From Deltaproteobacteria bacterium (GTDB lineage Bacteria; Desulfobacterota; Desulfomonilia; Desulfomonilales; Desulfomonilaceae), in the NCBI GenBank assembly GCA_016875095.1, contig VGSG01000003.1:62001-126000 (forward strand): DNA of 64,000 nucleotides, given 5' to 3'. The translations under genes were made by a program, and so were the position numbers. The notes under the pieces were generated by a model, which saw nothing but the letters and a program-made list of their open reading frames with translations, was not told the DNA's origin and did not search any database. Positions within the stretch are counted from its first letter, which is position 1. Every line of letters begins with the position of its first letter. Positions 1 to 64,000 of this stretch are shown here, one piece after another.

Positions 1-326
1 GCTGCGCCGGGCTCTCTCGGCGCCGCAATGTCCGGTTCAAGGCGCGCAATGGCGCGGGGGGTTCGCGCATTTGCCTTCTGGTCAGAGGGTTCGGTGGCGA
101 ACGCACGTGGCCCTGGACGAATTACTTTGGGGCCTGTCTCGGTTGGGGCTGGATCTTTCTGCGCGATTGCCGGAGAGGGGGAAGGATTCGGGTCGGGAGA
201 AGGGCCGCGAGAGGTATTCGAAGTCCGGGCAGGTTGATCCGACGATCCGAGGCAACCCGCAATCGCAATTGCCAGGAGCGGCAGGAAGCAGACCCTACAC
301 GCCTTTGTAATACGGAACCTGTTCAT
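1..326 (-). CDS. Proline-rich lipoprotein, N-terminal part (runs off the window)
   Basis: The minus strand stays open from an ATG at 324-326 to the window edge, giving about 108 residues with no stop. The N-terminus is a textbook lipoprotein signal: a basic start (MNRFRITK), a hydrophobic stretch, and a lipobox ending AIAGC near residue 25. The mature part is low-complexity, rich in Pro, Ser, Ala and Arg, as in linkers that tether a domain to a membrane. It lies 39 bases downstream of the esterase-like gene on the same strand and may be the last gene of that exported set. No clear ribosome binding site precedes the ATG. The function cannot be read because the C-terminal domain lies outside the window. 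Confidence 0.6.
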   Translation of the reverse strand, partial: MNRFRITKACRVCFLPLLAIAIAGCLGSSDQPARTSNTSRGPSPDPNPSPSPAIAQKDPAPTETGPKVIRPGPRAFATEPSDQKANARTPRAIARLEPDIAAPREPGA

Positions 327-365
327 CAGCGTGTCGAAGGCCCTGCGCCAAAGGTGTGGCTTAGG

Positions 366-1484
366 CTACCAGAGCCCGGGTAGCAGACCGGCGCCTGTGC
401 GGATCGGCGGCTGAGGCTCATCGCTCGCAGCCGCGCGCTCGGGGGCGTCCGGTGATTCCTGAGCCGCGACCCGAGTGCGTGGCAGGTCCTGATTGATGCC
501 CAAAGCCAGGAAATTCTGCTTGAATCGCTGGGAAAACCAGTACAGCGCCTGATGGCCGTTGGGATAGCGATACGCGCAGTACCCGTGGCCGCAGCTCTTG
601 AAAACGCTCACGGTGACCGGGAAACCCGCGCCCCTCATGGATTGAACAAGATGGTACAGGCGACCGCCATTGCTATAGGTGTTGCAGCCATCCCGCTCGT
701 TGGTATTGATGTTGTACGCGATGCCTCCGGCTTTCTTTATCCGTTGGATGTTCTGTTCAAAGACCGGGTTTGTGGTGGGATAGCTTCCAAGATCGGTCTG
801 TTGGCCTCCCACATATGCGAAGATCTCGGGATGGCGGGCTGAGATCATAATTGCTTGGGCAGCGCCCGCACACGCGCCGTCAATGCCCCTGAAGCGACGA
901 TCGGGCACGGTGCGGTAATGCGCATCTATGAACGGGATCACTTCTTCGAGGAGGTACTTCTCATACTGGCCTGTCGCGCCCCCCCCGGGATTCCATAGCG
1001 ATACCACGATCAGGTCCTCATACGGGCTCTCGGAAAGCCACCGGTTGAACAAGGCGAGCTCTTCGTCGGTGATATTGTCTTGGAAGTCGGTCTTGGTGAG
1101 TTTCCCAGCCTGGAGATGGTCCATGGTGAGTGGGGTTTTACACCAGACAGACCAGTATGTTGCGCCGCCTTTTTCCGGTCCGTTGTCCCATCCTGATTTC
1201 CCGCCAAGGAGATAAACCACGCCGTACCGACGATTGACGTTGGTCTCGTAGTCGTCCGGAAGGATCACATGGACCGGGAATGGGCTGGAAACCGTCCCTT
1301 GCTTGGATTGGACGCTCCGGTAGGTGTCCGAATGAACTCGGACCACTTCAATGTAGTGCTTTGTCCTGAGGAATTTGGTTCGAGCCTCGATCTGGGCCCA
1401 CGGCTCTTCACGAGGCGCTGCCCAAATGGGAAATCCCACAGCCACGATAAGGACCACGAGCAACAATTTCATGGCTACTTTCAT
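366..1484 (-). CDS. Exported alpha/beta-hydrolase, esterase-D/FrmB fold, Cys in the nucleophile elbow
   Basis: 372 residues with a signal peptide (about 1-23) and GGAGGAAATT before the ATG. The fold matches the putative-esterase family (PF00756 type): an early 'YGVVYLLGG' strand, the elbow near 200-207, and a C-terminal 'CGHGYCAYRYPNGHQALYWF' segment like the family's catalytic-His block (H300). The elbow reads G-A-C-A-G, so Cys205 stands where Ser is expected; D265 could be the acid. Dienelactone hydrolases use such a Cys, so activity is possible, but loss of esterase function is equally open. The C-terminal 40 residues are a Pro/Ala-rich tail. It lies 37 bases after the NlpC-like gene on the same strand. 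The substrate is unknown. Confidence 0.72.
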   Translation of the reverse strand: MKVAMKLLLVVLIVAVGFPIWAAPREEPWAQIEARTKFLRTKHYIEVVRVHSDTYRSVQSKQGTVSSPFPVHVILPDDYETNVNRRYGVVYLLGGKSGWDNGPEKGGATYWSVWCKTPLTMDHLQAGKLTKTDFQDNITDEELALFNRWLSESPYEDLIVVSLWNPGGGATGQYEKYLLEEVIPFIDAHYRTVPDRRFRGIDGACAGAAQAIMISARHPEIFAYVGGQQTDLGSYPTTNPVFEQNIQRIKKAGGIAYNINTNERDGCNTYSNGGRLYHLVQSMRGAGFPVTVSVFKSCGHGYCAYRYPNGHQALYWFSQRFKQNFLALGINQDLPRTRVAAQESPDAPERAAASDEPQPPIRTGAGLLPGLW

Positions 1485-1521
1485 AATTTCCTCCGAGTCG
1501 AGTTCGACAATATCAATCCGG

Positions 1522-3378
1522 CTACCGCACCTGTATGTTGTAAACCTTTACCGGGAACCCCTGCTGATCCACGGTATCAGACGAAACCGGATCCATCAAT
1601 ATCACGCTGCTCTTCACAGCTACCCCCCGTATAGCGCAACGGATGTACAGCGGATAGGTTCCCGGCGGGCCCGCCTGTATTTTGGCTTCCAGCTCATGCG
1701 TCTTGTTCTCGCCCCACAGTTCGATCCATTCTTCCGCCATGGGAACTTTGGTCTTGATCTTGTCCTGCGTTATGGACAGAACCGTGCTGCCTCGACCGTA
1801 TATCTTCCCAGGTCTGGCGGAAACCAATTTCAGACCGTGCGGATCGGGCGCGGACAGCGTTATGCCGCCATAATCCGACTCCTTGCCCTGATTCCGCGCT
1901 GCAACCTTTACGGAAAAAGTCTGGCCCGAGGCCACCGTAGCCGGGATTTTTACGTCAATGATTTTGGGTTCAGCGTCCTTGAGGAAATCAACCTCAAAGA
2001 CGTTGGCGCACCACTTCTCACCGTCTACATGCGCTTCCATCCCATATTTGCCCTGATCCAGACCGCCGCGACTTCCTCGGGCAAAGTCCCTGGGATAGAC
2101 CACAACCAGGTCCTTGCCGCCCTGCAAAACCTGGCCCTGGTAACGGAAGTCGCCGGCGGGGCCTCTCAACAAGAGGCTCAAATCGCGCGGCCTGCCGCCG
2201 TTGTTTCTGAACGAGAACTTGATCGCTTGTTTGGAGTCGTCAGCGAACCGCGGGATCTGCGTCACCAGGTCGGGGAAGCTGCGGAAAACCTTACCCGAAA
2301 GATGGCTGATGGTCAGATTCGCCAGTGGATCCGGTCGCGTAGCAGGCGCGGGCTGCGGTCTTGACGGTTGAGGTTGAAACTCCTCTTCTTCCGAGTCGGC
2401 TCGACTCGTGGGGTTTGCGCTCAATTGGGCCGTGTCTCTCGCAACCGGCCTGACGTTGTCCAGGATCTCCATAGCCTTGAGCGCCAGTCGGTCCTCCGAA
2501 CTCGCAGAGGCCGCGGACTCCGGCGCTTGAAGCGGTCCTCCCGCTGTGGTTGCCGGGGCCTTGTCTTGGTCGCGCCCTGGGGGTAGGGCTTCCACGATCA
2601 GGATCTTCTTTCGGTCATGTCCCGAATCCCGGAATTGCGCCCAGAGTCGGTTGATCCCGCCCGCGGTGTTGATGTTCATCTTGTGGGCCCGGCTGCGGCG
2701 GGTGGAGTGGTACAACCAAACGCCGCCTTTCTCATCCGGAATCATCAAGACCACGTGATAATGGAGCACCCGCCGAGGATTGCCTGTTTCTCTGCTTATG
2801 CTGCCTAGGTAGATCTTACCGGGCTGCATTTGCCGGAGCACCGCGGCCCACGCGTTTCCATCCTGCAAGTCGAAACCTCGGAGGGAGAGACCGTCCGAAG
2901 TGTCAAGAGGATGGGGTCGGGTGTCGGGCATGATGACGCGGCGAGGCGCGTGCTCGGTGACGTTGAGGATCAGATCGTATCCGAAATCCCAGTCCTTGCC
3001 GAAGGCCGCGTTCGCGCCGCTGTTCTTTTGGCGGTCTCTCGTAGCTTGTTCCAAGGAGAAATTCTTATTGAAAAGGAACCTTGCAACGGAAAGCACCAGA
3101 CCACTACAATTGAGCCCTGGGGTGTCATAAACCCGATCAGGTCTATTGAAAGTCGTGAAGTAGCCTTTATGGTCGATGGTTCCGTCATCCCGGTAGGGAA
3201 TTCCCAGGCACGTGTCCGCGATCTCCAAGGGGTTGGTCTTAACGGCGATCCCCCGGTCGTACAGATACGCGGGCACGAAGATCTCTTCCGCGAGCGCGGG
3301 TGTCAGGCTAATGAAGGCGCAACAGAGGCTCAGCAGCGCGAGGGTCGGCGCCTTCATCCTGTATCGGGTTTTTTTCAC
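1522..3378 (-). CDS. Exported NlpC/P60-like (papain-fold) protein with Ig-like C-terminal domains
   Basis: 618 residues from a GTG start chosen because GGAGG lies four bases upstream (3383-3387); an ATG at 3357 is the alternative. A KK-R n-region and hydrophobic core make a signal peptide ending at ALA-EE. The N-terminal domain has a Cys in 'GLNCSGLVLSVARFLF' (about C91) and His residues in 'LHYHVVLM' (about 206-208), the Cys/His pattern of NlpC/P60-type peptidoglycan hydrolases or amidases. A Pro/Ala/Ser linker (about 270-345) leads to two beta-rich regions resembling CARDB/Ig-like domains (about 350-618). Upstream is divergent with the molybdenum hydroxylase; downstream is the esterase. A cell-wall or secreted-substrate role is likely, but the exact reaction is unknown. 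Confidence 0.55.
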   Translation of the reverse strand: MKKTRYRMKAPTLALLSLCCAFISLTPALAEEIFVPAYLYDRGIAVKTNPLEIADTCLGIPYRDDGTIDHKGYFTTFNRPDRVYDTPGLNCSGLVLSVARFLFNKNFSLEQATRDRQKNSGANAAFGKDWDFGYDLILNVTEHAPRRVIMPDTRPHPLDTSDGLSLRGFDLQDGNAWAAVLRQMQPGKIYLGSISRETGNPRRVLHYHVVLMIPDEKGGVWLYHSTRRSRAHKMNINTAGGINRLWAQFRDSGHDRKKILIVEALPPGRDQDKAPATTAGGPLQAPESAASASSEDRLALKAMEILDNVRPVARDTAQLSANPTSRADSEEEEFQPQPSRPQPAPATRPDPLANLTISHLSGKVFRSFPDLVTQIPRFADDSKQAIKFSFRNNGGRPRDLSLLLRGPAGDFRYQGQVLQGGKDLVVVYPRDFARGSRGGLDQGKYGMEAHVDGEKWCANVFEVDFLKDAEPKIIDVKIPATVASGQTFSVKVAARNQGKESDYGGITLSAPDPHGLKLVSARPGKIYGRGSTVLSITQDKIKTKVPMAEEWIELWGENKTHELEAKIQAGPPGTYPLYIRCAIRGVAVKSSVILMDPVSSDTVDQQGFPVKVYNIQVR

Positions 3379-3489
3379 CAAGCCTCCGAACTCTATGCAA
3401 TTTTGGGGACATAATAGCAAGTCTGAGCCGGCATTGCAAGCCCTTATAACGTCTGAGCTACTTGCAGATTAGTATCGAAGGAGGCGCGC

Positions 3490-3540
3490 ATGTTTGGGAA
3501 GGCGAGCGTGTCCAGCGGCGCTTTTAGTTCCGTGAGGTGA
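3490..3540 (+). other. Possible 16-codon leader peptide
   Basis: In the 312-base divergent gap, GAAGGAGG precedes an ATG at 3490 with ideal spacing. The frame runs 16 codons to TGA at 3538-3540. The last codons fall inside one arm of an inverted repeat (ccgtgaggt at 3530-3538, acctcacgg at 3616-3624). It could be a short leader upstream of the hydroxylase genes, or chance. There is no further support. Confidence 0.22.
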
Positions 3541-3602
3541 ACTTCCCGGCTCGGTAAAATTCTGAGCTTTACGTTCTTGGCTCGCCCTGGCAACGTATTT
3601 TC

Positions 3603-3631
3603 TTGACATAGCCGAACCTCACGGGTAATCT
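3603..3631 (+). promoter_or_regulatory. Candidate sigma-70-type promoter of the Mo-hydroxylase operon
   Basis: A perfect -35 hexamer TTGACA (3603-3608) is followed after 17 bases by TAATCT (3626-3631), a weak -10 match. It lies 60-88 bases before the first ATG at 3691 on the same strand. The spacer contains one arm of the inverted repeat noted in this gap, so a regulator or RNA structure could act here. Confidence 0.4.
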
Positions 3632-3690
3632 GAATCGTTCAGAGGTTCGCCATAGGGAACTTTCCAGTTTGAGGGAAGGAGGGACGTGAC

Positions 3691-4578
3691 ATGCTTCTTC
3701 CGAGATTCGAATACCATGAGCCGACCACGTTGGAGGACGCGCTCAATCTCCTTCACGAACTCGGGGGAAACGCCCGGGTCCTAGCCGGCGGCACAGACCT
3801 TTTGGTGAAGATGAAGAGGAAGCTGGAGAAGCCGAGTCACGTGATTTCAGTGGCTCGCGTGCCCGGCATGGATCAGATCATTCCTCGGAACGGCCACGCG
3901 GTGACCATAGGCGCCGGTGTGACCGCGGCTGAGCTTGCTCGTAATGAGCTGGTCATGGATCGTTTCACGCCCTTGGCCATAGCCGCGGGCAAGCTGGGCG
4001 CGCCTCCGATCCGGAACCGCGCCAGCATCGGCGGTAATTTGGCGAATGCGAGACCCGCGGCTGATTTCCCGCCACCCTGCATGGTTCTCAACGCAACGCT
4101 CAAGCTCAAGAGCGCCAAGGGCGAGCGTGACATCCCGGTGAATGATTTTTTCCGTGGGCCTGGGGAAACAGTGATCGAGCCCAACGAGTTGTTGGTTTCC
4201 CTTCACATAGAGACCCCTCCGCCCTGGAGCGGGGGCTCGTACATCAAGCTCGGCGCTCGGAAGGCGATGGAGATCTCCATGGTGAACGTCGCGGCAATGA
4301 TCACCCTCCAGAGCGCGGACGGTCCTATTGTGGATGTTCGCATTGCCCTTGGCGCGGTGGCCCCGACGCCGGTGCGCGCCCTTGCCGCGGAGGATCTTCT
4401 CGTGGGGGCCATACCCTCTGAGGAGCTTTTCCGGAAGGCCGGTGAAATAGGTGTGGGTATGTGCAGCCCGATCACGGACCATCGTGGCACTATGGAGTAT
4501 CGCTGCATGATGATCGAAGTGCTCACCAAGCGATGCCTCACTGAGGCTCTCGCTCGAGCCAAGGCATGGAAGCCGTGA
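3691..4578 (+). CDS. Molybdenum hydroxylase, FAD-binding medium subunit (CoxM/XdhB family)
   Basis: 295 residues with GGAAGGAGGGACGTGAC before the ATG. Two FAD-binding motifs are plain: AGGTDLLV (about 32-39) and IGGNLANARPAAD (about 113-125). The C-terminal part (about 185-290) matches the CO-dehydrogenase flavoprotein C-terminal domain. The length is typical of the xanthine dehydrogenase family. The roughly 40-residue insert with a 4Fe-4S cluster that marks 4-hydroxybenzoyl-CoA reductase HcrB is absent. FAD here should pass electrons between the 2Fe-2S subunit and an external acceptor. It is first in a three-gene operon with the small and large subunits. The substrate cannot be read from this subunit. 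Confidence 0.93.
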   Translation: MLLPRFEYHEPTTLEDALNLLHELGGNARVLAGGTDLLVKMKRKLEKPSHVISVARVPGMDQIIPRNGHAVTIGAGVTAAELARNELVMDRFTPLAIAAGKLGAPPIRNRASIGGNLANARPAADFPPPCMVLNATLKLKSAKGERDIPVNDFFRGPGETVIEPNELLVSLHIETPPPWSGGSYIKLGARKAMEISMVNVAAMITLQSADGPIVDVRIALGAVAPTPVRALAAEDLLVGAIPSEELFRKAGEIGVGMCSPITDHRGTMEYRCMMIEVLTKRCLTEALARAKAWKP

Positions 4579-4660
4579 GACCTCGGCGAAAGAGCATGAC
4601 GAGCAACTCTGTTCATCTGCTCAGCCCTTCTTTACGAACTCCTTTGCGAGGAGATGGAGC

Positions 4661-5143
4661 ATGAAGACCTTGATTCAGTTAACGGTGAACGGCGAACCGG
4701 TCGAAGCCGCGGTGGACGCAAATCGGACGCTCTTGCAGTTCTTGAGGGAAGATCTGGAATTGACCGGCGCCAAGCATGGTTGCGGGCTGGGAGACTGCGG
4801 AGCTTGCACCGTCATCCTGGACGGCAAGCCGGTGAATTCCTGTCTGGTCTTGGCGGTCCAAGCAAATGGGCGGTCGGTCCTTACGATTGAGGGACTGGCT
4901 GAGAATGGAAAGCTTCATCCCATTCAGCAGGCATTCGTGGACAAGGGGGCCATTCAGTGCGGTTTTTGCACACCCGGGATGATACTCTCCGCCAAGGCGC
5001 TCCTCGACACGAACACCAAACCGACCGAAATCGAGATTCGCACTGCCATATCGGGTAATCTTTGCCGCTGCACCGGTTATCAGAAGATCGTCCAGGCGAT
5101 CCAGGACGCGGCCGAAGCAATGACCGGGAAGGAGGGCTCGTAA
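4661..5143 (+). CDS. Molybdenum hydroxylase, [2Fe-2S] small subunit (CoxS/XdhC family)
   Basis: 160 residues; AGGAGATGGAGC precedes the ATG. The N-terminal plant-type ferredoxin domain has C41, C46, C49 and C61 (CGLGDCGAC...C). The C-terminal helical domain has C100 and C103, then C135 and C137 (GFC..., LCRC). All eight ligands for the two 2Fe-2S clusters are present and the length is standard for the family. It carries electrons from the molybdenum centre of the large subunit to the FAD subunit. It lies 82 bases after the FAD gene and 2 bases before the large-subunit gene, so the three are surely co-transcribed. Confidence 0.95.
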   Translation: MKTLIQLTVNGEPVEAAVDANRTLLQFLREDLELTGAKHGCGLGDCGACTVILDGKPVNSCLVLAVQANGRSVLTIEGLAENGKLHPIQQAFVDKGAIQCGFCTPGMILSAKALLDTNTKPTEIEIRTAISGNLCRCTGYQKIVQAIQDAAEAMTGKEGS

Positions 5144-5145
5144 CG

Positions 5146-7500
5146 ATGAGAGATTTCCAAGTCCTGGGCGCGAGAGCGCCACGATTGGACGCGCCTGCCA
5201 AATCAACAGGCCAGGCAAAGTACGCGGACGACCTGACCATGTCCGGCATGCTCCATGGGGCGCTCCTGCAAAGCCCGATCGCACACGGGAAAATCCTCAA
5301 TATTGATACTTCAAAGGCCCGAAAACTCAAGGGAGTGCGGGCCGTCGTTACCGCAAGAGAGGCCGGGCTTGTCAAGTACGGGGTTTCGCCCGCGCGGTAC
5401 GACGAGACCCTGTACTGCCACGAAAAAGTGCGTTACGTGGGCGACGAAATCGCCGCAGTCGCCGCGGTGGACCTTGAAACGGCTTTGGAAGCGGTGGAAC
5501 TTATCAAGGTGGATTATGAGGAGTTACCGGCTGTCTTCGACATGTTTGAAGCCATGAAAGAAGGCGCTCCTCAGTTGCACGCCGAGTTTCCCGGGAACGT
5601 CACTGCGGAGGTCCATCAGGAATTCGGCGAAACCGGAGCGCTCATGGCGCAGTGCGACCTGGTGGTGGACCACACCTTCCTGAGCAAACGGCAGGATGCG
5701 GCTTTCATCGAGCCACACTCGTGTCTGGCCGTGTTCGACCTGCAAGGTAAGCTCACGCTCCACACCTCGACCCAGGTGCCTCACTATGTCATGCGCACGG
5801 TTGCGATGGTGCTGCGCATTCCGGTCGGTGACGTTCGGGTGATCAAGCCGTGCGTCGGCGGGGGTTTCGGGCCGAAATCCGAAGCCACTCCCCTGGAGAT
5901 GAGCGCGTGCCTTCTCTCCAAGGTGACGGGGAGGCCCGTGAGGATGAATTATACCAGGGAACAGGTCTTCTTGCACAGCCGAGCCAGGCACCAATTCTAC
6001 GCGGAAATGAGCCTCGGGGTCAAGAAAGACGGGACCATGCTGGCCTTGAGGAACAAGGCTGTCCTTGACGGCGGCGCCTATACCAGCTTTGGGATCGCGA
6101 CGGTGTACTATTCGGGATCGCTCCTGGGCGGCCCGTACCGATTACAAGCAATGAAGTATGACGGATGGCGCGCATACACGAACAAGCCCGCGTGCGGGGC
6201 ACAGCGGGGCCACGGCGGGGTGGCGCACCGGGCGTGTTTCGAACAGCTCTTGGACAAAACCGCGGACGAATTGGGGATCGATCCCGTGGAGATGAGGCTC
6301 AAGAACGTGATGGTCGCGGGCCAGGCCACAATTAATGAACTCAACATGTCGAGCCTGGGGATGAAGGAGTGCATCGAGGCGGTGCGAGACGGCTCAGACT
6401 GGAAGAACAAGAAAGGCAAGCTTCCCAAAGGCAAGGGCATCGGAAGCGCGTGCGGCTTTTTCGTTTCAGGAGCAGGTTATCCCATCTATCGTTCCGACAC
6501 GTATCATTCCACTGTAGTCATCAAGGTCGCGGAAGACGGCGGAACCGTCACCGTGCTCACAGGGTCCGCAGAGATCGGCCAGGGATCGGACACTATGCTG
6601 GCTATGATCGCGGCGGAGACTCTCGGGATTCCGCTTGAATGCGTGCGAGTCTTGTCCGGGGATACGGAATACAGCGTGGACCTGGGCGCGTATTCCAGCC
6701 GACAAACACTCATGACAGGCCATGCCGCAAAGGAGGCCGCTGAGAGCGTCCGGCGGCAGATAGCGGAAGTATTGTCGGTCCATATGGGGTGCGATGCGGC
6801 CCACATCACCTTCCGAAACGGTAACGTGCTGTTCAGGGGCGGCCCTGGAGACTTCGAGAAGCTTCGTCAGGGTTACATTAAAGAACACCGGGGATGGACC
6901 GATCCGCCGGGGGGCGACTATCTCACTTTCAGAGAAGCTGCTCGCTTGGCCTTCCTTGAGAAGGGAACTCTTGTGGGGACCGGAAAGTACAAGCCTCCGC
7001 GGTTGGGAGGGGCGTACAAAGGCGCGGCCGTGGGAACTTCCCCGGCCTACGGCTGTTCCGCTCAGGTGGTTGAAGTCTCGGTGGATCTGGAAACCGGTCA
7101 GGTCAGTGTGGATAACATGACCGACGCGCATGACTGCGGCCTGGCCATAAATCTCACGTCCGTGGAAGGACAGATGCAAGGGTCGCTTTCCATGGGGCTT
7201 GGTGAGTGTCTCTTTGAGGAAGTGAAATTCGATTCCCGGGGCCGAATCATCAATGCTTCCTTGGGGGAGTACAAGATCCCCACGGCCCTGGACATGCCGA
7301 ACGTCAAGAGCATCGTGGTCGAGTCCAATGAGCCCAACGGTCCGTATGGCGCGAAAGAGGTCGGCGAAGGCGCGATCATGCCCACCATCCCGGCCATCCT
7401 CAACGCGATCTACGATGCCACCGGAGTCAGGATCAACGAGCTGCCCGTCACCGCGGAAAGACTCTATATGGCAATGAAAGAGAAGGAAAAGAAGCCGTAA
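5146..7500 (+). CDS. Molybdenum hydroxylase, molybdopterin-binding large subunit (XDH/HcrA superfamily)
   Basis: 784 residues from the ATG at 5146, which has AAGGAGGG just upstream; in-frame codons before it overlap the small subunit. Domains in order: the a/b hammerhead (about 18-130, 'GQAKYADDL'), then the molybdopterin-binding domains with GGGFG (about 238), RGHGG (about 354), AEIGQGSD (about 480) and GAYSSRQ (about 513). The conserved active-site Glu lies in KEVGEG (E741). The subunit resembles the 4-hydroxybenzoyl-CoA reductase and aldehyde/aromatic hydroxylase branches more than true xanthine dehydrogenase. Because the FAD subunit lacks the HcrB Fe-S insert, hydroxylation of an N-heterocycle or aldehyde is as plausible as CoA-ester reduction. 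No maturation factor (XdhC-like chaperone) gene is next to it. Confidence 0.92.
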   Translation: MRDFQVLGARAPRLDAPAKSTGQAKYADDLTMSGMLHGALLQSPIAHGKILNIDTSKARKLKGVRAVVTAREAGLVKYGVSPARYDETLYCHEKVRYVGDEIAAVAAVDLETALEAVELIKVDYEELPAVFDMFEAMKEGAPQLHAEFPGNVTAEVHQEFGETGALMAQCDLVVDHTFLSKRQDAAFIEPHSCLAVFDLQGKLTLHTSTQVPHYVMRTVAMVLRIPVGDVRVIKPCVGGGFGPKSEATPLEMSACLLSKVTGRPVRMNYTREQVFLHSRARHQFYAEMSLGVKKDGTMLALRNKAVLDGGAYTSFGIATVYYSGSLLGGPYRLQAMKYDGWRAYTNKPACGAQRGHGGVAHRACFEQLLDKTADELGIDPVEMRLKNVMVAGQATINELNMSSLGMKECIEAVRDGSDWKNKKGKLPKGKGIGSACGFFVSGAGYPIYRSDTYHSTVVIKVAEDGGTVTVLTGSAEIGQGSDTMLAMIAAETLGIPLECVRVLSGDTEYSVDLGAYSSRQTLMTGHAAKEAAESVRRQIAEVLSVHMGCDAAHITFRNGNVLFRGGPGDFEKLRQGYIKEHRGWTDPPGGDYLTFREAARLAFLEKGTLVGTGKYKPPRLGGAYKGAAVGTSPAYGCSAQVVEVSVDLETGQVSVDNMTDAHDCGLAINLTSVEGQMQGSLSMGLGECLFEEVKFDSRGRIINASLGEYKIPTALDMPNVKSIVVESNEPNGPYGAKEVGEGAIMPTIPAILNAIYDATGVRINELPVTAERLYMAMKEKEKKP

Positions 7501-7519
7501 TCCTCTCGGAAAGCCCCGC

Positions 7520-7617
7520 TAACACCGATGCGCTTTCAAAGAAGTGAAGAGCGGGGGGAAACTTCTTGTGTAAAGAAGTTTCCCCCGTCTTACTTTCTCG
7601 AAAGCGCATCGGTGTTA
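7520..7617. terminator. Nested long palindrome, bidirectional terminator between convergent genes
   Basis: The outer arms are perfect 18-mers (7520-7537 and 7600-7617). An inner 14-base perfect stem (7554-7567 and 7573-7586) has a 5-base loop, and the stretches between are near-complementary, so the whole 98 bases can fold into one long hairpin. It lies between the large-subunit gene and the convergent DUF4384 gene, whose stop codon (7615-7617) is inside the right outer arm. It probably ends transcription from both sides. The inner stem resembles the palindrome at 10662-10698. Confidence 0.7.
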
Positions 7618-8352
7618 CTGGCGCTGGTCTCTGTCCGGTGTCACCTTCAAACCTTGAGTGCCTTTGGGGCCGTCAGGAGGCGAGCTTACCACACCGACAG
7701 GCACCTTTTTCTCTCTCTTTTTGTCGGCCTCTACGGGTCGGTCCAGCGTCTCGACCTCGAACTCGAGGCCTTTCGGACCCTTAATGGGGAAGATCAGCAC
7801 ATTGAAGCCTTCGTCTTTGACCAGGTCCTTGAGTGTTGCTTCCAGAGCCTTGATAATTACCGTTTGAGGCGCAGTTGCCGCGGCGCCGGCCTTGACGGAC
7901 GGCAAGGGGTCCAGACTGAATGGCTGAGAGCTAATGCAAACGGCTACCTGACTAGCGCTCACCTGCTTGCCGGTCCGGAGCCAGACGGGAGAGTCATCAC
8001 CGAACAGGCTGTAAACCGCGCCTGCTTCGATACGGTTGGTGAGCGTCTCCCGATTCGGCGCCAACACTGCGAGCTTCCCATCCGAGGTCGCGGAGATAAC
8101 CAGCAGGTACCCGGCGCGATCTGCTTGGACATCCAGGATCAATCGGTCTCCTTCGTTGAATTGAGCCCCGGGTTCCTTGTTGGTCCAGGCCTTGATGTTG
8201 ATCGGTTTGGCCCCCGGCTTCATGCCGGCCAGTATCTTCAGGCCGGCGGCCGATCCTGCCGAGGCGTCGGCGCAAGGCGCCCAGGACGCAGACAGGATCA
8301 ACCCCACGAGCGCCCCCCACAACAAGAAAACTCCCGGCTGAGTATGGCGCAT
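7615..8352 (-). CDS. Exported DUF4384-domain protein
   Basis: 245 residues from the ATG at 8352, chosen for the AGGAGGGGGAACG ribosome site and because it opens with a signal peptide (MRHTQPGVFLLWGALVGLIL...). After about residue 45, the segment from 'NIKAWTNKEPGAQFNEGDRLILDV' through 'AGYLLVISATSDGKLAVLAPN' matches the DUF4384 beta-domain, with its 'G.L..L.PN' core and a following 'I.AG..Y.L' strand. Such domains are often found in periplasmic proteins or fused to surface and secretion systems. The C-terminus (about 200-245) is Lys/Asp/Pro-rich and probably unfolded. It is divergent from the ferredoxin/AOR pair. The molecular role is unknown. Confidence 0.68.
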   Translation of the reverse strand: MRHTQPGVFLLWGALVGLILSASWAPCADASAGSAAGLKILAGMKPGAKPINIKAWTNKEPGAQFNEGDRLILDVQADRAGYLLVISATSDGKLAVLAPNRETLTNRIEAGAVYSLFGDDSPVWLRTGKQVSASQVAVCISSQPFSLDPLPSVKAGAAATAPQTVIIKALEATLKDLVKDEGFNVLIFPIKGPKGLEFEVETLDRPVEADKKREKKVPVGVVSSPPDGPKGTQGLKVTPDRDQRQ

Positions 8353-8561
8353 CGTTCCCCCTCCTTTCGAGGCGAGCGTCGAATCGACCACGAAATCGCT
8401 AGGTATACGAGGATCATTCTGGTACAAATTTATTGTAAAGCGTGATTGATAGCTCTTCAAGGCATTTCTTGCGTCCCCAAAGATTACCCGTTTTCGGAGG
8501 TCGGCAGCTCGGGTTTCGCCACATGAAACACGACTCAGGACATGAAAAGAAAGGCAGGGGC

Positions 8562-8804
8562 ATGGCAAAGTATCGGATAGATGTGGCGACGGAGAACTGT
8601 TCAGGGTGTTCACGGTGTGAGCTGGCCTGTTCGTACACCTATACCAAGGCCTTCAATCCGTCCAGGGCTCGAATCCAGGTGAAGATGTCCGGCGCGGATT
8701 GCAGCGTCCGATTCAGTGAAGAGTGCATTGAATGCGGGATCTGTGTTGATCAATGCCTGTACGGCGCGCTGTCAAAGACGAAGAAACAGGAGGATCAGCC
8801 GTGA
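8562..8804 (+). CDS. 2[4Fe-4S] ferredoxin-like partner of the AOR-family enzyme
   Basis: 80 residues with two CxxCxxCxxxC motifs: C13, C16, C19, C23 and C55, C58, C61, C65. The usual Pro after the fourth Cys is replaced (Ser, Leu), as in the AOR-associated and YdhY-like ferredoxin subunits rather than free clostridial ferredoxins. C47 is extra. The ATG at 8562 follows a weak AGGCAGGGG; an earlier in-frame ATG at 8523 lacks any Shine-Dalgarno. The stop overlaps the GTG of the next gene (GTGA at 8801-8804), so the two are translationally coupled. It very likely moves electrons to or from the tungsten enzyme. Confidence 0.85.
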   Translation: MAKYRIDVATENCSGCSRCELACSYTYTKAFNPSRARIQVKMSGADCSVRFSEECIECGICVDQCLYGALSKTKKQEDQP

Positions 8805-10630
8805 GCAGGGGTGGTTTTGCCGGAAAAGTCCTCCGCGTTGATTTGTCCGCAGGCGAAATCAGGCGGGAGCCGCTGGACATGGCTCTGGCAGAGCGATACA
8901 TAGGCGGGCTGGGCCTCTGCCTGAAACTCTGCCATGACACGATCAAGCCGGGGTGCGAACCTCTGTCGCCGGAGAACCCCATCATCCTCGGCGCCGGCCC
9001 ATTCGTGGGCACAAACTTGCCGTCCACATCGCGGGTCTACTCGGTCTCCAAGTTACCGTCCAGTCGAACGATCGGCTGGTGTGGAGCAGGCGGCTTCACA
9101 TTCGGCGTCATGCTCAAGAACGCGGGATTGGATCATATAATCATCGAAGGTCGATCTCCAAAGCCGGTTTATCTCAAGATTTTCGACGACCGGGTGGAGC
9201 TGAAGCCTGCTGACCGTTTGTGGGGCCGAAGCGTGGATAATACCTGCCAGGCGCTCTGGGACGAGTTCGGCATGCCCACAGGTGTGATGTGCATCGGTCA
9301 GGCCGGCGAGCGCCTGGTTCCCTTTTCCATGGCCTTTGTGGACCGAATCTCTACCTTGGGCCGGGGAGGCTTCGCAGCGGTCATGGGCTCCAAGAACTTG
9401 AAAGCCGTAATAGTCAAAGGCTCCGGCGGTGTCAAAGTAGCCGATCGCAAGCGATACAAGACGCTCAGCAAGGCGTTTCTCGACAAGATTCGCTCGTGGC
9501 CGCACTTGAAACAAGCTCAGGAACTGGGGATGGTCCAGGCCTTCTCCTTTGTCCCTCGTGACGAGTTCGCCCGGATAAAGAAGCGCCGCGCTGCGTGCGT
9601 CTCTTGCCCCATCGGCTGCAAAGATGTGGTGGAGATTCCCGACGGTCCGTTCAAAGGGCTGGTCAAATGCACGAGCTCCGTGATCAACCTGTACACGCCC
9701 GCGCTGTATGGATTCACGGATTATCGTGAGTCGATCAAGTGCATGGTTACTCTGGACGAATACGGTCTCGACATGTTCGAGTTCTTCGGTCTCATGGCTT
9801 TTGCCAAGCGGCTCGTGGACGAGGGAATCATCCCCCGAGATGCGGCAAAGCCGGAGATACGGCTGAATTCCTTGGACTCGATGGAAACTTGGGCTCGGAA
9901 GATCAGCTTCCGTGAGGACCTGGGTGATGTGCTGGCCGGAGGCTTCAACGGCATCATCCAGCAGTTCGGCGAAGAGGCCGAAAAGTTAGCTCCTGCGCTG
10001 GTCAAAGGTATGCATCCGTACGCGGGGCCAGGATCGGCAATTTCATGGGACCGGTTCGGCACTATGGAGTTGGGGCAAGTCCTGGACCCACGCGGTCCGC
10101 ACGTGGGCTCGGGAGGCTCACCCACGTATTTCGCGAGCCGACCTCTGAAAGTCTTCACTCAGCATCTGAAGCGCATGGGTGCGCCCAGTGAAGCCATCGA
10201 TCGCATTATCAAGAATGCGGATGGGCCGACCGATAGGCAGGAGCTCAAAGTTGGCGCGCTGCTCAGGTATTCTCATGCCTGGTTCACCATGCTGGGTTCA
10301 ATGGGAATTTGTGCTAGAGGACATATCAACCGCTTTTACAATGCGGAGATCTGTGCGGATCTATACGAAACCGTTACCGGCATCCCCACGGATCTCCCTG
10401 CTCTGCGCGAGAGGGTCGATCGAGTCTGGACGTTGTATCGGCTAGCGAATTTGCGAGAAGGCTTGGATCGAGGAAAGGACGAAATTCCGCCTGAACAGTG
10501 GTTCAGCAAGGCCGGCTTTAAGAATTACCTGACCGGAGAGCCGCTCCAGCGCTCGGAAGTAGAGCGCATGATCGAGGATTACTACAAAGAATGGGGCTGG
10601 GACCCAAAAACGGGAATGCCGCCGCACTGA
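8801..10630 (+). CDS. Tungsten-dependent aldehyde:ferredoxin oxidoreductase family enzyme
   Basis: 609 residues from GTG, with AGGAGG eight bases upstream. The AOR N-terminal domain (about 4-205) starts 'GGFAGKVLRVDLSAGEI' and includes 'GGFTFGVMLKNAGLDHIIIEG' for tungsto-bispterin binding. The 4Fe-4S ligands are C266, C269, C273 (CVSCPIGC) and C504 (GSMGIC). Length and order fit the AOR family. It oxidises an aldehyde to an acid, or runs the reverse, with electrons via the coupled ferredoxin. The BamB subunit of class II benzoyl-CoA reductase is a related alternative, but no BamC-I partners are present, so I keep the family-level call. The nearby molybdenum hydroxylase shares the need for molybdopterin. 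Confidence 0.88.
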   Translation: MSRGGFAGKVLRVDLSAGEIRREPLDMALAERYIGGLGLCLKLCHDTIKPGCEPLSPENPIILGAGPFVGTNLPSTSRVYSVSKLPSSRTIGWCGAGGFTFGVMLKNAGLDHIIIEGRSPKPVYLKIFDDRVELKPADRLWGRSVDNTCQALWDEFGMPTGVMCIGQAGERLVPFSMAFVDRISTLGRGGFAAVMGSKNLKAVIVKGSGGVKVADRKRYKTLSKAFLDKIRSWPHLKQAQELGMVQAFSFVPRDEFARIKKRRAACVSCPIGCKDVVEIPDGPFKGLVKCTSSVINLYTPALYGFTDYRESIKCMVTLDEYGLDMFEFFGLMAFAKRLVDEGIIPRDAAKPEIRLNSLDSMETWARKISFREDLGDVLAGGFNGIIQQFGEEAEKLAPALVKGMHPYAGPGSAISWDRFGTMELGQVLDPRGPHVGSGGSPTYFASRPLKVFTQHLKRMGAPSEAIDRIIKNADGPTDRQELKVGALLRYSHAWFTMLGSMGICARGHINRFYNAEICADLYETVTGIPTDLPALRERVDRVWTLYRLANLREGLDRGKDEIPPEQWFSKAGFKNYLTGEPLQRSEVERMIEDYYKEWGWDPKTGMPPH

Positions 10631-10661
10631 TACCGCAATATGAGAGTTCTTGGGGATGGGG

Positions 10662-10698
10662 CCGGGAAACCCCTTCTTGCCAAGAAGGGGTTTCCCGG
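10662..10698. terminator. 18-bp perfect palindrome, terminator between convergent genes
   Basis: Arms 10662-10679 and 10681-10698 are perfect reverse complements with a one-base centre; flanking GGGAT and ATCCC can extend the stem past a bulge. It lies between the AOR gene (plus) and the MEMO gene (minus), so it can end both transcripts. The core GGGAAACCCCTTCTT resembles the inner stem at 7554-7586. Confidence 0.7.
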
Positions 10699-10714
10699 AT
10701 CCCTCCTGCCACTC

Positions 10715-11551
10715 CTAATACACGATCCCTGCATAGCCCACGAAGCTGGACCCGGGCATGATGTCAAAGCTGGTGTAGTATTCGAGCAAGTGGCCTTGCT
10801 TGATGCCTGCTCGGATGGCGGAAGCCATGACCGCAGCGATCGGCCCCGCGGAGCAGGTGTTCTGGCGGGCTTGCGCGTCACGTAACAGGCCCTGGACATC
10901 GAGCGCGAGGGCCTTGTCGATCAGGATTCGGTCGTTCTCGTCCTTGACCCAGGCCACAGCTTGCGCTCCGGTTCCTTTGGGCGCAAAACCGTAATTGGGT
11001 CCGTAATGAGTCAGGTCCGCGGAACCGATCCAGACCGCTTTCAGGGCTCGCTCCTGGAGGAGGTCTTCCACAGCCGCGGCCAGGTCAACCGCGGCAGTTG
11101 ACGCGGGCGCATGGATCGCGAGAATCGGCGTATCCGGAAAGAAGCGCTTCACGAACGGGAGCTGAATCTCAACCGTATTGTCGGCAAAGCTCCTCGAAGC
11201 GGGACCGGCTGCGCCCTTTGAGACCAGTTGCTCGGCAAGCTCCGCGTCCATCGAGATCGGGCCGAATGGGGTCTCCCAAGCAGCCTCAGGATAGATGATC
11301 GGCTGACTAGTACCGGAGAGATGCCCGCCATAGAGCACAATTCGGTCAGGCTTTGCCGAGGCTGCCAGCGTGCAAATCACACGGGCCGCGGCTTGGCCGG
11401 AAAAATACCAGCCCGCGTGCGGCGCCACCCCGCCTCGCCATTCCCCAGGCGGGGACGTGAAACCGGCCAGGAACTGCTCGATATTGCTCTTGCACTCTCC
11501 TGCTGACGAAGGATACCATCCCGCAGGAAGGGACCGCGCTCTTACAGACAT
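10715..11551 (-). CDS. MEMO1-family protein (AmmeMemoRadiSam protein B type)
   Basis: 278 residues, the full length of the MEMO family. Metal-site residues known in human MEMO1 can be matched: H45 (PHAGWYFSG), H77 (YGGH) and C233 (NTCSAGP). The family is related to extradiol dioxygenases and binds copper or iron. In bacteria it is often found with an AMMECR1 protein and a radical SAM protein, but neither partner is adjacent here; the radical SAM gene at 58532 is far away and of another type. No strong ribosome site precedes the ATG. The cellular role is unsettled, so only the family is claimed. Confidence 0.88.
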   Translation of the reverse strand: MSVRARSLPAGWYPSSAGECKSNIEQFLAGFTSPPGEWRGGVAPHAGWYFSGQAAARVICTLAASAKPDRIVLYGGHLSGTSQPIIYPEAAWETPFGPISMDAELAEQLVSKGAAGPASRSFADNTVEIQLPFVKRFFPDTPILAIHAPASTAAVDLAAAVEDLLQERALKAVWIGSADLTHYGPNYGFAPKGTGAQAVAWVKDENDRILIDKALALDVQGLLRDAQARQNTCSAGPIAAVMASAIRAGIKQGHLLEYYTSFDIMPGSSFVGYAGIVY

Positions 11552-11669
11552 GGCACACCCCCGAATGGGTGAAAAGCGGTTGCAAACGTTCCTCCGATTC
11601 TAACGCGGGATCTGCGAAAACGCAAACCGGCTTGCCGAAGGGCTCTTCGGCCAAAGAGAAGGGTTCGTC

Positions 11670-12001
11670 ATGGATGCCAAGATCTCCGTAATAGGAGCCA
11701 GAATATCCGATTGGCCGCGGCGCTCACCGAGGCCGACAAGGTCTTGCCCGGGCTGGCAGATAAACTAATCTTCTCAAGGATCTACAGGTGGGAGCATGGA
11801 GCGGTTCAGCTCCCGCCGGGCATGATCTGCAAACAGTATGCTCTACGAAGGGCCCTGGAAGATGAATTTGACGATCTGTGCGTCGCGGGTGACGGATTGT
11901 ACAAATCGAGCCTGGAAGTAAGCTTTCTGACCGGTGTTAGGGCCGCGCATCACGTTGCCCGAAGGTTCATCGATTCATCCGATCATGAGACGCCGTATTA
12001 A
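11670..12001 (+). pseudogene. Decayed FAD-dependent amine oxidase / desaturase-like gene
   Basis: The ATG at 11670 opens with MDAKISVIGARIS, the start of a Rossmann motif that should read VIGAGISGLAAALT. The second motif Gly is Arg, and one base is missing near 11709-11711, so LAAALT continues in another frame. After only about 6 more residues the sequence jumps to what is normally the extreme C-terminus of these flavoproteins ('LPGLADKL...YRW', then 'LCVAGDGLYKSSLEVSFLTGVRAA'). So both ends survive, some 350 central codons are gone, and there is a frameshift. The 3' end overlaps the convergent membrane-protein gene by 35 bases. It is a dead remnant, probably of a gene like HpnE or protoporphyrinogen oxidase relatives. 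Confidence 0.75.
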
Positions 12002-13973
12002 TAGCTAGGTGACCTTCAATCTCCGGCCGAACAAATCTCGGGTCCGCGAAAAGGCCATCGGAGCACGGGGGCAGCTCGAAAATCATTTCCCTGTCGCTCA
12101 CGCGGACCGTGCGTAACTGGCGCTGATCGAAACCGGGTAATTGGGTCGATTGATTTTGTTCGTCGATGTATTTGCATGTGATCCGCAGATTTCTCAGAGC
12201 GGACGCAGACGGCAAGGCAGCAAACACCCATGTGCGGTCCGCGGAGATCTCCACAATTTCACCCGCGCTGATCTTTATGCCGCGCAACTTTGCGAGCACC
12301 GCGTATCCTACGGCTTCAGATGAGGCCTCATATTTGAGGAAAAAGACCGAGGGCGTTTCCGGTTTCGAACTCTGGGTCGTCACCTTGGACAGGACGGGCC
12401 ATCCAAGCCCTTTGAAGACTAGATCGTACCCCGAGAAGACCTGCTTGCAGTCCACGAGGCATGTAAAGTCATAGCATCCCGGGCGGTCGGCAGCGGCGTA
12501 TTCTGCGAATGCTTGCTCGATGCTTGTGGAACCCATATCCTCGTCGTGCTCGAAACCTGTCGGCTTGACCACCTGAAGCGTCATGCCAGAGTGTTGCTTG
12601 AAAAACGGAGGGTTGTCCCAGCTCCGAAACGGCTCACCGCAGATCAGGAAAGACTTGTCTGTCACCGGATGAAGCAATCCTCGTTCCAAAGCATTTTCAA
12701 TGAGCGCTCGTGGGAAACGCTCAGCGTATGCGTACTTCTGAACCACAATCCAATTGCTGTTGAAAGTAATCGCAGTGACCGCCACACCCACAAGAGCAGC
12801 GCCGATTGCAAACGCCTCCCGTGCCGGTCTTGTAGCTGTTCGGAGTCCGGAAGAGAAGAATGCCAGCCCTGCGAGCATCACTAGATCGACACCGAACGCG
12901 GACACATATGTTGGGAGATATCCGAGGCCCCACTGTAATTCCCGCTGGTATTTTGCAGATAAGGCTATGGGAATGCTCGGCGCCATCCATATCACGATGC
13001 CAAGCGCAGCCAGCGTCCCTGCCGCTGAAGGTTCATTTTCGGGCCGCGGCGCGTTCTCTTGGCGCCACAGCGTGTACCAGACGAGACCCCAGGATGCGCA
13101 CGCCGCGATCAACAACTCTGAAGAGAACATGTCCGACCACATGAAAAAATCCTGAATCGCAGGCGTGGAAGCGTAGTAGCTCAGAGGAATCGCGGAGAAA
13201 AGCTGCTTCGCGAACGTGGTCAAGCACTGCATGGGCGCGAACTGAGATTGAACGCCTTCATAATAAACTCCAAATTGCGCGCGAATTATAAGCATCACGC
13301 CAAAATTCAAGGCGGAGACCGCCACAAACGGGAAAGAGGTTGACAGCGCCTGTTTCCAACGATGTCCGCCGAAGCGGTGATAACTCAGAACCACATGCGC
13401 CGCCCAGAAAAAGTAAGAAACCTCATAGATCAACAAACAGATAAGGTAGCTCAGAACAGATGCGATGTAGATCCACGGCCGGGGGCGCCGAAGGTAAAGA
13501 ACGAAGCATACGACGGAAAGCATAAGGAAAGCGAACTCAATCTGCATGAGAAAGTAGTATGACAAAATCGCATCATGATACATTCGGAACTGCATCGAGA
13601 GAGGCGGCGCCATCATGGCCGCGATACCGAGCTTTACAGAGCGGCTGACCAACGTTACAAGCCATCCGAACAGCATCACGTTACCTACAATGAACAGCAA
13701 TGTCATTATCTTGTATGCGTGCTGACCGATGTGGAAAAAAACAGGGTAATAGTAAATTATCAAGGGATACCACCGACCGCTGGATATGAAGTCCTTGGAG
13801 ATTTGCCGGCACAATTCCCACAGGCTCTTATCCGACAAGAGCAAGAGACCTCTGGTCAAGGATTCGCGCCAAGAGTCGTCCCCGAGATAGGGGCTATCAA
13901 GGATTGGGAGCAGGAACGCCGTGTTGACTCCGAGAACGAGTAGTGTCAGCAGGAACCGGCTGCGCTTTGACAT
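11967..13973 (-). CDS. Multi-pass membrane protein, GT-C-like
   Basis: 668 residues. About ten hydrophobic segments fill residues 8-450, followed by a soluble C-terminal domain of about 210 residues. The first extracytoplasmic loop has an acidic 'YLGDDSW' like the catalytic Asp pair of GT-C glycosyltransferases, and the layout (membrane half plus periplasmic half) fits that superfamily. I recognise no named family. It starts 6 bases after the stop of the upstream gene, itself a GT-C-like protein, so the two form an operon and may act on the same lipid-linked sugar. Transfer of a sugar to protein or glycan at the outer face of the inner membrane is inference. Confidence 0.65.
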   Translation of the reverse strand: MSKRSRFLLTLLVLGVNTAFLLPILDSPYLGDDSWRESLTRGLLLLSDKSLWELCRQISKDFISSGRWYPLIIYYYPVFFHIGQHAYKIMTLLFIVGNVMLFGWLVTLVSRSVKLGIAAMMAPPLSMQFRMYHDAILSYYFLMQIEFAFLMLSVVCFVLYLRRPRPWIYIASVLSYLICLLIYEVSYFFWAAHVVLSYHRFGGHRWKQALSTSFPFVAVSALNFGVMLIIRAQFGVYYEGVQSQFAPMQCLTTFAKQLFSAIPLSYYASTPAIQDFFMWSDMFSSELLIAACASWGLVWYTLWRQENAPRPENEPSAAGTLAALGIVIWMAPSIPIALSAKYQRELQWGLGYLPTYVSAFGVDLVMLAGLAFFSSGLRTATRPAREAFAIGAALVGVAVTAITFNSNWIVVQKYAYAERFPRALIENALERGLLHPVTDKSFLICGEPFRSWDNPPFFKQHSGMTLQVVKPTGFEHDEDMGSTSIEQAFAEYAAADRPGCYDFTCLVDCKQVFSGYDLVFKGLGWPVLSKVTTQSSKPETPSVFFLKYEASSEAVGYAVLAKLRGIKISAGEIVEISADRTWVFAALPSASALRNLRITCKYIDEQNQSTQLPGFDQRQLRTVRVSDREMIFELPPCSDGLFADPRFVRPEIEGHLAINTASHDRMNR

Positions 13974-13979
13974 GCCCTG

Positions 13980-15722
13980 TCACCGTGGCTTTCGAGCCGT
14001 GGGCGCTTGACCGAAGAGCGGGGATCGGATAGGTGAAGCTATTAATTGAGTCGGCGAATGATTTGTGAAAGCGGTATCGGTCACCACTTTTATGACAAGG
14101 TTGTTCGCGGATGCTCGATATGAAGTGATGGCCAAGGGAGACTCAACCATTGCCAGCCAGGAGCGGCTATGGACGACCACCCTCATAGTGTTGTGCGGAA
14201 ATACAAGGTTCATCCAAGACTTCACCGAATAATCCCGCATGTACGTGACTTCGCGCGCGCGGAGTATGTTGCTCTGTAAAGAACTAATGCCTTCCGGTAG
14301 ATTGTACAGGTGAAGAGTGCACCGGGCAGGCAGATGTTGCACGACCTGGCCTAATTCCTCGAGCAAATATCGTGACACGCGTGCGCTTTCGTTCCAGCCT
14401 GCGTAAGTTCGAAAAACCGGGGAATTGAGCGCTAAAGATCCCCACGCTACAAGACTGGCTGCTACAATTACGGTTTGCCCCCACTTCAGCGGTCGCCGCG
14501 GAGCGTCAGCGAACGCCATTGACTGTGACGGGTCACGTGACCCGCTTCTCAGCAATCTGAAACAATGGACCATCGAAACGGCCGGCAGTCCTGCAAACGG
14601 GACAACAACCATATACATGGATCGATGGGCAAACGTGTGGGTAGCGCAGAAGAGGGCCAAAGGGAGGAAAATCCACAATGAGAGAAACAGATAAAGTCGC
14701 GCGTAGGGGAGCCGTGTCGCATTTCTCGAAGCGCCGCGAGAACAATGGAAATACAAGAGCGAATAAGCGGCAAAAATGAGCGCTTGGGCCAGCAAGAATG
14801 AAACGGCAGAGAAACTCTCTGAAAGTTTAAAAAAGTCAATTGGATACAACAGGTCGTTGCCGTACGAACTGATAATCTGTAACAGGTAATCGCCTAAAGC
14901 CTGATCCCCGCCGTTCTCAACGTATCCTCCCAAGCCGCCCAGCACATGCCATCTCCAGGCCACATACGCTGCGGTGACGGCGGCGTACGGCGCGGTCGCC
15001 TTGAAAGAAAGAGAACAACGTTGAGCGATACCCGGCTCGCGGCCGAATATCATCGAGTAAACAAAAACGATCCCAGGCAATATAACGGCTATTTCTTTTC
15101 CACCCAAGGCCGCGAGATAGGAGAGCCCCGACAACAGCGAAAGAGCCCGGCGGCGCCGTCGCGCACGTGTAGCCTCTACAAATAGGGTCAGAGAGAGTGT
15201 CAAGAACAAGGAAGCGATAAGATCGTGCCTTCGATCTATTGAAGGAACACTTTCCACAAGGATGGGGTGGGTCGTAAAGATGATTGCGGCAAGCAAGCCT
15301 ATAGTCAGATCCCCTCCTGCGAGGGAGCGCATCAAAAGCGCCACCAGTATCGTATTCAAAATATGGAAGATGAGATTGGTCAGATGGAACCCGAAGGGGT
15401 CCAAATCCCATATTAAATAATCCAGCCCATACGAGAGACTCGCCAAAGGCCTGTAGAACTTGGCTACGGCCACGAAGTCCGTGCCGTCCATGAGCTGTCG
15501 CGTGAAAATTCGTTTGATATCTTGGAGGGATTCGATTCGGCTCGTTTCTATAAGGCTGAACGAGTCGGTTCCTGTGAAGTAGCAATCAAGATTGTCTTGG
15601 TAGGTCCAGAGCGCAACAATGGCGGGCGCAACGACGAGGAGCGCCAGCGAGAAGCTCTTGTAACTCCTTCTCGGACGGCCGCGAAAACGAGGGGCCCGTT
15701 GCTCCCGCTTAGTCAACGACAT
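13980..15722 (-). CDS. Membrane glycosyltransferase-like protein (GT-C, TMTC/DUF1736 type)
   Basis: 580 residues, about eleven membrane segments. After TM1 the loop carries 'YFTGTDSFSL', a likely catalytic acidic site. The motif 'HPILVESVPSIDRRHDLIASLF' (about 155-176) is close to the HP..VE.V..I..R.D.L signature of bacterial and TMTC-type GT-C proteins. The C-terminal 130 residues form a short soluble domain. There are no TPR repeats, unlike the paralogue at 26839. It is first of a two-gene operon with the 668-residue membrane protein. It probably glycosylates a periplasmic acceptor from a polyprenyl donor; donor and acceptor are unknown. Confidence 0.68.
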   Translation of the reverse strand: MSLTKREQRAPRFRGRPRRSYKSFSLALLVVAPAIVALWTYQDNLDCYFTGTDSFSLIETSRIESLQDIKRIFTRQLMDGTDFVAVAKFYRPLASLSYGLDYLIWDLDPFGFHLTNLIFHILNTILVALLMRSLAGGDLTIGLLAAIIFTTHPILVESVPSIDRRHDLIASLFLTLSLTLFVEATRARRRRRALSLLSGLSYLAALGGKEIAVILPGIVFVYSMIFGREPGIAQRCSLSFKATAPYAAVTAAYVAWRWHVLGGLGGYVENGGDQALGDYLLQIISSYGNDLLYPIDFFKLSESFSAVSFLLAQALIFAAYSLLYFHCSRGASRNATRLPYARLYLFLSLWIFLPLALFCATHTFAHRSMYMVVVPFAGLPAVSMVHCFRLLRSGSRDPSQSMAFADAPRRPLKWGQTVIVAASLVAWGSLALNSPVFRTYAGWNESARVSRYLLEELGQVVQHLPARCTLHLYNLPEGISSLQSNILRAREVTYMRDYSVKSWMNLVFPHNTMRVVVHSRSWLAMVESPLAITSYRASANNLVIKVVTDTAFTNHSPTQLIASPIRSPLFGQAPTARKPR

Positions 15723-16149
15723 CTCGGCGCAGACTCGAAGATAAGGGTAACAGTTCGGGATCGTCCGGATCGAGCATAGCAGTCCCTGCCCGATCCTTTT
15801 CTATTTGCTTGATAAGACCGGATCCGCCGGAAAGCGACATCCGGCTGAATGATGCGGCGAGCCTCTTCGAGGCCGATCCTTAACTCATGGACCGGTCGCG
15901 CGAATAACTACTTGCGTCCGCCAGGGACGCGCCGCATCACCTCCCGCGCGCATCCACGGAAAAAAGATTTGGAGAAACGTTCGGAAATGCACGTTTACGC
16001 TTCCGGCGAGTCTATGACATCTCGGGGCTCCGGTCAACCGCGATTTACGCTGTGGAGTAACCGAATGCTCACGCCATAACGCGAACATCCGGCCGGCCCC
16101 GTCAAAGAGGCCGTGCGCTTGACCTTTCCCTGGAGCCGTGACGCCGTTC
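15723..16149. other. 427-base gap without a recognised gene
   Basis: The gap separates two minus-strand transcription units. I see no frame with a credible start and composition, no strong palindrome and no tRNA fold. It should hold the promoter of the GT-C pair at its left end. Confidence 0.5.
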
Positions 16150-17226
16150 TTAATCGATCCTGAGCTGTATGCCTCGGCTGGCAGCCCGCTGGAAGTACCA
16201 CTCCACGATGTTTTTCGGGGGCTCGGTCTGGGCTGCTTCAGGTCTGCGTTCCAGCTTGATGGAATCTGTGGGGCAAGTGGGAGCGCACACGCCGCATCCG
16301 ATGCATCGCTCCGGAATCACCTTGTATGAGCCGTTGTCTTCCACGATTGCTTCCATGGGGCATCGCTCGTCCGCGCACACGCCACACGCCGCGCACGCGT
16401 CCTGGTCAATCGCGGCTACGAAGTTACTCCTTGCCATAAGGTACGGCGCGTTAAATTCCTTCACACCACGCATGATACCGCAGCAGCATGAACAGCAATT
16501 GCAGACGAACATTTGGCCTGTCCGAACATTGTACGTGTTATGCACCAGGCCTTCTTCCTCGGCCTTGGCCAGGATGTTCAGGGCTTCTTGTTTCGAAATA
16601 ATCCGGCCTTTTGCATACTTGTCGAACGCTCCCTCATGATTGGCAAACGCGAGACAGACTTCCATAGAATGTTTGCACGGTTTTCCCTGCAGCGCGCGTT
16701 CTTTGCGGCAGATGCAATTCACCACTTGGAAAGCCCTGGCCCCTTCCATCATGGCCGCGATATCCTCGTACGGGAGCACTTGTTGTTCCAGCTTGGTCTG
16801 GAGATTGACCGGGACCACCCTCAGGAGCGCGGGAGCGAACTGTCCCACCGTGCGCATGAGCGTGGGGCCGTACTCCTCGATGAGTTCCACCATCTCTTTG
16901 TCAAGCCGATTCAGTTGGAACTCAAAGATCCCCACTACAAACGGGACGACCATATACACCTGCTCGCCCTTCATTTTGGCGGACCCGATCTGGCCTTTGT
17001 CCACCATATTGTCTAGGATGGGCTGGAGTTCGTCCAGTGGTATGCCGAGGCGCTCTGATATAGCCTGAGCCGTTTCGGGTATGGGCCTCAGCTTGAGGGC
17101 CATCTCAGCTTCCTCGGGAGTGTATATTCTCTTGAGGATCTTTAACTCCACTCCGCTGTCGCTTGCGGGAAATCCGTTGGGCAGTCCGTCCAGCTTTTCT
17201 GCAAGCCGTTTGTACACATCGGTCAT
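16150..17226 (-). CDS. Multi-cluster 4Fe-4S protein with N-terminal winged-helix-like region
   Basis: 358 residues; AAGGAGCGACACT before the ATG. Residues about 30-95 look like a small winged helix ('IPETAQAISERLGIPLDELQPILDNMVDKGQI'). The middle has Cys sets 'CICRKE....KPCKHSMEVC' and the dense 'CNCCSCCCGIMRG' (about 244). The C-terminus is a 2[4Fe-4S] ferredoxin with CAACGVCADERC and CIGCGVCAPTC. Similar proteins recur in anaerobes next to dehydrogenases and reductases, but no named function is established. It lies downstream of the flavodoxin-SCP2 fusion on the same strand, with a hairpin between. Electron transfer with the flavodoxin is inferred. Confidence 0.75.
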   Translation of the reverse strand: MTDVYKRLAEKLDGLPNGFPASDSGVELKILKRIYTPEEAEMALKLRPIPETAQAISERLGIPLDELQPILDNMVDKGQIGSAKMKGEQVYMVVPFVVGIFEFQLNRLDKEMVELIEEYGPTLMRTVGQFAPALLRVVPVNLQTKLEQQVLPYEDIAAMMEGARAFQVVNCICRKERALQGKPCKHSMEVCLAFANHEGAFDKYAKGRIISKQEALNILAKAEEEGLVHNTYNVRTGQMFVCNCCSCCCGIMRGVKEFNAPYLMARSNFVAAIDQDACAACGVCADERCPMEAIVEDNGSYKVIPERCIGCGVCAPTCPTDSIKLERRPEAAQTEPPKNIVEWYFQRAASRGIQLRID

Positions 17227-17331
17227 AGTGTCGCTCCTTTTACGAAATCGATCAGGAAATAACGGCCTCTCGAAGGTGAACCCATCAGGTCCTTACCAAA
17301 ATACTCCAAAGGGCGGGGGCCTGTCTACTGC

Positions 17332-17367
17332 GGCCCTGCGCCGAAAAACGTCGGCCGCGGCAGGGCC
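17332..17367. terminator. GC-rich hairpin between two minus-strand genes
   Basis: Arms ggccctgc (17332-17339) and gcagggcc (17360-17367) with an inner gccg/cggc pairing. It lies just after the stop of the flavodoxin-SCP2 gene, before the Fe-S gene, and may act as a partial terminator between them. No T-run follows on the minus strand. Confidence 0.4.
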
Positions 17368-17407
17368 CGTGAACCTTCAACCAGGAGGTCGCATTCCTCG
17401 GTAGGTT

Positions 17408-19279
17408 TTAGCCGGACTTCTTCCCTCTGCCGAACAAGTCCTTCATCCGCATCAGTAGGGATAGGTCCCCAGCCGTCCTATATTTCTGCTGCATGAACAT
17501 TTCTTGGCCGTCTGCTTTCCCGGTGATGATGTCCATCCAAGTGTCGAAAGGGGACTCAATGACTAAATCCGGTTTTTCTGACTCCCCGACCGCCGCCCCC
17601 ACCTTTCCGTCATCGATCCTGAAGTGGCATGCCCCCTCGACTTCGCCGGAAAAGCGAAACTGAATAGTAGCCTTAGTTTTGGCCGCGTATTCAGCGTTGA
17701 ACCCCATGGGCATGATCATCATGAAGGTTTCGAGAGAATCAGGACGCACCCGCAGATTCTTTTTGTGAAACTCTTTGGGCGTCACGCCCTCTCGGATACA
17801 CGTTTTCCAAAAAACGTTCGCCATCTTGGCAAAGGTGTCGAAATCGCCCCCGATGGGCCTCATGATCCGCTCCATCGTAGCATCGGAGACTTTGAGGGAC
17901 TGCGCCAGCTCTCGGCCGGCCTGGGTCGTGGCTTCAAGGATGTCATTGGCCCCCACCGAGAACTCGGGACGGTTCATTACTTCGGCCGCGGGTCGATAGA
18001 TCTCGGCGATCAGTCCTTTGCCGAACAGGAAGTTCACGTACGAGGAGAGCTGCGTGAAGACGGCCGGCTCGGGAAATCCGGCTACGGACAAGATCACGGC
18101 TTTGGGAGGCTCTTGGCGCCGCGGATGATAGGTCTTCCCGTCGCGGCGATGAAGAAACGGCTCCGACATCGGAAGTGTCCGTTCAATAAAGGCTTTCATC
18201 GCCGCGTTCACGGTGTAGTGATACAGAGGCGTGGCATAGACCGCGATGTCGGCTTCCAACCACTTGGAGAACAGCTCATTGGTCATATCGTCCTTCTGGA
18301 CGCAGACTCCCGGGGTCTTTGTCCAGCAGGTGAAGCAGCCGATGCAGTTTTTGACCGTCTTTTCGCGGAGCCGAATCGTCTCCACCTCCGCGCCCGCGTC
18401 GAGCATCCCCTTCACCAGCGCCTCAAGCACCATTCCAGTCTTGCTGACCCCGTCAACTCTCGGGCTCGAGTTAATAGCGAGAACTTTCATGGCGGTCTCC
18501 TGTTTCTCGGATTGTGTCTGATAGGAAGGTTTCGCGGCCCCGGTTGACAAACCCGGAGCGAGGTCCGGCCTGACGGATTGAGGGATCGCAGCGGCTAATT
18601 GGGGAACCGCGCGGCCCTCTCCAATAGGGGAGATGTCACCCGCGGCGGCAAGGGACATCTTTCGCATCTCTGCGAGACCGGGCAGGCCAAGACGCTTGAG
18701 GTAGAGGTCCGGAAACCGAAGATTCAACGGAACGCCAAAGCCGACGATAATCGCGATAGGAATCAGCGCGCGGGTTACAACCGACGGATAGATGCTCAGC
18801 ACGATGCAAGTCGCAAAGATACCTGACCAGATAAAGGTCATGATTCGATTGATACGCACGAAGATCGGATTGCCCCAAACCGCCTGGGGTGTGTATTTCT
18901 TGGCATAGTGATAGGTGAAGGGGTCCAATCCGAGCATCGGCGGAACAAAAGCGACTGCGAAGAGAGTAACGTAGATCCCGGTCACCGCATACTCCGTGAG
19001 GATCGTTCCGGCCGCTTGGCGCCACAGAGCAAGAGACAAGGTAATCACCAGAAAGTAACCGAAGATCGCCCAGTCAAAGTAGGTCGGCTTGTCCCATTGG
19101 CGCGCCAGCAAAAGAATGCAAACGCAATAGACGAGCATAGCGCTGGCCGCGATGAGCAAGACGCCGGGTTCTTTCCCTAATGACGCCCAAATCTTGAAAA
19201 ACGCCAGAGCGGGAAAAGGAGCCACGTAGAGAAAGGTCTGTCGGGCTTTGGTCAATGTTGGCATTGGGTCCCTCGCCAA
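17408..19279 (-). CDS. Membrane domain - flavodoxin-like NAD(P)H oxidoreductase - SCP2 fusion
   Basis: 623 residues in one frame. Residues about 12-190 hold six hydrophobic segments, followed by a loose linker (about 205-260). From M264 comes an FMN-reductase/iron-sulfur-flavoprotein fold ('MKVLAINSSPR', 'NCIGCFTCWTKTPGVC', 'YATPLYHYTVNAAMKAFIER'). The last 100 residues are an SCP2 sterol-carrier domain ('GEVEGACHFRIDDGKVGA', 'GKADGQEMFMQQKY'). The flavodoxin Met has its own excellent ribosome site (see 18490-18501), so the frame may yield both a fused protein and a free 360-residue flavodoxin-SCP2 protein. The SCP2 part suggests a hydrophobic substrate or lipid. The downstream Fe-S protein could be its electron partner. 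Confidence 0.78.
   Translation of the reverse strand: MARDPMPTLTKARQTFLYVAPFPALAFFKIWASLGKEPGVLLIAASAMLVYCVCILLLARQWDKPTYFDWAIFGYFLVITLSLALWRQAAGTILTEYAVTGIYVTLFAVAFVPPMLGLDPFTYHYAKKYTPQAVWGNPIFVRINRIMTFIWSGIFATCIVLSIYPSVVTRALIPIAIIVGFGVPLNLRFPDLYLKRLGLPGLAEMRKMSLAAAGDISPIGEGRAVPQLAAAIPQSVRPDLAPGLSTGAAKPSYQTQSEKQETAMKVLAINSSPRVDGVSKTGMVLEALVKGMLDAGAEVETIRLREKTVKNCIGCFTCWTKTPGVCVQKDDMTNELFSKWLEADIAVYATPLYHYTVNAAMKAFIERTLPMSEPFLHRRDGKTYHPRRQEPPKAVILSVAGFPEPAVFTQLSSYVNFLFGKGLIAEIYRPAAEVMNRPEFSVGANDILEATTQAGRELAQSLKVSDATMERIMRPIGGDFDTFAKMANVFWKTCIREGVTPKEFHKKNLRVRPDSLETFMMIMPMGFNAEYAAKTKATIQFRFSGEVEGACHFRIDDGKVGAAVGESEKPDLVIESPFDTWMDIITGKADGQEMFMQQKYRTAGDLSLLMRMKDLFGRGKKSG
18488..18501 (-). promoter_or_regulatory. 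Strong internal ribosome binding site and ATG inside the fusion gene
   Basis: On the minus strand AGGAG (18497-18501) lies six bases before ATG (18488-18490), exactly where the flavodoxin domain begins. This is better than any site near the annotated upstream start. It suggests translation of a separate flavodoxin-SCP2 protein, or that the membrane part became joined by loss of a stop codon. Confidence 0.6.
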
Positions 19280-19497
19280 GAGTCACTGCATATAGCAAGT
19301 GTAAAAAAATAATGTCCGATTGCCGCTTGGATATTGGTAGGCGCTGGCCCCTAGCGGTCTTCTTCAAGCACGGGCTGTCCAAGAAGCCAAGTATTTTGAC
19401 AACCGGTATAAAGGCATCCTACACAAGCTATTGGCAAGTGTCAAGTGTTACTTCACACTATTATGCGATTGCCGAAATGGGGAAAACGGGGATGCGT

Positions 19498-19540
19498 TGT
19501 TCCCCCTTTTCTAAAGGAGGATACTGGGGGATTTCCAAAT
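19498..19540. repeat. C-rich/G-rich dispersed palindromic element (degenerate)
   Basis: In the 305-base gap, CCCCCTTTT (19502-19510) is followed by AAAGGAGG and GGGGGATTT. This is the shape of the widespread small intergenic palindromes of the CCCCCTTTT..AAAGGGGG type. The arms pair imperfectly. Its position after the stop of the M1 peptidase gene fits a terminator role. Confidence 0.4.
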
Positions 19541-19584
19541 CCGCGCCTGCAGGGCGCTATCTCTTTCAATGCGAATCGCTTTCA

Positions 19585-22308
19585 CTACGAACCGGCAACC
19601 TCGTCGGCCAAGTAAGCTTTGGCTTGGCCTTGGATGGTGGGGCTGATTTTTTCGGGCACGTTCTCGATGATCTGCTCCAGAGCCGTTTGAACTTTGACCC
19701 GGAGTTCCGGCTTGAGCCTCCGGCAGTGCTGAAAGGTGTTCAGCATACGGCTCGCGTTGTAGTCATTGATGCGGGCCATCCATGAGACGGTGTCGGCGAT
19801 CCACTGAATTCCCCGATCCGTCCAGATCATCTTGTTGTTCGCGGCCATGGTGAGGAAGAGCGCTCTTGTCCAAGTTGGTTGATTCACGTCAAAGGTGTCG
19901 CGTGACTTCTCTCGTTCGATCATGGTGAAAGCGTCTTCGCGGGTTCCTGCTCCGATTATTCGAAGGTAATTCGCATACGCGCTCAGATGCGGGAACCAGG
20001 CTCGGTACACCTCTTCAAGCACGGAGAGCCTTTCAGCAGCGGAGCTTCGGTTTAGGGCCACCAGCGCCGCCACTCGATCGGTGGCTGTGGTCGCGGCCCG
20101 GAAATGTTTGAGTATGAGGTCGTGGCTCGCAGGCGAATCGTCTACCGCGATTAACTCCAGAAACACGTTCTTGAGAATTCGTTCCTCGATGCCGTCATTC
20201 GGCGATTCCTTCGGCCGATACGTGTCGAGCCGATGAAAATGCGCCAACAACTCCTCCCGATGCGCGGCGTTCACCGCTGCCATAAGCGTTTCCCGCGCCT
20301 GTGCCAATTCCGGGAACCATGTGCAGTAGTTCCGGTCGAGCGGTTGTTCATCGATCCTTAGAAAATATGCCTTGAGCGCGGGGGAAAGGCTCTCGTCCTG
20401 GAGGATCTCCCCCCAAAGCGCGAGCCATTCCTGGTCAACTGCGGCATCGGGCTTGGGCAACAGGCCAATCCGTTGCCGGTCGGTCAATTGCCGCATCGCC
20501 TCAACCCGGTTAAAAGGATCGGTATCCATGCGGACTTGTAGGGATAGGGTATGAGCCGTAGCGTCTGTCAGCGTGAAGGTCCCGTAGAAGGAATAACCGC
20601 GATTCACTGACGCGAACGCGGGTGACTCGGGCACATGTTCGAACACGGACGACATTTGCGCCTGGGCCAGCTCCAGGACTCGTTCCGCGCCGGGGACATT
20701 TCGGCCTTGAGCATCCACCAAGGCCACCTCGATGGGCAGGTGGAAGGGACCGGCCCCGCTATCGCTCTCTTGTCGAAGAGTGAGCGCGCAAGAGCGCGAC
20801 TCAGGCCGATAAGTCATTTCCGCCGTAACTTTCGGGTATCCGATGGTGTACAGCCATCCCTTCTTGAATTGCTCCAAGGACCTCCCCGATGCCTCTTCAA
20901 AGCATTCGAAGAACTGTTCCGTGTTGGCGTTGGAATTCTTGTATCGAGAAAAGTACAGCGTGGTCGCGGCCTTGAAAAGCTCCGGCCCCAGGATCAACCT
21001 CAACATGCGGATTACTTCCGCGGCTTTCACATACGTGACCCCATCAATCAGCTCATCCGGGTTGTTGAAGCCGTCTCGAACGATACGGCCCGCGCGCCCG
21101 CTGTCCTCTATGGAAAGCGGTCCCAGCAAGGGGCTGCGGATCGAATCCACCTGAGCGAGGCGGACAAAAGTCGGGTCAAAGATCTCGGCGACAAACTGCC
21201 GTTCAACGTCAACGGTGTACGCTTCATTCAGCCAAACATCAAAGGGCGTCTCCATAGTGGTTTCGCTGCCGCACTGGTTATGCTCAAACTCATGGCCGAT
21301 CACCGCGTGGGCATAGATGAGCTGCTGATCGAGGGTATGCTCGTCGATGAGAGCGGCATCGGTGACAATAGTGGTATTGCCCATGTTTTCCATTCCGCCG
21401 AAGTTGGACTTGTTCATGCAAATCGTCCGGTACACGTCCATTGCGTATTCGTAGTCCTGGGTTTGGGCCACCCACAGCACGGATTTCTTCAGTATCTCCA
21501 TGGGAATTTGCGCCCCTTCGACACGACCCGGAGGGACGAGGTATTCCAGGCGCACCGTTCGACCTGAATCGCACGTGACCTGGTCGGCAAGCATGTCCCA
21601 CGTGCCCGCGCATACCAGAAACAGATAGGGCGCCATAGGAAGAGGGTTCTCATAGGTGATGATCTGCCGCGAGGGGTCCCCGGGTTTGAGAACCGGCGCA
21701 CCGTCCGGATTGGTCCGCGGGTTAATGTTTCCGTTCGTTATCAGGTGCGTGTAGCGCGCATCGGCTTCGATGGTGGTGGTCATGGCGCACTTGGCCGTGC
21801 AATCATCAAAGATCGGCATGATGCGCTGAAATCCCCATTGCTGGCATTGGGAAATATACTGCTGGGGAGCCCCGTGCGGAGTGGTGTCTTTGTAAATGCC
21901 TTCGAGTATATGGTCCGAGGGAACGCATCGGGTGACGGTTCGCACCAGAAAGCGTTGACCCGAGTCCACGCGGTCAGGCAAGGCGACGATCAGTTTGTCC
22001 CTTTCATGAGCATAGTCGTACCGAAGGGGAACAGCGCTTTCAGAGGGATCAAGGGGGTCTTTCACCCATTCCACTCTGACAATGGTCAGATCTTTCGCAT
22101 CGAGCTCGATCCTTTCCAAGGGCTGCCGCGCCGTCATCTCGAGGCAGTTGCTCGCCTCCACGAATCCGTCGAGGAAATTCAGGTAGATAGTCAAATGGTG
22201 GAGCGTTACCGGTAGCTCCCCAAAATCTTCCCGCCGGTATTTATACAAGCGATCCGTCACGAACTTTTCTCCATCTGTGTCTCTCGGCGGAAGCGACCGG
22301 AAGATCAC
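19585..22308 (-). CDS. Peptidase family M1 (aminopeptidase N-like)
   Basis: 907 residues. The start is a GTG whose last bases overlap the TGA of the upstream gene (GTGA, 22305-22308), so translation is coupled. The M1 N-terminal beta domain spans about 1-230. The exopeptidase motif is present as GGMEN (about 304-308, GAMEN variant) and zinc is held by HEFEH (about 337-341) with Glu about 19 residues on (WLNEAYT). A helical C-terminal domain (about 520-905) matches the PepN-type arrangement, including 'DPFNRVEAMRQL'. There is no signal peptide, so it acts in the cytoplasm in peptide turnover. The pairing with a second small metallopeptidase is unusual. Confidence 0.9.
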   Translation of the reverse strand: MIFRSLPPRDTDGEKFVTDRLYKYRREDFGELPVTLHHLTIYLNFLDGFVEASNCLEMTARQPLERIELDAKDLTIVRVEWVKDPLDPSESAVPLRYDYAHERDKLIVALPDRVDSGQRFLVRTVTRCVPSDHILEGIYKDTTPHGAPQQYISQCQQWGFQRIMPIFDDCTAKCAMTTTIEADARYTHLITNGNINPRTNPDGAPVLKPGDPSRQIITYENPLPMAPYLFLVCAGTWDMLADQVTCDSGRTVRLEYLVPPGRVEGAQIPMEILKKSVLWVAQTQDYEYAMDVYRTICMNKSNFGGMENMGNTTIVTDAALIDEHTLDQQLIYAHAVIGHEFEHNQCGSETTMETPFDVWLNEAYTVDVERQFVAEIFDPTFVRLAQVDSIRSPLLGPLSIEDSGRAGRIVRDGFNNPDELIDGVTYVKAAEVIRMLRLILGPELFKAATTLYFSRYKNSNANTEQFFECFEEASGRSLEQFKKGWLYTIGYPKVTAEMTYRPESRSCALTLRQESDSGAGPFHLPIEVALVDAQGRNVPGAERVLELAQAQMSSVFEHVPESPAFASVNRGYSFYGTFTLTDATAHTLSLQVRMDTDPFNRVEAMRQLTDRQRIGLLPKPDAAVDQEWLALWGEILQDESLSPALKAYFLRIDEQPLDRNYCTWFPELAQARETLMAAVNAAHREELLAHFHRLDTYRPKESPNDGIEERILKNVFLELIAVDDSPASHDLILKHFRAATTATDRVAALVALNRSSAAERLSVLEEVYRAWFPHLSAYANYLRIIGAGTREDAFTMIEREKSRDTFDVNQPTWTRALFLTMAANNKMIWTDRGIQWIADTVSWMARINDYNASRMLNTFQHCRRLKPELRVKVQTALEQIIENVPEKISPTIQGQAKAYLADEVAGS

Positions 22309-22868
22309 TCGTTCCAGGAGAGATCTTCTTCCAGCAGCGTTTGTGCGATGGCCTTGACGATCCGCTCCACGTAGTGTTCAGGATAGGTGGCCGTAAGGTG
22401 ACGCATGCTGTAGTGTCGCAAACCCCATTTCCAAACCAGCGCATCTGCTCGAGCCTCCAGGCGCTCTTTGAACTCGGCGCGTTCTTTTTTCCCGCGAGGC
22501 CATTCCTGTTCCGGAGGCCGGCGAGCCGCCACGTGACCTAACTCATGGAGCATTGCGCCGATGAAAAGGTCTTCAGACCACTCCATATGTTCCTTGTGCA
22601 TGGTTATAGCATAGCGTCGGATTTCCGGAGTCTCCTCTGACTTTGTCTTCATGCCGAACGGGAAGCCGGTGTCGGGCATGACCGTAATATACAAGCGCCG
22701 GGCTTCGCTCAGAAAGAGTTCCAGTGCATCGGGCGGGAGGAGAGAAAAGGTCTTTGTCATGCGAGCAATGACTGCGCGTAAGAGCGCCGTATCGTTCAGG
22801 CGCGATCCGAGGCGGACCGTCTTCGTCGCATATTCCCTAATCCGGTCTTCTTGTGTGCGATCACCCAT
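22305..22868 (-). CDS. Small HELGH metallopeptidase-like protein
   Basis: 187 residues from the ATG at 22868; a longer frame starts with a TTG and lacks support. The zinc motif HELGH (about 118-122) is followed by an acidic helix 'KERLEARADALVWKWG' supplying the likely third ligand. This is the layout of minimal gluzincin/M78-like peptidases. It has no signal peptide. It overlaps the M1 gene by four bases, so the two products are made together. It could process a substrate with the M1 enzyme or act as a regulator-cleaving protease; neither is shown by sequence. Confidence 0.6.
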   Translation of the reverse strand: MGDRTQEDRIREYATKTVRLGSRLNDTALLRAVIARMTKTFSLLPPDALELFLSEARRLYITVMPDTGFPFGMKTKSEETPEIRRYAITMHKEHMEWSEDLFIGAMLHELGHVAARRPPEQEWPRGKKERAEFKERLEARADALVWKWGLRHYSMRHLTATYPEHYVERIVKAIAQTLLEEDLSWNE

Positions 22869-22990
22869 TCTCAGCTCGTCGGGCGGATGGTGGCCGGAAA
22901 AGGGCGCCAAAGGCGCATCAACCGAGCGTTAATCTTAGCCCCAGCAAGCCGGAACCAGGGAAATGCGCTTCGATTAGCGCGAAGACAATG

Positions 22991-24214
22991 CTACCAGAGC
23001 GTTTCGAAAACCCGCGTGGGCTGTTGATCGCGGCTAGGGGAACTCGGAGAATAAGAGCCGTTCCACTTGGCCATGAGCTGGTGATATTCCTTGTTGACGG
23101 GATCCAGCGATAAAGCGGATTTGAGCGTTGCGATGGCATCAGCAGGCCGTTTGAGCGCATACTGGACCTCAGCGAGGATCTGGAGCATGTCGGGTCCTGT
23201 GCCGCCCGTTAGTTTCACCGCTCTTTCCGCGAACTGGAGCGCCTTGACCGGGTCGCGCAGCGGCGGACCCGGGGCTTGAGCCAGGAGCAGGCCCATCGCG
23301 GCATAAGCAGCGGCAAGGTTCTTATCTTGTTCAAGAGCTTTATCCAGATCTTTCTTGGCAGCCTCGTAGTCACCCAGCTTCATGTACGCGGTCCCTCTGT
23401 CTTTGTACAACACAGGCGAATTGGGATTGGCTTCAATGACCTTGCTGAACTCCTCAACAGCCTTGTCATGTCTGCCTTTACCGCTGTGCGCCATGCCTCT
23501 GTTATGGTACGCTGCCCAGTGTTGCGAATTGAGCCGGATTGCGCTGTCGAAATCTTCCATAGCCTTGTCGAAATCATTCTTTCGCATCAAGGCCACCCCG
23601 CGGTTGTTGTAGTACATGGCGTTATTCTGCTCTAATCTTATTGCCTGGTTGAAGTCTTCAATAGCCTTGTCGAAATCTCTCTGCCCGTTGTGCGCGAACC
23701 CTCGGTTATTGTAGAAGTTGGCGTTGTTGGGGTTCAGGCGAATGGCCTGATCAAAGTCCTTGATTGCATCTTCGAATCGCTGTTTGCCGTTCAGGGCAAA
23801 TCCGCGGCTGTTGAAGCAGGTCGCCGAATGCGGATCCAGTTTGAGCGCCACGGTTAATACTTCGGTGGCCTTGTCGAACTCGTCCACCGCGTTGTATGCG
23901 TATCCAAGGCGACTGTAAGCCGCGGCGTACGCGGGATCGAGCTTCACGGCGCGCAAGAGATCTTGAATCGCCGCCCTCGAGTCTCCCTTGCGAAGATGGA
24001 TCTCTCCGAGTTTCGCCCACGCGGTGGCTGACCGAGGTTCGAGTTCCACGGTCCTGGAAAAATGCTTGAGCGCATCGTCGTAGTTCCCCGCGTCCTCCGC
24101 GTAAAGCCCGGCCCGGAACGAATCCTCGAACTCGCGCGCGGAGCTGATGTCGGCCAAGGACACGTTCAGGGCGCAGGCGATGGCTGCCGCGAATATGATG
24201 TGTCTCACTTTCAT
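22991..24214 (-). CDS. Exported TPR-repeat protein
   Basis: 407 residues from the ATG at 24214, with GAGGAGACCAG before it. Signal peptide about 1-27 (MKVRHIIFAAAIACALNVSLA). The rest is at least nine TPR units of 34 residues ('YNNRGFAHNGQRDFDKAIEDFNQAIRL' and similar), highly alike in the middle, which suggests recent internal duplication. The C-terminal 25 residues are unstructured. It should be a periplasmic protein-protein scaffold. It ends about 120 bases before the HELGH gene on the same strand. Its partner is unknown. Confidence 0.85.
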   Translation of the reverse strand: MKVRHIIFAAAIACALNVSLADISSAREFEDSFRAGLYAEDAGNYDDALKHFSRTVELEPRSATAWAKLGEIHLRKGDSRAAIQDLLRAVKLDPAYAAAYSRLGYAYNAVDEFDKATEVLTVALKLDPHSATCFNSRGFALNGKQRFEDAIKDFDQAIRLNPNNANFYNNRGFAHNGQRDFDKAIEDFNQAIRLEQNNAMYYNNRGVALMRKNDFDKAMEDFDSAIRLNSQHWAAYHNRGMAHSGKGRHDKAVEEFSKVIEANPNSPVLYKDRGTAYMKLGDYEAAKKDLDKALEQDKNLAAAYAAMGLLLAQAPGPPLRDPVKALQFAERAVKLTGGTGPDMLQILAEVQYALKRPADAIATLKSALSLDPVNKEYHQLMAKWNGSYSPSSPSRDQQPTRVFETLW

Positions 24215-24402
24215 CTGGTCTCCTCGTGCCGGATTCCAGGAGGCGCCTTGTATTTGGTGAACACCTATACTCGGTTTCAGGAAAGGTGGCAAGTCGTAGA
24301 GCACACGTTCAGTTCAAAGCCCAAAACAGCTTGACGGCCGACAGGACCGAGTTTAGGCGCAAATCCTTGCCCAATAGATCTTGGCCCCAGGAGGTGGATT
24401 TC

Positions 24403-25059
24403 ATGGATGTCTTACAGACGATACGCTGTCGGGGGAGTGTCAGGGCTTTTGCGGACGAACCCCTGGACCGGTCGCTGCTGGAAGCTGTGCTCCATGACGC
24501 TTCCCGCGCTCCTTCCGCGATCAACATGCAGCCGTGGGAAGTCCACATGGCGCTGGGAGAGGAAAGAAAAAGGCTGTCCAAGAGGCTGCTTCGTTCGTAC
24601 CGGGAGCGCCGGATTACCTGCGGCCCGGGGGCGGCCAAGGAAGTGATACCGGAGCGTTTCCTGCAACGAGGCCGTGAATCGGTCGAACAGATGACACCAC
24701 TGGTGGAGAGAATGGGATCGGATTTTAGGACGTACATCAACGAGGGCAGCCTTGACTTCTATGGAGCGCCGGCTGTCGCGCTGATATTCCTTGATGAGCT
24801 TCTTCACCCGGATCACTTGGTAGACGTGGGCTCATTCATGGGGTATCTGGTCCTGGCCGCGGCAGGGCATGGGCTTGGTTCGTGTCCAATCGGCTTGGTG
24901 AGCGCGTACCAAGACGAGGTCAAGGACCAACTGAACATCCCGGAATCAAAGACGCTTGTGGTTACGGTGGCTTTAGGGAGGCCCGACCCTAATGCTTGCA
25001 TCAATGAATTCAGGTCTACACGCGCGGAATTGTCCGAATTCGTGCGATGGATAGACTAA
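24403..25059 (+). CDS. Nitroreductase-family FMN oxidoreductase
   Basis: 218 residues with AGGAGGTG before the ATG. The family opening 'TIRCRGSVRAFADEPLDRSLLEAVLHDASRAPSAINMQPW' carries the FMN-phosphate-binding Arg residues and the 'APSAINMQPW' motif; the C-terminal 'GLGSCPIGL' and 'VVTVALGRPDPNA' complete the fold. It should reduce nitro-aromatics, quinones or enones with NAD(P)H. It is a single gene, divergent from the TPR protein and convergent with the PilZ gene. The physiological substrate is unknown. Confidence 0.88.
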   Translation: MDVLQTIRCRGSVRAFADEPLDRSLLEAVLHDASRAPSAINMQPWEVHMALGEERKRLSKRLLRSYRERRITCGPGAAKEVIPERFLQRGRESVEQMTPLVERMGSDFRTYINEGSLDFYGAPAVALIFLDELLHPDHLVDVGSFMGYLVLAAAGHGLGSCPIGLVSAYQDEVKDQLNIPESKTLVVTVALGRPDPNACINEFRSTRAELSEFVRWID

Positions 25060-25092
25060 GATACCAAACCGGCCATTCACGGCCCGATTGAG

Positions 25093-25650
25093 TTAGTCCT
25101 CAAATTTGAGCAACCGCACAAGCTTCTTCAAGTGCCGAATATCCTCGTCTGTAATCCCCGTTATCTCAAAGCCGGCAATGGTGGCGCCCGAAGGCCCATG
25201 GGGGCGGACCCATCGGCAGGTGGCTTCGAACATGAGACCGTCGACTTCTGAGATAACTTCGCTGGGAAGCATGAACGTCTTCACTTGGCCGACAGCGCTC
25301 TTTGCTCCCACGACGCGCAAGCCGCTTTCGGAGATATCGGCGATGAACCCTCTCAGTTCCTCGTCTTCCACGTCGTAAACAGCCACGGGCAGGAGCGCGG
25401 TGACGCGTGCGGCTTTTCGCTGATCGAGAAGCTGAGTCGATGCTTGACTCTCGGCGCTATGATCGTCGGCTTGCCTTCTCATTGATGCGGTTTCCAGCAA
25501 TTGCCCGACCGCCGCTTCCACCTCGCCGAAGCTGAAACCATACTTAACCCGTAATTCAGCCCCACCAATGCCCTGACGAATATCATCAAGGATTTGCTTG
25601 GCTTTGTAGAAGTGCTCGGCAGCCATGAAAGCGCTCCCCCTCTCACTCAT
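25093..25650 (-). CDS. PilZ-domain protein with N-terminal helical domain (paralogue 1)
   Basis: 185 residues. The PilZ region (about 78-180) has the RKAAR motif and the 'DISESGLRV' D-x-S-x-x-G motif that bind cyclic di-GMP, plus a C-terminal 'GFEITGI'. The first 60 residues form a helical domain ('KAKQILDDIRQGIGGAELRVKYGFS') that is shared with the divergent neighbour at 25923. It probably senses cyclic di-GMP and passes this on by protein contact. The partner is not evident. Confidence 0.78.
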   Translation of the reverse strand: MSERGSAFMAAEHFYKAKQILDDIRQGIGGAELRVKYGFSFGEVEAAVGQLLETASMRRQADDHSAESQASTQLLDQRKAARVTALLPVAVYDVEDEELRGFIADISESGLRVVGAKSAVGQVKTFMLPSEVISEVDGLMFEATCRWVRPHGPSGATIAGFEITGITDEDIRHLKKLVRLLKFED

Positions 25651-25922
25651 TGGGCCCGGTGTCCCGTCGTCTCCTCAGCTTGGCCGGAGCTAAACCCTCA
25701 CGGCTTCGGAGGACGTTCAACCCGCGACCGGGCGCGTTTCGTCGATCGAACAGACCCCGTCAAACATGGCGTTCAAGTCTGGACTTCTCGATCAAACATT
25801 GATTATTATATCATAAGGTCGGCGGTTGAGAGGTCCAAATCAGATTTTAGCGGTATGAAAAGCTGGGGCGCATGCGGCTTCTTGAGTGGATATCATTGAC
25901 GAGGCTTTAGAAGAGAGGCGTG

Positions 25923-26462
25923 ATGTCGCACAAGAGGAAAATCAGGGCGCACGAAATAGTCGCGGATATACGAGGAGGGTTGAACGGCGCGGATATTATG
26001 CAAAAGTACAGACTTACTCCCAAGGGGCTGGGGAATTGTTTGAAAAAGCTAGTGGAAGCGGGTTTCTTGGAAGCGAGCGAGCTGTCCGGCGATCTCTCTT
26101 TTGACGAGACAACGACCGGAAGGTGGACCAACCGCGTTCCCCGAGATAAACTGGAATTTCCGCTTCCTATCTTTGAAACAGAGAACCCCGAAGTAAGGGG
26201 AAAAGTGCGTGACATCACCAAGAATGGGGTCGGTGTCGAAGGCATTGCCAGTCGGGAAAATGAAATAAAGGCCTTTGTCATACCTGCGGATGAGTTCTTC
26301 CTGGTCGATCCGGTGGTTTTCAAGGCGGAATGCCGCTGGGTTCGCCAAGACGAACCTGGAGGGCCCCTCCTAAGCGGCTTCGAAATAGTATCTGTCTCTG
26401 AAGGGAGCTTTCAAGAACTGAGGAAGCTCCTGGACGCGCTCACTTTGAGGGTTGCGAGCTAG
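25923..26462 (+). CDS. PilZ-like protein with N-terminal helical domain (paralogue 2)
   Basis: 179 residues from the ATG at 25923 (a GTG just before it is possible). The N-terminus 'RAHEIVADIRGGLNGADIMQKYRLT' matches the first PilZ paralogue almost position by position. The later domain keeps the second PilZ motif as 'DITKNGVGV' and the final strands, but the basic first motif is weak ('GRWTNRVPRDKLEFP'), so binding of cyclic di-GMP is less sure than in its sister. It is divergent from the sister and upstream of a secreted Cys-rich protein and the TMTC-like gene on the same strand, perhaps an operon. Confidence 0.7.
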   Translation: MSHKRKIRAHEIVADIRGGLNGADIMQKYRLTPKGLGNCLKKLVEAGFLEASELSGDLSFDETTTGRWTNRVPRDKLEFPLPIFETENPEVRGKVRDITKNGVGVEGIASRENEIKAFVIPADEFFLVDPVVFKAECRWVRQDEPGGPLLSGFEIVSVSEGSFQELRKLLDALTLRVAS

Positions 26463-26488
26463 GGGCTCATGTTCTCTCACGGTCGGGA

Positions 26489-26761
26489 ATGATGGCGAAA
26501 TCGGCGAAAATGATCGTGTCGGCCGCGGCTCTTATGGCGCTCATCTGTGCTGCTGCGCCGGCAGACGCCGATTGGTGGGTCATCTGCTGGAATAGAAAGG
26601 TGGGGGGCGTAAGCGTCGTCGGCGTCAAGGTCTACTGCAATCAATGCTATAGTAAGAGGACGCAAGACTTTACACCGTATGCGACAAGCCCTAACTGTAA
26701 AGTGTTCTTCGATCAGCAGGAAGCAGACGAGTGGTATTCCAAGAATTGTGATTGCCCTTGA
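26489..26761 (+). CDS. Small secreted cysteine-rich protein, unknown function
   Basis: 90 residues (or 89 from the second ATG). A signal peptide ends near residue 28 (AAAPADA-DWW). The mature 62 residues hold six Cys, including a CNQC pair and a final CDC, so a small disulfide- or metal-bound fold is likely. It is 26 bases after the PilZ-like gene and 77 before the TMTC-like gene. I recognise no family. It could be a periplasmic partner of either neighbour. Confidence 0.6.
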   Translation: MMAKSAKMIVSAAALMALICAAAPADADWWVICWNRKVGGVSVVGVKVYCNQCYSKRTQDFTPYATSPNCKVFFDQQEADEWYSKNCDCP

Positions 26762-26838
26762 CCTAAGGAGTCCTTCTATCAATTGTTTCGAGAGCCCTGC
26801 TCCATTGATAGGCGGGGCCTGGACGTCCGGCCGGAGAA

Positions 26839-29817
26839 ATGAGCCAAGAAAACGAACAATCGCTATGTAAGCGGAATGGCGAGTCGCCGTCCACGTCCCC
26901 GTTCTTCTCGTGGGCTCAGATCATTTTAATCTTCCTGGTATTTCTTGTCCTGGGGTTGGCATGTCACTGGGGAGGAATGAACGCCCGCACGGTCTATGAC
27001 GGAGCGTATTTCGTCAGCGCCAAACAGCCGCTCTTGGCAAGTCACGATATGGCCCGCATACTCGGCATGATTCCGGTCAGGCCTCTGTTTGTCTTCACCT
27101 TCTATCTGAATTATCTCGCGGCCGGACTGGATCCCTTTTATTTGCGTGTCCTGAATGTGGGATTCCTGGCCGGAGCAGGCTTGGCTCTGGTTCTCCTGGT
27201 TATGACCGTTTTCCGCATTCCTGGACTGAGCCTTCCTGGTTCGATCCGAGTGAAGCAATTAGTCAGCGTGCTTATGGGGACGCTCTTTGTGATTCACCCG
27301 TTGCAAAGCTTTGTCGTCCTCTACGTCTGGCAACGAGAAGCCATCATGGCCTGTTTGTTCGTCTATTGGGGCCTTGCGGTGTACGTGGCGACTCGCTCCG
27401 GGCGCTTCGCCAATCCCTTCGTGGGGTATGGTGTCACGGCCGTGATCTTCCTCGCGGGGATGCTGAGCAAAGAAAACGTGGCGGTCCTGCCGGCGCTCAT
27501 GGTTTTGGCGGAATTGACCGTCTTCCGTCAGGGCGCGGGCCCATTGATGAAGCGAGTGGGAACCATAGCTCTGGTATTGCTTCCGAGTGTCGTCCTTTAT
27601 CTGGTGACCACCAGAATTCTCCATGGTACGCACAGTGAGATGGAACAAAGCGTTTTCGAGCGGCTCTCCCTGTATTACGCGACCGGCGGGCTGAGTATCG
27701 CGGAAGTGGCTATGACCCAGTGCAGGATCTTCTTCAGCTACGTATCAATGATGCTCTTTCCCTTCATGGGGGACGTGGAATTCATGAGGGCGGAGATCGT
27801 TTCTCGTTCGCTGCTCAATCCCCCTGAGACACTGTTGGCGGTCACCGGGGTGGTCGCGCTGGCCGTGGCAGGCTGCGCTTTGATGCGGCGCAGTCCGGTC
27901 ATAGCTTTCGGCATCCTGTTCATGGGGGTTAGCCTGCTTCCGGAATCCATGCTGATACCCCAGTACCTCTTCTTCGGATACCGGGCGATCCTTCCCATGG
28001 CGGGCTTACTGCTGATTGTGGCTCGGGGAATCCTGCCCACCGCGCAGTGGGTGTTGGAGAAGCGCGCGGTTTCGCCCGCAATCCGGTGCGGAGCTGTCGC
28101 GGGCTTGCTCGTTGCGCTGGCCGGACTGGGATGGGTCACCGCGGAACGCGCGGGACGATGGACACATATCTCCTTCTGGCAAGACCTGGTGGCGCGGCTT
28201 CCTCAGTACTCTCGCGATGTGCAAAAAATCCCGTATCTGGATATCGCGGTGAACACTATGTCGGTGCTCGCGGCGGAAGAGCGACACGGGGAGACAATGG
28301 AGGTATTTCAAAAGGTTCTTGCGGTAGACCCGGAATCGCGGGCCGTCCGGCCCAAAAACTTCGACACGGAAGCCTCTGTGGAGCAATTTCTCAAGACCTT
28401 CGGAGACACCAAGGATCGCGCCGGGGGAGCGCTGATCTGTTTGGGCGTGGCTCTTCAAGTCACCGGCAAAACCGACCAGGCCGTGGCCGTGTACCGGAAA
28501 GCTGTGGAGCTGGATCCGAATCACGCAGATGTCCACCTGGTTCTCGGAGGCGCGTTCGAGAACGCGGGCAAGCTTGACGACGCAATCGAATACTACCGAA
28601 GAGCCACGGAAACCGACCCCGGAAACGCGACCGCATACATTTGCCTGGGCAATGCCCTGAAGAAGGCCGGCAGCGTATTAGAGGCCATGCAGGAGTACGC
28701 TCGAAGCATCCAAGTGGACCCCAAATCAGTAACAGGATATCTCCATCTTGCGGGCGCTCTCCACGAAACAGGCTACTACCGGGAAGCTCTTCAAGAATAC
28801 CGGAACGCGCTCCAACTGGATGACAAGGCGGCGGAAGTTCATCACAGACTCGGACGAGTCCTTGCGAATCAGGGTCAGGTCTCAGACGCCATCAGTCATT
28901 ACAAGAAGGCGATCATCTTGCACCCTGCTCTGGCGCTTGCGCACGCGGACCTAGCCCTCTTGCTCGAAACCACCGGCCAGGTTTCTGAGGCGCTGGAGGG
29001 CTATCGCAGAGCGATGTCCGCGGACCCGGAAAACGCCGCAATTCAGATCGTTTTCGGGCGCGCTCTTGTGGGCGCCGGACACATATCCGAAGCTGCGCAA
29101 GTACTCTCCAGGGCTGTGGAGCTCGATCCCGGGCAAGGAATAGCCTACCATCTCCTGGGCATATGCCTGGAGAAGAGTGGGGACCTCAGGCAAGCGGTGA
29201 GTTATGTAGAGCGGGCCGTGGAACTTGATCCGGGCTCACCGGAGGCTCACTCGTATCTGGGCTATCTCCTTGCGAGATCCGGAGATTTTGAGAGCGGCAT
29301 CCGAGAGCTGAAGACCGGGATGATTCTAGCCCCGCATCAACCGATCGCCTATTTCTATCTTGGGTGGGCGCTGGATTTGACCGGAGCCCCATCCTTTGCC
29401 GAGGAGCACTATCGGGCCGCGATCCGGCTCAAACCGGATTTCGCGGAAGCTCATCATCGGCTGGCGCACAGCTTGTTAGCTCATGGAAAGGCGAGACAGG
29501 CGGTCGAGAGCCACCGCGCAGTCGTCAAGCTAAGCCCGGATCTCACTGAAGCGCACGCGGACCTTGCCGTGGCCCTATTACACAACGGCGAAATTGCTGA
29601 AGCAATTGTCACTTTGGGGCGAGCCCTGTCTTTGAACAAGGAGAATTCCCAGTTGTGGTACGCGATCGGACTGGCATACGCGGCCATGAAACAGAATAAG
29701 GAGGCGGTGAAATATTTCCGCAGGGCTTTAGCAATAAAGCCGGATCATGAAGCCGCGGCCGCGTATCTCGGTGAACTGGACAACGATCGAGGTCCGCGTG
29801 TGGGGTCCCGACCCTAA
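26839..29817 (+). CDS. TMTC-like membrane glycosyltransferase with long TPR tail
   Basis: 992 residues. About twelve membrane segments (25-440) carry the GT-C/TMTC-type signature 'HPLQSFVVLYVWQREAIMA' (about 153-171) and 'AGMLSKENVAVLPAL' (about 208). From about 525 to 985 come some thirteen TPR units ('GNAAYICLGNALKKAGS...' type). This is the architecture of O-mannosyltransferase-like TMTC proteins, where the TPRs hold the acceptor protein in the periplasm. One signature Glu (HP..VE) is Phe here. The likely start has no strong ribosome site. It may belong to a transcript with the two genes before it. Confidence 0.78.
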   Translation: MSQENEQSLCKRNGESPSTSPFFSWAQIILIFLVFLVLGLACHWGGMNARTVYDGAYFVSAKQPLLASHDMARILGMIPVRPLFVFTFYLNYLAAGLDPFYLRVLNVGFLAGAGLALVLLVMTVFRIPGLSLPGSIRVKQLVSVLMGTLFVIHPLQSFVVLYVWQREAIMACLFVYWGLAVYVATRSGRFANPFVGYGVTAVIFLAGMLSKENVAVLPALMVLAELTVFRQGAGPLMKRVGTIALVLLPSVVLYLVTTRILHGTHSEMEQSVFERLSLYYATGGLSIAEVAMTQCRIFFSYVSMMLFPFMGDVEFMRAEIVSRSLLNPPETLLAVTGVVALAVAGCALMRRSPVIAFGILFMGVSLLPESMLIPQYLFFGYRAILPMAGLLLIVARGILPTAQWVLEKRAVSPAIRCGAVAGLLVALAGLGWVTAERAGRWTHISFWQDLVARLPQYSRDVQKIPYLDIAVNTMSVLAAEERHGETMEVFQKVLAVDPESRAVRPKNFDTEASVEQFLKTFGDTKDRAGGALICLGVALQVTGKTDQAVAVYRKAVELDPNHADVHLVLGGAFENAGKLDDAIEYYRRATETDPGNATAYICLGNALKKAGSVLEAMQEYARSIQVDPKSVTGYLHLAGALHETGYYREALQEYRNALQLDDKAAEVHHRLGRVLANQGQVSDAISHYKKAIILHPALALAHADLALLLETTGQVSEALEGYRRAMSADPENAAIQIVFGRALVGAGHISEAAQVLSRAVELDPGQGIAYHLLGICLEKSGDLRQAVSYVERAVELDPGSPEAHSYLGYLLARSGDFESGIRELKTGMILAPHQPIAYFYLGWALDLTGAPSFAEEHYRAAIRLKPDFAEAHHRLAHSLLAHGKARQAVESHRAVVKLSPDLTEAHADLAVALLHNGEIAEAIVTLGRALSLNKENSQLWYAIGLAYAAMKQNKEAVKYFRRALAIKPDHEAAAAYLGELDNDRGPRVGSRP

Positions 29818-30271
29818 AAAGTGAAGAATTTTTCTTGAGGCTACTCAACAGAATTTTGGGTCCTTGACAGCGGGTCTTTGACCGTTTGGGCAGGGGCGCG
29901 CCCTTGCCCTGGGTTGACAGCGGTCCGCGGCCGCGCGTAACATCTTTATGGACGCAGTATGCATTCCTGTGGCGATTCGGCCATAGAAGTTTTCGGGAAT
30001 TGAATGGACCATTATTGAGATGGCGTATGTGCGGATAATTATTGAACAGCTCTCGGGGAGACCAAGCAACCACGCTGGCAGGCCGGAATTCTGAAGAAGT
30101 AAGACGTAGATGAGGCGGGGGGGGGGGGACGTACTTGAGCCGTGGATTTGTCCGCTGATGAACAGGTTATTCGCAGTCGCGGTGGTGCGAATGTAAGGTC
30201 CCGAGGACGCCGAGACCCTCAACGGAAATTCTTGCATTGATGCGAGCACAGCGTTTCAGGGAGTATGAACT
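29818..30271 (+). other. 454-base gap: hairpin, direct repeats and a G12 tract
   Basis: The gap contains an imperfect hairpin gggcaggggc/gcccttgccc (about 29887-29909), probably the terminator of the TMTC-like gene, and two copies of TTGACAGCGG about 45 bases apart. Near its end is a run of 12 G (30117-30128). No protein-coding frame is convincing. It must hold the promoter of the FecR-like gene. Confidence 0.5.
30117..30128 (+). repeat. Homopolymeric G12 tract
   Basis: Twelve consecutive G residues about 144 bases before the ATG of the FecR-like surface/exported protein. Tracts this long slip during replication and can vary promoter spacing or leader structure. It is the longest homopolymer I noticed in the window. 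Confidence 0.85.
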
Positions 30272-31768
30272 ATGACCAAGCAATTGAGTCGACGGACGCT
30301 CATGGTATGCGCGGGAGTCGTTCTTTCGTGCCTCTTCTTCATCTCCACGGTTCTCGCTGCGGACCCGAATGGGACGATACGCCGCGTCCAGGGCCAGGGT
30401 TTTCTCTTGCGCGCGGGGCAGGCGGAACCCGCGCCGGCAAAAGCGGGAGATCCCACCTTTCTCCAGGACACAATAATGACCGATAGCGCCACTGACAGTA
30501 AAATGTGGTGGCGGGGCCAGAGCAGGTATCAGAGCGATGTGTCCCTGGGGCGAGGCTCGGTGTTCCGGTTCGCAGGCTTCGAAACCTCCGGTCCCTCGTC
30601 GCAGTTCGCCGGACAGATGTTACAGGGGATTGTCCGATTTAGGAAGAAGCTCCCCCAAACAAATCCTCCCTCCTCTTTTGTGGTTCTCTCGCCCACAGCG
30701 TTCACCGCGGTCATGCCCACTGCCGACACAGCGGACTTCGTCGTTGAAGCGGTCACCGATGTCAGGACATCCATAACGTGCATCCGAGGTGAACTTCTCG
30801 TGTTCAGCATCCGAGAGGACTTGCAGGAGGAAAAGCGCCTCTTGAGGTCCTGTCAGGCCGTTATCGTCGAGAAGGACCAGCCGCCGTCAAGTATTATGCA
30901 AGTGTCTCCCGAGTACATGCGGGCGCTCATCGATTTCACCACAATCCCGGACACCCTCCCCCGCGATGTCCCGTCATGCAGGACCTTCCCTCCTCCACGT
31001 TCGCCGGTGCCCCCTATCTACTATGAACCAATAGATCCGGGGATCGTCGTGGTACCCGGTTTCGGCCCGGGTCTCGTGCCGGTGCCCATTCCGGTTCCGG
31101 TCTACCCCACTACTCCCACGACTCCAACTGTGCCCACGACTCCAACTGTGCCCACAACTCCAACTGTGCCCACGACTCCAACTGTGCCCACAACACCTAC
31201 TACGCCCACAACTCCTACTATTCCCACGATACCAACAGCGGCGACAACGCCGACCATACCTACTTTGCCAACAAGGCCGACTATTCCGACCGTTCTCACT
31301 TTTCCCACCGGGGTCACGATTCCCACGCGGCCAACGCTGCCCACGGGGCCTCTGACATTCCCCACAGTTCTTACGCTGCCCACGGGGCCGGTCACACTGC
31401 CGACGCGCTTCACTCTTCCCACAAGCCCGGTGGTTCCGACGCGGCTGACGCTACCAACGGGCGTTACGGTTCCGACGAGGGTGACCCTGCCCACAGGACC
31501 CATTACGATTCCGACGCGGGTGCTCACACCGACCGGTTTGACCGTTATGCCGACAAGGGTAACGCTCTCCACGCGGCCAATCACGGTTCCGACGAGAGTA
31601 CCGACTCCGACGAGGGTCCTCACACCGACCGGCGCGACCGGCATGATCAGTCCGACGAGACAGATCAGTCCACGGCAAATGACCCCGCAGCAGCAGATAA
31701 CTCCGAGGCAAATCACTCCGCAGCTTGACGAAGGAGCGCAACGGCCGAGGAGGAAGGGAGCTGAATAA
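30272..31768 (+). CDS. Exported FecR-like protein with long Pro/Thr repeat tail
   Basis: 498 residues with a signal peptide (about 1-29, ending VLA-ADP). Residues about 35-210 look like a FecR-type beta domain ('TIRRVQGQGFLLRAG', 'LGRGSVFRFAGFE', 'FVVLSPTAFTAVMPT', 'TSITCIRGELLVF'). From about 278 to 470 the sequence is a Pro/Thr-rich repeat, starting with four PTTPTV units and then degenerate '.PT' triplets, and it ends in a Gln/Arg-rich tail. The tail resembles cell-wall or surface stalks, which may be O-glycosylated on Thr. A GT-C protein lies just upstream. A terminator hairpin follows. No sigma factor or receptor is nearby, so this is not a classical FecIR system. Confidence 0.7.
   Translation: MTKQLSRRTLMVCAGVVLSCLFFISTVLAADPNGTIRRVQGQGFLLRAGQAEPAPAKAGDPTFLQDTIMTDSATDSKMWWRGQSRYQSDVSLGRGSVFRFAGFETSGPSSQFAGQMLQGIVRFRKKLPQTNPPSSFVVLSPTAFTAVMPTADTADFVVEAVTDVRTSITCIRGELLVFSIREDLQEEKRLLRSCQAVIVEKDQPPSSIMQVSPEYMRALIDFTTIPDTLPRDVPSCRTFPPPRSPVPPIYYEPIDPGIVVVPGFGPGLVPVPIPVPVYPTTPTTPTVPTTPTVPTTPTVPTTPTVPTTPTTPTTPTIPTIPTAATTPTIPTLPTRPTIPTVLTFPTGVTIPTRPTLPTGPLTFPTVLTLPTGPVTLPTRFTLPTSPVVPTRLTLPTGVTVPTRVTLPTGPITIPTRVLTPTGLTVMPTRVTLSTRPITVPTRVPTPTRVLTPTGATGMISPTRQISPRQMTPQQQITPRQITPQLDEGAQRPRRKGAE
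31115..31186 (+). repeat. 18-bp tandem repeat, four units, inside the FecR-like gene
   Basis: Four near-identical copies of cccacgactccaactgtg, each encoding P-T-T-P-T-V (residues 282-305); copy 3 differs by one base. More degenerate Pro/Thr codon repeats follow to about 31700. Units of 18 bases keep the frame if copies are gained or lost. Confidence 0.9.
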
Positions 31769-31809
31769 CGGAGGGTTCCTAACCTAACATCCTTAATTTA
31801 CGAGCAAAC

Positions 31810-31848
31810 ACTCCGAGGGAGCCTATTATGATAGACTTCCCTCGGAGT
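31810..31848. terminator. Rho-independent-like terminator after the FecR-like gene
   Basis: An 11-base perfect stem, actccgaggga (31810-31820) with tccctcggagt (31838-31848), a 17-base loop, then TTTCTGTCTGTG. It lies between the convergent FecR-like gene and the receiver gene. Confidence 0.65.
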
Positions 31849-31904
31849 TTCTGTCTGTGCGGGTCTTTGGGAAGAAAGGAAGCAACGGTCATTGCGATAT
31901 GCCG

Positions 31905-32327
31905 CTACTGCGGCCCGCGTTGCTGGGACCTCTTCTTCTGATATTCGTATGATTCAAGGATCTTCTCCACGAGTTCGTCCAGTTCACAGGGCTTGGTGAG
32001 ATAATCGAACGCGCCGAAACGAATACCCTCTCGCGCGGCCTGTTCGGACCCGTGGCCGGTGAGCATAATGACGGCCATCCCAGGAACCATTTGCTTAAAT
32101 ATTTTCAGCACTTCGATGCCGTCAATGTCCTCCATCTTGAGGTCGAGCACGGCCACATCAAAGTCCTCGTGTCGGACTGCTTGGATCCCCTGGGCGCCGC
32201 TGACCGCGGACTTGACCTCAAATCCTCTTTTTGCCAGCCGTTTGGCGAGAACATTCACATAGGCCACTTCATCGTCCACAAGCAGCAACTTGATGCTGGG
32301 AACTTCTGAAGATCCGTTGGCGGTCAT
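31905..32327 (-). CDS. Single-domain response regulator (receiver)
   Basis: 140 residues. A complete receiver: DDE (18-20) acid pocket, phospho-acceptor D62 (VLDLKM), 'MLTGHG' with the switch Thr, and Lys in 'LTKPCE'. A short charged tail follows and there is no output domain. It starts 3 bases after the stop of the sensor kinase, so the pair is one operon and the kinase is the evident partner. It is paralogous to the receiver at 34374 (both have 'RLAKR', 'AVSG', 'TKPCE/MKPCE'). Output is presumably by protein contact. Confidence 0.92.
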   Translation of the reverse strand: MTANGSSEVPSIKLLLVDDEVAYVNVLAKRLAKRGFEVKSAVSGAQGIQAVRHEDFDVAVLDLKMEDIDGIEVLKIFKQMVPGMAVIMLTGHGSEQAAREGIRFGAFDYLTKPCELDELVEKILESYEYQKKRSQQRGPQ

Positions 32328-32330
32328 GGG

Positions 32331-34034
32331 TCAGCTCTCGTGTGTCGAATCCTTGCGAACAGGGAATTTCACGTGAAAAGTTGTGCCCAGTCCTTCCGCG
32401 GTGTTCACCGTGATCTCACCGTCAGCCTTCTTGACGATTCCGTAGCATATGGACAACCCGAGCCCCGTGCCTTTGCCCACCGGTTTGGTCGTGAAAAAGG
32501 GGTCGAAGATACGCGGCAAGACATATTTTGGAATGCCCGTCCCATCGTCCGCGATGTCCACGGCGACGAAATTGCCTTCGATGCGGGTCGTGACTTTGAC
32601 GCTGCCGCCCTTCGGTTCAACCGCGTCCACGGCATTATTGATCAAGTTGACAAACACTTGTTGAGCCTCTGTAGGAGAAATGCGCACCGCGGGCAAGTCG
32701 TCAGCCAATACGGAAATCACTTTCACGTTCCCGTACCTGACCCGTTGCCGGCAGAGCGAGACCGCATCGCGGACGACTTCATTCAACTGGATTCTCTTGG
32801 GAGTGGGATCGGTTTTGCGTGCAAAGCTCAGGAGCTTGTGGGTGATCTGTTTGCAGCGAGCGCCCTGGGATCGAATCTGATTAACGGATCGCTGGAATTC
32901 CTCGCGGTTCGGACACGTGTCCGGAGGCTCCTCGTCCAAGAGGTCCTGGATCCAACCGGCCTCTTCCACCATGACCGCGACGGGATTGTTGATCTCATGC
33001 GCGATCCCTGCGGCCAATTCGCCCAACGAGGCCAGCTTCCCCGCCTCGATGATTTGCTCGTTCATCATCTCCTTTTCGCGGTCAACCTGTGCAATCCGCT
33101 CTACCAGTCTCAAGGAGAGGACAATCGCGACGACGATAATCGCGACTATTCCGGCCAAGGATATGGCTACGGTGATATTGCGAGCAGTGTACAATGCGGA
33201 ATACGCGTCCGCTTCAGATTGCTGGAACGCCAGGACCCACTCGCCCTTCTTAAGCCGGGACATGACGTATATTACGTTTGCGCCGAACCATGTTGGGCTC
33301 TCGATGGTCCCGACCTGTTCATCAGCTTTTGAGTCGGCCCTTAGGAAGCTCAGATATGGCTCTTTGAACGGGATGACTTCGGAGCGCGGTTTAGTCTGAA
33401 ATTCTCCCCTCTTGTTCAGGATAAAGGCAAAACCGGTCTCGCCGATGCGAATGCTCTCCACTAACGAATTAAAGCTGTCGAAATCAACGGTAGCCCGCAG
33501 GATATACCTTTGGCCCTTGTGCTCCCCGCGAGCGGTCACGATGAAATGGGGGATTCCTCTCAGGCCGGGGAAAACGTCGCTGATATAATAATCCCTTTGG
33601 ATGGCCTCTTTGAACCACGGCGCCTGAGCGTAATGCGCCCGGCGCAATTCAAACGGCCCCGCGTAAGCCACTTGAAGGCCCTGTTCGTTGACGAGCCCCA
33701 GATCCACAAACCCATGACTGTAGTACTTCTGTAAGTTAGCCAGCCTGTCCCGGAGCAGCGCGTCTTCAGCCAGCTCGTCAAAGTTGTACGTGGCCGCGGT
33801 AATCTGAATATTTGCCAATCGCTCATTCAAGAAACTGTCGATGTTCTGCTGATGCTCTCTGATCACTACCTTCAGGTGATCGAGCACCTTCCGCTCATAA
33901 AAAGATGCAAAGTAATACCGGAGGACGCCGGAGATCAGAATCAGAGGAACGACCGACACAGCCACGATGATCAAGACGATATTTCTCGTCAGGGTCCGGT
34001 AATATATGCTACCGTGCTTTTCTTCCGGCTTCAT
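32331..34034 (-). CDS. Membrane sensor histidine kinase with extracytoplasmic Cache-like domain
   Basis: 567 residues from the ATG at 34034 (GAGG eight bases upstream); upstream in-frame codons are not needed. TM1 (about 15-38), a periplasmic dCache-like domain (about 45-280, with 'YAQAPWFKEAIQRDYYISDVFPGLRGIPHF'), TM2 (about 288-312), then a HisKA domain with the phospho-His in 'GIAHEINNP' (about 345) and a HATPase domain with N ('NLINNAVDAV'), G1 ('DIADDGTGIP') and G2 ('GKGTGLGLSIC') boxes. It autophosphorylates on a periplasmic signal and passes phosphate to the adjacent receiver. The ligand is unknown. Confidence 0.92.
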   Translation of the reverse strand: MKPEEKHGSIYYRTLTRNIVLIIVAVSVVPLILISGVLRYYFASFYERKVLDHLKVVIREHQQNIDSFLNERLANIQITAATYNFDELAEDALLRDRLANLQKYYSHGFVDLGLVNEQGLQVAYAGPFELRRAHYAQAPWFKEAIQRDYYISDVFPGLRGIPHFIVTARGEHKGQRYILRATVDFDSFNSLVESIRIGETGFAFILNKRGEFQTKPRSEVIPFKEPYLSFLRADSKADEQVGTIESPTWFGANVIYVMSRLKKGEWVLAFQQSEADAYSALYTARNITVAISLAGIVAIIVVAIVLSLRLVERIAQVDREKEMMNEQIIEAGKLASLGELAAGIAHEINNPVAVMVEEAGWIQDLLDEEPPDTCPNREEFQRSVNQIRSQGARCKQITHKLLSFARKTDPTPKRIQLNEVVRDAVSLCRQRVRYGNVKVISVLADDLPAVRISPTEAQQVFVNLINNAVDAVEPKGGSVKVTTRIEGNFVAVDIADDGTGIPKYVLPRIFDPFFTTKPVGKGTGLGLSICYGIVKKADGEITVNTAEGLGTTFHVKFPVRKDSTHES

Positions 34035-34293
34035 CCGAAACCTCGAATGTCCGTCTTGTCGGGTTATTGAGAACTCCTCCGCCCAAATGTGGCGCCGCGG
34101 ATCCGGGCCGACGGGTGGGACAAGCATCCGAGACTGTCATTCCTGAATAGACAGGCGATCCCGCGAAGCGTGTCGGGAAATCCGGTCAGGTACGCGCTGC
34201 CGTGCCATCACTTATATGGGCCGTTGGGCGCCGGTGTTTCCTTTGCAGTGCATGCGGCCGCAAATTGACAAAGTAGGAGTTTTTGGTGGAGGG

Positions 34294-34335
34294 GTCCGGG
34301 GAGGCCCCTTTTCGCAGAAAGGGGCCTCCCCGGAC
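34294..34335. terminator. 18-bp perfect palindrome after the receiver gene
   Basis: Arms gtccggggaggccccttt (34294-34311) and its exact reverse complement (34318-34335) with a six-base loop. It lies 39 bases after the stop of the receiver at 34374 on the minus strand and about 260 bases before the kinase gene. It separates the antiporter transcript from the kinase operon. It belongs to the same style of palindromes as 7554-7586 and 10662-10698. Confidence 0.68.
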
Positions 34336-34373
34336 TATCCTCGGCTAGAAACCCCTGGATCTTGCAGCAGCGT

Positions 34374-34808
34374 CTAATCCCCGCGGCGCATGGCGATGTG
34401 CTGCGCGCGTGCCTCTGCGATCTTTTCTTCGTGCTTGGCTTTCTTTGACTTAGCTTCTTTGACCTTGGCCACCAGCACGTCCATTTCACAGGGCTTCATC
34501 AGGTAGTCCAGGGCGCCCTGCTTCATCCCTTCTATGGCGGATTCAATCGTGGCATGGCCGGTGAGCATAATGACTTCCAGCAGCGGATGAGCCGTTTTGA
34601 TCGCGCGCAGGGTCTCAATTCCGTCCATCCCGGGCATCTTCACGTCCAAGACCACCACGTCGATGTGTGATTCCTGTTTGAGTTTCTCCAGCGCTTCGGG
34701 GCCGCTCACAGCCGTAAATACGTTGAATTCCCTCTTTGCAAGGCGCCGCGAGAGCGCCTCGACGAATGCGCTTTCATCATCGACCAGCAAGACCCTTGTA
34801 TCCATCAT
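34374..34808 (-). CDS. Single-domain response regulator with basic coiled C-terminal tail
   Basis: 144 residues (143 from the second Met). Receiver residues are intact: D10/D11, phospho-acceptor D55 ('VVVLDVKMPGMDG'), 'MLTGHAT' and Lys in 'LMKPCE'. After about residue 115 a Lys/Glu/Ala-rich helix ('KEAKSKKAKHEEKIAEARAQ') forms a tail in place of an output domain. It is the last gene of the antiporter transcript, after the cyclic-nucleotide-fold protein. The kinase at 32331 is the nearest possible phosphate donor. Control of the antiporter or a neighbour by contact is inferred. Confidence 0.9.
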   Translation of the reverse strand: MMDTRVLLVDDESAFVEALSRRLAKREFNVFTAVSGPEALEKLKQESHIDVVVLDVKMPGMDGIETLRAIKTAHPLLEVIMLTGHATIESAIEGMKQGALDYLMKPCEMDVLVAKVKEAKSKKAKHEEKIAEARAQHIAMRRGD

Positions 34809-34838
34809 GTATATTCTCCCTTTGCACAGTCATGCAAT

Positions 34839-34928
34839 CTAGTAGCGGATCAACAGAAAAACCGACGAGAAAATCAAACTGACGATGGTCATGGCCGCGG
34901 TCCCTGCGCTACCCAGAAACGCTAACAA
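34839..34928 (-). CDS. Possible 29-residue membrane peptide
   Basis: In the 167-base gap between the receiver and the cyclic-nucleotide-fold gene, the minus strand encodes (M)LAFLGSAGTAAMTIVSLI... ending FLLIRY with TAG at 34839-34841. It is one hydrophobic helix with a single basic residue at the end, the profile of small membrane proteins. The start would be TTG, with AAAAGGTGA upstream at long spacing. The evidence is weak. Confidence 0.28.
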   Translation of the reverse strand: MLAFLGSAGTAAMTIVSLIFSSVFLLIRY

Positions 34929-34975
34929 AGCGATTTCTTGTCACCTTTTCACTTCACCACCCGTGATATGCTCGA

Positions 34976-35461
34976 TCATTCCTGGACCAGTTCGCTCATT
35001 TCCGGGTAGTTGCGGATGACGTTGATGAGCTGGACCGTTCGTCGCTCCAGGCGCCGCTTAAAGATGGCGAATATGTTCTTCATGACCCGGTACCCGGGCT
35101 CCGGGTGGCGGTCGAGGATCTTCAGGAATTCTGCTCCGGGGACCAAAAGGATCTCCGACGGTTCCGTGCATAGGGCGTTGGACTTATGGGTCCGATCGGC
35201 GGAAGAGAGGGCCGACCAGCCAAAGGAGTGTCCGGATTTCACCGAGCCCAGGGACATCATCACCCAGGGCGAGACCTCTACTTCCAGGAGAACTTTTCCC
35301 GTCTTGAGCATAAGAAAGAATTCCGCCGGCTCGTTTTCGTTGAAGATAATTTCCTTCTCCTTGCCTTTGCGGGACTGGACCAGGGGCTTCAGTTCCTCCA
35401 GCATAGAATCGGTGAAGTCTTGCAGGAGAAGAATTCTTTTCAAGTCCTCGATGGGTGCCAT
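34976..35461 (-). CDS. Cyclic-nucleotide-binding-domain protein, probably not a classical cAMP binder
   Basis: 161 residues, a single cNMP-type beta-roll (about 8-130) followed by helices, no DNA-binding domain. The fold is clear ('EIIFNENEPAEFFLMLKTGKVLLEV', 'GHSFGWSALSSADRTHKSNALCTEPSEILLVPGAEFLKIL'). In the phosphate-binding cassette the Glu of FGE is Trp (FGW) and the Arg region reads 'RTHKSNA', so the usual cAMP contacts are partly lost. It lies 13 bases after the last antiporter gene and before a receiver. It may be a signal-sensing regulator of the antiporter that acts by contact. Confidence 0.82.
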   Translation of the reverse strand: MAPIEDLKRILLLQDFTDSMLEELKPLVQSRKGKEKEIIFNENEPAEFFLMLKTGKVLLEVEVSPWVMMSLGSVKSGHSFGWSALSSADRTHKSNALCTEPSEILLVPGAEFLKILDRHPEPGYRVMKNIFAIFKRRLERRTVQLINVIRNYPEMSELVQE

Positions 35462-35474
35462 ACAGCGCTCCTTG

Positions 35475-37244
35475 TCAGATCAAACCGGACAAGATGAAAA
35501 AGAGCAGCAGGAAAGCCGTGGAAACCGCGGCGCCGATCCCTACCGGGGAAGCGCCTTTCGCCAGGGTTTGTTTCAGAGCCAGGCTTTCTTCCCGAAGCTC
35601 TCCTCCGCGGAGTCCCAGGGCCAGCCAGATGGGATAGAGGAAGACCTGGGCCAAACGAAAGGGGAGATCCCGCGACCGGCGGCCCAGCCACCCGGCCAGC
35701 CCCACGCTGAAGACCTGCTCGGCACGCTCGTTCAATCCGTTCAGGCCCCGGTCCATGACTCGATAGAAAAGTTGTCCGCCCTTGCGGTAGAACCAGTCCG
35801 TATCAATTGAAATCGTTTCGGTCCGCTTAAGCAAACGGAGGAAAAGGAAGAAGACGAGAGCTGAAAACATGAGAAGCTGGAGCTGGCTTACCACATGGTG
35901 AAAGGTATACGCCTGATAGGTGACTTCAAAAGGCAGAATCTGATAGAGCGGCTTGGGATAAACCCCCAGGAAGATACACAAGAAGGACAAGAACCCCATT
36001 GCCGCCAACATGGACTTGTTGGTTTCACCCGGCCGGAGCCCTTTGTCTTTGGCAAAGAACACAAAATAGGGAAACTTGATCCCTGCATGAAGGAAAACCC
36101 CTGCCGATGCTATCTCCAATAGCAGCCAAACCCAGGCCAGATGCTGTTGGATGGCGCCTTGAATGATCAAGGACTTGCTGGTAAACCCACTGGTCCCAGG
36201 GAAGGAGGATATGGAGAGAGCACCGATGACTCCAAAAAACATGGTCCAGGGCATCGTCTTGTACAGCCCCCCAAGGTCCGTACACTTACTCTTGCCGGTC
36301 ATGGCCAATACCGCTCCGGCCGACATCCATAGCAGGGCCTTATAAATGATATGGCAGAAGGCATGGGCAATGCTGCCGTTTAGGGACATCATCGTTCCTA
36401 TGCCTACACCGGCGACCATAAATCCAACCTGGTTGATGATGCTGTACGCGAGAATTCTTCTCATGTCATTTTCTAACAGAGCGTAAATAATCCCATATAT
36501 TGTCATCAAGCACCCGACGAAGATGAGCGCTTCCCACCCTTGATACCCTCGGACTAAAGTATAAACCGCAGTCTTGGTCGTATAGGCACTCAAGATAACC
36601 CCGCCGGTAACCGTGGATTCCGGATAAGCATCTGAAAGCCACGCGGAAAGGGGGGGGGCGGCTGCGTTAACCAAGAAACCGAGCAAGATTAGACCGGTTC
36701 CCCAGTTCCTTTCAGCCATCGCATCAAAGGACACGGAGCCCGTCTGAGAAATATAAATTACGATTCCGGCCAACAGGCAAAGACCACCAAAAACGTGTAC
36801 CAGGATGTAGCGTAGACCGGCAGCTAATGCCTTTTCGGTTTTTCGGGCTAAAATCAAAAAGGTCGAAGAAACCGCCATGGCCTCCCAAAAAAGATACAAT
36901 GAAACCAGATCACCGGAGAAAACAACGCCCAGAGCACTTCCCACGTAAACGAGGGCGGCCAGATGTTGAGTGTTGTCTCTTAAATGAAAGGCGTAAAGGA
37001 ACGCAGCAAAAGCATTCAAGGTGAAAATATATCCAAAAACCTTGCTGATTTTATCTACACGCAAAAGGGTCAGGTTGAAACCAAAGAAATGAAAATGCCA
37101 CGAAGCACCCGTCTCTAATTGCAGAATTAGACCAAAGGCGGCAAGCGGCAAGAGCACTACGAAAATGTTTTTGAACTTACTCCTAAAACAGGGGACCAAC
37201 AAAGCGCCCAGGATAAGAATAGCGGCGGGTGGTATGTTATTCAT
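35475..37244 (-). CDS. Mrp/Mbh antiporter membrane subunit, MrpD/NuoL-M family (third copy)
   Basis: 589 residues, about fifteen membrane segments, with an extended C-terminus. The proton-conducting module is recognisable: 'LFWEAMAVSSTFLIL' with the TM5 Glu, 'YILVHVFGG', 'AFCHIIYKALLWMSAGAVL' and 'MRRILAYSIINQVGFMVAG'. It is the most divergent of the three MrpD-like subunits here. Its ATG lies inside the end of the 83-residue gene (8-base overlap), so the two are coupled. It is part of the same ten-gene unit as the antiporter. One subunit of this type may pump H+ while others carry Na+, which sequence alone does not settle. Confidence 0.88.
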   Translation of the reverse strand: MNNIPPAAILILGALLVPCFRSKFKNIFVVLLPLAAFGLILQLETGASWHFHFFGFNLTLLRVDKISKVFGYIFTLNAFAAFLYAFHLRDNTQHLAALVYVGSALGVVFSGDLVSLYLFWEAMAVSSTFLILARKTEKALAAGLRYILVHVFGGLCLLAGIVIYISQTGSVSFDAMAERNWGTGLILLGFLVNAAAPPLSAWLSDAYPESTVTGGVILSAYTTKTAVYTLVRGYQGWEALIFVGCLMTIYGIIYALLENDMRRILAYSIINQVGFMVAGVGIGTMMSLNGSIAHAFCHIIYKALLWMSAGAVLAMTGKSKCTDLGGLYKTMPWTMFFGVIGALSISSFPGTSGFTSKSLIIQGAIQQHLAWVWLLLEIASAGVFLHAGIKFPYFVFFAKDKGLRPGETNKSMLAAMGFLSFLCIFLGVYPKPLYQILPFEVTYQAYTFHHVVSQLQLLMFSALVFFLFLRLLKRTETISIDTDWFYRKGGQLFYRVMDRGLNGLNERAEQVFSVGLAGWLGRRSRDLPFRLAQVFLYPIWLALGLRGGELREESLALKQTLAKGASPVGIGAAVSTAFLLLFFILSGLI

Positions 37245-37488
37245 AGTAGTTCTCCGGCGCCTTCAGAAAGAAACCGGCCACTTTGGACAGCAGGATAAGA
37301 ACCGCACAAGAAACGAAACCGAGCAAGGAATAGAAACCCCAAAAACCATCAAGCCCGAAATGAGCCTCCGCAGGTAAGAAAAAATCTACTGAAACCAGTA
37401 AACCGCAGACCCCGTAAAGGGAAATCCAAAGTTTTCTGATGTTCCCCGCTCTGTCAAAAAAGTCCATTTTCTCTTTCGAGTCCTTCAC
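37237..37488 (-). CDS. Small two-helix membrane protein in the Mrp operon
   Basis: 83 residues from a GTG with GAGGAGG upstream. Two hydrophobic segments (about 20-36 and 49-73) separated by an acidic loop. It starts 12 bases after the previous subunit gene and overlaps the next by 8 bases, so it is a real gene of the complex. I recognise no named family; it holds the place of an accessory subunit between two MrpD-like proteins. Confidence 0.68.
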   Translation of the reverse strand: MKDSKEKMDFFDRAGNIRKLWISLYGVCGLLVSVDFFLPAEAHFGLDGFWGFYSLLGFVSCAVLILLSKVAGFFLKAPENYYE

Positions 37489-37500
37489 GTATTCGCCTCC

Positions 37501-38964
37501 TCACGGAGCTGCCAGTTCCGCCAGTCGCAGAAATGGAAAAGGAGAAAAGAACAACACAATGGAACAGACAGCCGTTATGACGAGTGGAACAAGGCACCAT
37601 AGAGGAGCCTCCCTGGTGGTGTTCTGGAAGAGGCTCTGAGCCTCCTGGCAGAAAAAAGCCCGGTACACGATGGGGAAAAAATAGGCCGCATTCAGTAGGG
37701 AACTGACCAGAAGGATGACCAGCAAAGGCCATTGATGAGCTTGCAGCGTCCCCAAGACCAGATACCATTTACTTAGAAATCCTCCGGCAGGCGGCAACCC
37801 GATCACACTCAGGGCCCCCACAAAGAAGGCGGCCATGGTTACCGGCATCTGTTTGCCGATACCAACCATTCCACTGATGTGCTTCTTCCCTGTGGCCACA
37901 AAGATGGCCCCGGCACAAAAAAAGAGCGTGATCTTGCCGAAGGCGTGCATAGCGATATGAACCATACCGCCCGTGAGGCCTTTGGGTGAAAGCAGAGCCA
38001 CTCCAAGCACGATGTACGACAACTGACCGATGGTGGAGAAGGCCAGGAGGCGTTTCAGTTCGTTCTGGGTCAGGGCGATCAGAGAAGCGACGATAATCGT
38101 AAAGGCCGCCACGTAGGCCACCGCGGTTCCTAGATGGAGGGAGGCGAGCAGGTCAAGGCCGAACACCTCGGTGAGGACCCGAAGGATGCAAAAGACCCCA
38201 ACCTTGACCACGGCCACGGCATGCAGCAGGGCGCTCACCGGTGTAGGCGCCACCATCGCCGCGGGCAGCCACGCGTGCAGGGGCATGATCGCAGCCTTGG
38301 TGAAGCCGAATAAGAAGATAAACAACAGGATTCCCAGCAGGAACGGCGAGCCCGAGCGCGGGAGAAACCCTTGCCCCGAGAATTCCAGCGTTCCGGACAG
38401 GTGATAGGATAGGACCATGGCCGGCAAGACCAGCCCAATGGAGGCGCCCACTATATACAGAAGATACTTTCGGCCCGAGCGCCGCGCCTCGGCATCCTGG
38501 TGGTGGGTGACCAGGGGATAGGTGGCAAAGGAAAGCATTTCGTAGAAAAGATACAGGGTGAAAAGATTGGCGGAAAAGGCTGCGCCGATGGTGGCGGAAA
38601 GGGCTACGGCGAAGAAGCAAAAATAACGGGTCTGGCTGTGCTCCTTCAGTCCCCGCATATAGCCTATGGAATACGCCGAGGTGATGATCCACAGCGAGGA
38701 GGCCACAAGGGCGAAGAGCATTCCCAGGGCGTCCACCCTCAGGCGGAAGGCCACCCCGGGGAGGACTTCCGCAAGGGTGCAAACCACCGTCCGGCCTTCG
38801 AGGACGGTCGGCAGCATGGAAAGCACGATCAAAAACTTCAGACCCGCGGCCACAAAGGTCCAGGCCTCCCGAACGTTGGCGTTACGGCTGGAAATCAGAA
38901 TCGGGACTACCCCGAGGGAAACCAGGACGGCGATGAGCGGTCTTATGGAATAGAGCGGTTCCAC
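37501..38964 (-). CDS. Mrp/Mbh antiporter subunit D-like (MrpD/NuoM family, second copy)
   Basis: 487 residues from GTG, about fourteen membrane segments. Key proton-path residues of the NuoL/M/N-type fold are visible: the Glu in 'LFTLYLFYEMLSFATYPLV' (TM5), Lys in 'LFGFTKAAIMPLHAWLPAAMVAPTPVSALLHAVAVVKVG', and the 'LLAFSTIGQLSYIVLG' segment. The match is closest to MrpD. It lies 16 bases after the first MrpD copy. It forms a cation/proton channel module of the membrane arm. Confidence 0.9.
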   Translation of the reverse strand: MEPLYSIRPLIAVLVSLGVVPILISSRNANVREAWTFVAAGLKFLIVLSMLPTVLEGRTVVCTLAEVLPGVAFRLRVDALGMLFALVASSLWIITSAYSIGYMRGLKEHSQTRYFCFFAVALSATIGAAFSANLFTLYLFYEMLSFATYPLVTHHQDAEARRSGRKYLLYIVGASIGLVLPAMVLSYHLSGTLEFSGQGFLPRSGSPFLLGILLFIFLFGFTKAAIMPLHAWLPAAMVAPTPVSALLHAVAVVKVGVFCILRVLTEVFGLDLLASLHLGTAVAYVAAFTIIVASLIALTQNELKRLLAFSTIGQLSYIVLGVALLSPKGLTGGMVHIAMHAFGKITLFFCAGAIFVATGKKHISGMVGIGKQMPVTMAAFFVGALSVIGLPPAGGFLSKWYLVLGTLQAHQWPLLVILLVSSLLNAAYFFPIVYRAFFCQEAQSLFQNTTREAPLWCLVPLVITAVCSIVLFFSPFPFLRLAELAAP

Positions 38965-38980
38965 GTCAGTCCACCTGCTT

Positions 38981-40480
38981 TCAGAACATCATTGCCGGAA
39001 CAGCGTGGCGAATCACACGACCGACGATTTGTCCGGTATACAAGCCTACCAAGATCAAGCCCAAGGCCGTGATCCAAAGCGGCGCCAGCATGCCGAGCGG
39101 AGCTTCCCGGACGGTGGTAGTCCCGTCCTGGCCGTGAGTCGGGCCGTGGGGTGCCCCGAGGGGTTCGAAATAGCCCATCTCGAAAATCCGGAAGAAAAGG
39201 ACCACGCTCACCAGGCTGCTGAAAAGCAGAGCCGCCAGAAAACCGTAATGACCGCCCTGGATCGCCCCCAGCAAAAGATACCACTTGCTGAAGAACCCGC
39301 AGGTCGGCGGGACTCCGATGATCGACAGGGCCCCTACGACCAGAGCCCCCATGGTCCAGGGCATGGTGCGAAAGAGGCCCGGAAGGCTTTCCCACCGGCT
39401 GTTCCCTTTTGCATAGACGATGTTTCCCACGGCGAGAAAGAGGCAGAGTGTCATCAGTGCGTCGTTTACGATATGCAGGACCGCCCCGGTGAACCCCGGA
39501 CGGTTTCCCAGCCAGAATCCGCCCACCATATAGCCTACCTCGGCCACCACGATGAAGGTCAGCATCCGCTTCACGTCCTTTTCGGCCAGTGCCAGCACGG
39601 ACCCGGCCACGATGGCGATCACCGCCAGCCAGACCACCGCCTCGTTCAACCCGAGGACCCCGAAGGCGTAATCGACCGTGAAGACGGTCACGACCATGCG
39701 GATCATGACGTAAACCATCACCTTGGTCATCAGGGGGGCCACCAGGCTGCTCACAGGAGAGGGCGCATAGGTGTAGGCGTTTGGCAGCCAGGCATGGAGC
39801 GGGAAGAAACCCATCTTGAGCCATATTCCGACCATCATAATCACAAAGGCCACGGTTACCACTTTAGACCCGTGGAGGGGCGGCAGTAAGCGGGCGATAT
39901 CCTCCATGTTCAACGAACCGGTGACGATGTACAGGTAGCCGACCCCGAGGAGATAAAAGCACGCCCCGATAGTACCCATGAAGATGTAATTGAGGCTGGA
40001 TAGCGGCGCTCGGCCTTTTCCCATGGCGATCAGGGCATAACCGGTAATTGCGGCGATTTCTAAAAGCACGTACAGGTTGAAAGCGTCGCCGGTAACCACC
40101 ATCCCCAGCAGCCCGGTCACGAACAACACATAGAGCGTATAAAATGGGCCGGCTCTCTCCGGGAAGTCCTTTTTCACATGAGTTCGGGCCGCCGTCAGGT
40201 TGATGAAGCCCACCACGGAAACCACGGCCAAGACCAGCGCGTTCAGGTGATCCACCTGATAGCAGATGCCCCAGGGTGGCGCCCAGCCTCCCAGCCGGTA
40301 GGAAACCGGTCCGCCGCCTATCACGATGCTCAGTAACCCCAAAGAAACCAGAAGGCTTGCGCCCAGGGCGGCCACGGCGAGCGGGAAACAACACGCCGGA
40401 CGGAGCCAGCCGGCGGCGCTGATGAAAAAAGAAGCCAACAGGGGGAGTATGACCAGAAGGGCGGGATAGTGTTCGCTCAT
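38981..40480 (-). CDS. mnhD: Na+/H+ antiporter subunit D (MnhD/MrpD)
   Basis: 499 residues, about fourteen membrane segments. It has the family hallmarks 'GDAFNLYVLLEIAAITGYALIA' (conserved Glu), 'KMGFFPLHAWLPNAYTYAPSPVSSLVAPLMTKVMVYVMIR' (conserved Lys) and 'GVPPTCGFFSKWYLLLGA'. The length is that of MnhD. Its ATG overlaps the stop of MnhC (ATGA, 40477-40480), the usual coupling in mrp operons. It is one of three copies of this fold in the unit. Confidence 0.93.
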   Translation of the reverse strand: MSEHYPALLVILPLLASFFISAAGWLRPACCFPLAVAALGASLLVSLGLLSIVIGGGPVSYRLGGWAPPWGICYQVDHLNALVLAVVSVVGFINLTAARTHVKKDFPERAGPFYTLYVLFVTGLLGMVVTGDAFNLYVLLEIAAITGYALIAMGKGRAPLSSLNYIFMGTIGACFYLLGVGYLYIVTGSLNMEDIARLLPPLHGSKVVTVAFVIMMVGIWLKMGFFPLHAWLPNAYTYAPSPVSSLVAPLMTKVMVYVMIRMVVTVFTVDYAFGVLGLNEAVVWLAVIAIVAGSVLALAEKDVKRMLTFIVVAEVGYMVGGFWLGNRPGFTGAVLHIVNDALMTLCLFLAVGNIVYAKGNSRWESLPGLFRTMPWTMGALVVGALSIIGVPPTCGFFSKWYLLLGAIQGGHYGFLAALLFSSLVSVVLFFRIFEMGYFEPLGAPHGPTHGQDGTTTVREAPLGMLAPLWITALGLILVGLYTGQIVGRVIRHAVPAMMF

Positions 40481-40872
40481 GGTTCTCGAATCTGCTTTAG
40501 GATTTCGTCTTCTTCCAGGGTCAAGTAACGATGATAAACCTTGATGGCAACGGCCAGGGCCACGCCCAGGGTGGCCACCGAGACCACAATGGCGGTGAGC
40601 ATCAGGACGTGCGGCAGGGGGTTGATGTAATCGGCCGCTCGAACTGCCTGGTGGGCGGCGTCGTGGCTGTGCTCGATGATCGGAATAGTGGCCCCCTTCT
40701 TGACCCCGGTGGAAATGTAGAACAGGATGATCGCGGTCTGAAAAATGTTCATGCCCACGATCTTTTTCACCAGGTTGTTCTTGGCGATCATCGCGTAGAG
40801 GCCGATCATCATCAGCGTGATGTAGATCCAGTAGTTGTATTTCCCAATGATCAGACGGAGGAATTCTTCCAC
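40477..40872 (-). CDS. mnhC: Na+/H+ antiporter subunit C (MnhC/MrpC, NuoK family)
   Basis: 131 residues from GTG, three membrane helices as in NuoK. 'IYITLMMIGLYAMIAKNNLVKKIVGMNIFQTAIILFYIS' and 'PLPHVLMLTAIVVSVATLGVALAVAI' are typical MrpC segments, including the 'DPLPQAL.LTAIVI' block of the family (here NPLPHVL). A somewhat long loop with His residues ('IIEHSHDAAHQ') is present. It lies 3 bases after MnhB and overlaps MnhD by four. Confidence 0.92.
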   Translation of the reverse strand: MEEFLRLIIGKYNYWIYITLMMIGLYAMIAKNNLVKKIVGMNIFQTAIILFYISTGVKKGATIPIIEHSHDAAHQAVRAADYINPLPHVLMLTAIVVSVATLGVALAVAIKVYHRYLTLEEDEILKQIREP

Positions 40873-40875
40873 GGC

Positions 40876-41706
40876 CTACAACCCCTCGTCATATCGGCCC
40901 AATGAGGCCAGATTCTTGAAGATCCAGACCATGGTACCCATGACCGCCATGCCCACTCCCACCTCAACGAGGAAGATCCCATGGGATCGAGCCATGATCG
41001 GTCCTCCCGGCAGCAGGGCGGCAAGGGCCTGATAGTCCAGAAAGTTATATCCCAGGACTAGACATAGGGCCCCGGTCCCGGCGTAGATCAGCACTCCGAA
41101 GGGGCTGAAAAGGGCGCTGGCCTTTTCCCCCATACGCTGCAGGGCGGTCCGCAGGTTGTGGGAGACAGAAAGCAGGATAATGCTCGCCCCGAGGATCACG
41201 CCCCCCTGAAACCCCCCGCCGGGGCTTTCATGTCCGTGGGCGATGACGTACAGGCCGAAGAGCTGGATGAAGGGGATCAGATAGCGGCAAACCTTTTCGA
41301 TGATGAAATCATGGGGCGTCCAGATGCTGTCCAACGGTTCGAAGTCCCGCAAGGGCAGGGAAATCTCCCTCCCATCCTTGACCCGGAAGGTCAACCCGGT
41401 CAACCGGTGGCGGTACTGCCGGGAGGCCGGCGGTCGGCGCCGAGATACTCGTAAGAGCAGGAAACACGCCACCCCCGCGGAAAAAATCACTGTGGTCTCA
41501 AACATGGTATCGAAGCCACGGTAATCGGCCAGCACCGAGGTCACCGCATTGGGCACCGCGGTTTCCTCCACCGTCTTCTCAATGTACCGAGGCGAGACGT
41601 GGAGGCTCGCTGGAGAAGCAGGGTCCCCGAACGGGGGAAAATCGACTGTGGCATAGACCAGGACCGCTCCCACCAGCACGACAATGATCAGTCCCAGGGT
41701 TTTCAA
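40876..41706 (-). CDS. MbhE-MnhB fusion subunit of the antiporter
   Basis: 276 residues from a TTG that overlaps the stop of the MbhD-like gene (TTGA), with GGAGGACGAAGGA upstream. The N-terminus (about 1-90) resembles MbhE ('VDFPPFGDP', 'AVPNAVTSVLADYRGFDTMFET'), and the C-terminal half (about 125-270) is the MrpB domain ('QLFGLYVIAHGHESPGGGFQGG', 'GYNFLDY', 'IFLVEVGVGMAVMGTMVWIF'). MrpA of classical systems contains the MbhD and MbhE parts at its C-terminus, so here that region is split into separate genes. Confidence 0.88.
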   Translation of the reverse strand: MKTLGLIIVVLVGAVLVYATVDFPPFGDPASPASLHVSPRYIEKTVEETAVPNAVTSVLADYRGFDTMFETTVIFSAGVACFLLLRVSRRRPPASRQYRHRLTGLTFRVKDGREISLPLRDFEPLDSIWTPHDFIIEKVCRYLIPFIQLFGLYVIAHGHESPGGGFQGGVILGASIILLSVSHNLRTALQRMGEKASALFSPFGVLIYAGTGALCLVLGYNFLDYQALAALLPGGPIMARSHGIFLVEVGVGMAVMGTMVWIFKNLASLGRYDEGL

Positions 41707-41948
41707 TCCTTCGTCCTCCGGGTGGTGTGATACACGGCGGCCACGAAAAAGACCGTGCTGACCCCGGCCCCCACCGAGGCTTCTGTGAAGGCCACATCCA
41801 CGGCCCCCATGATTGTCCAGAGGAGGCACATCATGAAACTGTACGCGCCGAACAGAATGGCCGCTCCAAGAAGGTCCCGGATCATGATGGCGCCGATCCC
41901 GCAGAAGACCACTAGGGTCAGTATGAGCAGGTCTAGTTGCCAGATCAT
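41703..41948 (-). CDS. MbhD-like subunit (DUF4040, MrpA C-terminal part)
   Basis: 81 residues, three helices, GGAGGTAGGCCC before the ATG. 'RDLLGAAILFGAYSFMMCLLWTIMGAVDVAFTEASVGAGVSTVFFVAAV' is the DUF4040/MbhD signature with the conserved acidic 'AVDVAFTEA'. In MrpA this piece is the C-terminal end of a long subunit; here it is free-standing, as in Mbh and Mbx hydrogenase-type complexes. Translation of the next gene starts within its stop codon. Confidence 0.9.
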   Translation of the reverse strand: MIWQLDLLILTLVVFCGIGAIMIRDLLGAAILFGAYSFMMCLLWTIMGAVDVAFTEASVGAGVSTVFFVAAVYHTTRRTKD

Positions 41949-41952
41949 GGGC

Positions 41953-42282
41953 CTACCTCCACGGATCTCCTTTCTTCCAGGGCTCCAGGCCCGCCCGGAA
42001 CCCGGCGTCCACGATGGCGTGGGTGGCCGTAGGGCTGGCTAGAAAAACGAAAACCACGATCAATATCAACTTCAAACCGGTCAGCGCGGAACCCAGGGTC
42101 ACAGGAAACAGTTGATGAATGGCCAGCCCGAGAATGACCAGCAACGCCCCCATGGTGTCCAGCTTGCCGGCTGGATGCAGGCGTGAATAAAAGTCGGGGA
42201 AACGCAGGAGACCCAAAGTCCCGCCCGCGAAAAACACCAGCCCGGCCACCACGCAAACGATGACTATCAGAGCGATCACCAT
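41953..42282 (-). CDS. mnhG: Na+/H+ antiporter subunit G (MnhG/MrpG)
   Basis: 109 residues with three helices; AGGAGGAGT before the ATG. 'GTLGLLRFPDFYSRLHPAGKLDTMGALLVILGLAI' is the MrpG core, with the invariant RFPD..R.HP segment. It lies 4 bases before the MbhD-like gene and 36 bases after MnhF. Standard family length. Confidence 0.94.
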   Translation of the reverse strand: MVIALIVIVCVVAGLVFFAGGTLGLLRFPDFYSRLHPAGKLDTMGALLVILGLAIHQLFPVTLGSALTGLKLILIVVFVFLASPTATHAIVDAGFRAGLEPWKKGDPWR

Positions 42283-42318
42283 ACTCCTCCTCTTATTGGA
42301 GCGCCGGACCTCCCGCCG

Positions 42319-42603
42319 CTAATAGGGTTTTTCATAATGGAGCCCTTTCCGCTTCTGAAAATACCGGGCGGCAGCGAGGACCGCGATGAAATTCAACAGA
42401 GCGTAGGCCAGCGCGATGTCAACGAACATGTCCAGCCTGTGATACAGCAGGCCGATCAAAATGAGCAACACCGTCGTCTTGGTCCCGATGGCGTTCACGC
42501 CGATCATCCGGTCCGGCACCGTGGGACCGAAAATCCCCCGGTAAAGTGAAAGCATCATCAGGCCACCCAGAAATAGACTGCATCCCAGGAAAAAGTCGTT
42601 CAC
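42319..42603 (-). CDS. mnhF: Na+/H+ antiporter subunit F (MnhF/MrpF)
   Basis: 94 residues from GTG, with GGAGGAGTAAAGG upstream. Three helices; 'YRGIFGPTVPDRMIGVNAIGTKTTVLLILIGLLYHRLDMFVDIALAYALLNFIAVLAAARYF' is a clear MrpF sequence with the conserved PDR and D..L.YALL motifs. It starts 3 bases after MnhE. Confidence 0.94.
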   Translation of the reverse strand: MNDFFLGCSLFLGGLMMLSLYRGIFGPTVPDRMIGVNAIGTKTTVLLILIGLLYHRLDMFVDIALAYALLNFIAVLAAARYFQKRKGLHYEKPY

Positions 42604-42606
42604 CCT

Positions 42607-43182
42607 TTACTCCTCCCCAAAGGCCCGGGCGACGCGTCGCTCCATCTCCCCAGGCAGGGCGTCCCGAGTAACACGGTCGATGGCGTGCACGCTGAAATCC
42701 CGATGAAAATCGACGTAGATCGTGATTGTCCCCGGCGTCAGAGTGATCGAATTGGCAAAGGTCACTTGAGCCAGTTCGTCCTTCAAACGGGTCCGGAATT
42801 GGAGCACCTGCGGGTCGATCAATTCCGGCATCCGGGGGTGAAACGAAAGATATAATAAATGCAGAGCAGATAGCAAAATCTCATACAGCAGCCAGGGTAG
42901 ATACCGCACAAAACCGAAACCTATCCGGAAGGTTCTTCCAGTCACGGGTGCGGCGAAGAGGAGGTCCGCGGAAAAATACGACACGAGCGCGCACGAAAGT
43001 ACGCCCAACACCAGGTGAAAGGGGTCGAATTTTCCGGACAGGACGCACCAGAGCCCCAGCATAATGATGAACGTGGCCCCGTAAGCGGAGGCGCTCCCTT
43101 TTTTCTTTTGAAGCGGCGGCTTCTCTGGCTTCGGCTCTTCGGACGAATCATCGGGGGCCATAATCGGCAAATGGCGTCTCAT
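42607..43182 (-). CDS. mnhE: Na+/H+ antiporter subunit E (MnhE/MrpE), first gene of the antiporter operon
   Basis: 191 residues. A charged, Pro/Lys-rich extension of about 35 residues precedes the family domain ('LLYEILLSALHLLYLS', 'FRTRLKDELAQVTFANSITLTPGTITIYVD', 'FSVHAID'). AGAGAGG lies before the ATG. It leads the ten-gene run E-F-G-MbhD-B-C-D-D-x-D. There is no hydrogenase or complex-I catalytic subunit in the run, so the unit is an antiporter and not an enzyme complex. It follows the symporter gene by about 60 bases. Confidence 0.92.
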   Translation of the reverse strand: MRRHLPIMAPDDSSEEPKPEKPPLQKKKGSASAYGATFIIMLGLWCVLSGKFDPFHLVLGVLSCALVSYFSADLLFAAPVTGRTFRIGFGFVRYLPWLLYEILLSALHLLYLSFHPRMPELIDPQVLQFRTRLKDELAQVTFANSITLTPGTITIYVDFHRDFSVHAIDRVTRDALPGEMERRVARAFGEE

Positions 43183-43243
43183 AGCGCGTTCCTCTCTCGT
43201 CCCAGTTTCGTAAGCGATCCAGGGCGCCCCGGCGTCAGCGGGC

Positions 43244-44716
43244 TCATTTGATCGTGATGGGCATACCCATTATGGGCCAAATCACCGCCGCGGCCAACCC
43301 AATGACCACCATCAGCATCGCACTCGCAGGAATGCCATACATGAAAAACTCCCCACCAGTAAACTGTTTTGAATCATAGGCGATGGCATTAGGAGCCGCG
43401 CCCACCAGGAGAAGGAACGGCATGCCCGCTGTAACCAGAGAGGCGAACATCACCACTTCCGGGGCCACGCCCAAGTACTTAGCGATTACGAGCGCCACCG
43501 GAAGCGATATGGCTATGGCGGCGACGTTCATGATGAAGTTGGTCATCACCATCACGAAGAAAGCGATACTCAGCACAAATATGAACCAGTTCGCCTTCTG
43601 GAACATCGCCAGCCAGTTGACAGCGAGCCACTGGGCAGCGCCGGTCTCCCACAGACAGAAACCGATACTCATGGCGCCGGAGAAGAGCAGGATGATGTTC
43701 CAAGGAATTACTTCCAGGTCGCTGAGATCCAGAATTTTGAACACAAAGAAAAGAACCGTTGAAATGAGAAAGATAGCCGACTTGTCCAGTTGCTGAAGCG
43801 GCAGAATCATGACCTGCAATGACATGACCACAATCGCCGCGATAACTATAATCAGCGCAATGATCTCGTTCTTTGTCATGGGACCGAGATCCACGCTCAG
43901 TTCTTGCACGCGTTCCTTAAGGCCGGGGATCACGGCTTTTTCAGGTCTGAAAAAAATCACGAAAAAGCCCCAGAGCAGGAAGACCATGAGCCAGCCTACG
44001 GGCGCCATGTAGTAGGATAACTCGAAGAAGCTCACGTCTTTGCCTACCATCTCTTTGAAGAATCCGAGAGCCACAATACCGCGGGCCGCGCCGAGCAGCG
44101 TGATGATACTCCCCGCGCCACACACGTAAGCCATGCCGATGAAGAGGCCCTTACCGAACTTGGTGGGTTTGTCGCCCTCACCATAAAGTCCGTATATGGC
44201 AAGAAGCAGGGGGTAGACCGTGGCCGCTACGCCCGTGTGCGCCATCACATGGGTTAGGAGCGCACACAACACAAAGACTCCCAAGTATATCCTCGTGGTC
44301 TTCTCGCCGATCAAAGCCAGCATCTTGTAGGCAAGGCGCTTGGTCAGGCCTGTCTTTGTGAAGACGATGCCGATCACGAGCGAAGCGAATATGAAGAGGA
44401 CCGAAGGGTCCATGAAATCCTTGAAAGCAACCTTGGCAGGCCGAATCATGAACAGCGCCTGCGTTATCCCGATCACCAGGCTCGTGACGCCGATCGGCAC
44501 CACCTCGAAAACCCACCAGACGCCGGCAAGCGCAAACACGGCCAGCGCCCCTTTGCCCTGTTCCGACAAAGCAAAATGCTTCCCGACCGGGTCAATCGCA
44601 TCGGGCCAGGGGGGCGAGTAATATATCACTCCGAAAAGACCGACACCGACCAACATCGCGATCAGACGTGTCCAGTCAATTCTTGACTGCGCAGAAGTCA
44701 ACACGTCGGCTGTCAT
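43244..44716 (-). CDS. DASS-family (SLC13) sodium:anion symporter
   Basis: 490 residues, about twelve membrane segments. Family features: 'GVWWVFEVVPIGVTSLVIGITQALF' early, 'THVMAHTGVAATVYPLLLAI' (first substrate hairpin, Ser-Asn-Thr motif altered to AHTG), and the second half 'FIMNVAAIAISLPVALVIA' and 'GAAPNAIAYDS'. DASS proteins import sulfate, C4-dicarboxylates or citrate with Na+; with these changed motifs the substrate is not predictable. The neighbours are a CBS protein upstream and the Mrp operon downstream. Use of the antiporter's Na+ gradient is a plausible inference. Confidence 0.87.
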   Translation of the reverse strand: MTADVLTSAQSRIDWTRLIAMLVGVGLFGVIYYSPPWPDAIDPVGKHFALSEQGKGALAVFALAGVWWVFEVVPIGVTSLVIGITQALFMIRPAKVAFKDFMDPSVLFIFASLVIGIVFTKTGLTKRLAYKMLALIGEKTTRIYLGVFVLCALLTHVMAHTGVAATVYPLLLAIYGLYGEGDKPTKFGKGLFIGMAYVCGAGSIITLLGAARGIVALGFFKEMVGKDVSFFELSYYMAPVGWLMVFLLWGFFVIFFRPEKAVIPGLKERVQELSVDLGPMTKNEIIALIIVIAAIVVMSLQVMILPLQQLDKSAIFLISTVLFFVFKILDLSDLEVIPWNIILLFSGAMSIGFCLWETGAAQWLAVNWLAMFQKANWFIFVLSIAFFVMVMTNFIMNVAAIAISLPVALVIAKYLGVAPEVVMFASLVTAGMPFLLLVGAAPNAIAYDSKQFTGGEFFMYGIPASAMLMVVIGLAAAVIWPIMGMPITIK

Positions 44717-44763
44717 ATCCTGACTTCTTCTAGCATGCTGCCCATGCTCGAAATGTGCTAATG

Positions 44764-45318
44764 CTAAACCATGCAGGCCCTCATTCTGCGGGCCACTTCC
44801 GTGAACACATCCGCCAAACGTAAGATCCCCACGACCTCACCTTTGGACGTGACCAGCAGCGATTGATGATGCCCGAGGATAAGTTGGTGGATGCCCTGAT
44901 TCAGCGAAGCGTCCTGGTCCACGACCTCTCCTTCCAGAGGAGAGGAGACCAGTTTGCCCACCTTGCGTTCCGAGGCCTTGCGGCACAGGTCCTCTAGAGG
45001 CTGCTTCCACAACTCATATTTGCCGAGCATGGACTTAAGGAACTCAGCGCTGAGCCCGTACCCGGAGAGTTTCCTCAGGTCTCCCATCTCCGTGTACGCG
45101 GGCTCCAGGCAGCGGATCACGTCCAAGAAACCCATCTTGCCGATGACCGTGCCGCTCTTGTCCCGGATCAGCACCGCCCTGAACGGCGCGGATCTGGTTT
45201 CGTAGTTGCCGCACGCCTCTTCCAGGGCCAGGACCGCTTCGTAGAGCGTTGCGTCCTCGGATATGGTGATATACTCGTCAACAGGAACCATCAGGTTCTT
45301 TACCTTTGTGGCTTCCAT
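44764..45318 (-). CDS. CBS-domain pair protein
   Basis: 184 residues from the ATG at 45318 (GAGGTCG seven bases upstream). Two CBS motifs, about 7-70 ('VKNLMVPVDEYITISEDATLYEAVLALEEA' and 'VLIRDKSGTVIGKMGFLDVIRCL') and about 115-178 ('VGKLVSSPLEGEVVDQDASLNQGIHQLILGHHQSLLVTSKGEVVGILRLADVFTEVARRM'). Such pairs bind adenine nucleotides and gate transporters or enzymes. It is 14 bases after the pseudo-receiver and 47 before the symporter, so control of the symporter is likely. Confidence 0.88.
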   Translation of the reverse strand: MEATKVKNLMVPVDEYITISEDATLYEAVLALEEACGNYETRSAPFRAVLIRDKSGTVIGKMGFLDVIRCLEPAYTEMGDLRKLSGYGLSAEFLKSMLGKYELWKQPLEDLCRKASERKVGKLVSSPLEGEVVDQDASLNQGIHQLILGHHQSLLVTSKGEVVGILRLADVFTEVARRMRACMV

Positions 45319-45332
45319 TCCGACGACCTCTC

Positions 45333-45728
45333 TTATTCTTTTGAAACCGAGGCGGCGCGAGCCCTCTTGCGTCGCGCCACCTCTGTTATCTGTTCCGCCA
45401 GCTTCGTGATGTCGGTGGGTTTTTGAAGGCAATCATACGCTCCCAATTTCATGGCTCGCAAGGAAAAATCCACCGAGCTCTCGTTCGTGAGCATGATCAC
45501 CTCCGCGGCCGGTTTGGCCGCCTTGATCTCCCGCAACAACTCCAGGAAGCCCTCCCCTTCATCAGGCACGCCCAATACCACCACATGCACGCGTTGGCTT
45601 TGAAGAAATCCAGAGGCTTCCCCGGCCGCAGTAGCTGTCCTGACCGCAAAGCCGCTCAGCTCCGGCCGCCTCGCCAGGGTCTTGAGGAACTGCTCTTCTT
45701 CGTCAACCAGAAGCACCTCTGAATCCAT
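45333..45728 (-). CDS. Receiver-fold protein lacking the phospho-aspartate (pseudo-receiver)
   Basis: 131 residues. It aligns along its whole length with the intact receiver at 34374 ('VLLVDEEEQF', 'VIMLTN', 'LQKPTD'). The phospho-acceptor Asp of 'VVVLDVKMPG' is Gly53 ('VVVLGVPDEGEG'), while the acidic pocket (D9/E10), switch Thr and Lys remain. So it cannot be phosphorylated in the normal way and may bind partners constitutively. It lies between a PAS mini-protein and a CBS protein, all within 20 bases of each other. Confidence 0.85.
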   Translation of the reverse strand: MDSEVLLVDEEEQFLKTLARRPELSGFAVRTATAAGEASGFLQSQRVHVVVLGVPDEGEGFLELLREIKAAKPAAEVIMLTNESSVDFSLRAMKLGAYDCLQKPTDITKLAEQITEVARRKRARAASVSKE

Positions 45729-45741
45729 GCCGATGCACCAA

Positions 45742-45921
45742 TCAGGCGCCAGCGAACGCCGCTTGTTCGAGGGTTTCCGGCGCCGCGCGACTCATCAGAA
45801 TCACGCGTTGATCAGGATCCACCACGAGAATGCCGATAGGCGCCTCATCGATCAATCTCGGCAATTCGATCAACTGATCGCAGAGCCCGCTGATCTGTGG
45901 CGGCCGCGAGAGCTGTTTCAC
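45742..45921 (-). CDS. 59-residue PAS-like mini-protein
   Basis: The GTG at 45921 has a perfect AGGAGG site, which decides this start over longer frames. The product ends in 'LIDEAPIGILVVDPDQRVILMSRAAPETL', the first two strands and helix of a PAS domain; the remaining strands and any output domain are missing. It lies 13 bases before the pseudo-receiver. It may be a true small protein or the leftover of a sensor kinase. Confidence 0.6.
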   Translation of the reverse strand: MKQLSRPPQISGLCDQLIELPRLIDEAPIGILVVDPDQRVILMSRAAPETLEQAAFAGA

Positions 45922-46011
45922 TGCGTGAGCCTCCTGTGCGCACGCCCTTGATTGGAGCCATGATGAAACATAACGACACAGTGTCCGGGTTTTGCAAAAG
46001 AGAAGCAAAGA

Positions 46012-46650
46012 TCAGGAGAGGAATTCGGCCTGTTGCGGATGATTGCCGAGCCATGTGATCGTCCCGTGCTCGATATCGTAAAACGCGCCTGTCACTTCGA
46101 GGCCTCCGCGCTTCACAGCGTCTCTAGTAGCGCTGCTGGACCGGAAGAGCGTTTCGATCTGGAACCAGACATTCTCCTTGATGGTTTCGCGCAGGAGAGC
46201 CGGCTCATCCAATCCTGTGTGTTTGTCCAGCGCCCTTTCGAAAGCGGGACGGATTTTTTCCATAAGCGGCGCCAGATTGTGGTGAACGGCCGCGGCCTGC
46301 ACAGCCGCGGTCACGGCGCCGCATCGGGAGTGCCCGAGCACAACCACCAGCGGCGTGCCCAGGTGAAGCATTGCGTATTCGACAGAGCCGATAATCTCCG
46401 GTGAGCACACATTTCCGGCTACGCGTAAGACGAAGAGGTCCCCAATGCCCTGATCGAACACCAGCTCTAGAGGGACCCGGGAATCAGCGCACGAGACGAT
46501 TGCCGCCAGAGGCTTCTGGCCTTCGCGAGCGGTTGAGATCCTGTCTCGTGGCGTCCGTCGAGGCCCTTCGACGCGGTCGTTGACGAACCGGCTATTTCCG
46601 TCCTTGAGCAGCGTAAGGGCTTCGGCCGCGGTCATGGTCGGTTGCTTCAT
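46012..46650 (-). CDS. Beta-carbonic anhydrase
   Basis: 212 residues from the ATG at 46650, GGGAGGGAGCGCTCC upstream. All zinc and catalytic residues are present: C54, D56 and R58 (SCADSRVP), H107 and C110 (GHSRCGAV). Length and motifs fit the plant-type beta class. It interconverts CO2 and bicarbonate. There is no signal peptide, so it is cytoplasmic. It leads a same-strand run with the PAS, pseudo-receiver, CBS and symporter genes, which raises the possibility that bicarbonate or a carboxylate is the transported ion. Confidence 0.94.
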   Translation of the reverse strand: MKQPTMTAAEALTLLKDGNSRFVNDRVEGPRRTPRDRISTAREGQKPLAAIVSCADSRVPLELVFDQGIGDLFVLRVAGNVCSPEIIGSVEYAMLHLGTPLVVVLGHSRCGAVTAAVQAAAVHHNLAPLMEKIRPAFERALDKHTGLDEPALLRETIKENVWFQIETLFRSSSATRDAVKRGGLEVTGAFYDIEHGTITWLGNHPQQAEFLS

Positions 46651-46779
46651 GGAGCGCTCCCTCCCCGCGTTGGGTTCTTCATCCACGAGATTCCCTTTTT
46701 GTGGGATTAACGGTCTTAAGCTGCCTCGACTCGGACAAAATGTTTGGCAAAAATATTCGAATTCGGAGAGGTTGCCACT

Positions 46780-47730
46780 TTAGGCCGCAGAGACCGCGAA
46801 ATGCTCCCGCGCATACGCCACCCGTTCCGCAATGCTCGTGAGGGTATCGTGTTCGGCCTCCACCTTTCGCAGTCTCGGGAGGAGGCCGGCTTTGTTGGCT
46901 ATCTGGATATTGAGGCCCGGTCGGGCGTTCAGTTCAAGGACTAGTGGGCCCTTGTCCCTGTCCAGGACTATGTCCACGCCTTGATACCCCAATCCGGTCA
47001 GCTCGTGGCAACGCGCGGCCAATTCCAATAATTTTTCCCAGTCCGGGATTTGCACACCGGCGAGAGCGCGGCCCGTGTCAGGGTGTTCGTTCACGGGCTG
47101 GTTTCCCCAGACCGCTCCGAGCGTTCGGCCTGTCGCTATATCGATGCCCGCGCCGATGGCGCCTTGATGAAGGTTCGCCTTTCCTTCGGACATCCGGGTG
47201 GGCAGACGCACCATGGACATGACCGGGACCCCCAGGAAGACGATGATTCGGATGTCCGGGACTCCCTGGTAGCTGATAGACTCAAAGATAGGATTGAATT
47301 CCACTCGGTACTCGATCAGAGCCCGGTCCGGCTGCCCACCCAGGCTGTAAAGACCGCTCAATAGACTGAAAACGTGATGATTCAGTTCATCGAGGGTGAT
47401 GATGCGGCCGTCCTGCTTTCTGAACTTGTCGTTGATTTGGCCCAGCGCCACGAGAATGCCCTCTCCTCCGCTCCCATGCGCAGGCTTAATAACGAAGCCC
47501 TCGCGGTCCCTGACGATCTCGGGGAGGTGCTCCACCTGGCCCTCCACTTCGATGACACCGTAGAGTTCCGGCGCAGCGATGCCATTGGCCTGAGCGAGCT
47601 GTTTTGTGAGCAACTTGTCGTCAACGAGGGGGTATAGACCGCGACGGTTGTATATGAGCGTGTACTGCGCGTTCCTCCGGTTGATCGCGAGCACTCCTCG
47701 TTCCCTGAGTCGTCGGATCAGGTTAGTCAT
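46780..47730 (-). CDS. ATP-grasp ligase, alpha-L-glutamate-ligase-like (RimK relatives)
   Basis: 316 residues. ATP-grasp features include the N-terminal 'NRRNAQYTLIYNRRGLYPLVDDKLLTKQLAQANGIAAPELYG', the Lys-containing 'GFVIKPAHGSGGEGILV' (phosphate loop), 'EYRVEFNPIF', and the metal site 'GVDIVLDRDKGPLVLELNARPGLNIQIAN'. It closely fits the RimK-like proteins that pair with a 7TM inactive-transglutaminase protein; that gene is 4 bases upstream on the same strand. Peptide or amino-acid ligation is expected; the acceptor is unknown. The aspartyl/zinc protease often found with this pair is not adjacent here. Confidence 0.9.
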   Translation of the reverse strand: MTNLIRRLRERGVLAINRRNAQYTLIYNRRGLYPLVDDKLLTKQLAQANGIAAPELYGVIEVEGQVEHLPEIVRDREGFVIKPAHGSGGEGILVALGQINDKFRKQDGRIITLDELNHHVFSLLSGLYSLGGQPDRALIEYRVEFNPIFESISYQGVPDIRIIVFLGVPVMSMVRLPTRMSEGKANLHQGAIGAGIDIATGRTLGAVWGNQPVNEHPDTGRALAGVQIPDWEKLLELAARCHELTGLGYQGVDIVLDRDKGPLVLELNARPGLNIQIANKAGLLPRLRKVEAEHDTLTSIAERVAYAREHFAVSAA

Positions 47731-47734
47731 GACT

Positions 47735-49270
47735 TCAGCTCTTCGCGAGGGCCCTGAACCGATAGAGATCCGCCAGGCGATAACCTGTGTATCGGCCCAT
47801 AAGGAGCGTGATTGCGAGAATCACGAGCAGTAGTTCCGGAAAGACAAAGACCAGGTGCTCCACAAGCTTCACATTCATGACAAGGAAGGCCAGCGCCGCG
47901 GTGATCAGGCTCCCCACTCCTGAGATCAAAGCCTCGGTGGAGCCTCGCTCTTCCCAGACTACCGACATGCGTTCCACGGTCATGGTGAGGATCACCATAG
48001 GGAAAAGCGCCACGGATAGCCCCATAGGGAGTCCCAGGAGGTGGGTCAGCAAACTGAACGCGGCCATCAAGAGCACCACCACGGTGAGCACCGCTGCAAG
48101 CCGTGGAACAACCAGCAATTTCAGATGCTCCAGATAGAACCGCACGCCGAGTCCCAACGCCACCAACGCTGAGAAAAGGACAATCCCCCAGAGCAGCCCC
48201 GTCTCCCGAAAAGAAAGCCCGATCAGAACCGGCATGAAGGTGCCGAATGTCCGAATACCGATCATGTTTCGCAGGAACACGAGTAAGAGAGCGCCGACCG
48301 GCACCAAGAGCAATACCCGATACACAGCCTGAGTTCTCACCGGGAGGCTGAAGAGGGAAAACCGGAGCAGCACGGGTTCCGAGATCTCTCCTCGACGCAC
48401 CGCGGAGACAACCCCTTCTTCGATTCGAGGGCTCACGGACATGACCACCCGAAGCTTGTCTCCGCCTTCTTGGTGGACCAACGGCTCCGGCCCGCGCCAC
48501 CAGCGCAGCCAGTCATCGGGAACGGGCGACTTGCCTCTCAGAGGGTCAAAGGAGATCCATTGCTTCTTATGGTGAACTTCAAGCCAGCGGAGCCAGGGCG
48601 CCTTTTGGGGAAATTCATATTTCTCCGATTCCAAGCGCACTCCCGAAACCATTCGCGCGGGAATATCCGCGACCAAGAGCACGTTCACCGCGACCTGGAC
48701 CTTCTTTTTCAGGGTGGGTTGCGGGCCCAGGAGCAACTTGACGTTCTCATCGGGCTCGGGCCTGTTCAGACGCTTTATTAATTCAGCGACCATGGTGGGC
48801 GTGTCCGCGGACTTGGCCTGGATCTCCGCGATCAAAGCCTTTGCGGCCTGAAGCGCGGCTTCGTTCAGCTCGGGAGCTTCGATTTTGGGGCGCTCGGTTT
48901 CCAGGAGCGGGGCCTTGGTGCGAACCCTCACCAGGCCCGCCCTGTAATAGAGGCTCTGTTTACCGCTCGCGTTGCGAATGGACCACGTGGCGCGACGGTT
49001 ACCGTTTTCCATCACGGTCACCAGCCCGTAGCCACTGGAGATAAAATGCTCGTCCACCAGCCCGTATCCTCGGGTGCTCGTCGGCACGAACATGGACAGT
49101 TTGACCGGACCGCCTTTGGCTGTGAACGAGATGCTCGCCTCCACATTCCAGACCTCTGACCGGGTGCGGGGACTGAGAGGCAAGTTCAAAACGTAGACCT
49201 TGTAGATGAAAATGCCGAGGCCCAGCGCCGTCAAGACAGCAGCCAACACGTACAGGTGCGCTTTACTCAA
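47735..49270 (-). CDS. UUP1-family: inactive transglutaminase fused to 7 transmembrane helices
   Basis: 511 residues from a TTG at 49270 with GGAGG ten bases upstream; a GTG at 49309 lacks any Shine-Dalgarno. TM1 about 5-28, then a periplasmic transglutaminase-like domain (about 35-260, 'VLLVADIPARMVSGVRLE', 'LEVHHKKQWISFDP') without the catalytic Cys, then seven helices (about 290-490, 'MIGIRTFGTFMPVLIGLSFRETG', 'LFPMVILTMTVERMSVVWEERGSTEALISG'). This is the Transglut_i_TM/7TM_transglut pair of families. The fold may capture a periplasmic peptide signal and work with the ATP-grasp enzyme encoded just downstream. Confidence 0.9.
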   Translation of the reverse strand: MSKAHLYVLAAVLTALGLGIFIYKVYVLNLPLSPRTRSEVWNVEASISFTAKGGPVKLSMFVPTSTRGYGLVDEHFISSGYGLVTVMENGNRRATWSIRNASGKQSLYYRAGLVRVRTKAPLLETERPKIEAPELNEAALQAAKALIAEIQAKSADTPTMVAELIKRLNRPEPDENVKLLLGPQPTLKKKVQVAVNVLLVADIPARMVSGVRLESEKYEFPQKAPWLRWLEVHHKKQWISFDPLRGKSPVPDDWLRWWRGPEPLVHQEGGDKLRVVMSVSPRIEEGVVSAVRRGEISEPVLLRFSLFSLPVRTQAVYRVLLLVPVGALLLVFLRNMIGIRTFGTFMPVLIGLSFRETGLLWGIVLFSALVALGLGVRFYLEHLKLLVVPRLAAVLTVVVLLMAAFSLLTHLLGLPMGLSVALFPMVILTMTVERMSVVWEERGSTEALISGVGSLITAALAFLVMNVKLVEHLVFVFPELLLVILAITLLMGRYTGYRLADLYRFRALAKS

Positions 49271-49479
49271 GGTCCGGGCGCCTCCGCGGAGAAATCCGGC
49301 TTCGCACACCGGTGATAATCAATCGGAAGTCCCTCCACACCGAAATTCGAGTCGGCGGCCTCTTCACTCAATCAGAAGCCCGTCGTTTCGGGCGTTTGTT
49401 CAAGCGCACGACCCTAAACCCATTCAAGGCCGAAACCAAGGCTTGGCAAAGCGGCGTCACCATAGACCCGGCCTCAAGA

Positions 49480-49503
49480 GGTGTCAATAGACGCACTGAC
49501 ACC
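49480..49503. promoter_or_regulatory. Inverted repeat upstream of namZ
   Basis: ggtgtca (49480-49486) and tgacacc (49497-49503) form a 7-base dyad with a 10-base spacer, 68 bases before the NamZ start. It could be an operator. There is no other evidence. Confidence 0.25.
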
Positions 49504-49570
49504 GGAATATGCCTCATGGTTCCATTTCTCTGGTATAACGTCCCCTGAATAGATGGAGAAGAGGCGTCCT

Positions 49571-50743
49571 ATGGTCAAGACCGGGCTTGAACGGATAATT
49601 GAGCGCCCTGACTTACTGGGTCGCGCAGGACGACTGGGTCTTCTGTATAATCAGGCATCAGTGGACGCATCCCTGCGCCCCGCCCCCGAACAGATTGCCA
49701 GGGCCTTTCCCGGCAAATTGGTAAAGCTCTTTGGGCCGCAGCACGGCGTTGGTGGGGCCGAGCAAGACAACATGAACGAAACCGAGCACTCAACCCATCC
49801 GGTCCTGGGGTTGCCCATTCACAGCCTTTACTCGGAAACGAGAAGACCTTTGCCGCACATGCTCGACGAGGTGGACACCGTCCTTGTGGACATTCAAGAC
49901 GTGGGCGCTCGCGTGTACACGTTCGCGACGACGGTTCTGTATCTTATGGAAGCGTGCGCGACCCACCGGAAACGTCTGGTCGTTCTGGATCGGCCGAATC
50001 CGATCAATGGAAAAGATATTGAAGGCAATCTCCTGGAGCCGGAGTTCGCGTCCTTTGTGGGCCCGCACCCGATTCCCATGCGGCACGGCCTGACGCTCGG
50101 GGAACTGATGACTCTCTATAACGAGGTCTACGGCATCGGGCCCCGGGTCGAAGTGATAGCAATGGAAGGTTGGCGAAGGGATGCCTATTTCGATCAAACA
50201 GGTCTCCCCTGGGTCCTGCCGTCTCCGAACATGCCGCTCTTGGATACCGCGAACGTATACCCGGGCCAAGTGATACTGGAAGGCTGCAATCTCTCGGAAG
50301 GTCGAGGAACCACGAGGCCTTTCGAGTTATTCGGCGCGCCTTATCTTCACCAGGGCGCGATAATCGACAACATTGAAGATCAAGCGCTCGTCGGCGCTGT
50401 TCTCCGAGAGACCGCGTTTCGGCCCACGTTCAATAAGTGGGTAAATGAGGTCTGTCACGGCTTCCAGATCCATGTGACCGCGCGGGACATTTATCGGCCG
50501 TACCGTGCCACTTTGGCTCTGTTGGCAGCGATCATTAAGCTCCATCCACATGACTTCTCGTGGTCCTCTCCGCCGTACGAGTATGTCTACGACAAGCTGC
50601 CTGTGGACGTGATCACCGGCAGCTCCAAAGTGCGGCTCGATCTGGAGCAAGGCCGCTCGGCGCTCGACATGGAGAGAGAATGGGCGGACGACTTGGAGGC
50701 CTTTGACCGGCTTAGGTCACGGTTCTTCCTCTATACGCCGTAG
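49571..50743 (+). CDS. namZ: Exo-beta-N-acetylmuramidase family NamZ (DUF1343)
   Basis: 390 residues from the ATG at 49571, chosen because AGAGG lies before it; an ATG six codons earlier has no ribosome site. DUF1343 features: 'FGPQHGVGG', 'LPIHSLYSETRRP', 'DVDTVLVDIQDVGARVYTF'-like (VDTVLVDIQDVGARVYTF), 'DRPNPINGKDIEGNLLEPEFASFVG', 'PMRHGLTLGEL', 'PSPNMPLLDTANVYPG' and 'EGRGTTRPFELFGAPYL'. NamZ from Bacteroidetes releases terminal MurNAc from muropeptides. Many homologues are exported, but no signal peptide is seen here, so it may work on recycled fragments in the cytoplasm. The M20 peptidase gene follows by 105 bases. Confidence 0.9.
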   Translation: MVKTGLERIIERPDLLGRAGRLGLLYNQASVDASLRPAPEQIARAFPGKLVKLFGPQHGVGGAEQDNMNETEHSTHPVLGLPIHSLYSETRRPLPHMLDEVDTVLVDIQDVGARVYTFATTVLYLMEACATHRKRLVVLDRPNPINGKDIEGNLLEPEFASFVGPHPIPMRHGLTLGELMTLYNEVYGIGPRVEVIAMEGWRRDAYFDQTGLPWVLPSPNMPLLDTANVYPGQVILEGCNLSEGRGTTRPFELFGAPYLHQGAIIDNIEDQALVGAVLRETAFRPTFNKWVNEVCHGFQIHVTARDIYRPYRATLALLAAIIKLHPHDFSWSSPPYEYVYDKLPVDVITGSSKVRLDLEQGRSALDMEREWADDLEAFDRLRSRFFLYTP

Positions 50744-50848
50744 TCCCACGGTTTTCTCCCTTGACACCTGTCGAATGATTCCACTAAGATAGCAAGCTCC
50801 AGCTCTGTTTTCAGGAATGGCGGACGTTTTTCTTTGTCAGGAGGAAGG

Positions 50849-52072
50849 GTGTCTTTCCCAGAAATCTCCCGACGGGTGGAGGAGCTGCGGGACGAGTGCC
50901 TGCGCTTCCTCATCCATATCTGCTCTATTCCTGCCCTTGGCCCCACAAATCAGGGACAGGGCGAAATGGAGAAGTATCACGTGGTTCGGGAGATGGTGCG
51001 CTCGCTCAATCCTGATTCGGAGGTGGAAGTCCATGCGCCCGATGACCGTGTGCCCGACGGTGTGAGGCCCAATCTTCTGGCTCTCTTTCACGGAAAGGAT
51101 ACCTCTCGAACGCTCTGGATTTTGACTCACATCGACGTGGTGCCTCCCGGGGATCCGAGCCTCTGGGATTCTGATCCATTCAAGCCGTTGGTGAAGGATG
51201 GATTCCTTTACGGTCGAGGGGTGGAGGACAATGGTCAGTCGCTTGCGGCCAGCATTTTTGCCGCACGCGCGGTGAAAGAAACGAGTGGTTTCGGGATCAA
51301 TGTGGGCCTGGCCCTCGTTTCCGACGAAGAGACGGGAAGCTTGCTGGGGTTGGACTATGTCCTGAACCAGCGTCCGGACCTCTTCAAGCCGGACGATCTG
51401 ATACTTGTGCCGGACGCGGGGAGCGAAGACGGCGATCACCTGGAGGTTGCTGAAAAGCACCTTCTACAGGTGAAATTCAGGGTGAGAGGTCGGCAGGGCC
51501 ATGCAAGCGCTCCCCACCGGACCAAGAATACGCTCAGGGCCGCGGCCCATCTCATCGTCGAACTCGACAATGCCTTGGCAAGGCGATTTCCTGAACAGAA
51601 CGGCTTCTATAGTCCTCCGGCGAGCACCTTCGAGCCCACCAGAAAGGACGCCAACGTTCCGAACATCAACACAATCCCCGGTGATGACGTTTTCTATATG
51701 GATTGCCGGGTTCTTCCCGATATCTCGCTGACATCGGTGCTTGCTGAAATGCGCTCGGTCGCGGCAGAGGTAGGCGAGCGATTCGGCGTGGAGATTTTCC
51801 TGGAAGAGCACATGAAGTTCCAGGCCCCCCCGCCAACCCCCGCGGACGCGCCGGTTGTGCTGGCTCTGGCGCAGGCGGTTCAGGAGGTCTACGGGGTGCA
51901 GGCTCGTCCTGTGGGGATCGGAGGGCAGACAGTGGCGGCGTTCTTCCGCAAGAGGGGCTTACCCGCTGTTGTGTGGGAGAAGATTGTGCAGTGCGCCCAC
52001 GCGCCGAATGAACGGATTTCCATAGAGAACCTCATGGGGAACGCGAAGGTTTTCGCCAGAATGATGATTTAG
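50849..52072 (+). CDS. Peptidase family M20 (dipeptidase/deacylase-like)
   Basis: 407 residues from GTG, with AGGAGG just upstream (50838-50843). Metal ligands: 'THIDVV' (His about 94), 'GRGVEDNGQ' (Asp), catalytic Glu pair in 'SDEETGS', an Asp in 'VPDAGS', and the final His in 'CAHAPNE'. The dimerisation domain (about 205-320) contains 'GRQGHASAPHRTKNTLRAA'. Many relatives are dipeptidases, succinyl-diaminopimelate desuccinylases or acylases. The NamZ gene before it makes a cell-wall peptide role plausible. The substrate is not fixed by sequence. Confidence 0.9.
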   Translation: MSFPEISRRVEELRDECLRFLIHICSIPALGPTNQGQGEMEKYHVVREMVRSLNPDSEVEVHAPDDRVPDGVRPNLLALFHGKDTSRTLWILTHIDVVPPGDPSLWDSDPFKPLVKDGFLYGRGVEDNGQSLAASIFAARAVKETSGFGINVGLALVSDEETGSLLGLDYVLNQRPDLFKPDDLILVPDAGSEDGDHLEVAEKHLLQVKFRVRGRQGHASAPHRTKNTLRAAAHLIVELDNALARRFPEQNGFYSPPASTFEPTRKDANVPNINTIPGDDVFYMDCRVLPDISLTSVLAEMRSVAAEVGERFGVEIFLEEHMKFQAPPPTPADAPVVLALAQAVQEVYGVQARPVGIGGQTVAAFFRKRGLPAVVWEKIVQCAHAPNERISIENLMGNAKVFARMMI

Positions 52073-52214
52073 GGCGCATCCCGAGAAGCCGCGGGGAATC
52101 GGAGAAGCGGCCGCGAAGCGACAAACGATTTCCCATCCGGGAGTGATTGCGCCTTTGGCCTCTGCGGTTCCGGGACACGCCGAGCAGAGGTTGTTTTCAA
52201 GGAGGATTGAGGGT

Positions 52215-53660
52215 ATGGATCGTGGTAAACCCGGGCGCAATGAGCTGTTCCTGGTGGCGCTGACCGGGGCGCTCCTGATCGCGGGATCGCTCATCGCCGA
52301 CGGCGCGGGACGAGAAGCCCCACCCGCCAAGCGCGCCGCCGCGCCGCCGCGCCTATCGATTAGCAACGCGGTGGCTATATCTCTGGCGCGAAACCTCCGT
52401 ATGGCGGAGGGGCGGCTGTCAATCCAGGAAAAAGAACATCAGCGCCGAGAAGCTTACTCAGACTTCTTTCCCACCCTCGATCTCCAATACATCGCGGAGG
52501 CGAACAGATATCAGCAGGCCGGCAACATCCAAGCCTTCGCGGGATCCCAGGACGCCCGCGCCGCATCCATTGTAACAACTCCGGGCACTCTGGCCGCGGG
52601 GTTCAGGGATCAGGTCATGAGCGACTATCCCTACCGGATCGATCCGTACCGCACGTTCCTATTGAACGCGACCTTGACCCAGCCATTATTCACTGCGGGC
52701 AAACTCCTCAATAACTACAAATACGCTAGATTGGGCGTTGATTTCCAAGAACTTCAGCTCGAGGTGACCAGGCAAGACCTGATCTTGGACGTCTACGAAG
52801 CCTATTACCAGTTACTGCAATCTCAAAAACTCCTGGAAGTGGCCAATCAGTCCATCATTGCACTTGAATCCCTGAGAAACCAGACGATGGAGTTTTACAA
52901 GGCGGGAGTGGTGCCGAAAGTCGATGTGCTTTCCACGGAGGGTCAGCTCGCCCAGGCAAGGATTCAAAAAACACAAGCGCAAACGGATATCGAACGATAT
53001 CGGGCGGCTCTTAATTTCTTGCTCCGTTATCCCCAGGAAACCCCAACCCAGATCGTGGAGGATATGGCCTATATCCCTTCGCCATACGGCATACCGGAGA
53101 TTTACCGCACAGCGGCGGGCAACCGCATAGAAATCAGGCAGGCAAACATCTCGGTGGAACAGGCATTGTCGCTCGTGAAGGCCGCGCAAGCAGACCTGAT
53201 CCCCCAGATAAACATCCAGGTGAGCGGGACGCGGATGAACGATGACTGGAACCCCTTTGATCCGGAAGCCGTCAACGATTGGAGCGTCAAAGGCATTGCA
53301 GCCTGGACCTTGGACATGTTTCGAACCCGTGAGACGGTCAAGGAGCGCCGCGCTTCCCAGGCCAAGGCCTTTGTGGCAAGGGAGTTGCTTGTCGAGCAGA
53401 TCATGCAAGACGTCAAACAGGCGTACGCGGATATGAAGCGTTCCGAGAGCGACATATTCAACAACAAGAAGGCGGTGGAATTCAGAACGGAGAGCTTCCG
53501 GATCAACCGGGAGCGGTACAAGGAACAGGTCGCCACGTACACCGAAGTGCTCGACGCGCAGAGGGAACTGGCGCAGGCGCAGGGTGATTACTATATTTCC
53601 TTGATCCAATATAGGATTAATAGGGCCCTCCTGGAGAGGAGAATGGGCACCCTGCGTTAG
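52215..53660 (+). CDS. TolC-family outer-membrane efflux protein
   Basis: 481 residues from the ATG at 52215 (GGAGGATTGAGGGT upstream). A signal peptide covers about 1-35. Two OEP repeats follow, with long amphipathic helices ('LILDVYEAYYQLLQSQKLLEVANQSIIALESLRNQTMEFYKAGVVPKVDVLSTEGQLAQARIQKTQA' and a similar C-terminal half). It forms the trimeric channel through the outer membrane. No inner-membrane pump or adaptor gene is adjacent; the gene after it is a small exported coiled-coil protein. The cargo is unknown. Confidence 0.9.
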   Translation: MDRGKPGRNELFLVALTGALLIAGSLIADGAGREAPPAKRAAAPPRLSISNAVAISLARNLRMAEGRLSIQEKEHQRREAYSDFFPTLDLQYIAEANRYQQAGNIQAFAGSQDARAASIVTTPGTLAAGFRDQVMSDYPYRIDPYRTFLLNATLTQPLFTAGKLLNNYKYARLGVDFQELQLEVTRQDLILDVYEAYYQLLQSQKLLEVANQSIIALESLRNQTMEFYKAGVVPKVDVLSTEGQLAQARIQKTQAQTDIERYRAALNFLLRYPQETPTQIVEDMAYIPSPYGIPEIYRTAAGNRIEIRQANISVEQALSLVKAAQADLIPQINIQVSGTRMNDDWNPFDPEAVNDWSVKGIAAWTLDMFRTRETVKERRASQAKAFVARELLVEQIMQDVKQAYADMKRSESDIFNNKKAVEFRTESFRINRERYKEQVATYTEVLDAQRELAQAQGDYYISLIQYRINRALLERRMGTLR

Positions 53661-53669
53661 AAACAGGTC

Positions 53670-54134
53670 ATGGTTTCCAAGTCTCCGGAGAATTTGTCCA
53701 GGAGCAGGAGAGAAACGGAATTGCGCGGACACCGACCGGCCTTTGTCATAGCGGCCCTCAGCATGTCCCTTCTCATAGGCGAACCATGTTCCTTTGCGCA
53801 GGAAAGGAGCTCAGCCCCCAGCACTCTCCAAATCGATCAGAATTTCCTCAAAATAAGTCAGGAAATTTTGCAACGCGAGCTCAAGGAGACACGGCGCTGT
53901 ATCGACAACGGGTTGCTCAATCTCCGTGATGTGCGGGGGAATATCAACAGGATCAATCAGGTGGACCTGCTCGACTGTAGGCGACGCCTCTCTCAAATAC
54001 AGAGGAAGATCCAGCAGCTCGGAAGGGCCGCTGAGAGGCTGAACATAGAAGCCCAGGCTCAGGCCGCCATTCTCCAGCAAGTGCTCCGCGAAAGACAACG
54101 AGCCGCGCGCGTAAGAGGGAAGTCCGACCAGTAA
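53670..54134 (+). CDS. Small exported coiled-coil protein linked to TolC
   Basis: 154 residues from ATG; a TTG about 20 codons later with AGGAG upstream is an equally good start that gives a cleaner signal peptide ending SFAQE. The mature part is almost all helix and coiled-coil ('LKISQEILQRELKETRRCIDNGLLNLRDVRGNINRINQVDLLDCRRRLSQIQRKIQQLGRAAERLNIE') with two Cys. It starts 9 bases after tolC. No family is recognised. A periplasmic role with the TolC channel, like a helical hairpin adaptor, is possible. Confidence 0.6.
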   Translation: MVSKSPENLSRSRRETELRGHRPAFVIAALSMSLLIGEPCSFAQERSSAPSTLQIDQNFLKISQEILQRELKETRRCIDNGLLNLRDVRGNINRINQVDLLDCRRRLSQIQRKIQQLGRAAERLNIEAQAQAAILQQVLRERQRAARVRGKSDQ

Positions 54135-54342
54135 TTTCTGTGGCCGCGGGATTTTTCAAGGGCGGTCGGTGGGGGGCATCGGGCCCCTTGGGGCCGGCGG
54201 TTCAGCGCGCACAAATCCACCTCCCACTCTGTCTTACGGAATACAAGAAAACGCTCCGGCATTTGCGCCTGGGCAACTGTCGGCGCGCTCATTCCCGGCA
54301 AGTATGGTCAGAGGGTAAAGAAGATTCGGATGTGGAGCGGAG

Positions 54343-54362
54343 AGAGCCCCGAGGGGCTCTCG
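54343..54362. terminator. Hairpin after dsrC
   Basis: gagagcccc (54343-54351) pairs with ggggctctc (54354-54362), a 9-base stem with a two-base loop. It lies 7 bases past the dsrC stop on the minus strand and between convergent genes. There is no T-run. Confidence 0.5.
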
Positions 54363-54369
54363 GCCGCAC

Positions 54370-54687
54370 TTAAACGCACCCCGTAGGTTTGGGAAGTCCT
54401 GCGAGCTTGCACGCGCCTTTGGCCGGGCCCGACGGGAAAAGCTCGTAGATCTTTTTTAGCTTGAAGCCGGTGTCTTTGCAGAGCTTCCGGATCATCGGGG
54501 CGATGTTGAACTCGAGGTAGTAATTCCTCAGGTAATGAATGACCTTCCAGTGTTCGTCGGTCAGTTCATCGATTCCTTCCAACTTGGCGAAGAGCCGAGC
54601 CACTTCCTCGTTCCAGAGTTCCGGGTCTTGCAAGAACCCGTCCTCGTCCACCTCGAAGGTTTTCCCTTCGATTTCGACAGTAGGCAT
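54370..54687 (-). CDS. dsrC: DsrC, sulfite-reductase-associated redox carrier
   Basis: 105 residues, exactly the length of classical DsrC. The fold motifs 'EVDEDGFLQDPELWNEEVARLFAK' and 'WKVIHYLRNYYLEFNIAPMIRKLCKDTG' are conserved, and the C-terminal swinging arm has both redox Cys, C93 (GACKLAG) and penultimate C104 (PTGCV). That pair marks true DsrC, which carries the sulfur trisulfide from DsrAB to DsrMKJOP, rather than TusE. AAAGGAGG precedes the ATG, and a TATAGT hexamer lies at 54737-54742 upstream. It stands alone, as is usual. Confidence 0.96.
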   Translation of the reverse strand: MPTVEIEGKTFEVDEDGFLQDPELWNEEVARLFAKLEGIDELTDEHWKVIHYLRNYYLEFNIAPMIRKLCKDTGFKLKKIYELFPSGPAKGACKLAGLPKPTGCV

Positions 54688-54914
54688 GTGAAAGAGCCTC
54701 CTTTCGCTTCACTTTTGCCGGATTCGAGCCGAGCAAACTATATAATTCGCCGATGTTACCACCGGCGACGTCCAAACTCAACCGCTTTATGCAGCGCTCC
54801 CCTATGCCTATGTCCCCGAGGAGGACGCGACCCTGGAGTCTGCGCTGCTGTGGGGTTCCTACCTCTTCCTCTCTCTAAAGTAAACTCTTCCGAAAAGCAA
54901 TCACCGGAGAGAGG

Positions 54915-55373
54915 TCATTTTTGTTTTTTCATCTTTCCTTCAATTTCTTTGATCCATCGCTGGAGTATCTTCTTGAGTTCGTCCCGTTTCTCTCTCTTGA
55001 GGCCCTCCTGGTAGGCTTTCAGCGCGGATGCGTAGTCCTTCTTGATTTCGAATACCAGTCCCATCAGGCCATACGCGTCAGGATAATCAGGATTGAGCTC
55101 CACCGCTTTCTTCAAATCGGCAATGCTCTTATCGTATTCTCCCTTCTTGGAATACGCGATCGCCCGATTGTGGTAAGCAACGAAAAACTGCGGGTTTTTC
55201 TCGATCGTCTTAGTAAAAAGCTCGATGGCGCGGTCCCATTTCTGGACGCGCAGGGCAAATTCGCCCTGCTCATAATAGCCCAGGTACTCTTGGTCGGCAG
55301 CGGCGGCTAGGGCCGAAGACCCTCCAAACATCACCAACACCAAGACCGGGGCGAAGAAGACGGTTTTGCCCAT
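54915..55373 (-). CDS. Small exported TPR protein
   Basis: 152 residues with a signal peptide (about 1-24, ending ALAAAA). Three TPR units follow ('YYEQGEFALRVQKWDRAIELFTKTIEKNP', 'AYHNRAIAYSKKGEYDKSIADLKKAVELNPDYP', 'YGLMGLVFEIKKDYASALKAYQEGLKR') and a Lys-rich tail. It should be a small periplasmic adaptor. It lies upstream of dsrC on the same strand but 227 bases away, probably its own transcript. Confidence 0.82.
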   Translation of the reverse strand: MGKTVFFAPVLVLVMFGGSSALAAAADQEYLGYYEQGEFALRVQKWDRAIELFTKTIEKNPQFFVAYHNRAIAYSKKGEYDKSIADLKKAVELNPDYPDAYGLMGLVFEIKKDYASALKAYQEGLKREKRDELKKILQRWIKEIEGKMKKQK

Positions 55374-55662
55374 TGATGAACTTCCGATAATTGTTACAGA
55401 AAAATAAAAATTTTAACACAACTCAGAGACGTGCAAAGAACTTTTTTCTGCGAACCGCCGTTTGTATCTCGCCCCGGCCGGTCCCTCTCTCACCCAGTGG
55501 CGCCTTTCATCGCCCAGGTGACCAAAAGGCTTTTGACCCGCCGGAAGTTCCAGTAGTATCCTGGGAAGGGGGCCAACCGGGGCCTCTCCGAGGTTCTCCG
55601 GCGCCCAAGTGAGCAAGTTTGAGCAGAGGACCTAATCTGAAAGAAATTCGGGGTTTGTGTTC

Positions 55663-58266
55663 ATGAGCCACCCATCGGATTGCCTGACCGTGCCCGAATA
55701 CCTACGAGGAGGTCAGTATCGCCACTTGGCCGCGGTGCTCGACGAAGAGCCCCCGTGGATACTGCGTAAGCTTATCCCGCTCCTCTCTTCCAGGGTCCGG
55801 ATCGAAGATCACATAGTGGAACAGATCCAGGATCTGGCCAAGATGGGACCGGTTATCTACGCCATGAAGTATCGCAGCCTTTACGATCTTCATTTCCTGA
55901 GGATGCGCTTTTGCCGCCTTGGACTTCCCATTCCCGGATTTGTGCTCGGGCGGCCGCTCTTCGTTACCGGTTCGTTGAGAAAGCTCTTCCAGATCGCACG
56001 AAACCGATGCGAGGCAGTGTTAGGCAAGCGGCCGGAAGGCGCGCCGCATGAAGGAGAAGCGCTTAAGCAGGTGATGGATCGGGGAGCGGCGGGGGTTACG
56101 TTCCTGGTGGATGATGCGGGATTCCGGGACCGGTACGTGCATCCGGATCGTGACCCTATTCGGATCATACTCGACCTCCAGGGACGCGTAACCGGATGCA
56201 TATCTATAGTCCCCCTTGTGATTCTCTATGACCGGACTCCTCGGCGCGCCATTCGACCGTTCTGGGAAACGTTTCTGGGGGACCCTGACAGACCCGGCGC
56301 GCTCAGAAGACTCTTGCTGGCGTTTCGGAGGTGGACCGCGCCGGAGCTGCTCATAGGAACGCCAATTCCGCTGCTTGGTTGCTTTGAGGAGTTCGGCGCG
56401 GAGAGGTCGTGGGAAGAACTCCCCTTCGAGCTGCGCAAGGATCTCATTGAGTCCGTTAATGCGCGCATTCGGGTGAGCCGAGGCCCTGAAAGGTTGACAA
56501 AGACTGAAATCAAGGAGCAAGTCCTCCGAGAACCCGCGGTGCAGGAAACCATGTCCGAACTCCTGTCCAAGGAGCAGAGTTCCCCGGAAAAACTTCGGAA
56601 AAAGGCCGAATCATACGTTGAGGAGATAGCCGCGGACCCGCACCTGCAAATCCACCACTTTCTCTATTACATCCTCAAGTGGACTTTCAAGCACGTGTTT
56701 GACGGCATTGACACGAAACCGGAGCAGTTTGAGAACCTCAAGAAAGTGAACGAGAAAGGCTCTCTCGTGTTCGTGCCGTGTCATAAGAGCCACATGGACT
56801 ACCTGCTGGGCTGCTGGCTAATCTTTGTGAACTACATGCCGGTCCCGTATGTGGCGGCAGGCAAGAATTTGTTCTTCTGGCCCGTGGGACCCATACTTCG
56901 CAATGGAGGGGCCTTTTCCCTGCGGAGGACGTTTGTGGGTTTGGAGCTGTATACGCAAGTCTTCGCGGGGTACATAAAGGTGCTGTTACGCCAGCAGTCC
57001 AACATAAAATTCTACATGGAAGGAGGGCGGAGCCGCACCGGCAAGTTGCTCCCACCACGCTTGGGGCTCCTCCGCTTCCTCCTGCAAGCGGTGGATGACG
57101 GCGCGGTCGAAGACCTGAAGTTTGTCCCTTCGTTTATGGGTTATGAGCAAATCCCCGAAGAATCCTCATATCTGAGAGAGCTTTCCGGCGCCGCGAAAGA
57201 GAAAGAGAGCCTCCTTTCTTTTCTCCAGGCACGCAAGATATTTAGAAGGCGTTACGGCAGGATATACGTCCGATTCCACGAGCCTATATCGTACCAGGGG
57301 TTTCGTAACAAATTACAGTCACTCACCGGGCGGGAAGCGGGCCCTTCCGCGACAGACCCGCAATTGGTGGAGGATTTCGCCTACCATCTCATGTACGGGA
57401 TTGTCCGAGCGGGGGTCGTAACACCCGTGGATCTCGTTTCTTCCGCTTTGGTCTGTGCTCGAAAACCGAGGGTAACCCATCGGGAACTTCAGGCATCAAT
57501 CGAAACCTTTTCACAGGCTCTCCGTTGGGTCCAAATTGAATTCGCAGACTCCCTTGACGAGTGGGAGAAGGCGGTTCAAGCTGCGCTGGGAATCTTTCGT
57601 CTGAGAGGCTTTATTGATGTGGAACCCGGGAGCCCGGAGGAACCGGGACCGGTGTACGTTGTCCAGGAAACCGGTCGTCCTAACCTTCAATTCTACCGGA
57701 ATTCCCTCGTGAACTACCTCTGGTCGGCAGCGTTGGTCGCGATGATACTCCTGGAGCACGAGAGCCACGCGTCAGCATTCAGCCCGTCCATGCGAGAAGA
57801 GTTCTTCCGCCTGAAGCGTCTCTTCGCGCGGGAGATCATTGTCGATCCGCTCATTCCGGAGGAGCAGATACTGGAATCAACGCTGGAGCTTTTCCGGGAG
57901 GCAGGGTGGTCGGGCGAGCCAAACGAGAATAACGAGCCCTTGAAACAACTGAAGGGCTTTCTCGTAGACTTGCTGGAAGTGTACGAGCTGGCCTTCGCTG
58001 CGATCGGCGAGTTGGCCGACGGCGCGAGTCAACGTGAGATCTCAAAGAATATGAGCCGGATAGCTCAGGAACGCGTCAGTGGAGACGGGACCCCACCGAG
58101 CCGGTTATTCTCAGGAGTGGCTGTGCGCAGCGCCCTGAGCCGATTGGACGAGCTGGGTCTTGTAGACTTCAAGCGCTCGAGGAAGGTGGTCAAACTGCCC
58201 GACAAGGCTACTGAGTGTGGGGCATGGCATGAATTGCTGACCCGCGCCCTCGGTCCAGACGCCTAG
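55663..58266 (+). CDS. plsB: Glycerol-3-phosphate acyltransferase PlsB-type
   Basis: 867 residues. The acyltransferase HX4D motif 'CHKSHMDYLL' lies at about 373-381, followed by the PlsB-specific 'AAGKNLFFWPVGPILRNGGAFSLRR' and 'FYMEGGRSRTGKLLPPRLGLL' (about 452), and 'VPSFMGYEQIPEESSYLREL'. The large N-terminal domain (about 1-340) and the C-terminal region fit the long PlsB form. It acylates sn-1 of glycerol-3-phosphate at the inner membrane, the first step of phospholipid synthesis. The ribosome site is weak. A single-gene unit, with a repeat element as probable terminator downstream. Confidence 0.93.
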   Translation: MSHPSDCLTVPEYLRGGQYRHLAAVLDEEPPWILRKLIPLLSSRVRIEDHIVEQIQDLAKMGPVIYAMKYRSLYDLHFLRMRFCRLGLPIPGFVLGRPLFVTGSLRKLFQIARNRCEAVLGKRPEGAPHEGEALKQVMDRGAAGVTFLVDDAGFRDRYVHPDRDPIRIILDLQGRVTGCISIVPLVILYDRTPRRAIRPFWETFLGDPDRPGALRRLLLAFRRWTAPELLIGTPIPLLGCFEEFGAERSWEELPFELRKDLIESVNARIRVSRGPERLTKTEIKEQVLREPAVQETMSELLSKEQSSPEKLRKKAESYVEEIAADPHLQIHHFLYYILKWTFKHVFDGIDTKPEQFENLKKVNEKGSLVFVPCHKSHMDYLLGCWLIFVNYMPVPYVAAGKNLFFWPVGPILRNGGAFSLRRTFVGLELYTQVFAGYIKVLLRQQSNIKFYMEGGRSRTGKLLPPRLGLLRFLLQAVDDGAVEDLKFVPSFMGYEQIPEESSYLRELSGAAKEKESLLSFLQARKIFRRRYGRIYVRFHEPISYQGFRNKLQSLTGREAGPSATDPQLVEDFAYHLMYGIVRAGVVTPVDLVSSALVCARKPRVTHRELQASIETFSQALRWVQIEFADSLDEWEKAVQAALGIFRLRGFIDVEPGSPEEPGPVYVVQETGRPNLQFYRNSLVNYLWSAALVAMILLEHESHASAFSPSMREEFFRLKRLFAREIIVDPLIPEEQILESTLELFREAGWSGEPNENNEPLKQLKGFLVDLLEVYELAFAAIGELADGASQREISKNMSRIAQERVSGDGTPPSRLFSGVAVRSALSRLDELGLVDFKRSRKVVKLPDKATECGAWHELLTRALGPDA

Positions 58267-58378
58267 AACAGGGTTCAAGGCTTGTGAGCTTTTTAAGAAG
58301 TTCCCCGACAGGTCCCTATAATCCCCATGAGTCCCGCAAGCGTTAAGATAGGGTTGGCCGTTGATACTGAGGATTCCC

Positions 58379-58459
58379 CCTCACCCTGCCCTCTCCCGCC
58401 AGGGGAGAGGGTTTTTGGACCCCCCTCCCTTGATGGGAGGGAGTAGGGGGAGGGTGAGG
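58379..58459. repeat. Cruciform-forming intergenic repeat (two hairpins within an outer stem)
   Basis: Outer arms cctcaccct (58379-58387) and agggtgagg (58451-58459) enclose two perfect hairpins: ccctctccc/gggagaggg (58389-58397, 58403-58411) and ccctccc/gggaggg (58423-58429, 58435-58441). This is the form of a small dispersed palindromic element of a kind common in bacterial genomes. It fills the gap after plsB and may act as its terminator. Confidence 0.75.
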
Positions 58460-58531
58460 AGCACTCGTTGTTACAGAAGCCCATTCCTTATCTGAGCGCC
58501 TACGGGGCAAGGGGCGATATTTGATGTTGCA

Positions 58532-59965
58532 ATGAAAGTTGTTCTAGTACGCCCACCTTTTTACGCGCTCTTCGGCCTTACCACGCCGAAGATGAAGACC
58601 TATCCTCTGAACCTGCTCAGTCTCGCGACTTATGTGCGGGAGCGGAGCAAGCACGACGTCGCTGTGATTGACGGCGAGAATGTCTCCGTGTCGAGCCTTG
58701 AACCGGTGGGCGGCTCGGACGGCGACCCGGAACAAGTGATGCGCCGAGGCATCCCTCGGATGGTTGGGATACTGGCAGATCCGGAACATGCGCTGTGGCA
58801 AGAACTGGACAAGAGAATTCTTGCGACAGGGCCTGATTTGGTAGGCATAACCTGCAATTCCGGCAACATGGACACTGCCCGAATCATGGCGCGTCGCCTG
58901 AAAAGGCACGGCTATCCGGTCATTTTGGGAGGGAGTCATCCCACCGCCCTTCCCCAACAGAGCCTCAATTACACTTCCGCGGACATGGCTGCCGTCGGCG
59001 AAGGTGAAGTGACCCTGGTTCGTGTCTTGGACGCGTTGGCCGGCCGCGACTCGTTGGCGCAGATCCCTTCCTTGGCATGGAGGGATCGTGGCGGAGTTGA
59101 TGTCAACGCTCGGGGCCCGCTGATCCGAGATTTGGACGAACTCCCGATCCCCGATCGTTCGTTCATCAACAGATCCGATTATTTCGGCGAAGTGATCATC
59201 ACAGGCAGAGGCTGTCCCTTTCAATGCGCGTATTGCGCCTCAAGGACGATCTGGGGACGCGCGGTGCGTTTCCGTTCGGTCGAGTCGATCATTAGAGAGC
59301 TAACGATCCTGAGGAACGAGGCGGAGAATTCGCCCGATCCTGCGCTGGGGCCCCGGGATTCAGCCGAGCGTCCGGGGCGCTGGGTGGTCAAAGCGCTGGA
59401 CGACACCTTCACGGTAAATCGGCCGCGCACCTTGGAGCTGCTTGATCAGATCGTGGCGCACGGCCTCAACTGTTTTGAATTTACCGGCGGGGTTCGGGCT
59501 GACACGCTCAGCGAGGCGCTTGTTCAGAAAATGCGAGAAGCGAACTTTCGCCGAGTGACCCTAGGGGTCGAAAGCGGGAGTCCCCGGATCCTGGACATGA
59601 TCCACAAAGGGGAAACCAACGAAGACGTGAAGCGGGCGGTCAAATTGCTCAGGCAGGCAGGGATCCACTCCCATGCGTTTTTCATGATCGGCTTTCCCGG
59701 GGAGACCAGAGAGGATGTGGAACTCTCAAAGCAGCTCATTATGGAGGCGCAACCCGATCATGTGGAGATCAACATGGTGACGCCGTACCCGGGAACCGAG
59801 CTCTTTGAGAAGCTGATCCGGGAAGACCCGGAAACCATACGTGACTGGCGCCGGTGGTTCCACCAGGGGATGTCCACGCATTCGGACCAGCTTGGATATA
59901 ATCTGGATGAAGCGTATGAAGAATTCCTCGAATTCGCCCGCGTTTACCATGCCTCTCGCAACTAG
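58532..59965 (+). CDS. B12-binding-domain radical SAM protein
   Basis: 477 residues. The N-terminal cobalamin-type Rossmann domain (about 1-150, 'LVGITCNSGNMDTA...', 'VILGGSHPT', 'AVGEGE') precedes the radical SAM core with C228, C232 and C235 (GCPFQCAYC) and a conserved GGVRAD... and ESGSP segment. A loop of about 30 residues rich in Pro/Arg (about 265-290) is inserted after the cluster. No substrate is recognisable; relatives include methylases and methylthiotransferases. It is a single gene with no biosynthetic partner adjacent. Confidence 0.88.
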   Translation: MKVVLVRPPFYALFGLTTPKMKTYPLNLLSLATYVRERSKHDVAVIDGENVSVSSLEPVGGSDGDPEQVMRRGIPRMVGILADPEHALWQELDKRILATGPDLVGITCNSGNMDTARIMARRLKRHGYPVILGGSHPTALPQQSLNYTSADMAAVGEGEVTLVRVLDALAGRDSLAQIPSLAWRDRGGVDVNARGPLIRDLDELPIPDRSFINRSDYFGEVIITGRGCPFQCAYCASRTIWGRAVRFRSVESIIRELTILRNEAENSPDPALGPRDSAERPGRWVVKALDDTFTVNRPRTLELLDQIVAHGLNCFEFTGGVRADTLSEALVQKMREANFRRVTLGVESGSPRILDMIHKGETNEDVKRAVKLLRQAGIHSHAFFMIGFPGETREDVELSKQLIMEAQPDHVEINMVTPYPGTELFEKLIREDPETIRDWRRWFHQGMSTHSDQLGYNLDEAYEEFLEFARVYHASRN

Positions 59966-60115
59966 GCGTAGTGAAGCGTCCAACGAGCTTTACAGTAATT
60001 TCCAATATTCCTGTCCGATTGCCAGAGGCAGGCCGTACCGGCCACAACTGCTTGATTTGTATGAGACAAATGTGCCGGAGCGGAGGCCGGCGCCTACCAA
60101 TGCCCAAGACCGTTG

Positions 60116-60955
60116 CTAAACTAGGCCGTACTCGTTCCGGAGTCGATCGATGGTGAGGATATCAGGCTTGAACGGATTCCGGGGGGCCGATGGGGCCGGG
60201 ATCTGGTGCGTCTCTCCAAAGGGGGTGTCCGCCAACTTAAGGTTGTACGCGGTAATCATGAGGGGTTCAAGATTCACCGCGTCGAGGATATTGTACGCCA
60301 GCAGTGTGTCCAGGGCCCTATGGTTGCCGTTCCGCACGTAGTCCCGCCAGAGCAGCACGGCAAAATATCCGTTCACGCCGTCCAGCTCGTTTCTGTGCAA
60401 TCCCAACTGTCGTTCGCACCCTTTCAAGCCGCCCCGATAGCCCAGGCTGTGCAGGATATGTCTGAGATCGATGTGAGCCAGAGGAAGTTTGATCTTGAAG
60501 TAATCTTCGATGATCGGAACATCGAAGCTCTTGCCGTTGTAGGTCACTATCAGCTTGTACTTGACGATCTCCTCCGCGAACATCCCCAGATTGTATCCAT
60601 GCACGAAGTATAATACGGAAGCGCCGTCGTATAGCGCTATGGTAGTAATATAATTACCGTTGCCGCCTCCGCTGGATGTCTCGATATCCACGTACGCGGT
60701 CTCGCGCCGGAATTCCGGGTAAAGCCGCCACTTTTCGCTTGGAGGGAGGGCCCGCGCGAAATACGCGGCATTACCCATAAGGAGTTGTTCCAAGGAATCT
60801 CGCACCCGATATTGCAGCACATGTCCGTTATGCCCACGAATACCCTCGGGACTTCTGTCCAGGACGTCATCCCACGAAAGCAAGCCCTGCGACCAGAGGT
60901 TACGCTCCGTCTTGAGGCCGATTCCGGATATGTGGCAAAAGGTGTTCTTGAGCAT
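60116..60955 (-). CDS. RNase H-like exonuclease (DEDD type, PF13482-like)
   Basis: 279 residues. A short helix-hairpin-like N-terminus ('FCHISGIGLKTERNLWSQGLLSWDDVL') precedes the RNase H-like domain with D and E in 'YVDIETSSG' (about 89-91), 'IVTYNGKSFDVPI' (about 137-149) and the final acidic residue in 'LAYNILDAVNLEPL' (about 230). This is the DnaQ-like fold of YprB/RNase_H_2 proteins. It should cut nucleic acids with two metal ions. It is on the same strand as the CYTH gene but 64 bases away. Confidence 0.85.
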   Translation of the reverse strand: MLKNTFCHISGIGLKTERNLWSQGLLSWDDVLDRSPEGIRGHNGHVLQYRVRDSLEQLLMGNAAYFARALPPSEKWRLYPEFRRETAYVDIETSSGGGNGNYITTIALYDGASVLYFVHGYNLGMFAEEIVKYKLIVTYNGKSFDVPIIEDYFKIKLPLAHIDLRHILHSLGYRGGLKGCERQLGLHRNELDGVNGYFAVLLWRDYVRNGNHRALDTLLAYNILDAVNLEPLMITAYNLKLADTPFGETHQIPAPSAPRNPFKPDILTIDRLRNEYGLV

Positions 60956-61019
60956 TGCCCTCTCGTTCGCTCATGCCTCACAATGCGCGTCCCAACTATT
61001 ATGCGTGGAGGGATGCGTG

Positions 61020-61850
61020 TCAAGCTTCCGAAAGAAAAGAGGGTTTTTCCGCGGGTGGGAGCCTTCGGGAGAGGATCGCGGCGATTTTGTCATACGCTGC
61101 CGGCAGAAGACACTCCGCTTGAATCAGCCCCCGTAGAGTGTTGTCGGGAAGGAGGGCCTGGATAGCAAGTCCGGTTGAAAGTTTGCCGTAAGGCCATGTC
61201 CGAAGTTCTTCTCCGTACAAGTGTTTCAGCGCGTCCACGACACGGCTGAGCTCGGAGGCCCGCGTTGAAGTGAGGAACTCAATTTCGAGCTCGAAATGCC
61301 GCACCCTTTGGTCCCCAAAATCGTACGAAACACGGTCAATGACCAGTTCAGCCCACGCATGTTCCCTTGCGTCTTTCGGGGCCACTCTCCTGGGGAGCCT
61401 GAGCACGTGACGCTTCTGGATAACAGTCAGCCCCAGTTCCAGCAAGGTCAGCGCCGGATCGTTTTCACGGAATGGCTGCGACTTCACGGAAGCGCTAACC
61501 CCCAGCTTTTCCAATAGCCTATGAAGCTCGGCCAAAGCAGGCCGGGACCACTCGCGTTCGATTTCTGTCCGACTGATAATCCCGGAATCGATGATGGTCG
61601 CGGGTCCTTTGACCGTGAGCAAGCGTTTCTCACCGACGATCCTGATACGGAGAGCCCAGGAACTCCGGCGCAGGGCCTGATCTTGTTTGTCGAAATATGT
61701 GTCGTGGATAGTGAGAGGCGGATCCGGTATGAGAGCAAAACCGCCCAGCTCCCCCAGGGCCGCTATCTTGTCCCACAAGACGCTCGGCGTCTCCGAACAA
61801 ATCGCGAGGGTCAGCTCGGTTTCGTGGTCGGCGAGGAAATTTGGTTCCAT
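61020..61850 (-). CDS. CYTH-domain protein (inorganic triphosphatase-like)
   Basis: 276 residues. The triphosphate tunnel fold shows in 'YFDKQDQALRRSSWALRIRIVGEKRLLTVKGP' and 'RTEIEREW', and later 'FELEIEFL'. The N-terminal ExExK signature reads H-E-T-E-L-T, so the Lys is Thr. The C-terminal CHAD domain of many relatives is missing. Inorganic triphosphatase or thiamin-triphosphatase activity is typical for the family; the altered motif leaves this open. Confidence 0.8.
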   Translation of the reverse strand: MEPNFLADHETELTLAICSETPSVLWDKIAALGELGGFALIPDPPLTIHDTYFDKQDQALRRSSWALRIRIVGEKRLLTVKGPATIIDSGIISRTEIEREWSRPALAELHRLLEKLGVSASVKSQPFRENDPALTLLELGLTVIQKRHVLRLPRRVAPKDAREHAWAELVIDRVSYDFGDQRVRHFELEIEFLTSTRASELSRVVDALKHLYGEELRTWPYGKLSTGLAIQALLPDNTLRGLIQAECLLPAAYDKIAAILSRRLPPAEKPSFLSEA

Positions 61851-61869
61851 GTAACCGGTCAGCCAAACC

Positions 61870-61890
61870 GGGCAGGCATGAATCCTGCCC
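61870..61890. terminator. Weak hairpin between the aminotransferase and CYTH genes
   Basis: gggcagg (61870-61876) pairs with cctgccc (61884-61890), 7-base loop, on the minus strand 40 bases after the aminotransferase stop. No T-run. Confidence 0.35.
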
Positions 61891-61930
61891 CTCCGATGGC
61901 GCGCGCAGCCAGCGCCGGCTGCGGCGCTTA

Positions 61931-63115
61931 CTAAGTCATTTCTTGTAGGGTTCGACAGAATCGATCTATTTCGCCGCTCGTATTGTAGTAATGGACCGAT
62001 GCACGCACCAGGCCGTCGTGGAGGCCTCGGCTCTTCATGTCCAGGAGCGTGAAGCGCGCCGGCGACACGGATACGTTCATGCGGACGTCTCTTAGAGCTT
62101 GTCGTATCTTCTCAGGCTTTTTGCCGTCTACCGAGAACGTGACGATGCCGCACCGTTCTCTTCCCAGGTCGCGCACGGTCACCCGCGGAATCTCATCCAG
62201 TCTCTGTCTGAGTTCTTGAGCAAGGGCTGAGACGCGGACCCATATGGAATCGATCCCCCAGCTCAGGGCATAGTCTATGGCAACCCCAAGACCGATCTTG
62301 CCCGCGTAGTTCGCTTCCCAGTTCTCGAAACGCCGCGCGTCCGGCCTGATCTCGTATTGGTCCGGGCTTGTCCAGGTGGCCGCGTGAGCGTCCAGTAGCG
62401 GCGGTTCGAGCCGGCTTATCAGATTCCGGTTCATATAGAGAAATCCCATGCCTCGCGGTCCTCTGAGAAACTTGCGGCTCGTCGCGGAGAGCATGTGGCA
62501 TCCGAGCCGATTCACATCGAGCGGCATCTGACCCACGGACTGACAAGCATCCAAGAGATAGAGCGCGCCCCAACGCCGCGCGATCGCGCCCACTTCTTCG
62601 GCTGGATTGACCAAGCCTCCATTGGTGGGGATATGGGTGAGCGACACGAGTTTCACTCGTTCATCCATTGCCCGTTCCAGCTCTTCCAGCGAGATACAGC
62701 CGTCCGCGTCGCCGGGTATCACCTCCACGCGGGCCCCGGTCTTTTTGGCGACCTGGAGGTGCGCAATGAAATTGCTCGCATACTCGGCCATGGACGTGAG
62801 GATTCGATCGCCGGGATTGAATGGAATTGCATAGAAGGCCATGTCCCATGCGCGGGTCGCGTTTTCAACAATAGCGATCTCATCTCTCGAGCACCCGATG
62901 AGTTCCGCGGCCGCGTCGTATACGTGTTCCACCCGTTCGGCTGAGGCTTCTAGGGCTTCGTAACCGCCGATGGCCGCTTCCAGTTTGAGATGATTCGTGA
63001 CCGCGTCCAGCACCTGCCGCGGCATAAGGGCCGCGCCCGCATTATTGAAGTGGAGCACGTTTTCGCACCCGGGAGTCTCCTCCCGGGCGCGATTCACATC
63101 AAAGGCAAGGTTCAC
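61931..63115 (-). CDS. Class V aminotransferase-fold PLP enzyme (cysteine desulfurase/isopenicillin-epimerase-like)
   Basis: 394 residues from GTG (GGAG ten bases upstream). The PLP fold is plain: 'NNAGAALMP' at the start, 'NATRAWDMAFYAI', 'MAEYASNFIAH', 'LVSLTHIPTNGGLVNPAEEVG', 'LYLLDACQSVGQMPLDV' (Asp that contacts PLP) and 'SATSRKFLRGPRGMGFLY' with the Schiff-base Lys. No catalytic Cys loop of NifS/IscS type is obvious. Selenocysteine lyase and kynureninase-like relatives share this fold. It follows the alpha-2-macroglobulin gene, with the stop and start four bases apart, so the two are translated together. The substrate is unknown. Confidence 0.86.
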   Translation of the reverse strand: MNLAFDVNRAREETPGCENVLHFNNAGAALMPRQVLDAVTNHLKLEAAIGGYEALEASAERVEHVYDAAAELIGCSRDEIAIVENATRAWDMAFYAIPFNPGDRILTSMAEYASNFIAHLQVAKKTGARVEVIPGDADGCISLEELERAMDERVKLVSLTHIPTNGGLVNPAEEVGAIARRWGALYLLDACQSVGQMPLDVNRLGCHMLSATSRKFLRGPRGMGFLYMNRNLISRLEPPLLDAHAATWTSPDQYEIRPDARRFENWEANYAGKIGLGVAIDYALSWGIDSIWVRVSALAQELRQRLDEIPRVTVRDLGRERCGIVTFSVDGKKPEKIRQALRDVRMNVSVSPARFTLLDMKSRGLHDGLVRASVHYYNTSGEIDRFCRTLQEMT

Positions 63116-63119
63116 AAGA

Positions 63120-64000
63120 TTACTTCTCCGGAGGCAGAATCATGACTCTCTCGGGTTTTGTCTTCCCAAAGACGTCAGGATTGTACATGAGCGAGACGCG
63201 GGAACCTCTCATCCAGAAGTCCCCTTCAGCCGCGGCCCTGGCGAGATACGAGAACCTGTACGTTCCCGGCCAAGCTCTGTTCTTGAACACATTCACCCGA
63301 TCCGCTCGCATCTCCAAGTGTGACGGTGTGAAATCAAAGAAGCCGTCCCTCCAGGAGTCACGTTCGGCCGGCTCCGCTCCCTCTCTTAGCGCTCCTTCGG
63401 TCTGCAACTCGGAATTGATGGCTACCAGACCGGCAGGTAACGGATCAACGAGCGCCACGTACTCCACGTCTCTGTATCGTCGAGCTTTAGGCCCATATGG
63501 TATTTCAACATGGAGCGTCACCCGGATCACGTCGCCTACTCGGATCTCTTTCTTGCCGTTCAGGTTCTCGATCCGTTTGTTGAGCGAGAAACCCGCCCCG
63601 AGATCGGCCGGATCGGAAGCCAGGTCGGGATACGTGAGATAGAGTGTGTAATTGAGGAGATCCTGATCGGGCGATGTCAGCTTAATCTCCCTATGCTCCA
63701 GGAGCTTTCGCGGGTCGAACTCCACGTCCACGCCCATGTCTCCAACAACCATATCATTGGGCTTTTCGCCCGCGTATTCGATGCGGCATGGGATATTCTT
63801 CTTCCCTTGCGAAGGCTGCTCCGCGAAGTAGCTGCCCAGCGCCAGGAGGCACCAGCCGGTGTCCGCGGTGGAGTGCCACCGCCCTTCGGGTTTGAGCCCT
63901 TTGATCAGGTAGCCAGCCCATGTGTCCTTTTTCTTCGTCGGAGCTTTTGTTTCCACCGCTGCCAGTAGGCAGACCGCGATGGCCCGGTAACTGGAGTCGT
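63120..64000 (-). CDS. Bacterial alpha-2-macroglobulin, C-terminal part (continues beyond the window)
   Basis: The frame is open from the right edge to TAA at 63120. It encodes 'DSSYRAIAVCLLAAVETKAP...DTWAGYLIKGLKPEGRWHSTADTGWCLLALGSYF', the final bundle of the thioester-protein superfamily, then the receptor-like beta domain 'YVALVDPLPAGLVAINSE', 'YLARAAAEGDFWMRGSRVSLMYNPDVFG'. This is the C-terminus of periplasmic bacterial alpha-2-macroglobulins (YfhM type), which trap proteases. The thioester and bait regions lie outside the window. The stop lies four bases before the aminotransferase start. Confidence 0.85.
   Translation of the reverse strand, partial: DSSYRAIAVCLLAAVETKAPTKKKDTWAGYLIKGLKPEGRWHSTADTGWCLLALGSYFAEQPSQGKKNIPCRIEYAGEKPNDMVVGDMGVDVEFDPRKLLEHREIKLTSPDQDLLNYTLYLTYPDLASDPADLGAGFSLNKRIENLNGKKEIRVGDVIRVTLHVEIPYGPKARRYRDVEYVALVDPLPAGLVAINSELQTEGALREGAEPAERDSWRDGFFDFTPSHLEMRADRVNVFKNRAWPGTYRFSYLARAAAEGDFWMRGSRVSLMYNPDVFGKTKPERVMILPPEK

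Follow-up and report, generated by a model that had tools for sequence, protein, structure and literature searches.

Architecture of the locus

In the window, by which we mean the whole 64-kb stretch of DNA that was analyzed, a single minus-strand frame runs from an ATG start to a stop codon and encodes a 618-amino-acid protein composed of a six-helix membrane domain (M), an FMN-reductase/flavodoxin domain (F), and an SCP2 domain (S) (Table 1). Pfam places FMN_red at residues 259 to 363 (E = 2e-16) and SCP2 at residues 525 to 611 (E = 1.2e-12), with no match in residues 1 to 200. An AlphaFold model of the 618-residue protein (mean pLDDT of 89, with 70 aligned sequences) begins with a bundle of approximately six transmembrane helices within residues 1 to 191 and continues with a linker, a flavodoxin-like domain, and an SCP2 domain. 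The open reading frame (ORF), the Pfam matches, and the model bear out the initial annotation, which had described one frame with six-helix membrane, flavodoxin-fold, and SCP2 parts. It had also placed the gene at positions 17408 to 19279, and a 623-residue minus-strand ORF with a TTG start does occupy this interval; however, the ATG at 19264 is the likelier N-terminal start because its pairing with the anti-Shine-Dalgarno (anti-SD) sequence is better (-6.9 kcal/mol, compared to +0.4 kcal/mol for the TTG at 19279, which lacks an SD sequence).

Table 1. Positions of the fusion gene and its features in the window
Feature	Positions	Strand	Basis
M-F-S fusion gene, whole	17408..19264	-	ORF and Pfam; intact homologues in 4 other genomes of the family
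SD-like GAGGGA ahead of the N-terminal ATG	19269..19274	-	-6.9 kcal/mol pairing at the ATG
M, six-helix membrane domain, residues 1-194	18683..19264	-	Models and VC0807-like profile match
Linker, residues 195-258	18491..18682	-	Disordered at 211-253; pLDDT under 50
Internal Shine-Dalgarno AGGAG	18497..18501	-	SD kept in 18 of 18 fusions
Internal ATG (residue 259), where free F-S (360 aa) putatively starts	18488..18490	-	Start codon conserved
F, flavodoxin-fold, FMN-reductase-like domain, residues 259-505	17750..18490	-	Pfam FMN_red, Foldseek, phmmer
C-x2-C-x2-C-x7-C motif (C307, C310, C313, C321)	18302..18346	-	Invariant in F rows with letters there
S, SCP2 lipid-carrier-like domain, residues 513-618	17411..17728	-	Pfam E = 1.2e-12; PDB 4uei, 3cnu

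Fused, split, and free forms in relatives

When 60 relatives were searched, the full fusion was matched in G003, G007, G012, and G008 at 61 to 66% identity, in each case as one ORF; the named relatives are Desulfomonile/Desulfomonilaceae MAGs. In G001 (loci L014/L060), M is interrupted by a frameshift, possibly an artifact of assembly, and F-S can be read there only from a later ORF. With M alone as the query, 6 of 18 family genomes gave strong matches, the window's own included, and 42 of 395 genomes of the phylum had M-like matches, 43 rows in all. The loci behind 30 of these rows were retrieved; the other 13 rows were weaker, and three of them (G004, G005, and G011) entered through the family M search. 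Domains in the fetched loci were called with profiles built from the loci themselves.

Fourteen of the 30 fetched loci carry M-F-S as one ORF. They belong to two lineages of the fusion, which differ in the length of F and in the F-S spacer: type I, with the window gene and that of G003, and type II, with 12 fusions from seven further families of the same phylum. The remaining fetched loci have M fused to S, M alone, one frame in the order M-S-F, and one split pair. The M-S-F frame (L079 of G120, positions 1459 to 2655) reads through M, S, and the start of F and ends at the contig end. At the split locus (L064 of G338, positions 1471 to 3194), the order is PadR-M-F-S, with a stop codon and about 24 nucleotides between M and F-S, likely a picture of the pre-fusion state. 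At five loci (L045, L050, L051, L054, and L055), an M-SCP2 fusion gene adjoins a flavodoxin-SCP2 gene, so that both partners bring an SCP2 domain. Free F-S genes, which lack M, are common across the class and phylum. Some genomes of the same family have F alone, and at L033, L035, L037, and L038, from one genus of this family, an F domain 66 to 69% identical to that of the window stands without M and SCP2. The plasmid collection gave partial matches without the fusion, with query coverage short of 80% in all 20 matching records, and the one literature collection that we searched for SCP2 with flavodoxin held no description of the M-F-S architecture.

The initial annotation did not recognize this domain combination as standard and proposed looking for full-length and split homologues, taking homologues always in two genes as the mark of a local read-through. 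The architecture is not unique, since the same fusion is present in the family and in a second lineage of 12; one-ORF homologues occur in four other family genomes, the split form in G338, and free F-S genes in many others. The linker is open in frame 0 in all 18 fusions compared (6 type I and 12 type II), while stops occur in frame 1 in 9 of them and in frame 2 in 11. The fusion is therefore recurrent and is not a local read-through. The linker is P/A-rich and nearly saturated at the amino acid level. Its length in type I is 63 to 64 residues in all six fusions despite a mean identity of 0.19, as would be expected of a tether whose length matters.

In a tree of F-S (49 rows), a long branch parts type I from type II, and free F-S genes branch on the type I side. 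In a tree of M (37 rows), the grouping of both fusions' M domains in one clade was rejected (p-AU = 4e-7, with a warning from the program about long branches). Because the F-S tree separates the two types and a single M clade is rejected, two origins of the fusion are likely, although not proved; the alternative is repeated fission of one old fusion. The M of the G338 split form is nearest to that of type I. The nesting of free F-S genes within fusion clades suggests that M was also lost in some lineages, in type I by G005 (support of 99) and in type II by L003. The latter belongs to a free type II flavodoxin-SCP2 gene (L003/L005) in the window's own genome, on contig C4 at about 65548 to 66726.

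A conserved start signal at the flavodoxin boundary

The initial annotation had drawn attention to an AGGAG six bases upstream of the flavodoxin methionine, and the window sequence confirms this spacing. All 18 fusions have an in-frame start codon at the F boundary (ATG in 17, TTG in 1) whose anti-SD pairing is at least as strong as -7.4 kcal/mol, the window copy being the weakest at that value. Among the other in-frame ATGs of the same ORFs, this value is reached by 2 of 131 in type I and 15 of 196 in type II, and the F start has the strongest SD of all in-frame ATG, GTG, and TTG codons in 11 of the 18 fusions. A scan of alignment columns found 18 others in type I and 11 in type II with a start codon in at least 75% of rows, and these had an SD in at most 17% and 58% of rows, respectively. 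In free type I F-S genes, the same column is the start codon of the gene (ATG or GTG) in 28 of 28 rows, with an SD of -7.4 kcal/mol or stronger in 27.

Nucleotide identity in the SD block (-14 to -8) is 0.61 in type I, compared to 0.24 to 0.41 in blocks further upstream, and 0.65 in type II, compared to 0.28 to 0.34. The amino acid identity across the six SD-region codons is only 0.24 in type I and 0.22 in type II, so it is the nucleotides of the SD and not the residues that are kept; the internal SD is also read in differing codon phases among the fusions. When codons were shuffled synonymously with the residues kept fixed, 15 of the 18 genes attained the same SD strength in over 5% of their shuffles. 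The SD is thus not improbable in a single gene, and since such shuffles do not exclude chance, the case for the internal start rests on conservation across genes. By that measure the internal start is more than chance, and the fusions have the conserved SD and in-frame start codon that characterize genes with internal in-frame translation. The possible internal start of the initial annotation is therefore present in every fusion as a conserved nucleotide signal.

Relatives and predicted chemistry of the domains

The structure search with Foldseek matched F to azoreductases and quinone reductases, and phmmer matched it to the flavone reductase 7d38 (E = 2.7e-9). F scores far below the cutoffs of the NCBIfam equivalogs for FMN-dependent NADH-azoreductase and quinone reductase, so the likeness to these is one of fold only. 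Four cysteines are invariant in F (their columns have letters in 50, 49, 49, and 49 rows, the surplus row being a stray from the M domain), with a last spacing of x7 in the window and type I and of x5 in type II. This arrangement, together with the FMN_red/flavodoxin fold, agrees with the compact motif C-x2-C-x2-C-x5-7-C by which an excerpt of PMC3164229 describes the Isf family. Because the four cysteines are invariant, F appears nearer to an iron-sulfur flavoprotein or quinone-reductase-like enzyme than to a plain FMN reductase; the FMN-reductase fold of the initial annotation is upheld by Pfam FMN_red, and the type of enzyme is what shifts. F probably carries FMN and probably also a [4Fe-4S] cluster. 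The accessible part of the flavone reductase (FLR) paper (PMC7862272) mentions neither iron nor cysteine, so that relative gives no case for an Fe-S cluster in F.

S scores 48.5 bits against Pfam SCP2 (PF02036), above the gathering score of 21.3, and matches solved SCP2 proteins in the PDB (4uei and 3cnu). SCP2 domains bind lipids.

M is predicted with pLDDT values of 89 and 91.5. In profile comparison, it matches VC0807-like standalone membrane proteins with 98% probability, and we regard it as an unnamed family with a remote likeness to VC0807. The window M has no match to the VC0807 family NF041646 (cutoff of 65 bits), for which the best scores among the matches listed for related proteins are 31.6 and 38.8 bits. 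Membership in IspZ/YciB (PF04279) was considered and rejected: the window M has no hit at the Pfam gathering score, genome G000 has no match, and a direct comparison of the M profile to one IspZ sequence gave a probability of 17%. M alone has no significant match in the PDB (best Foldseek E of 1.1), so we draw no function from its fold; in a VIA structure search, the best match (Z of 8.0) was to ion channel and receptor helices.

Neighboring genes

The type I fusions in G007, G012, and G001 have a PadR gene (Pfam) directly ahead of them, and that of G003 has one upstream at a distance of one gene; the regions examined did not include G008. A PadR gene is likewise found before the G338 split pair and before the free F-S gene of G005, where it ends just short of the gene. 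There is no PadR match anywhere in the 64-kb window, the window's own locus included. A MerR gene precedes 9 of the 12 type II fusions and was not found before those of G310, G269, and G212. That two unrelated regulator families flank two lineages of the same architecture suggests that expression is probably inducible. Just downstream of the fusion gene in the window (16150 to 17226, minus strand) is an Fe-S protein, weakly TrmB-like at its N terminus, that stands beside the fusion in 1 of 20 other loci compared (G003).

Proposed function and alternatives

We think it slightly more probable than the contrary that this is a dual-product gene for an inducible FMN/Fe-S reductase with an SCP2 domain, made in tethered and free forms and acting on a lipophilic substrate. 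Translation from the first ATG would yield a protein integral to the inner membrane, in which a flexible tether of about 64 residues links the helix bundle to the reductase and SCP2 domains, putatively on the cytoplasmic side. Initiation at the internal SD and ATG would yield the same reductase-SCP2 enzyme free in the cytosol. The SCP2 domain would most likely take a quinone- or enone-like lipophilic compound from the bilayer and present it to the flavin, and the tethered form would serve the membrane and the free form the cytosol. Expression is probably inducible, in keeping with the usual PadR gene ahead of type I and MerR gene ahead of type II. Within this proposal, we have good confidence that dual translation is the best account of the conserved internal start, while reduction of a lipophilic substrate by F-S is a reasonable inference that could go either way.

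The internal signal might instead be a mere relic of recent gene fusion, with only the full-length protein at work. The split form in G338 has its own SD, so the SD probably predates the fusion, and the shuffles leave chance standing in 15 of 18 genes. However, the linker identity given above and a fourfold-site identity of 0.37 to 0.41 in M and F-S (0.27 being expected from composition) point to time enough for erosion, and still all six type I fusions keep the SD and start codon, one of them as a TTG that is a leucine inside the frame. With the same conservation in the second fusion lineage, we judge the relic explanation unlikely. It is decidedly unlikely, in our estimate, that F-S from the internal start is the sole important product and the read-through M-F-S incidental. 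M does seem dispensable, given its apparent loss in G005, the free F-S genes without M in relatives of the class, and the frameshift in the M of G001; against this stand the P/A-rich linker, open in frame in every fusion and constant in length in type I, the apparent double origin of M-F-S (with one M clade of both lineages rejected), and the occurrence elsewhere of M fused to S or adjoining F-S.

We give little credence to a protein that handles lipids or envelope components, in which M would be an envelope protein akin to YciB/VC0807 and F would sense redox state rather than catalyze. The remote kinship of M to VC0807-like proteins and the lipid binding known for SCP2 domains fit such a role, but the VC0807 matches listed with scores all lie below the family cutoff, the IspZ comparison is poor, and F retains an enzyme-like fold with invariant cysteines.

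If the dual-product proposal is correct, two compartments receive the same reductase from one gene, which is a simple means of acting on a substrate dissolved in the membrane without giving up a soluble pool. In addition, a ribosome-binding site within a coding frame would be able to long outlive a gene fusion, in parallel lineages, and the pattern of a conserved in-frame ribosome-binding site could be sought in further fused genes. Through its linked regulators and SCP2 domain, the gene would offer a testable route to a lipophilic electron acceptor in these anaerobes. We are evenly divided on the broader view that bacteria have come to this design repeatedly, with translation alone dividing an anaerobic redox enzyme that bears a lipid carrier into tethered and free forms, the fusion having at least two origins, the old ribosome-binding site being kept each time under selection, and PadR or MerR exerting control.

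Comparison with known systems

The free F-S proteins of Desulfobacterota relatives share the start codon, cysteines, and SCP2 domain of the fusion (most type I members are 47 to 67% identical), and some are also preceded by PadR; they lack M and have one product only. F resembles the Isf family in its flavodoxin fold and compact cysteine motif, a comparison made with the motif as worded in PMC3164229, whereas here F is fused to SCP2 and to a membrane domain. The best sequence and fold matches of F, namely, FLR (PDB 7d38), FMN azoreductases, and NAD(P)H:quinone oxidoreductases, act on quinones, azo dyes, and flavones; the matched chains have no SCP2 or membrane part and are 14 to 20% identical over the fold. 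The VC0807 family and IspZ (YciB, septation protein A) are, like M, membrane proteins of about 200 residues with weak profile similarity to it, but M falls below every curated cutoff shown, has no PDB match to the IspZ fold, and has a block, PFT...A...W...F...W, that is peculiar to it. In Cas11, translated from an internal in-frame start of cas8, one gene likewise gives two in-frame products, according to PMC11899642; the proteins are unrelated, and here the short product would be the whole enzyme freed from its membrane anchor.
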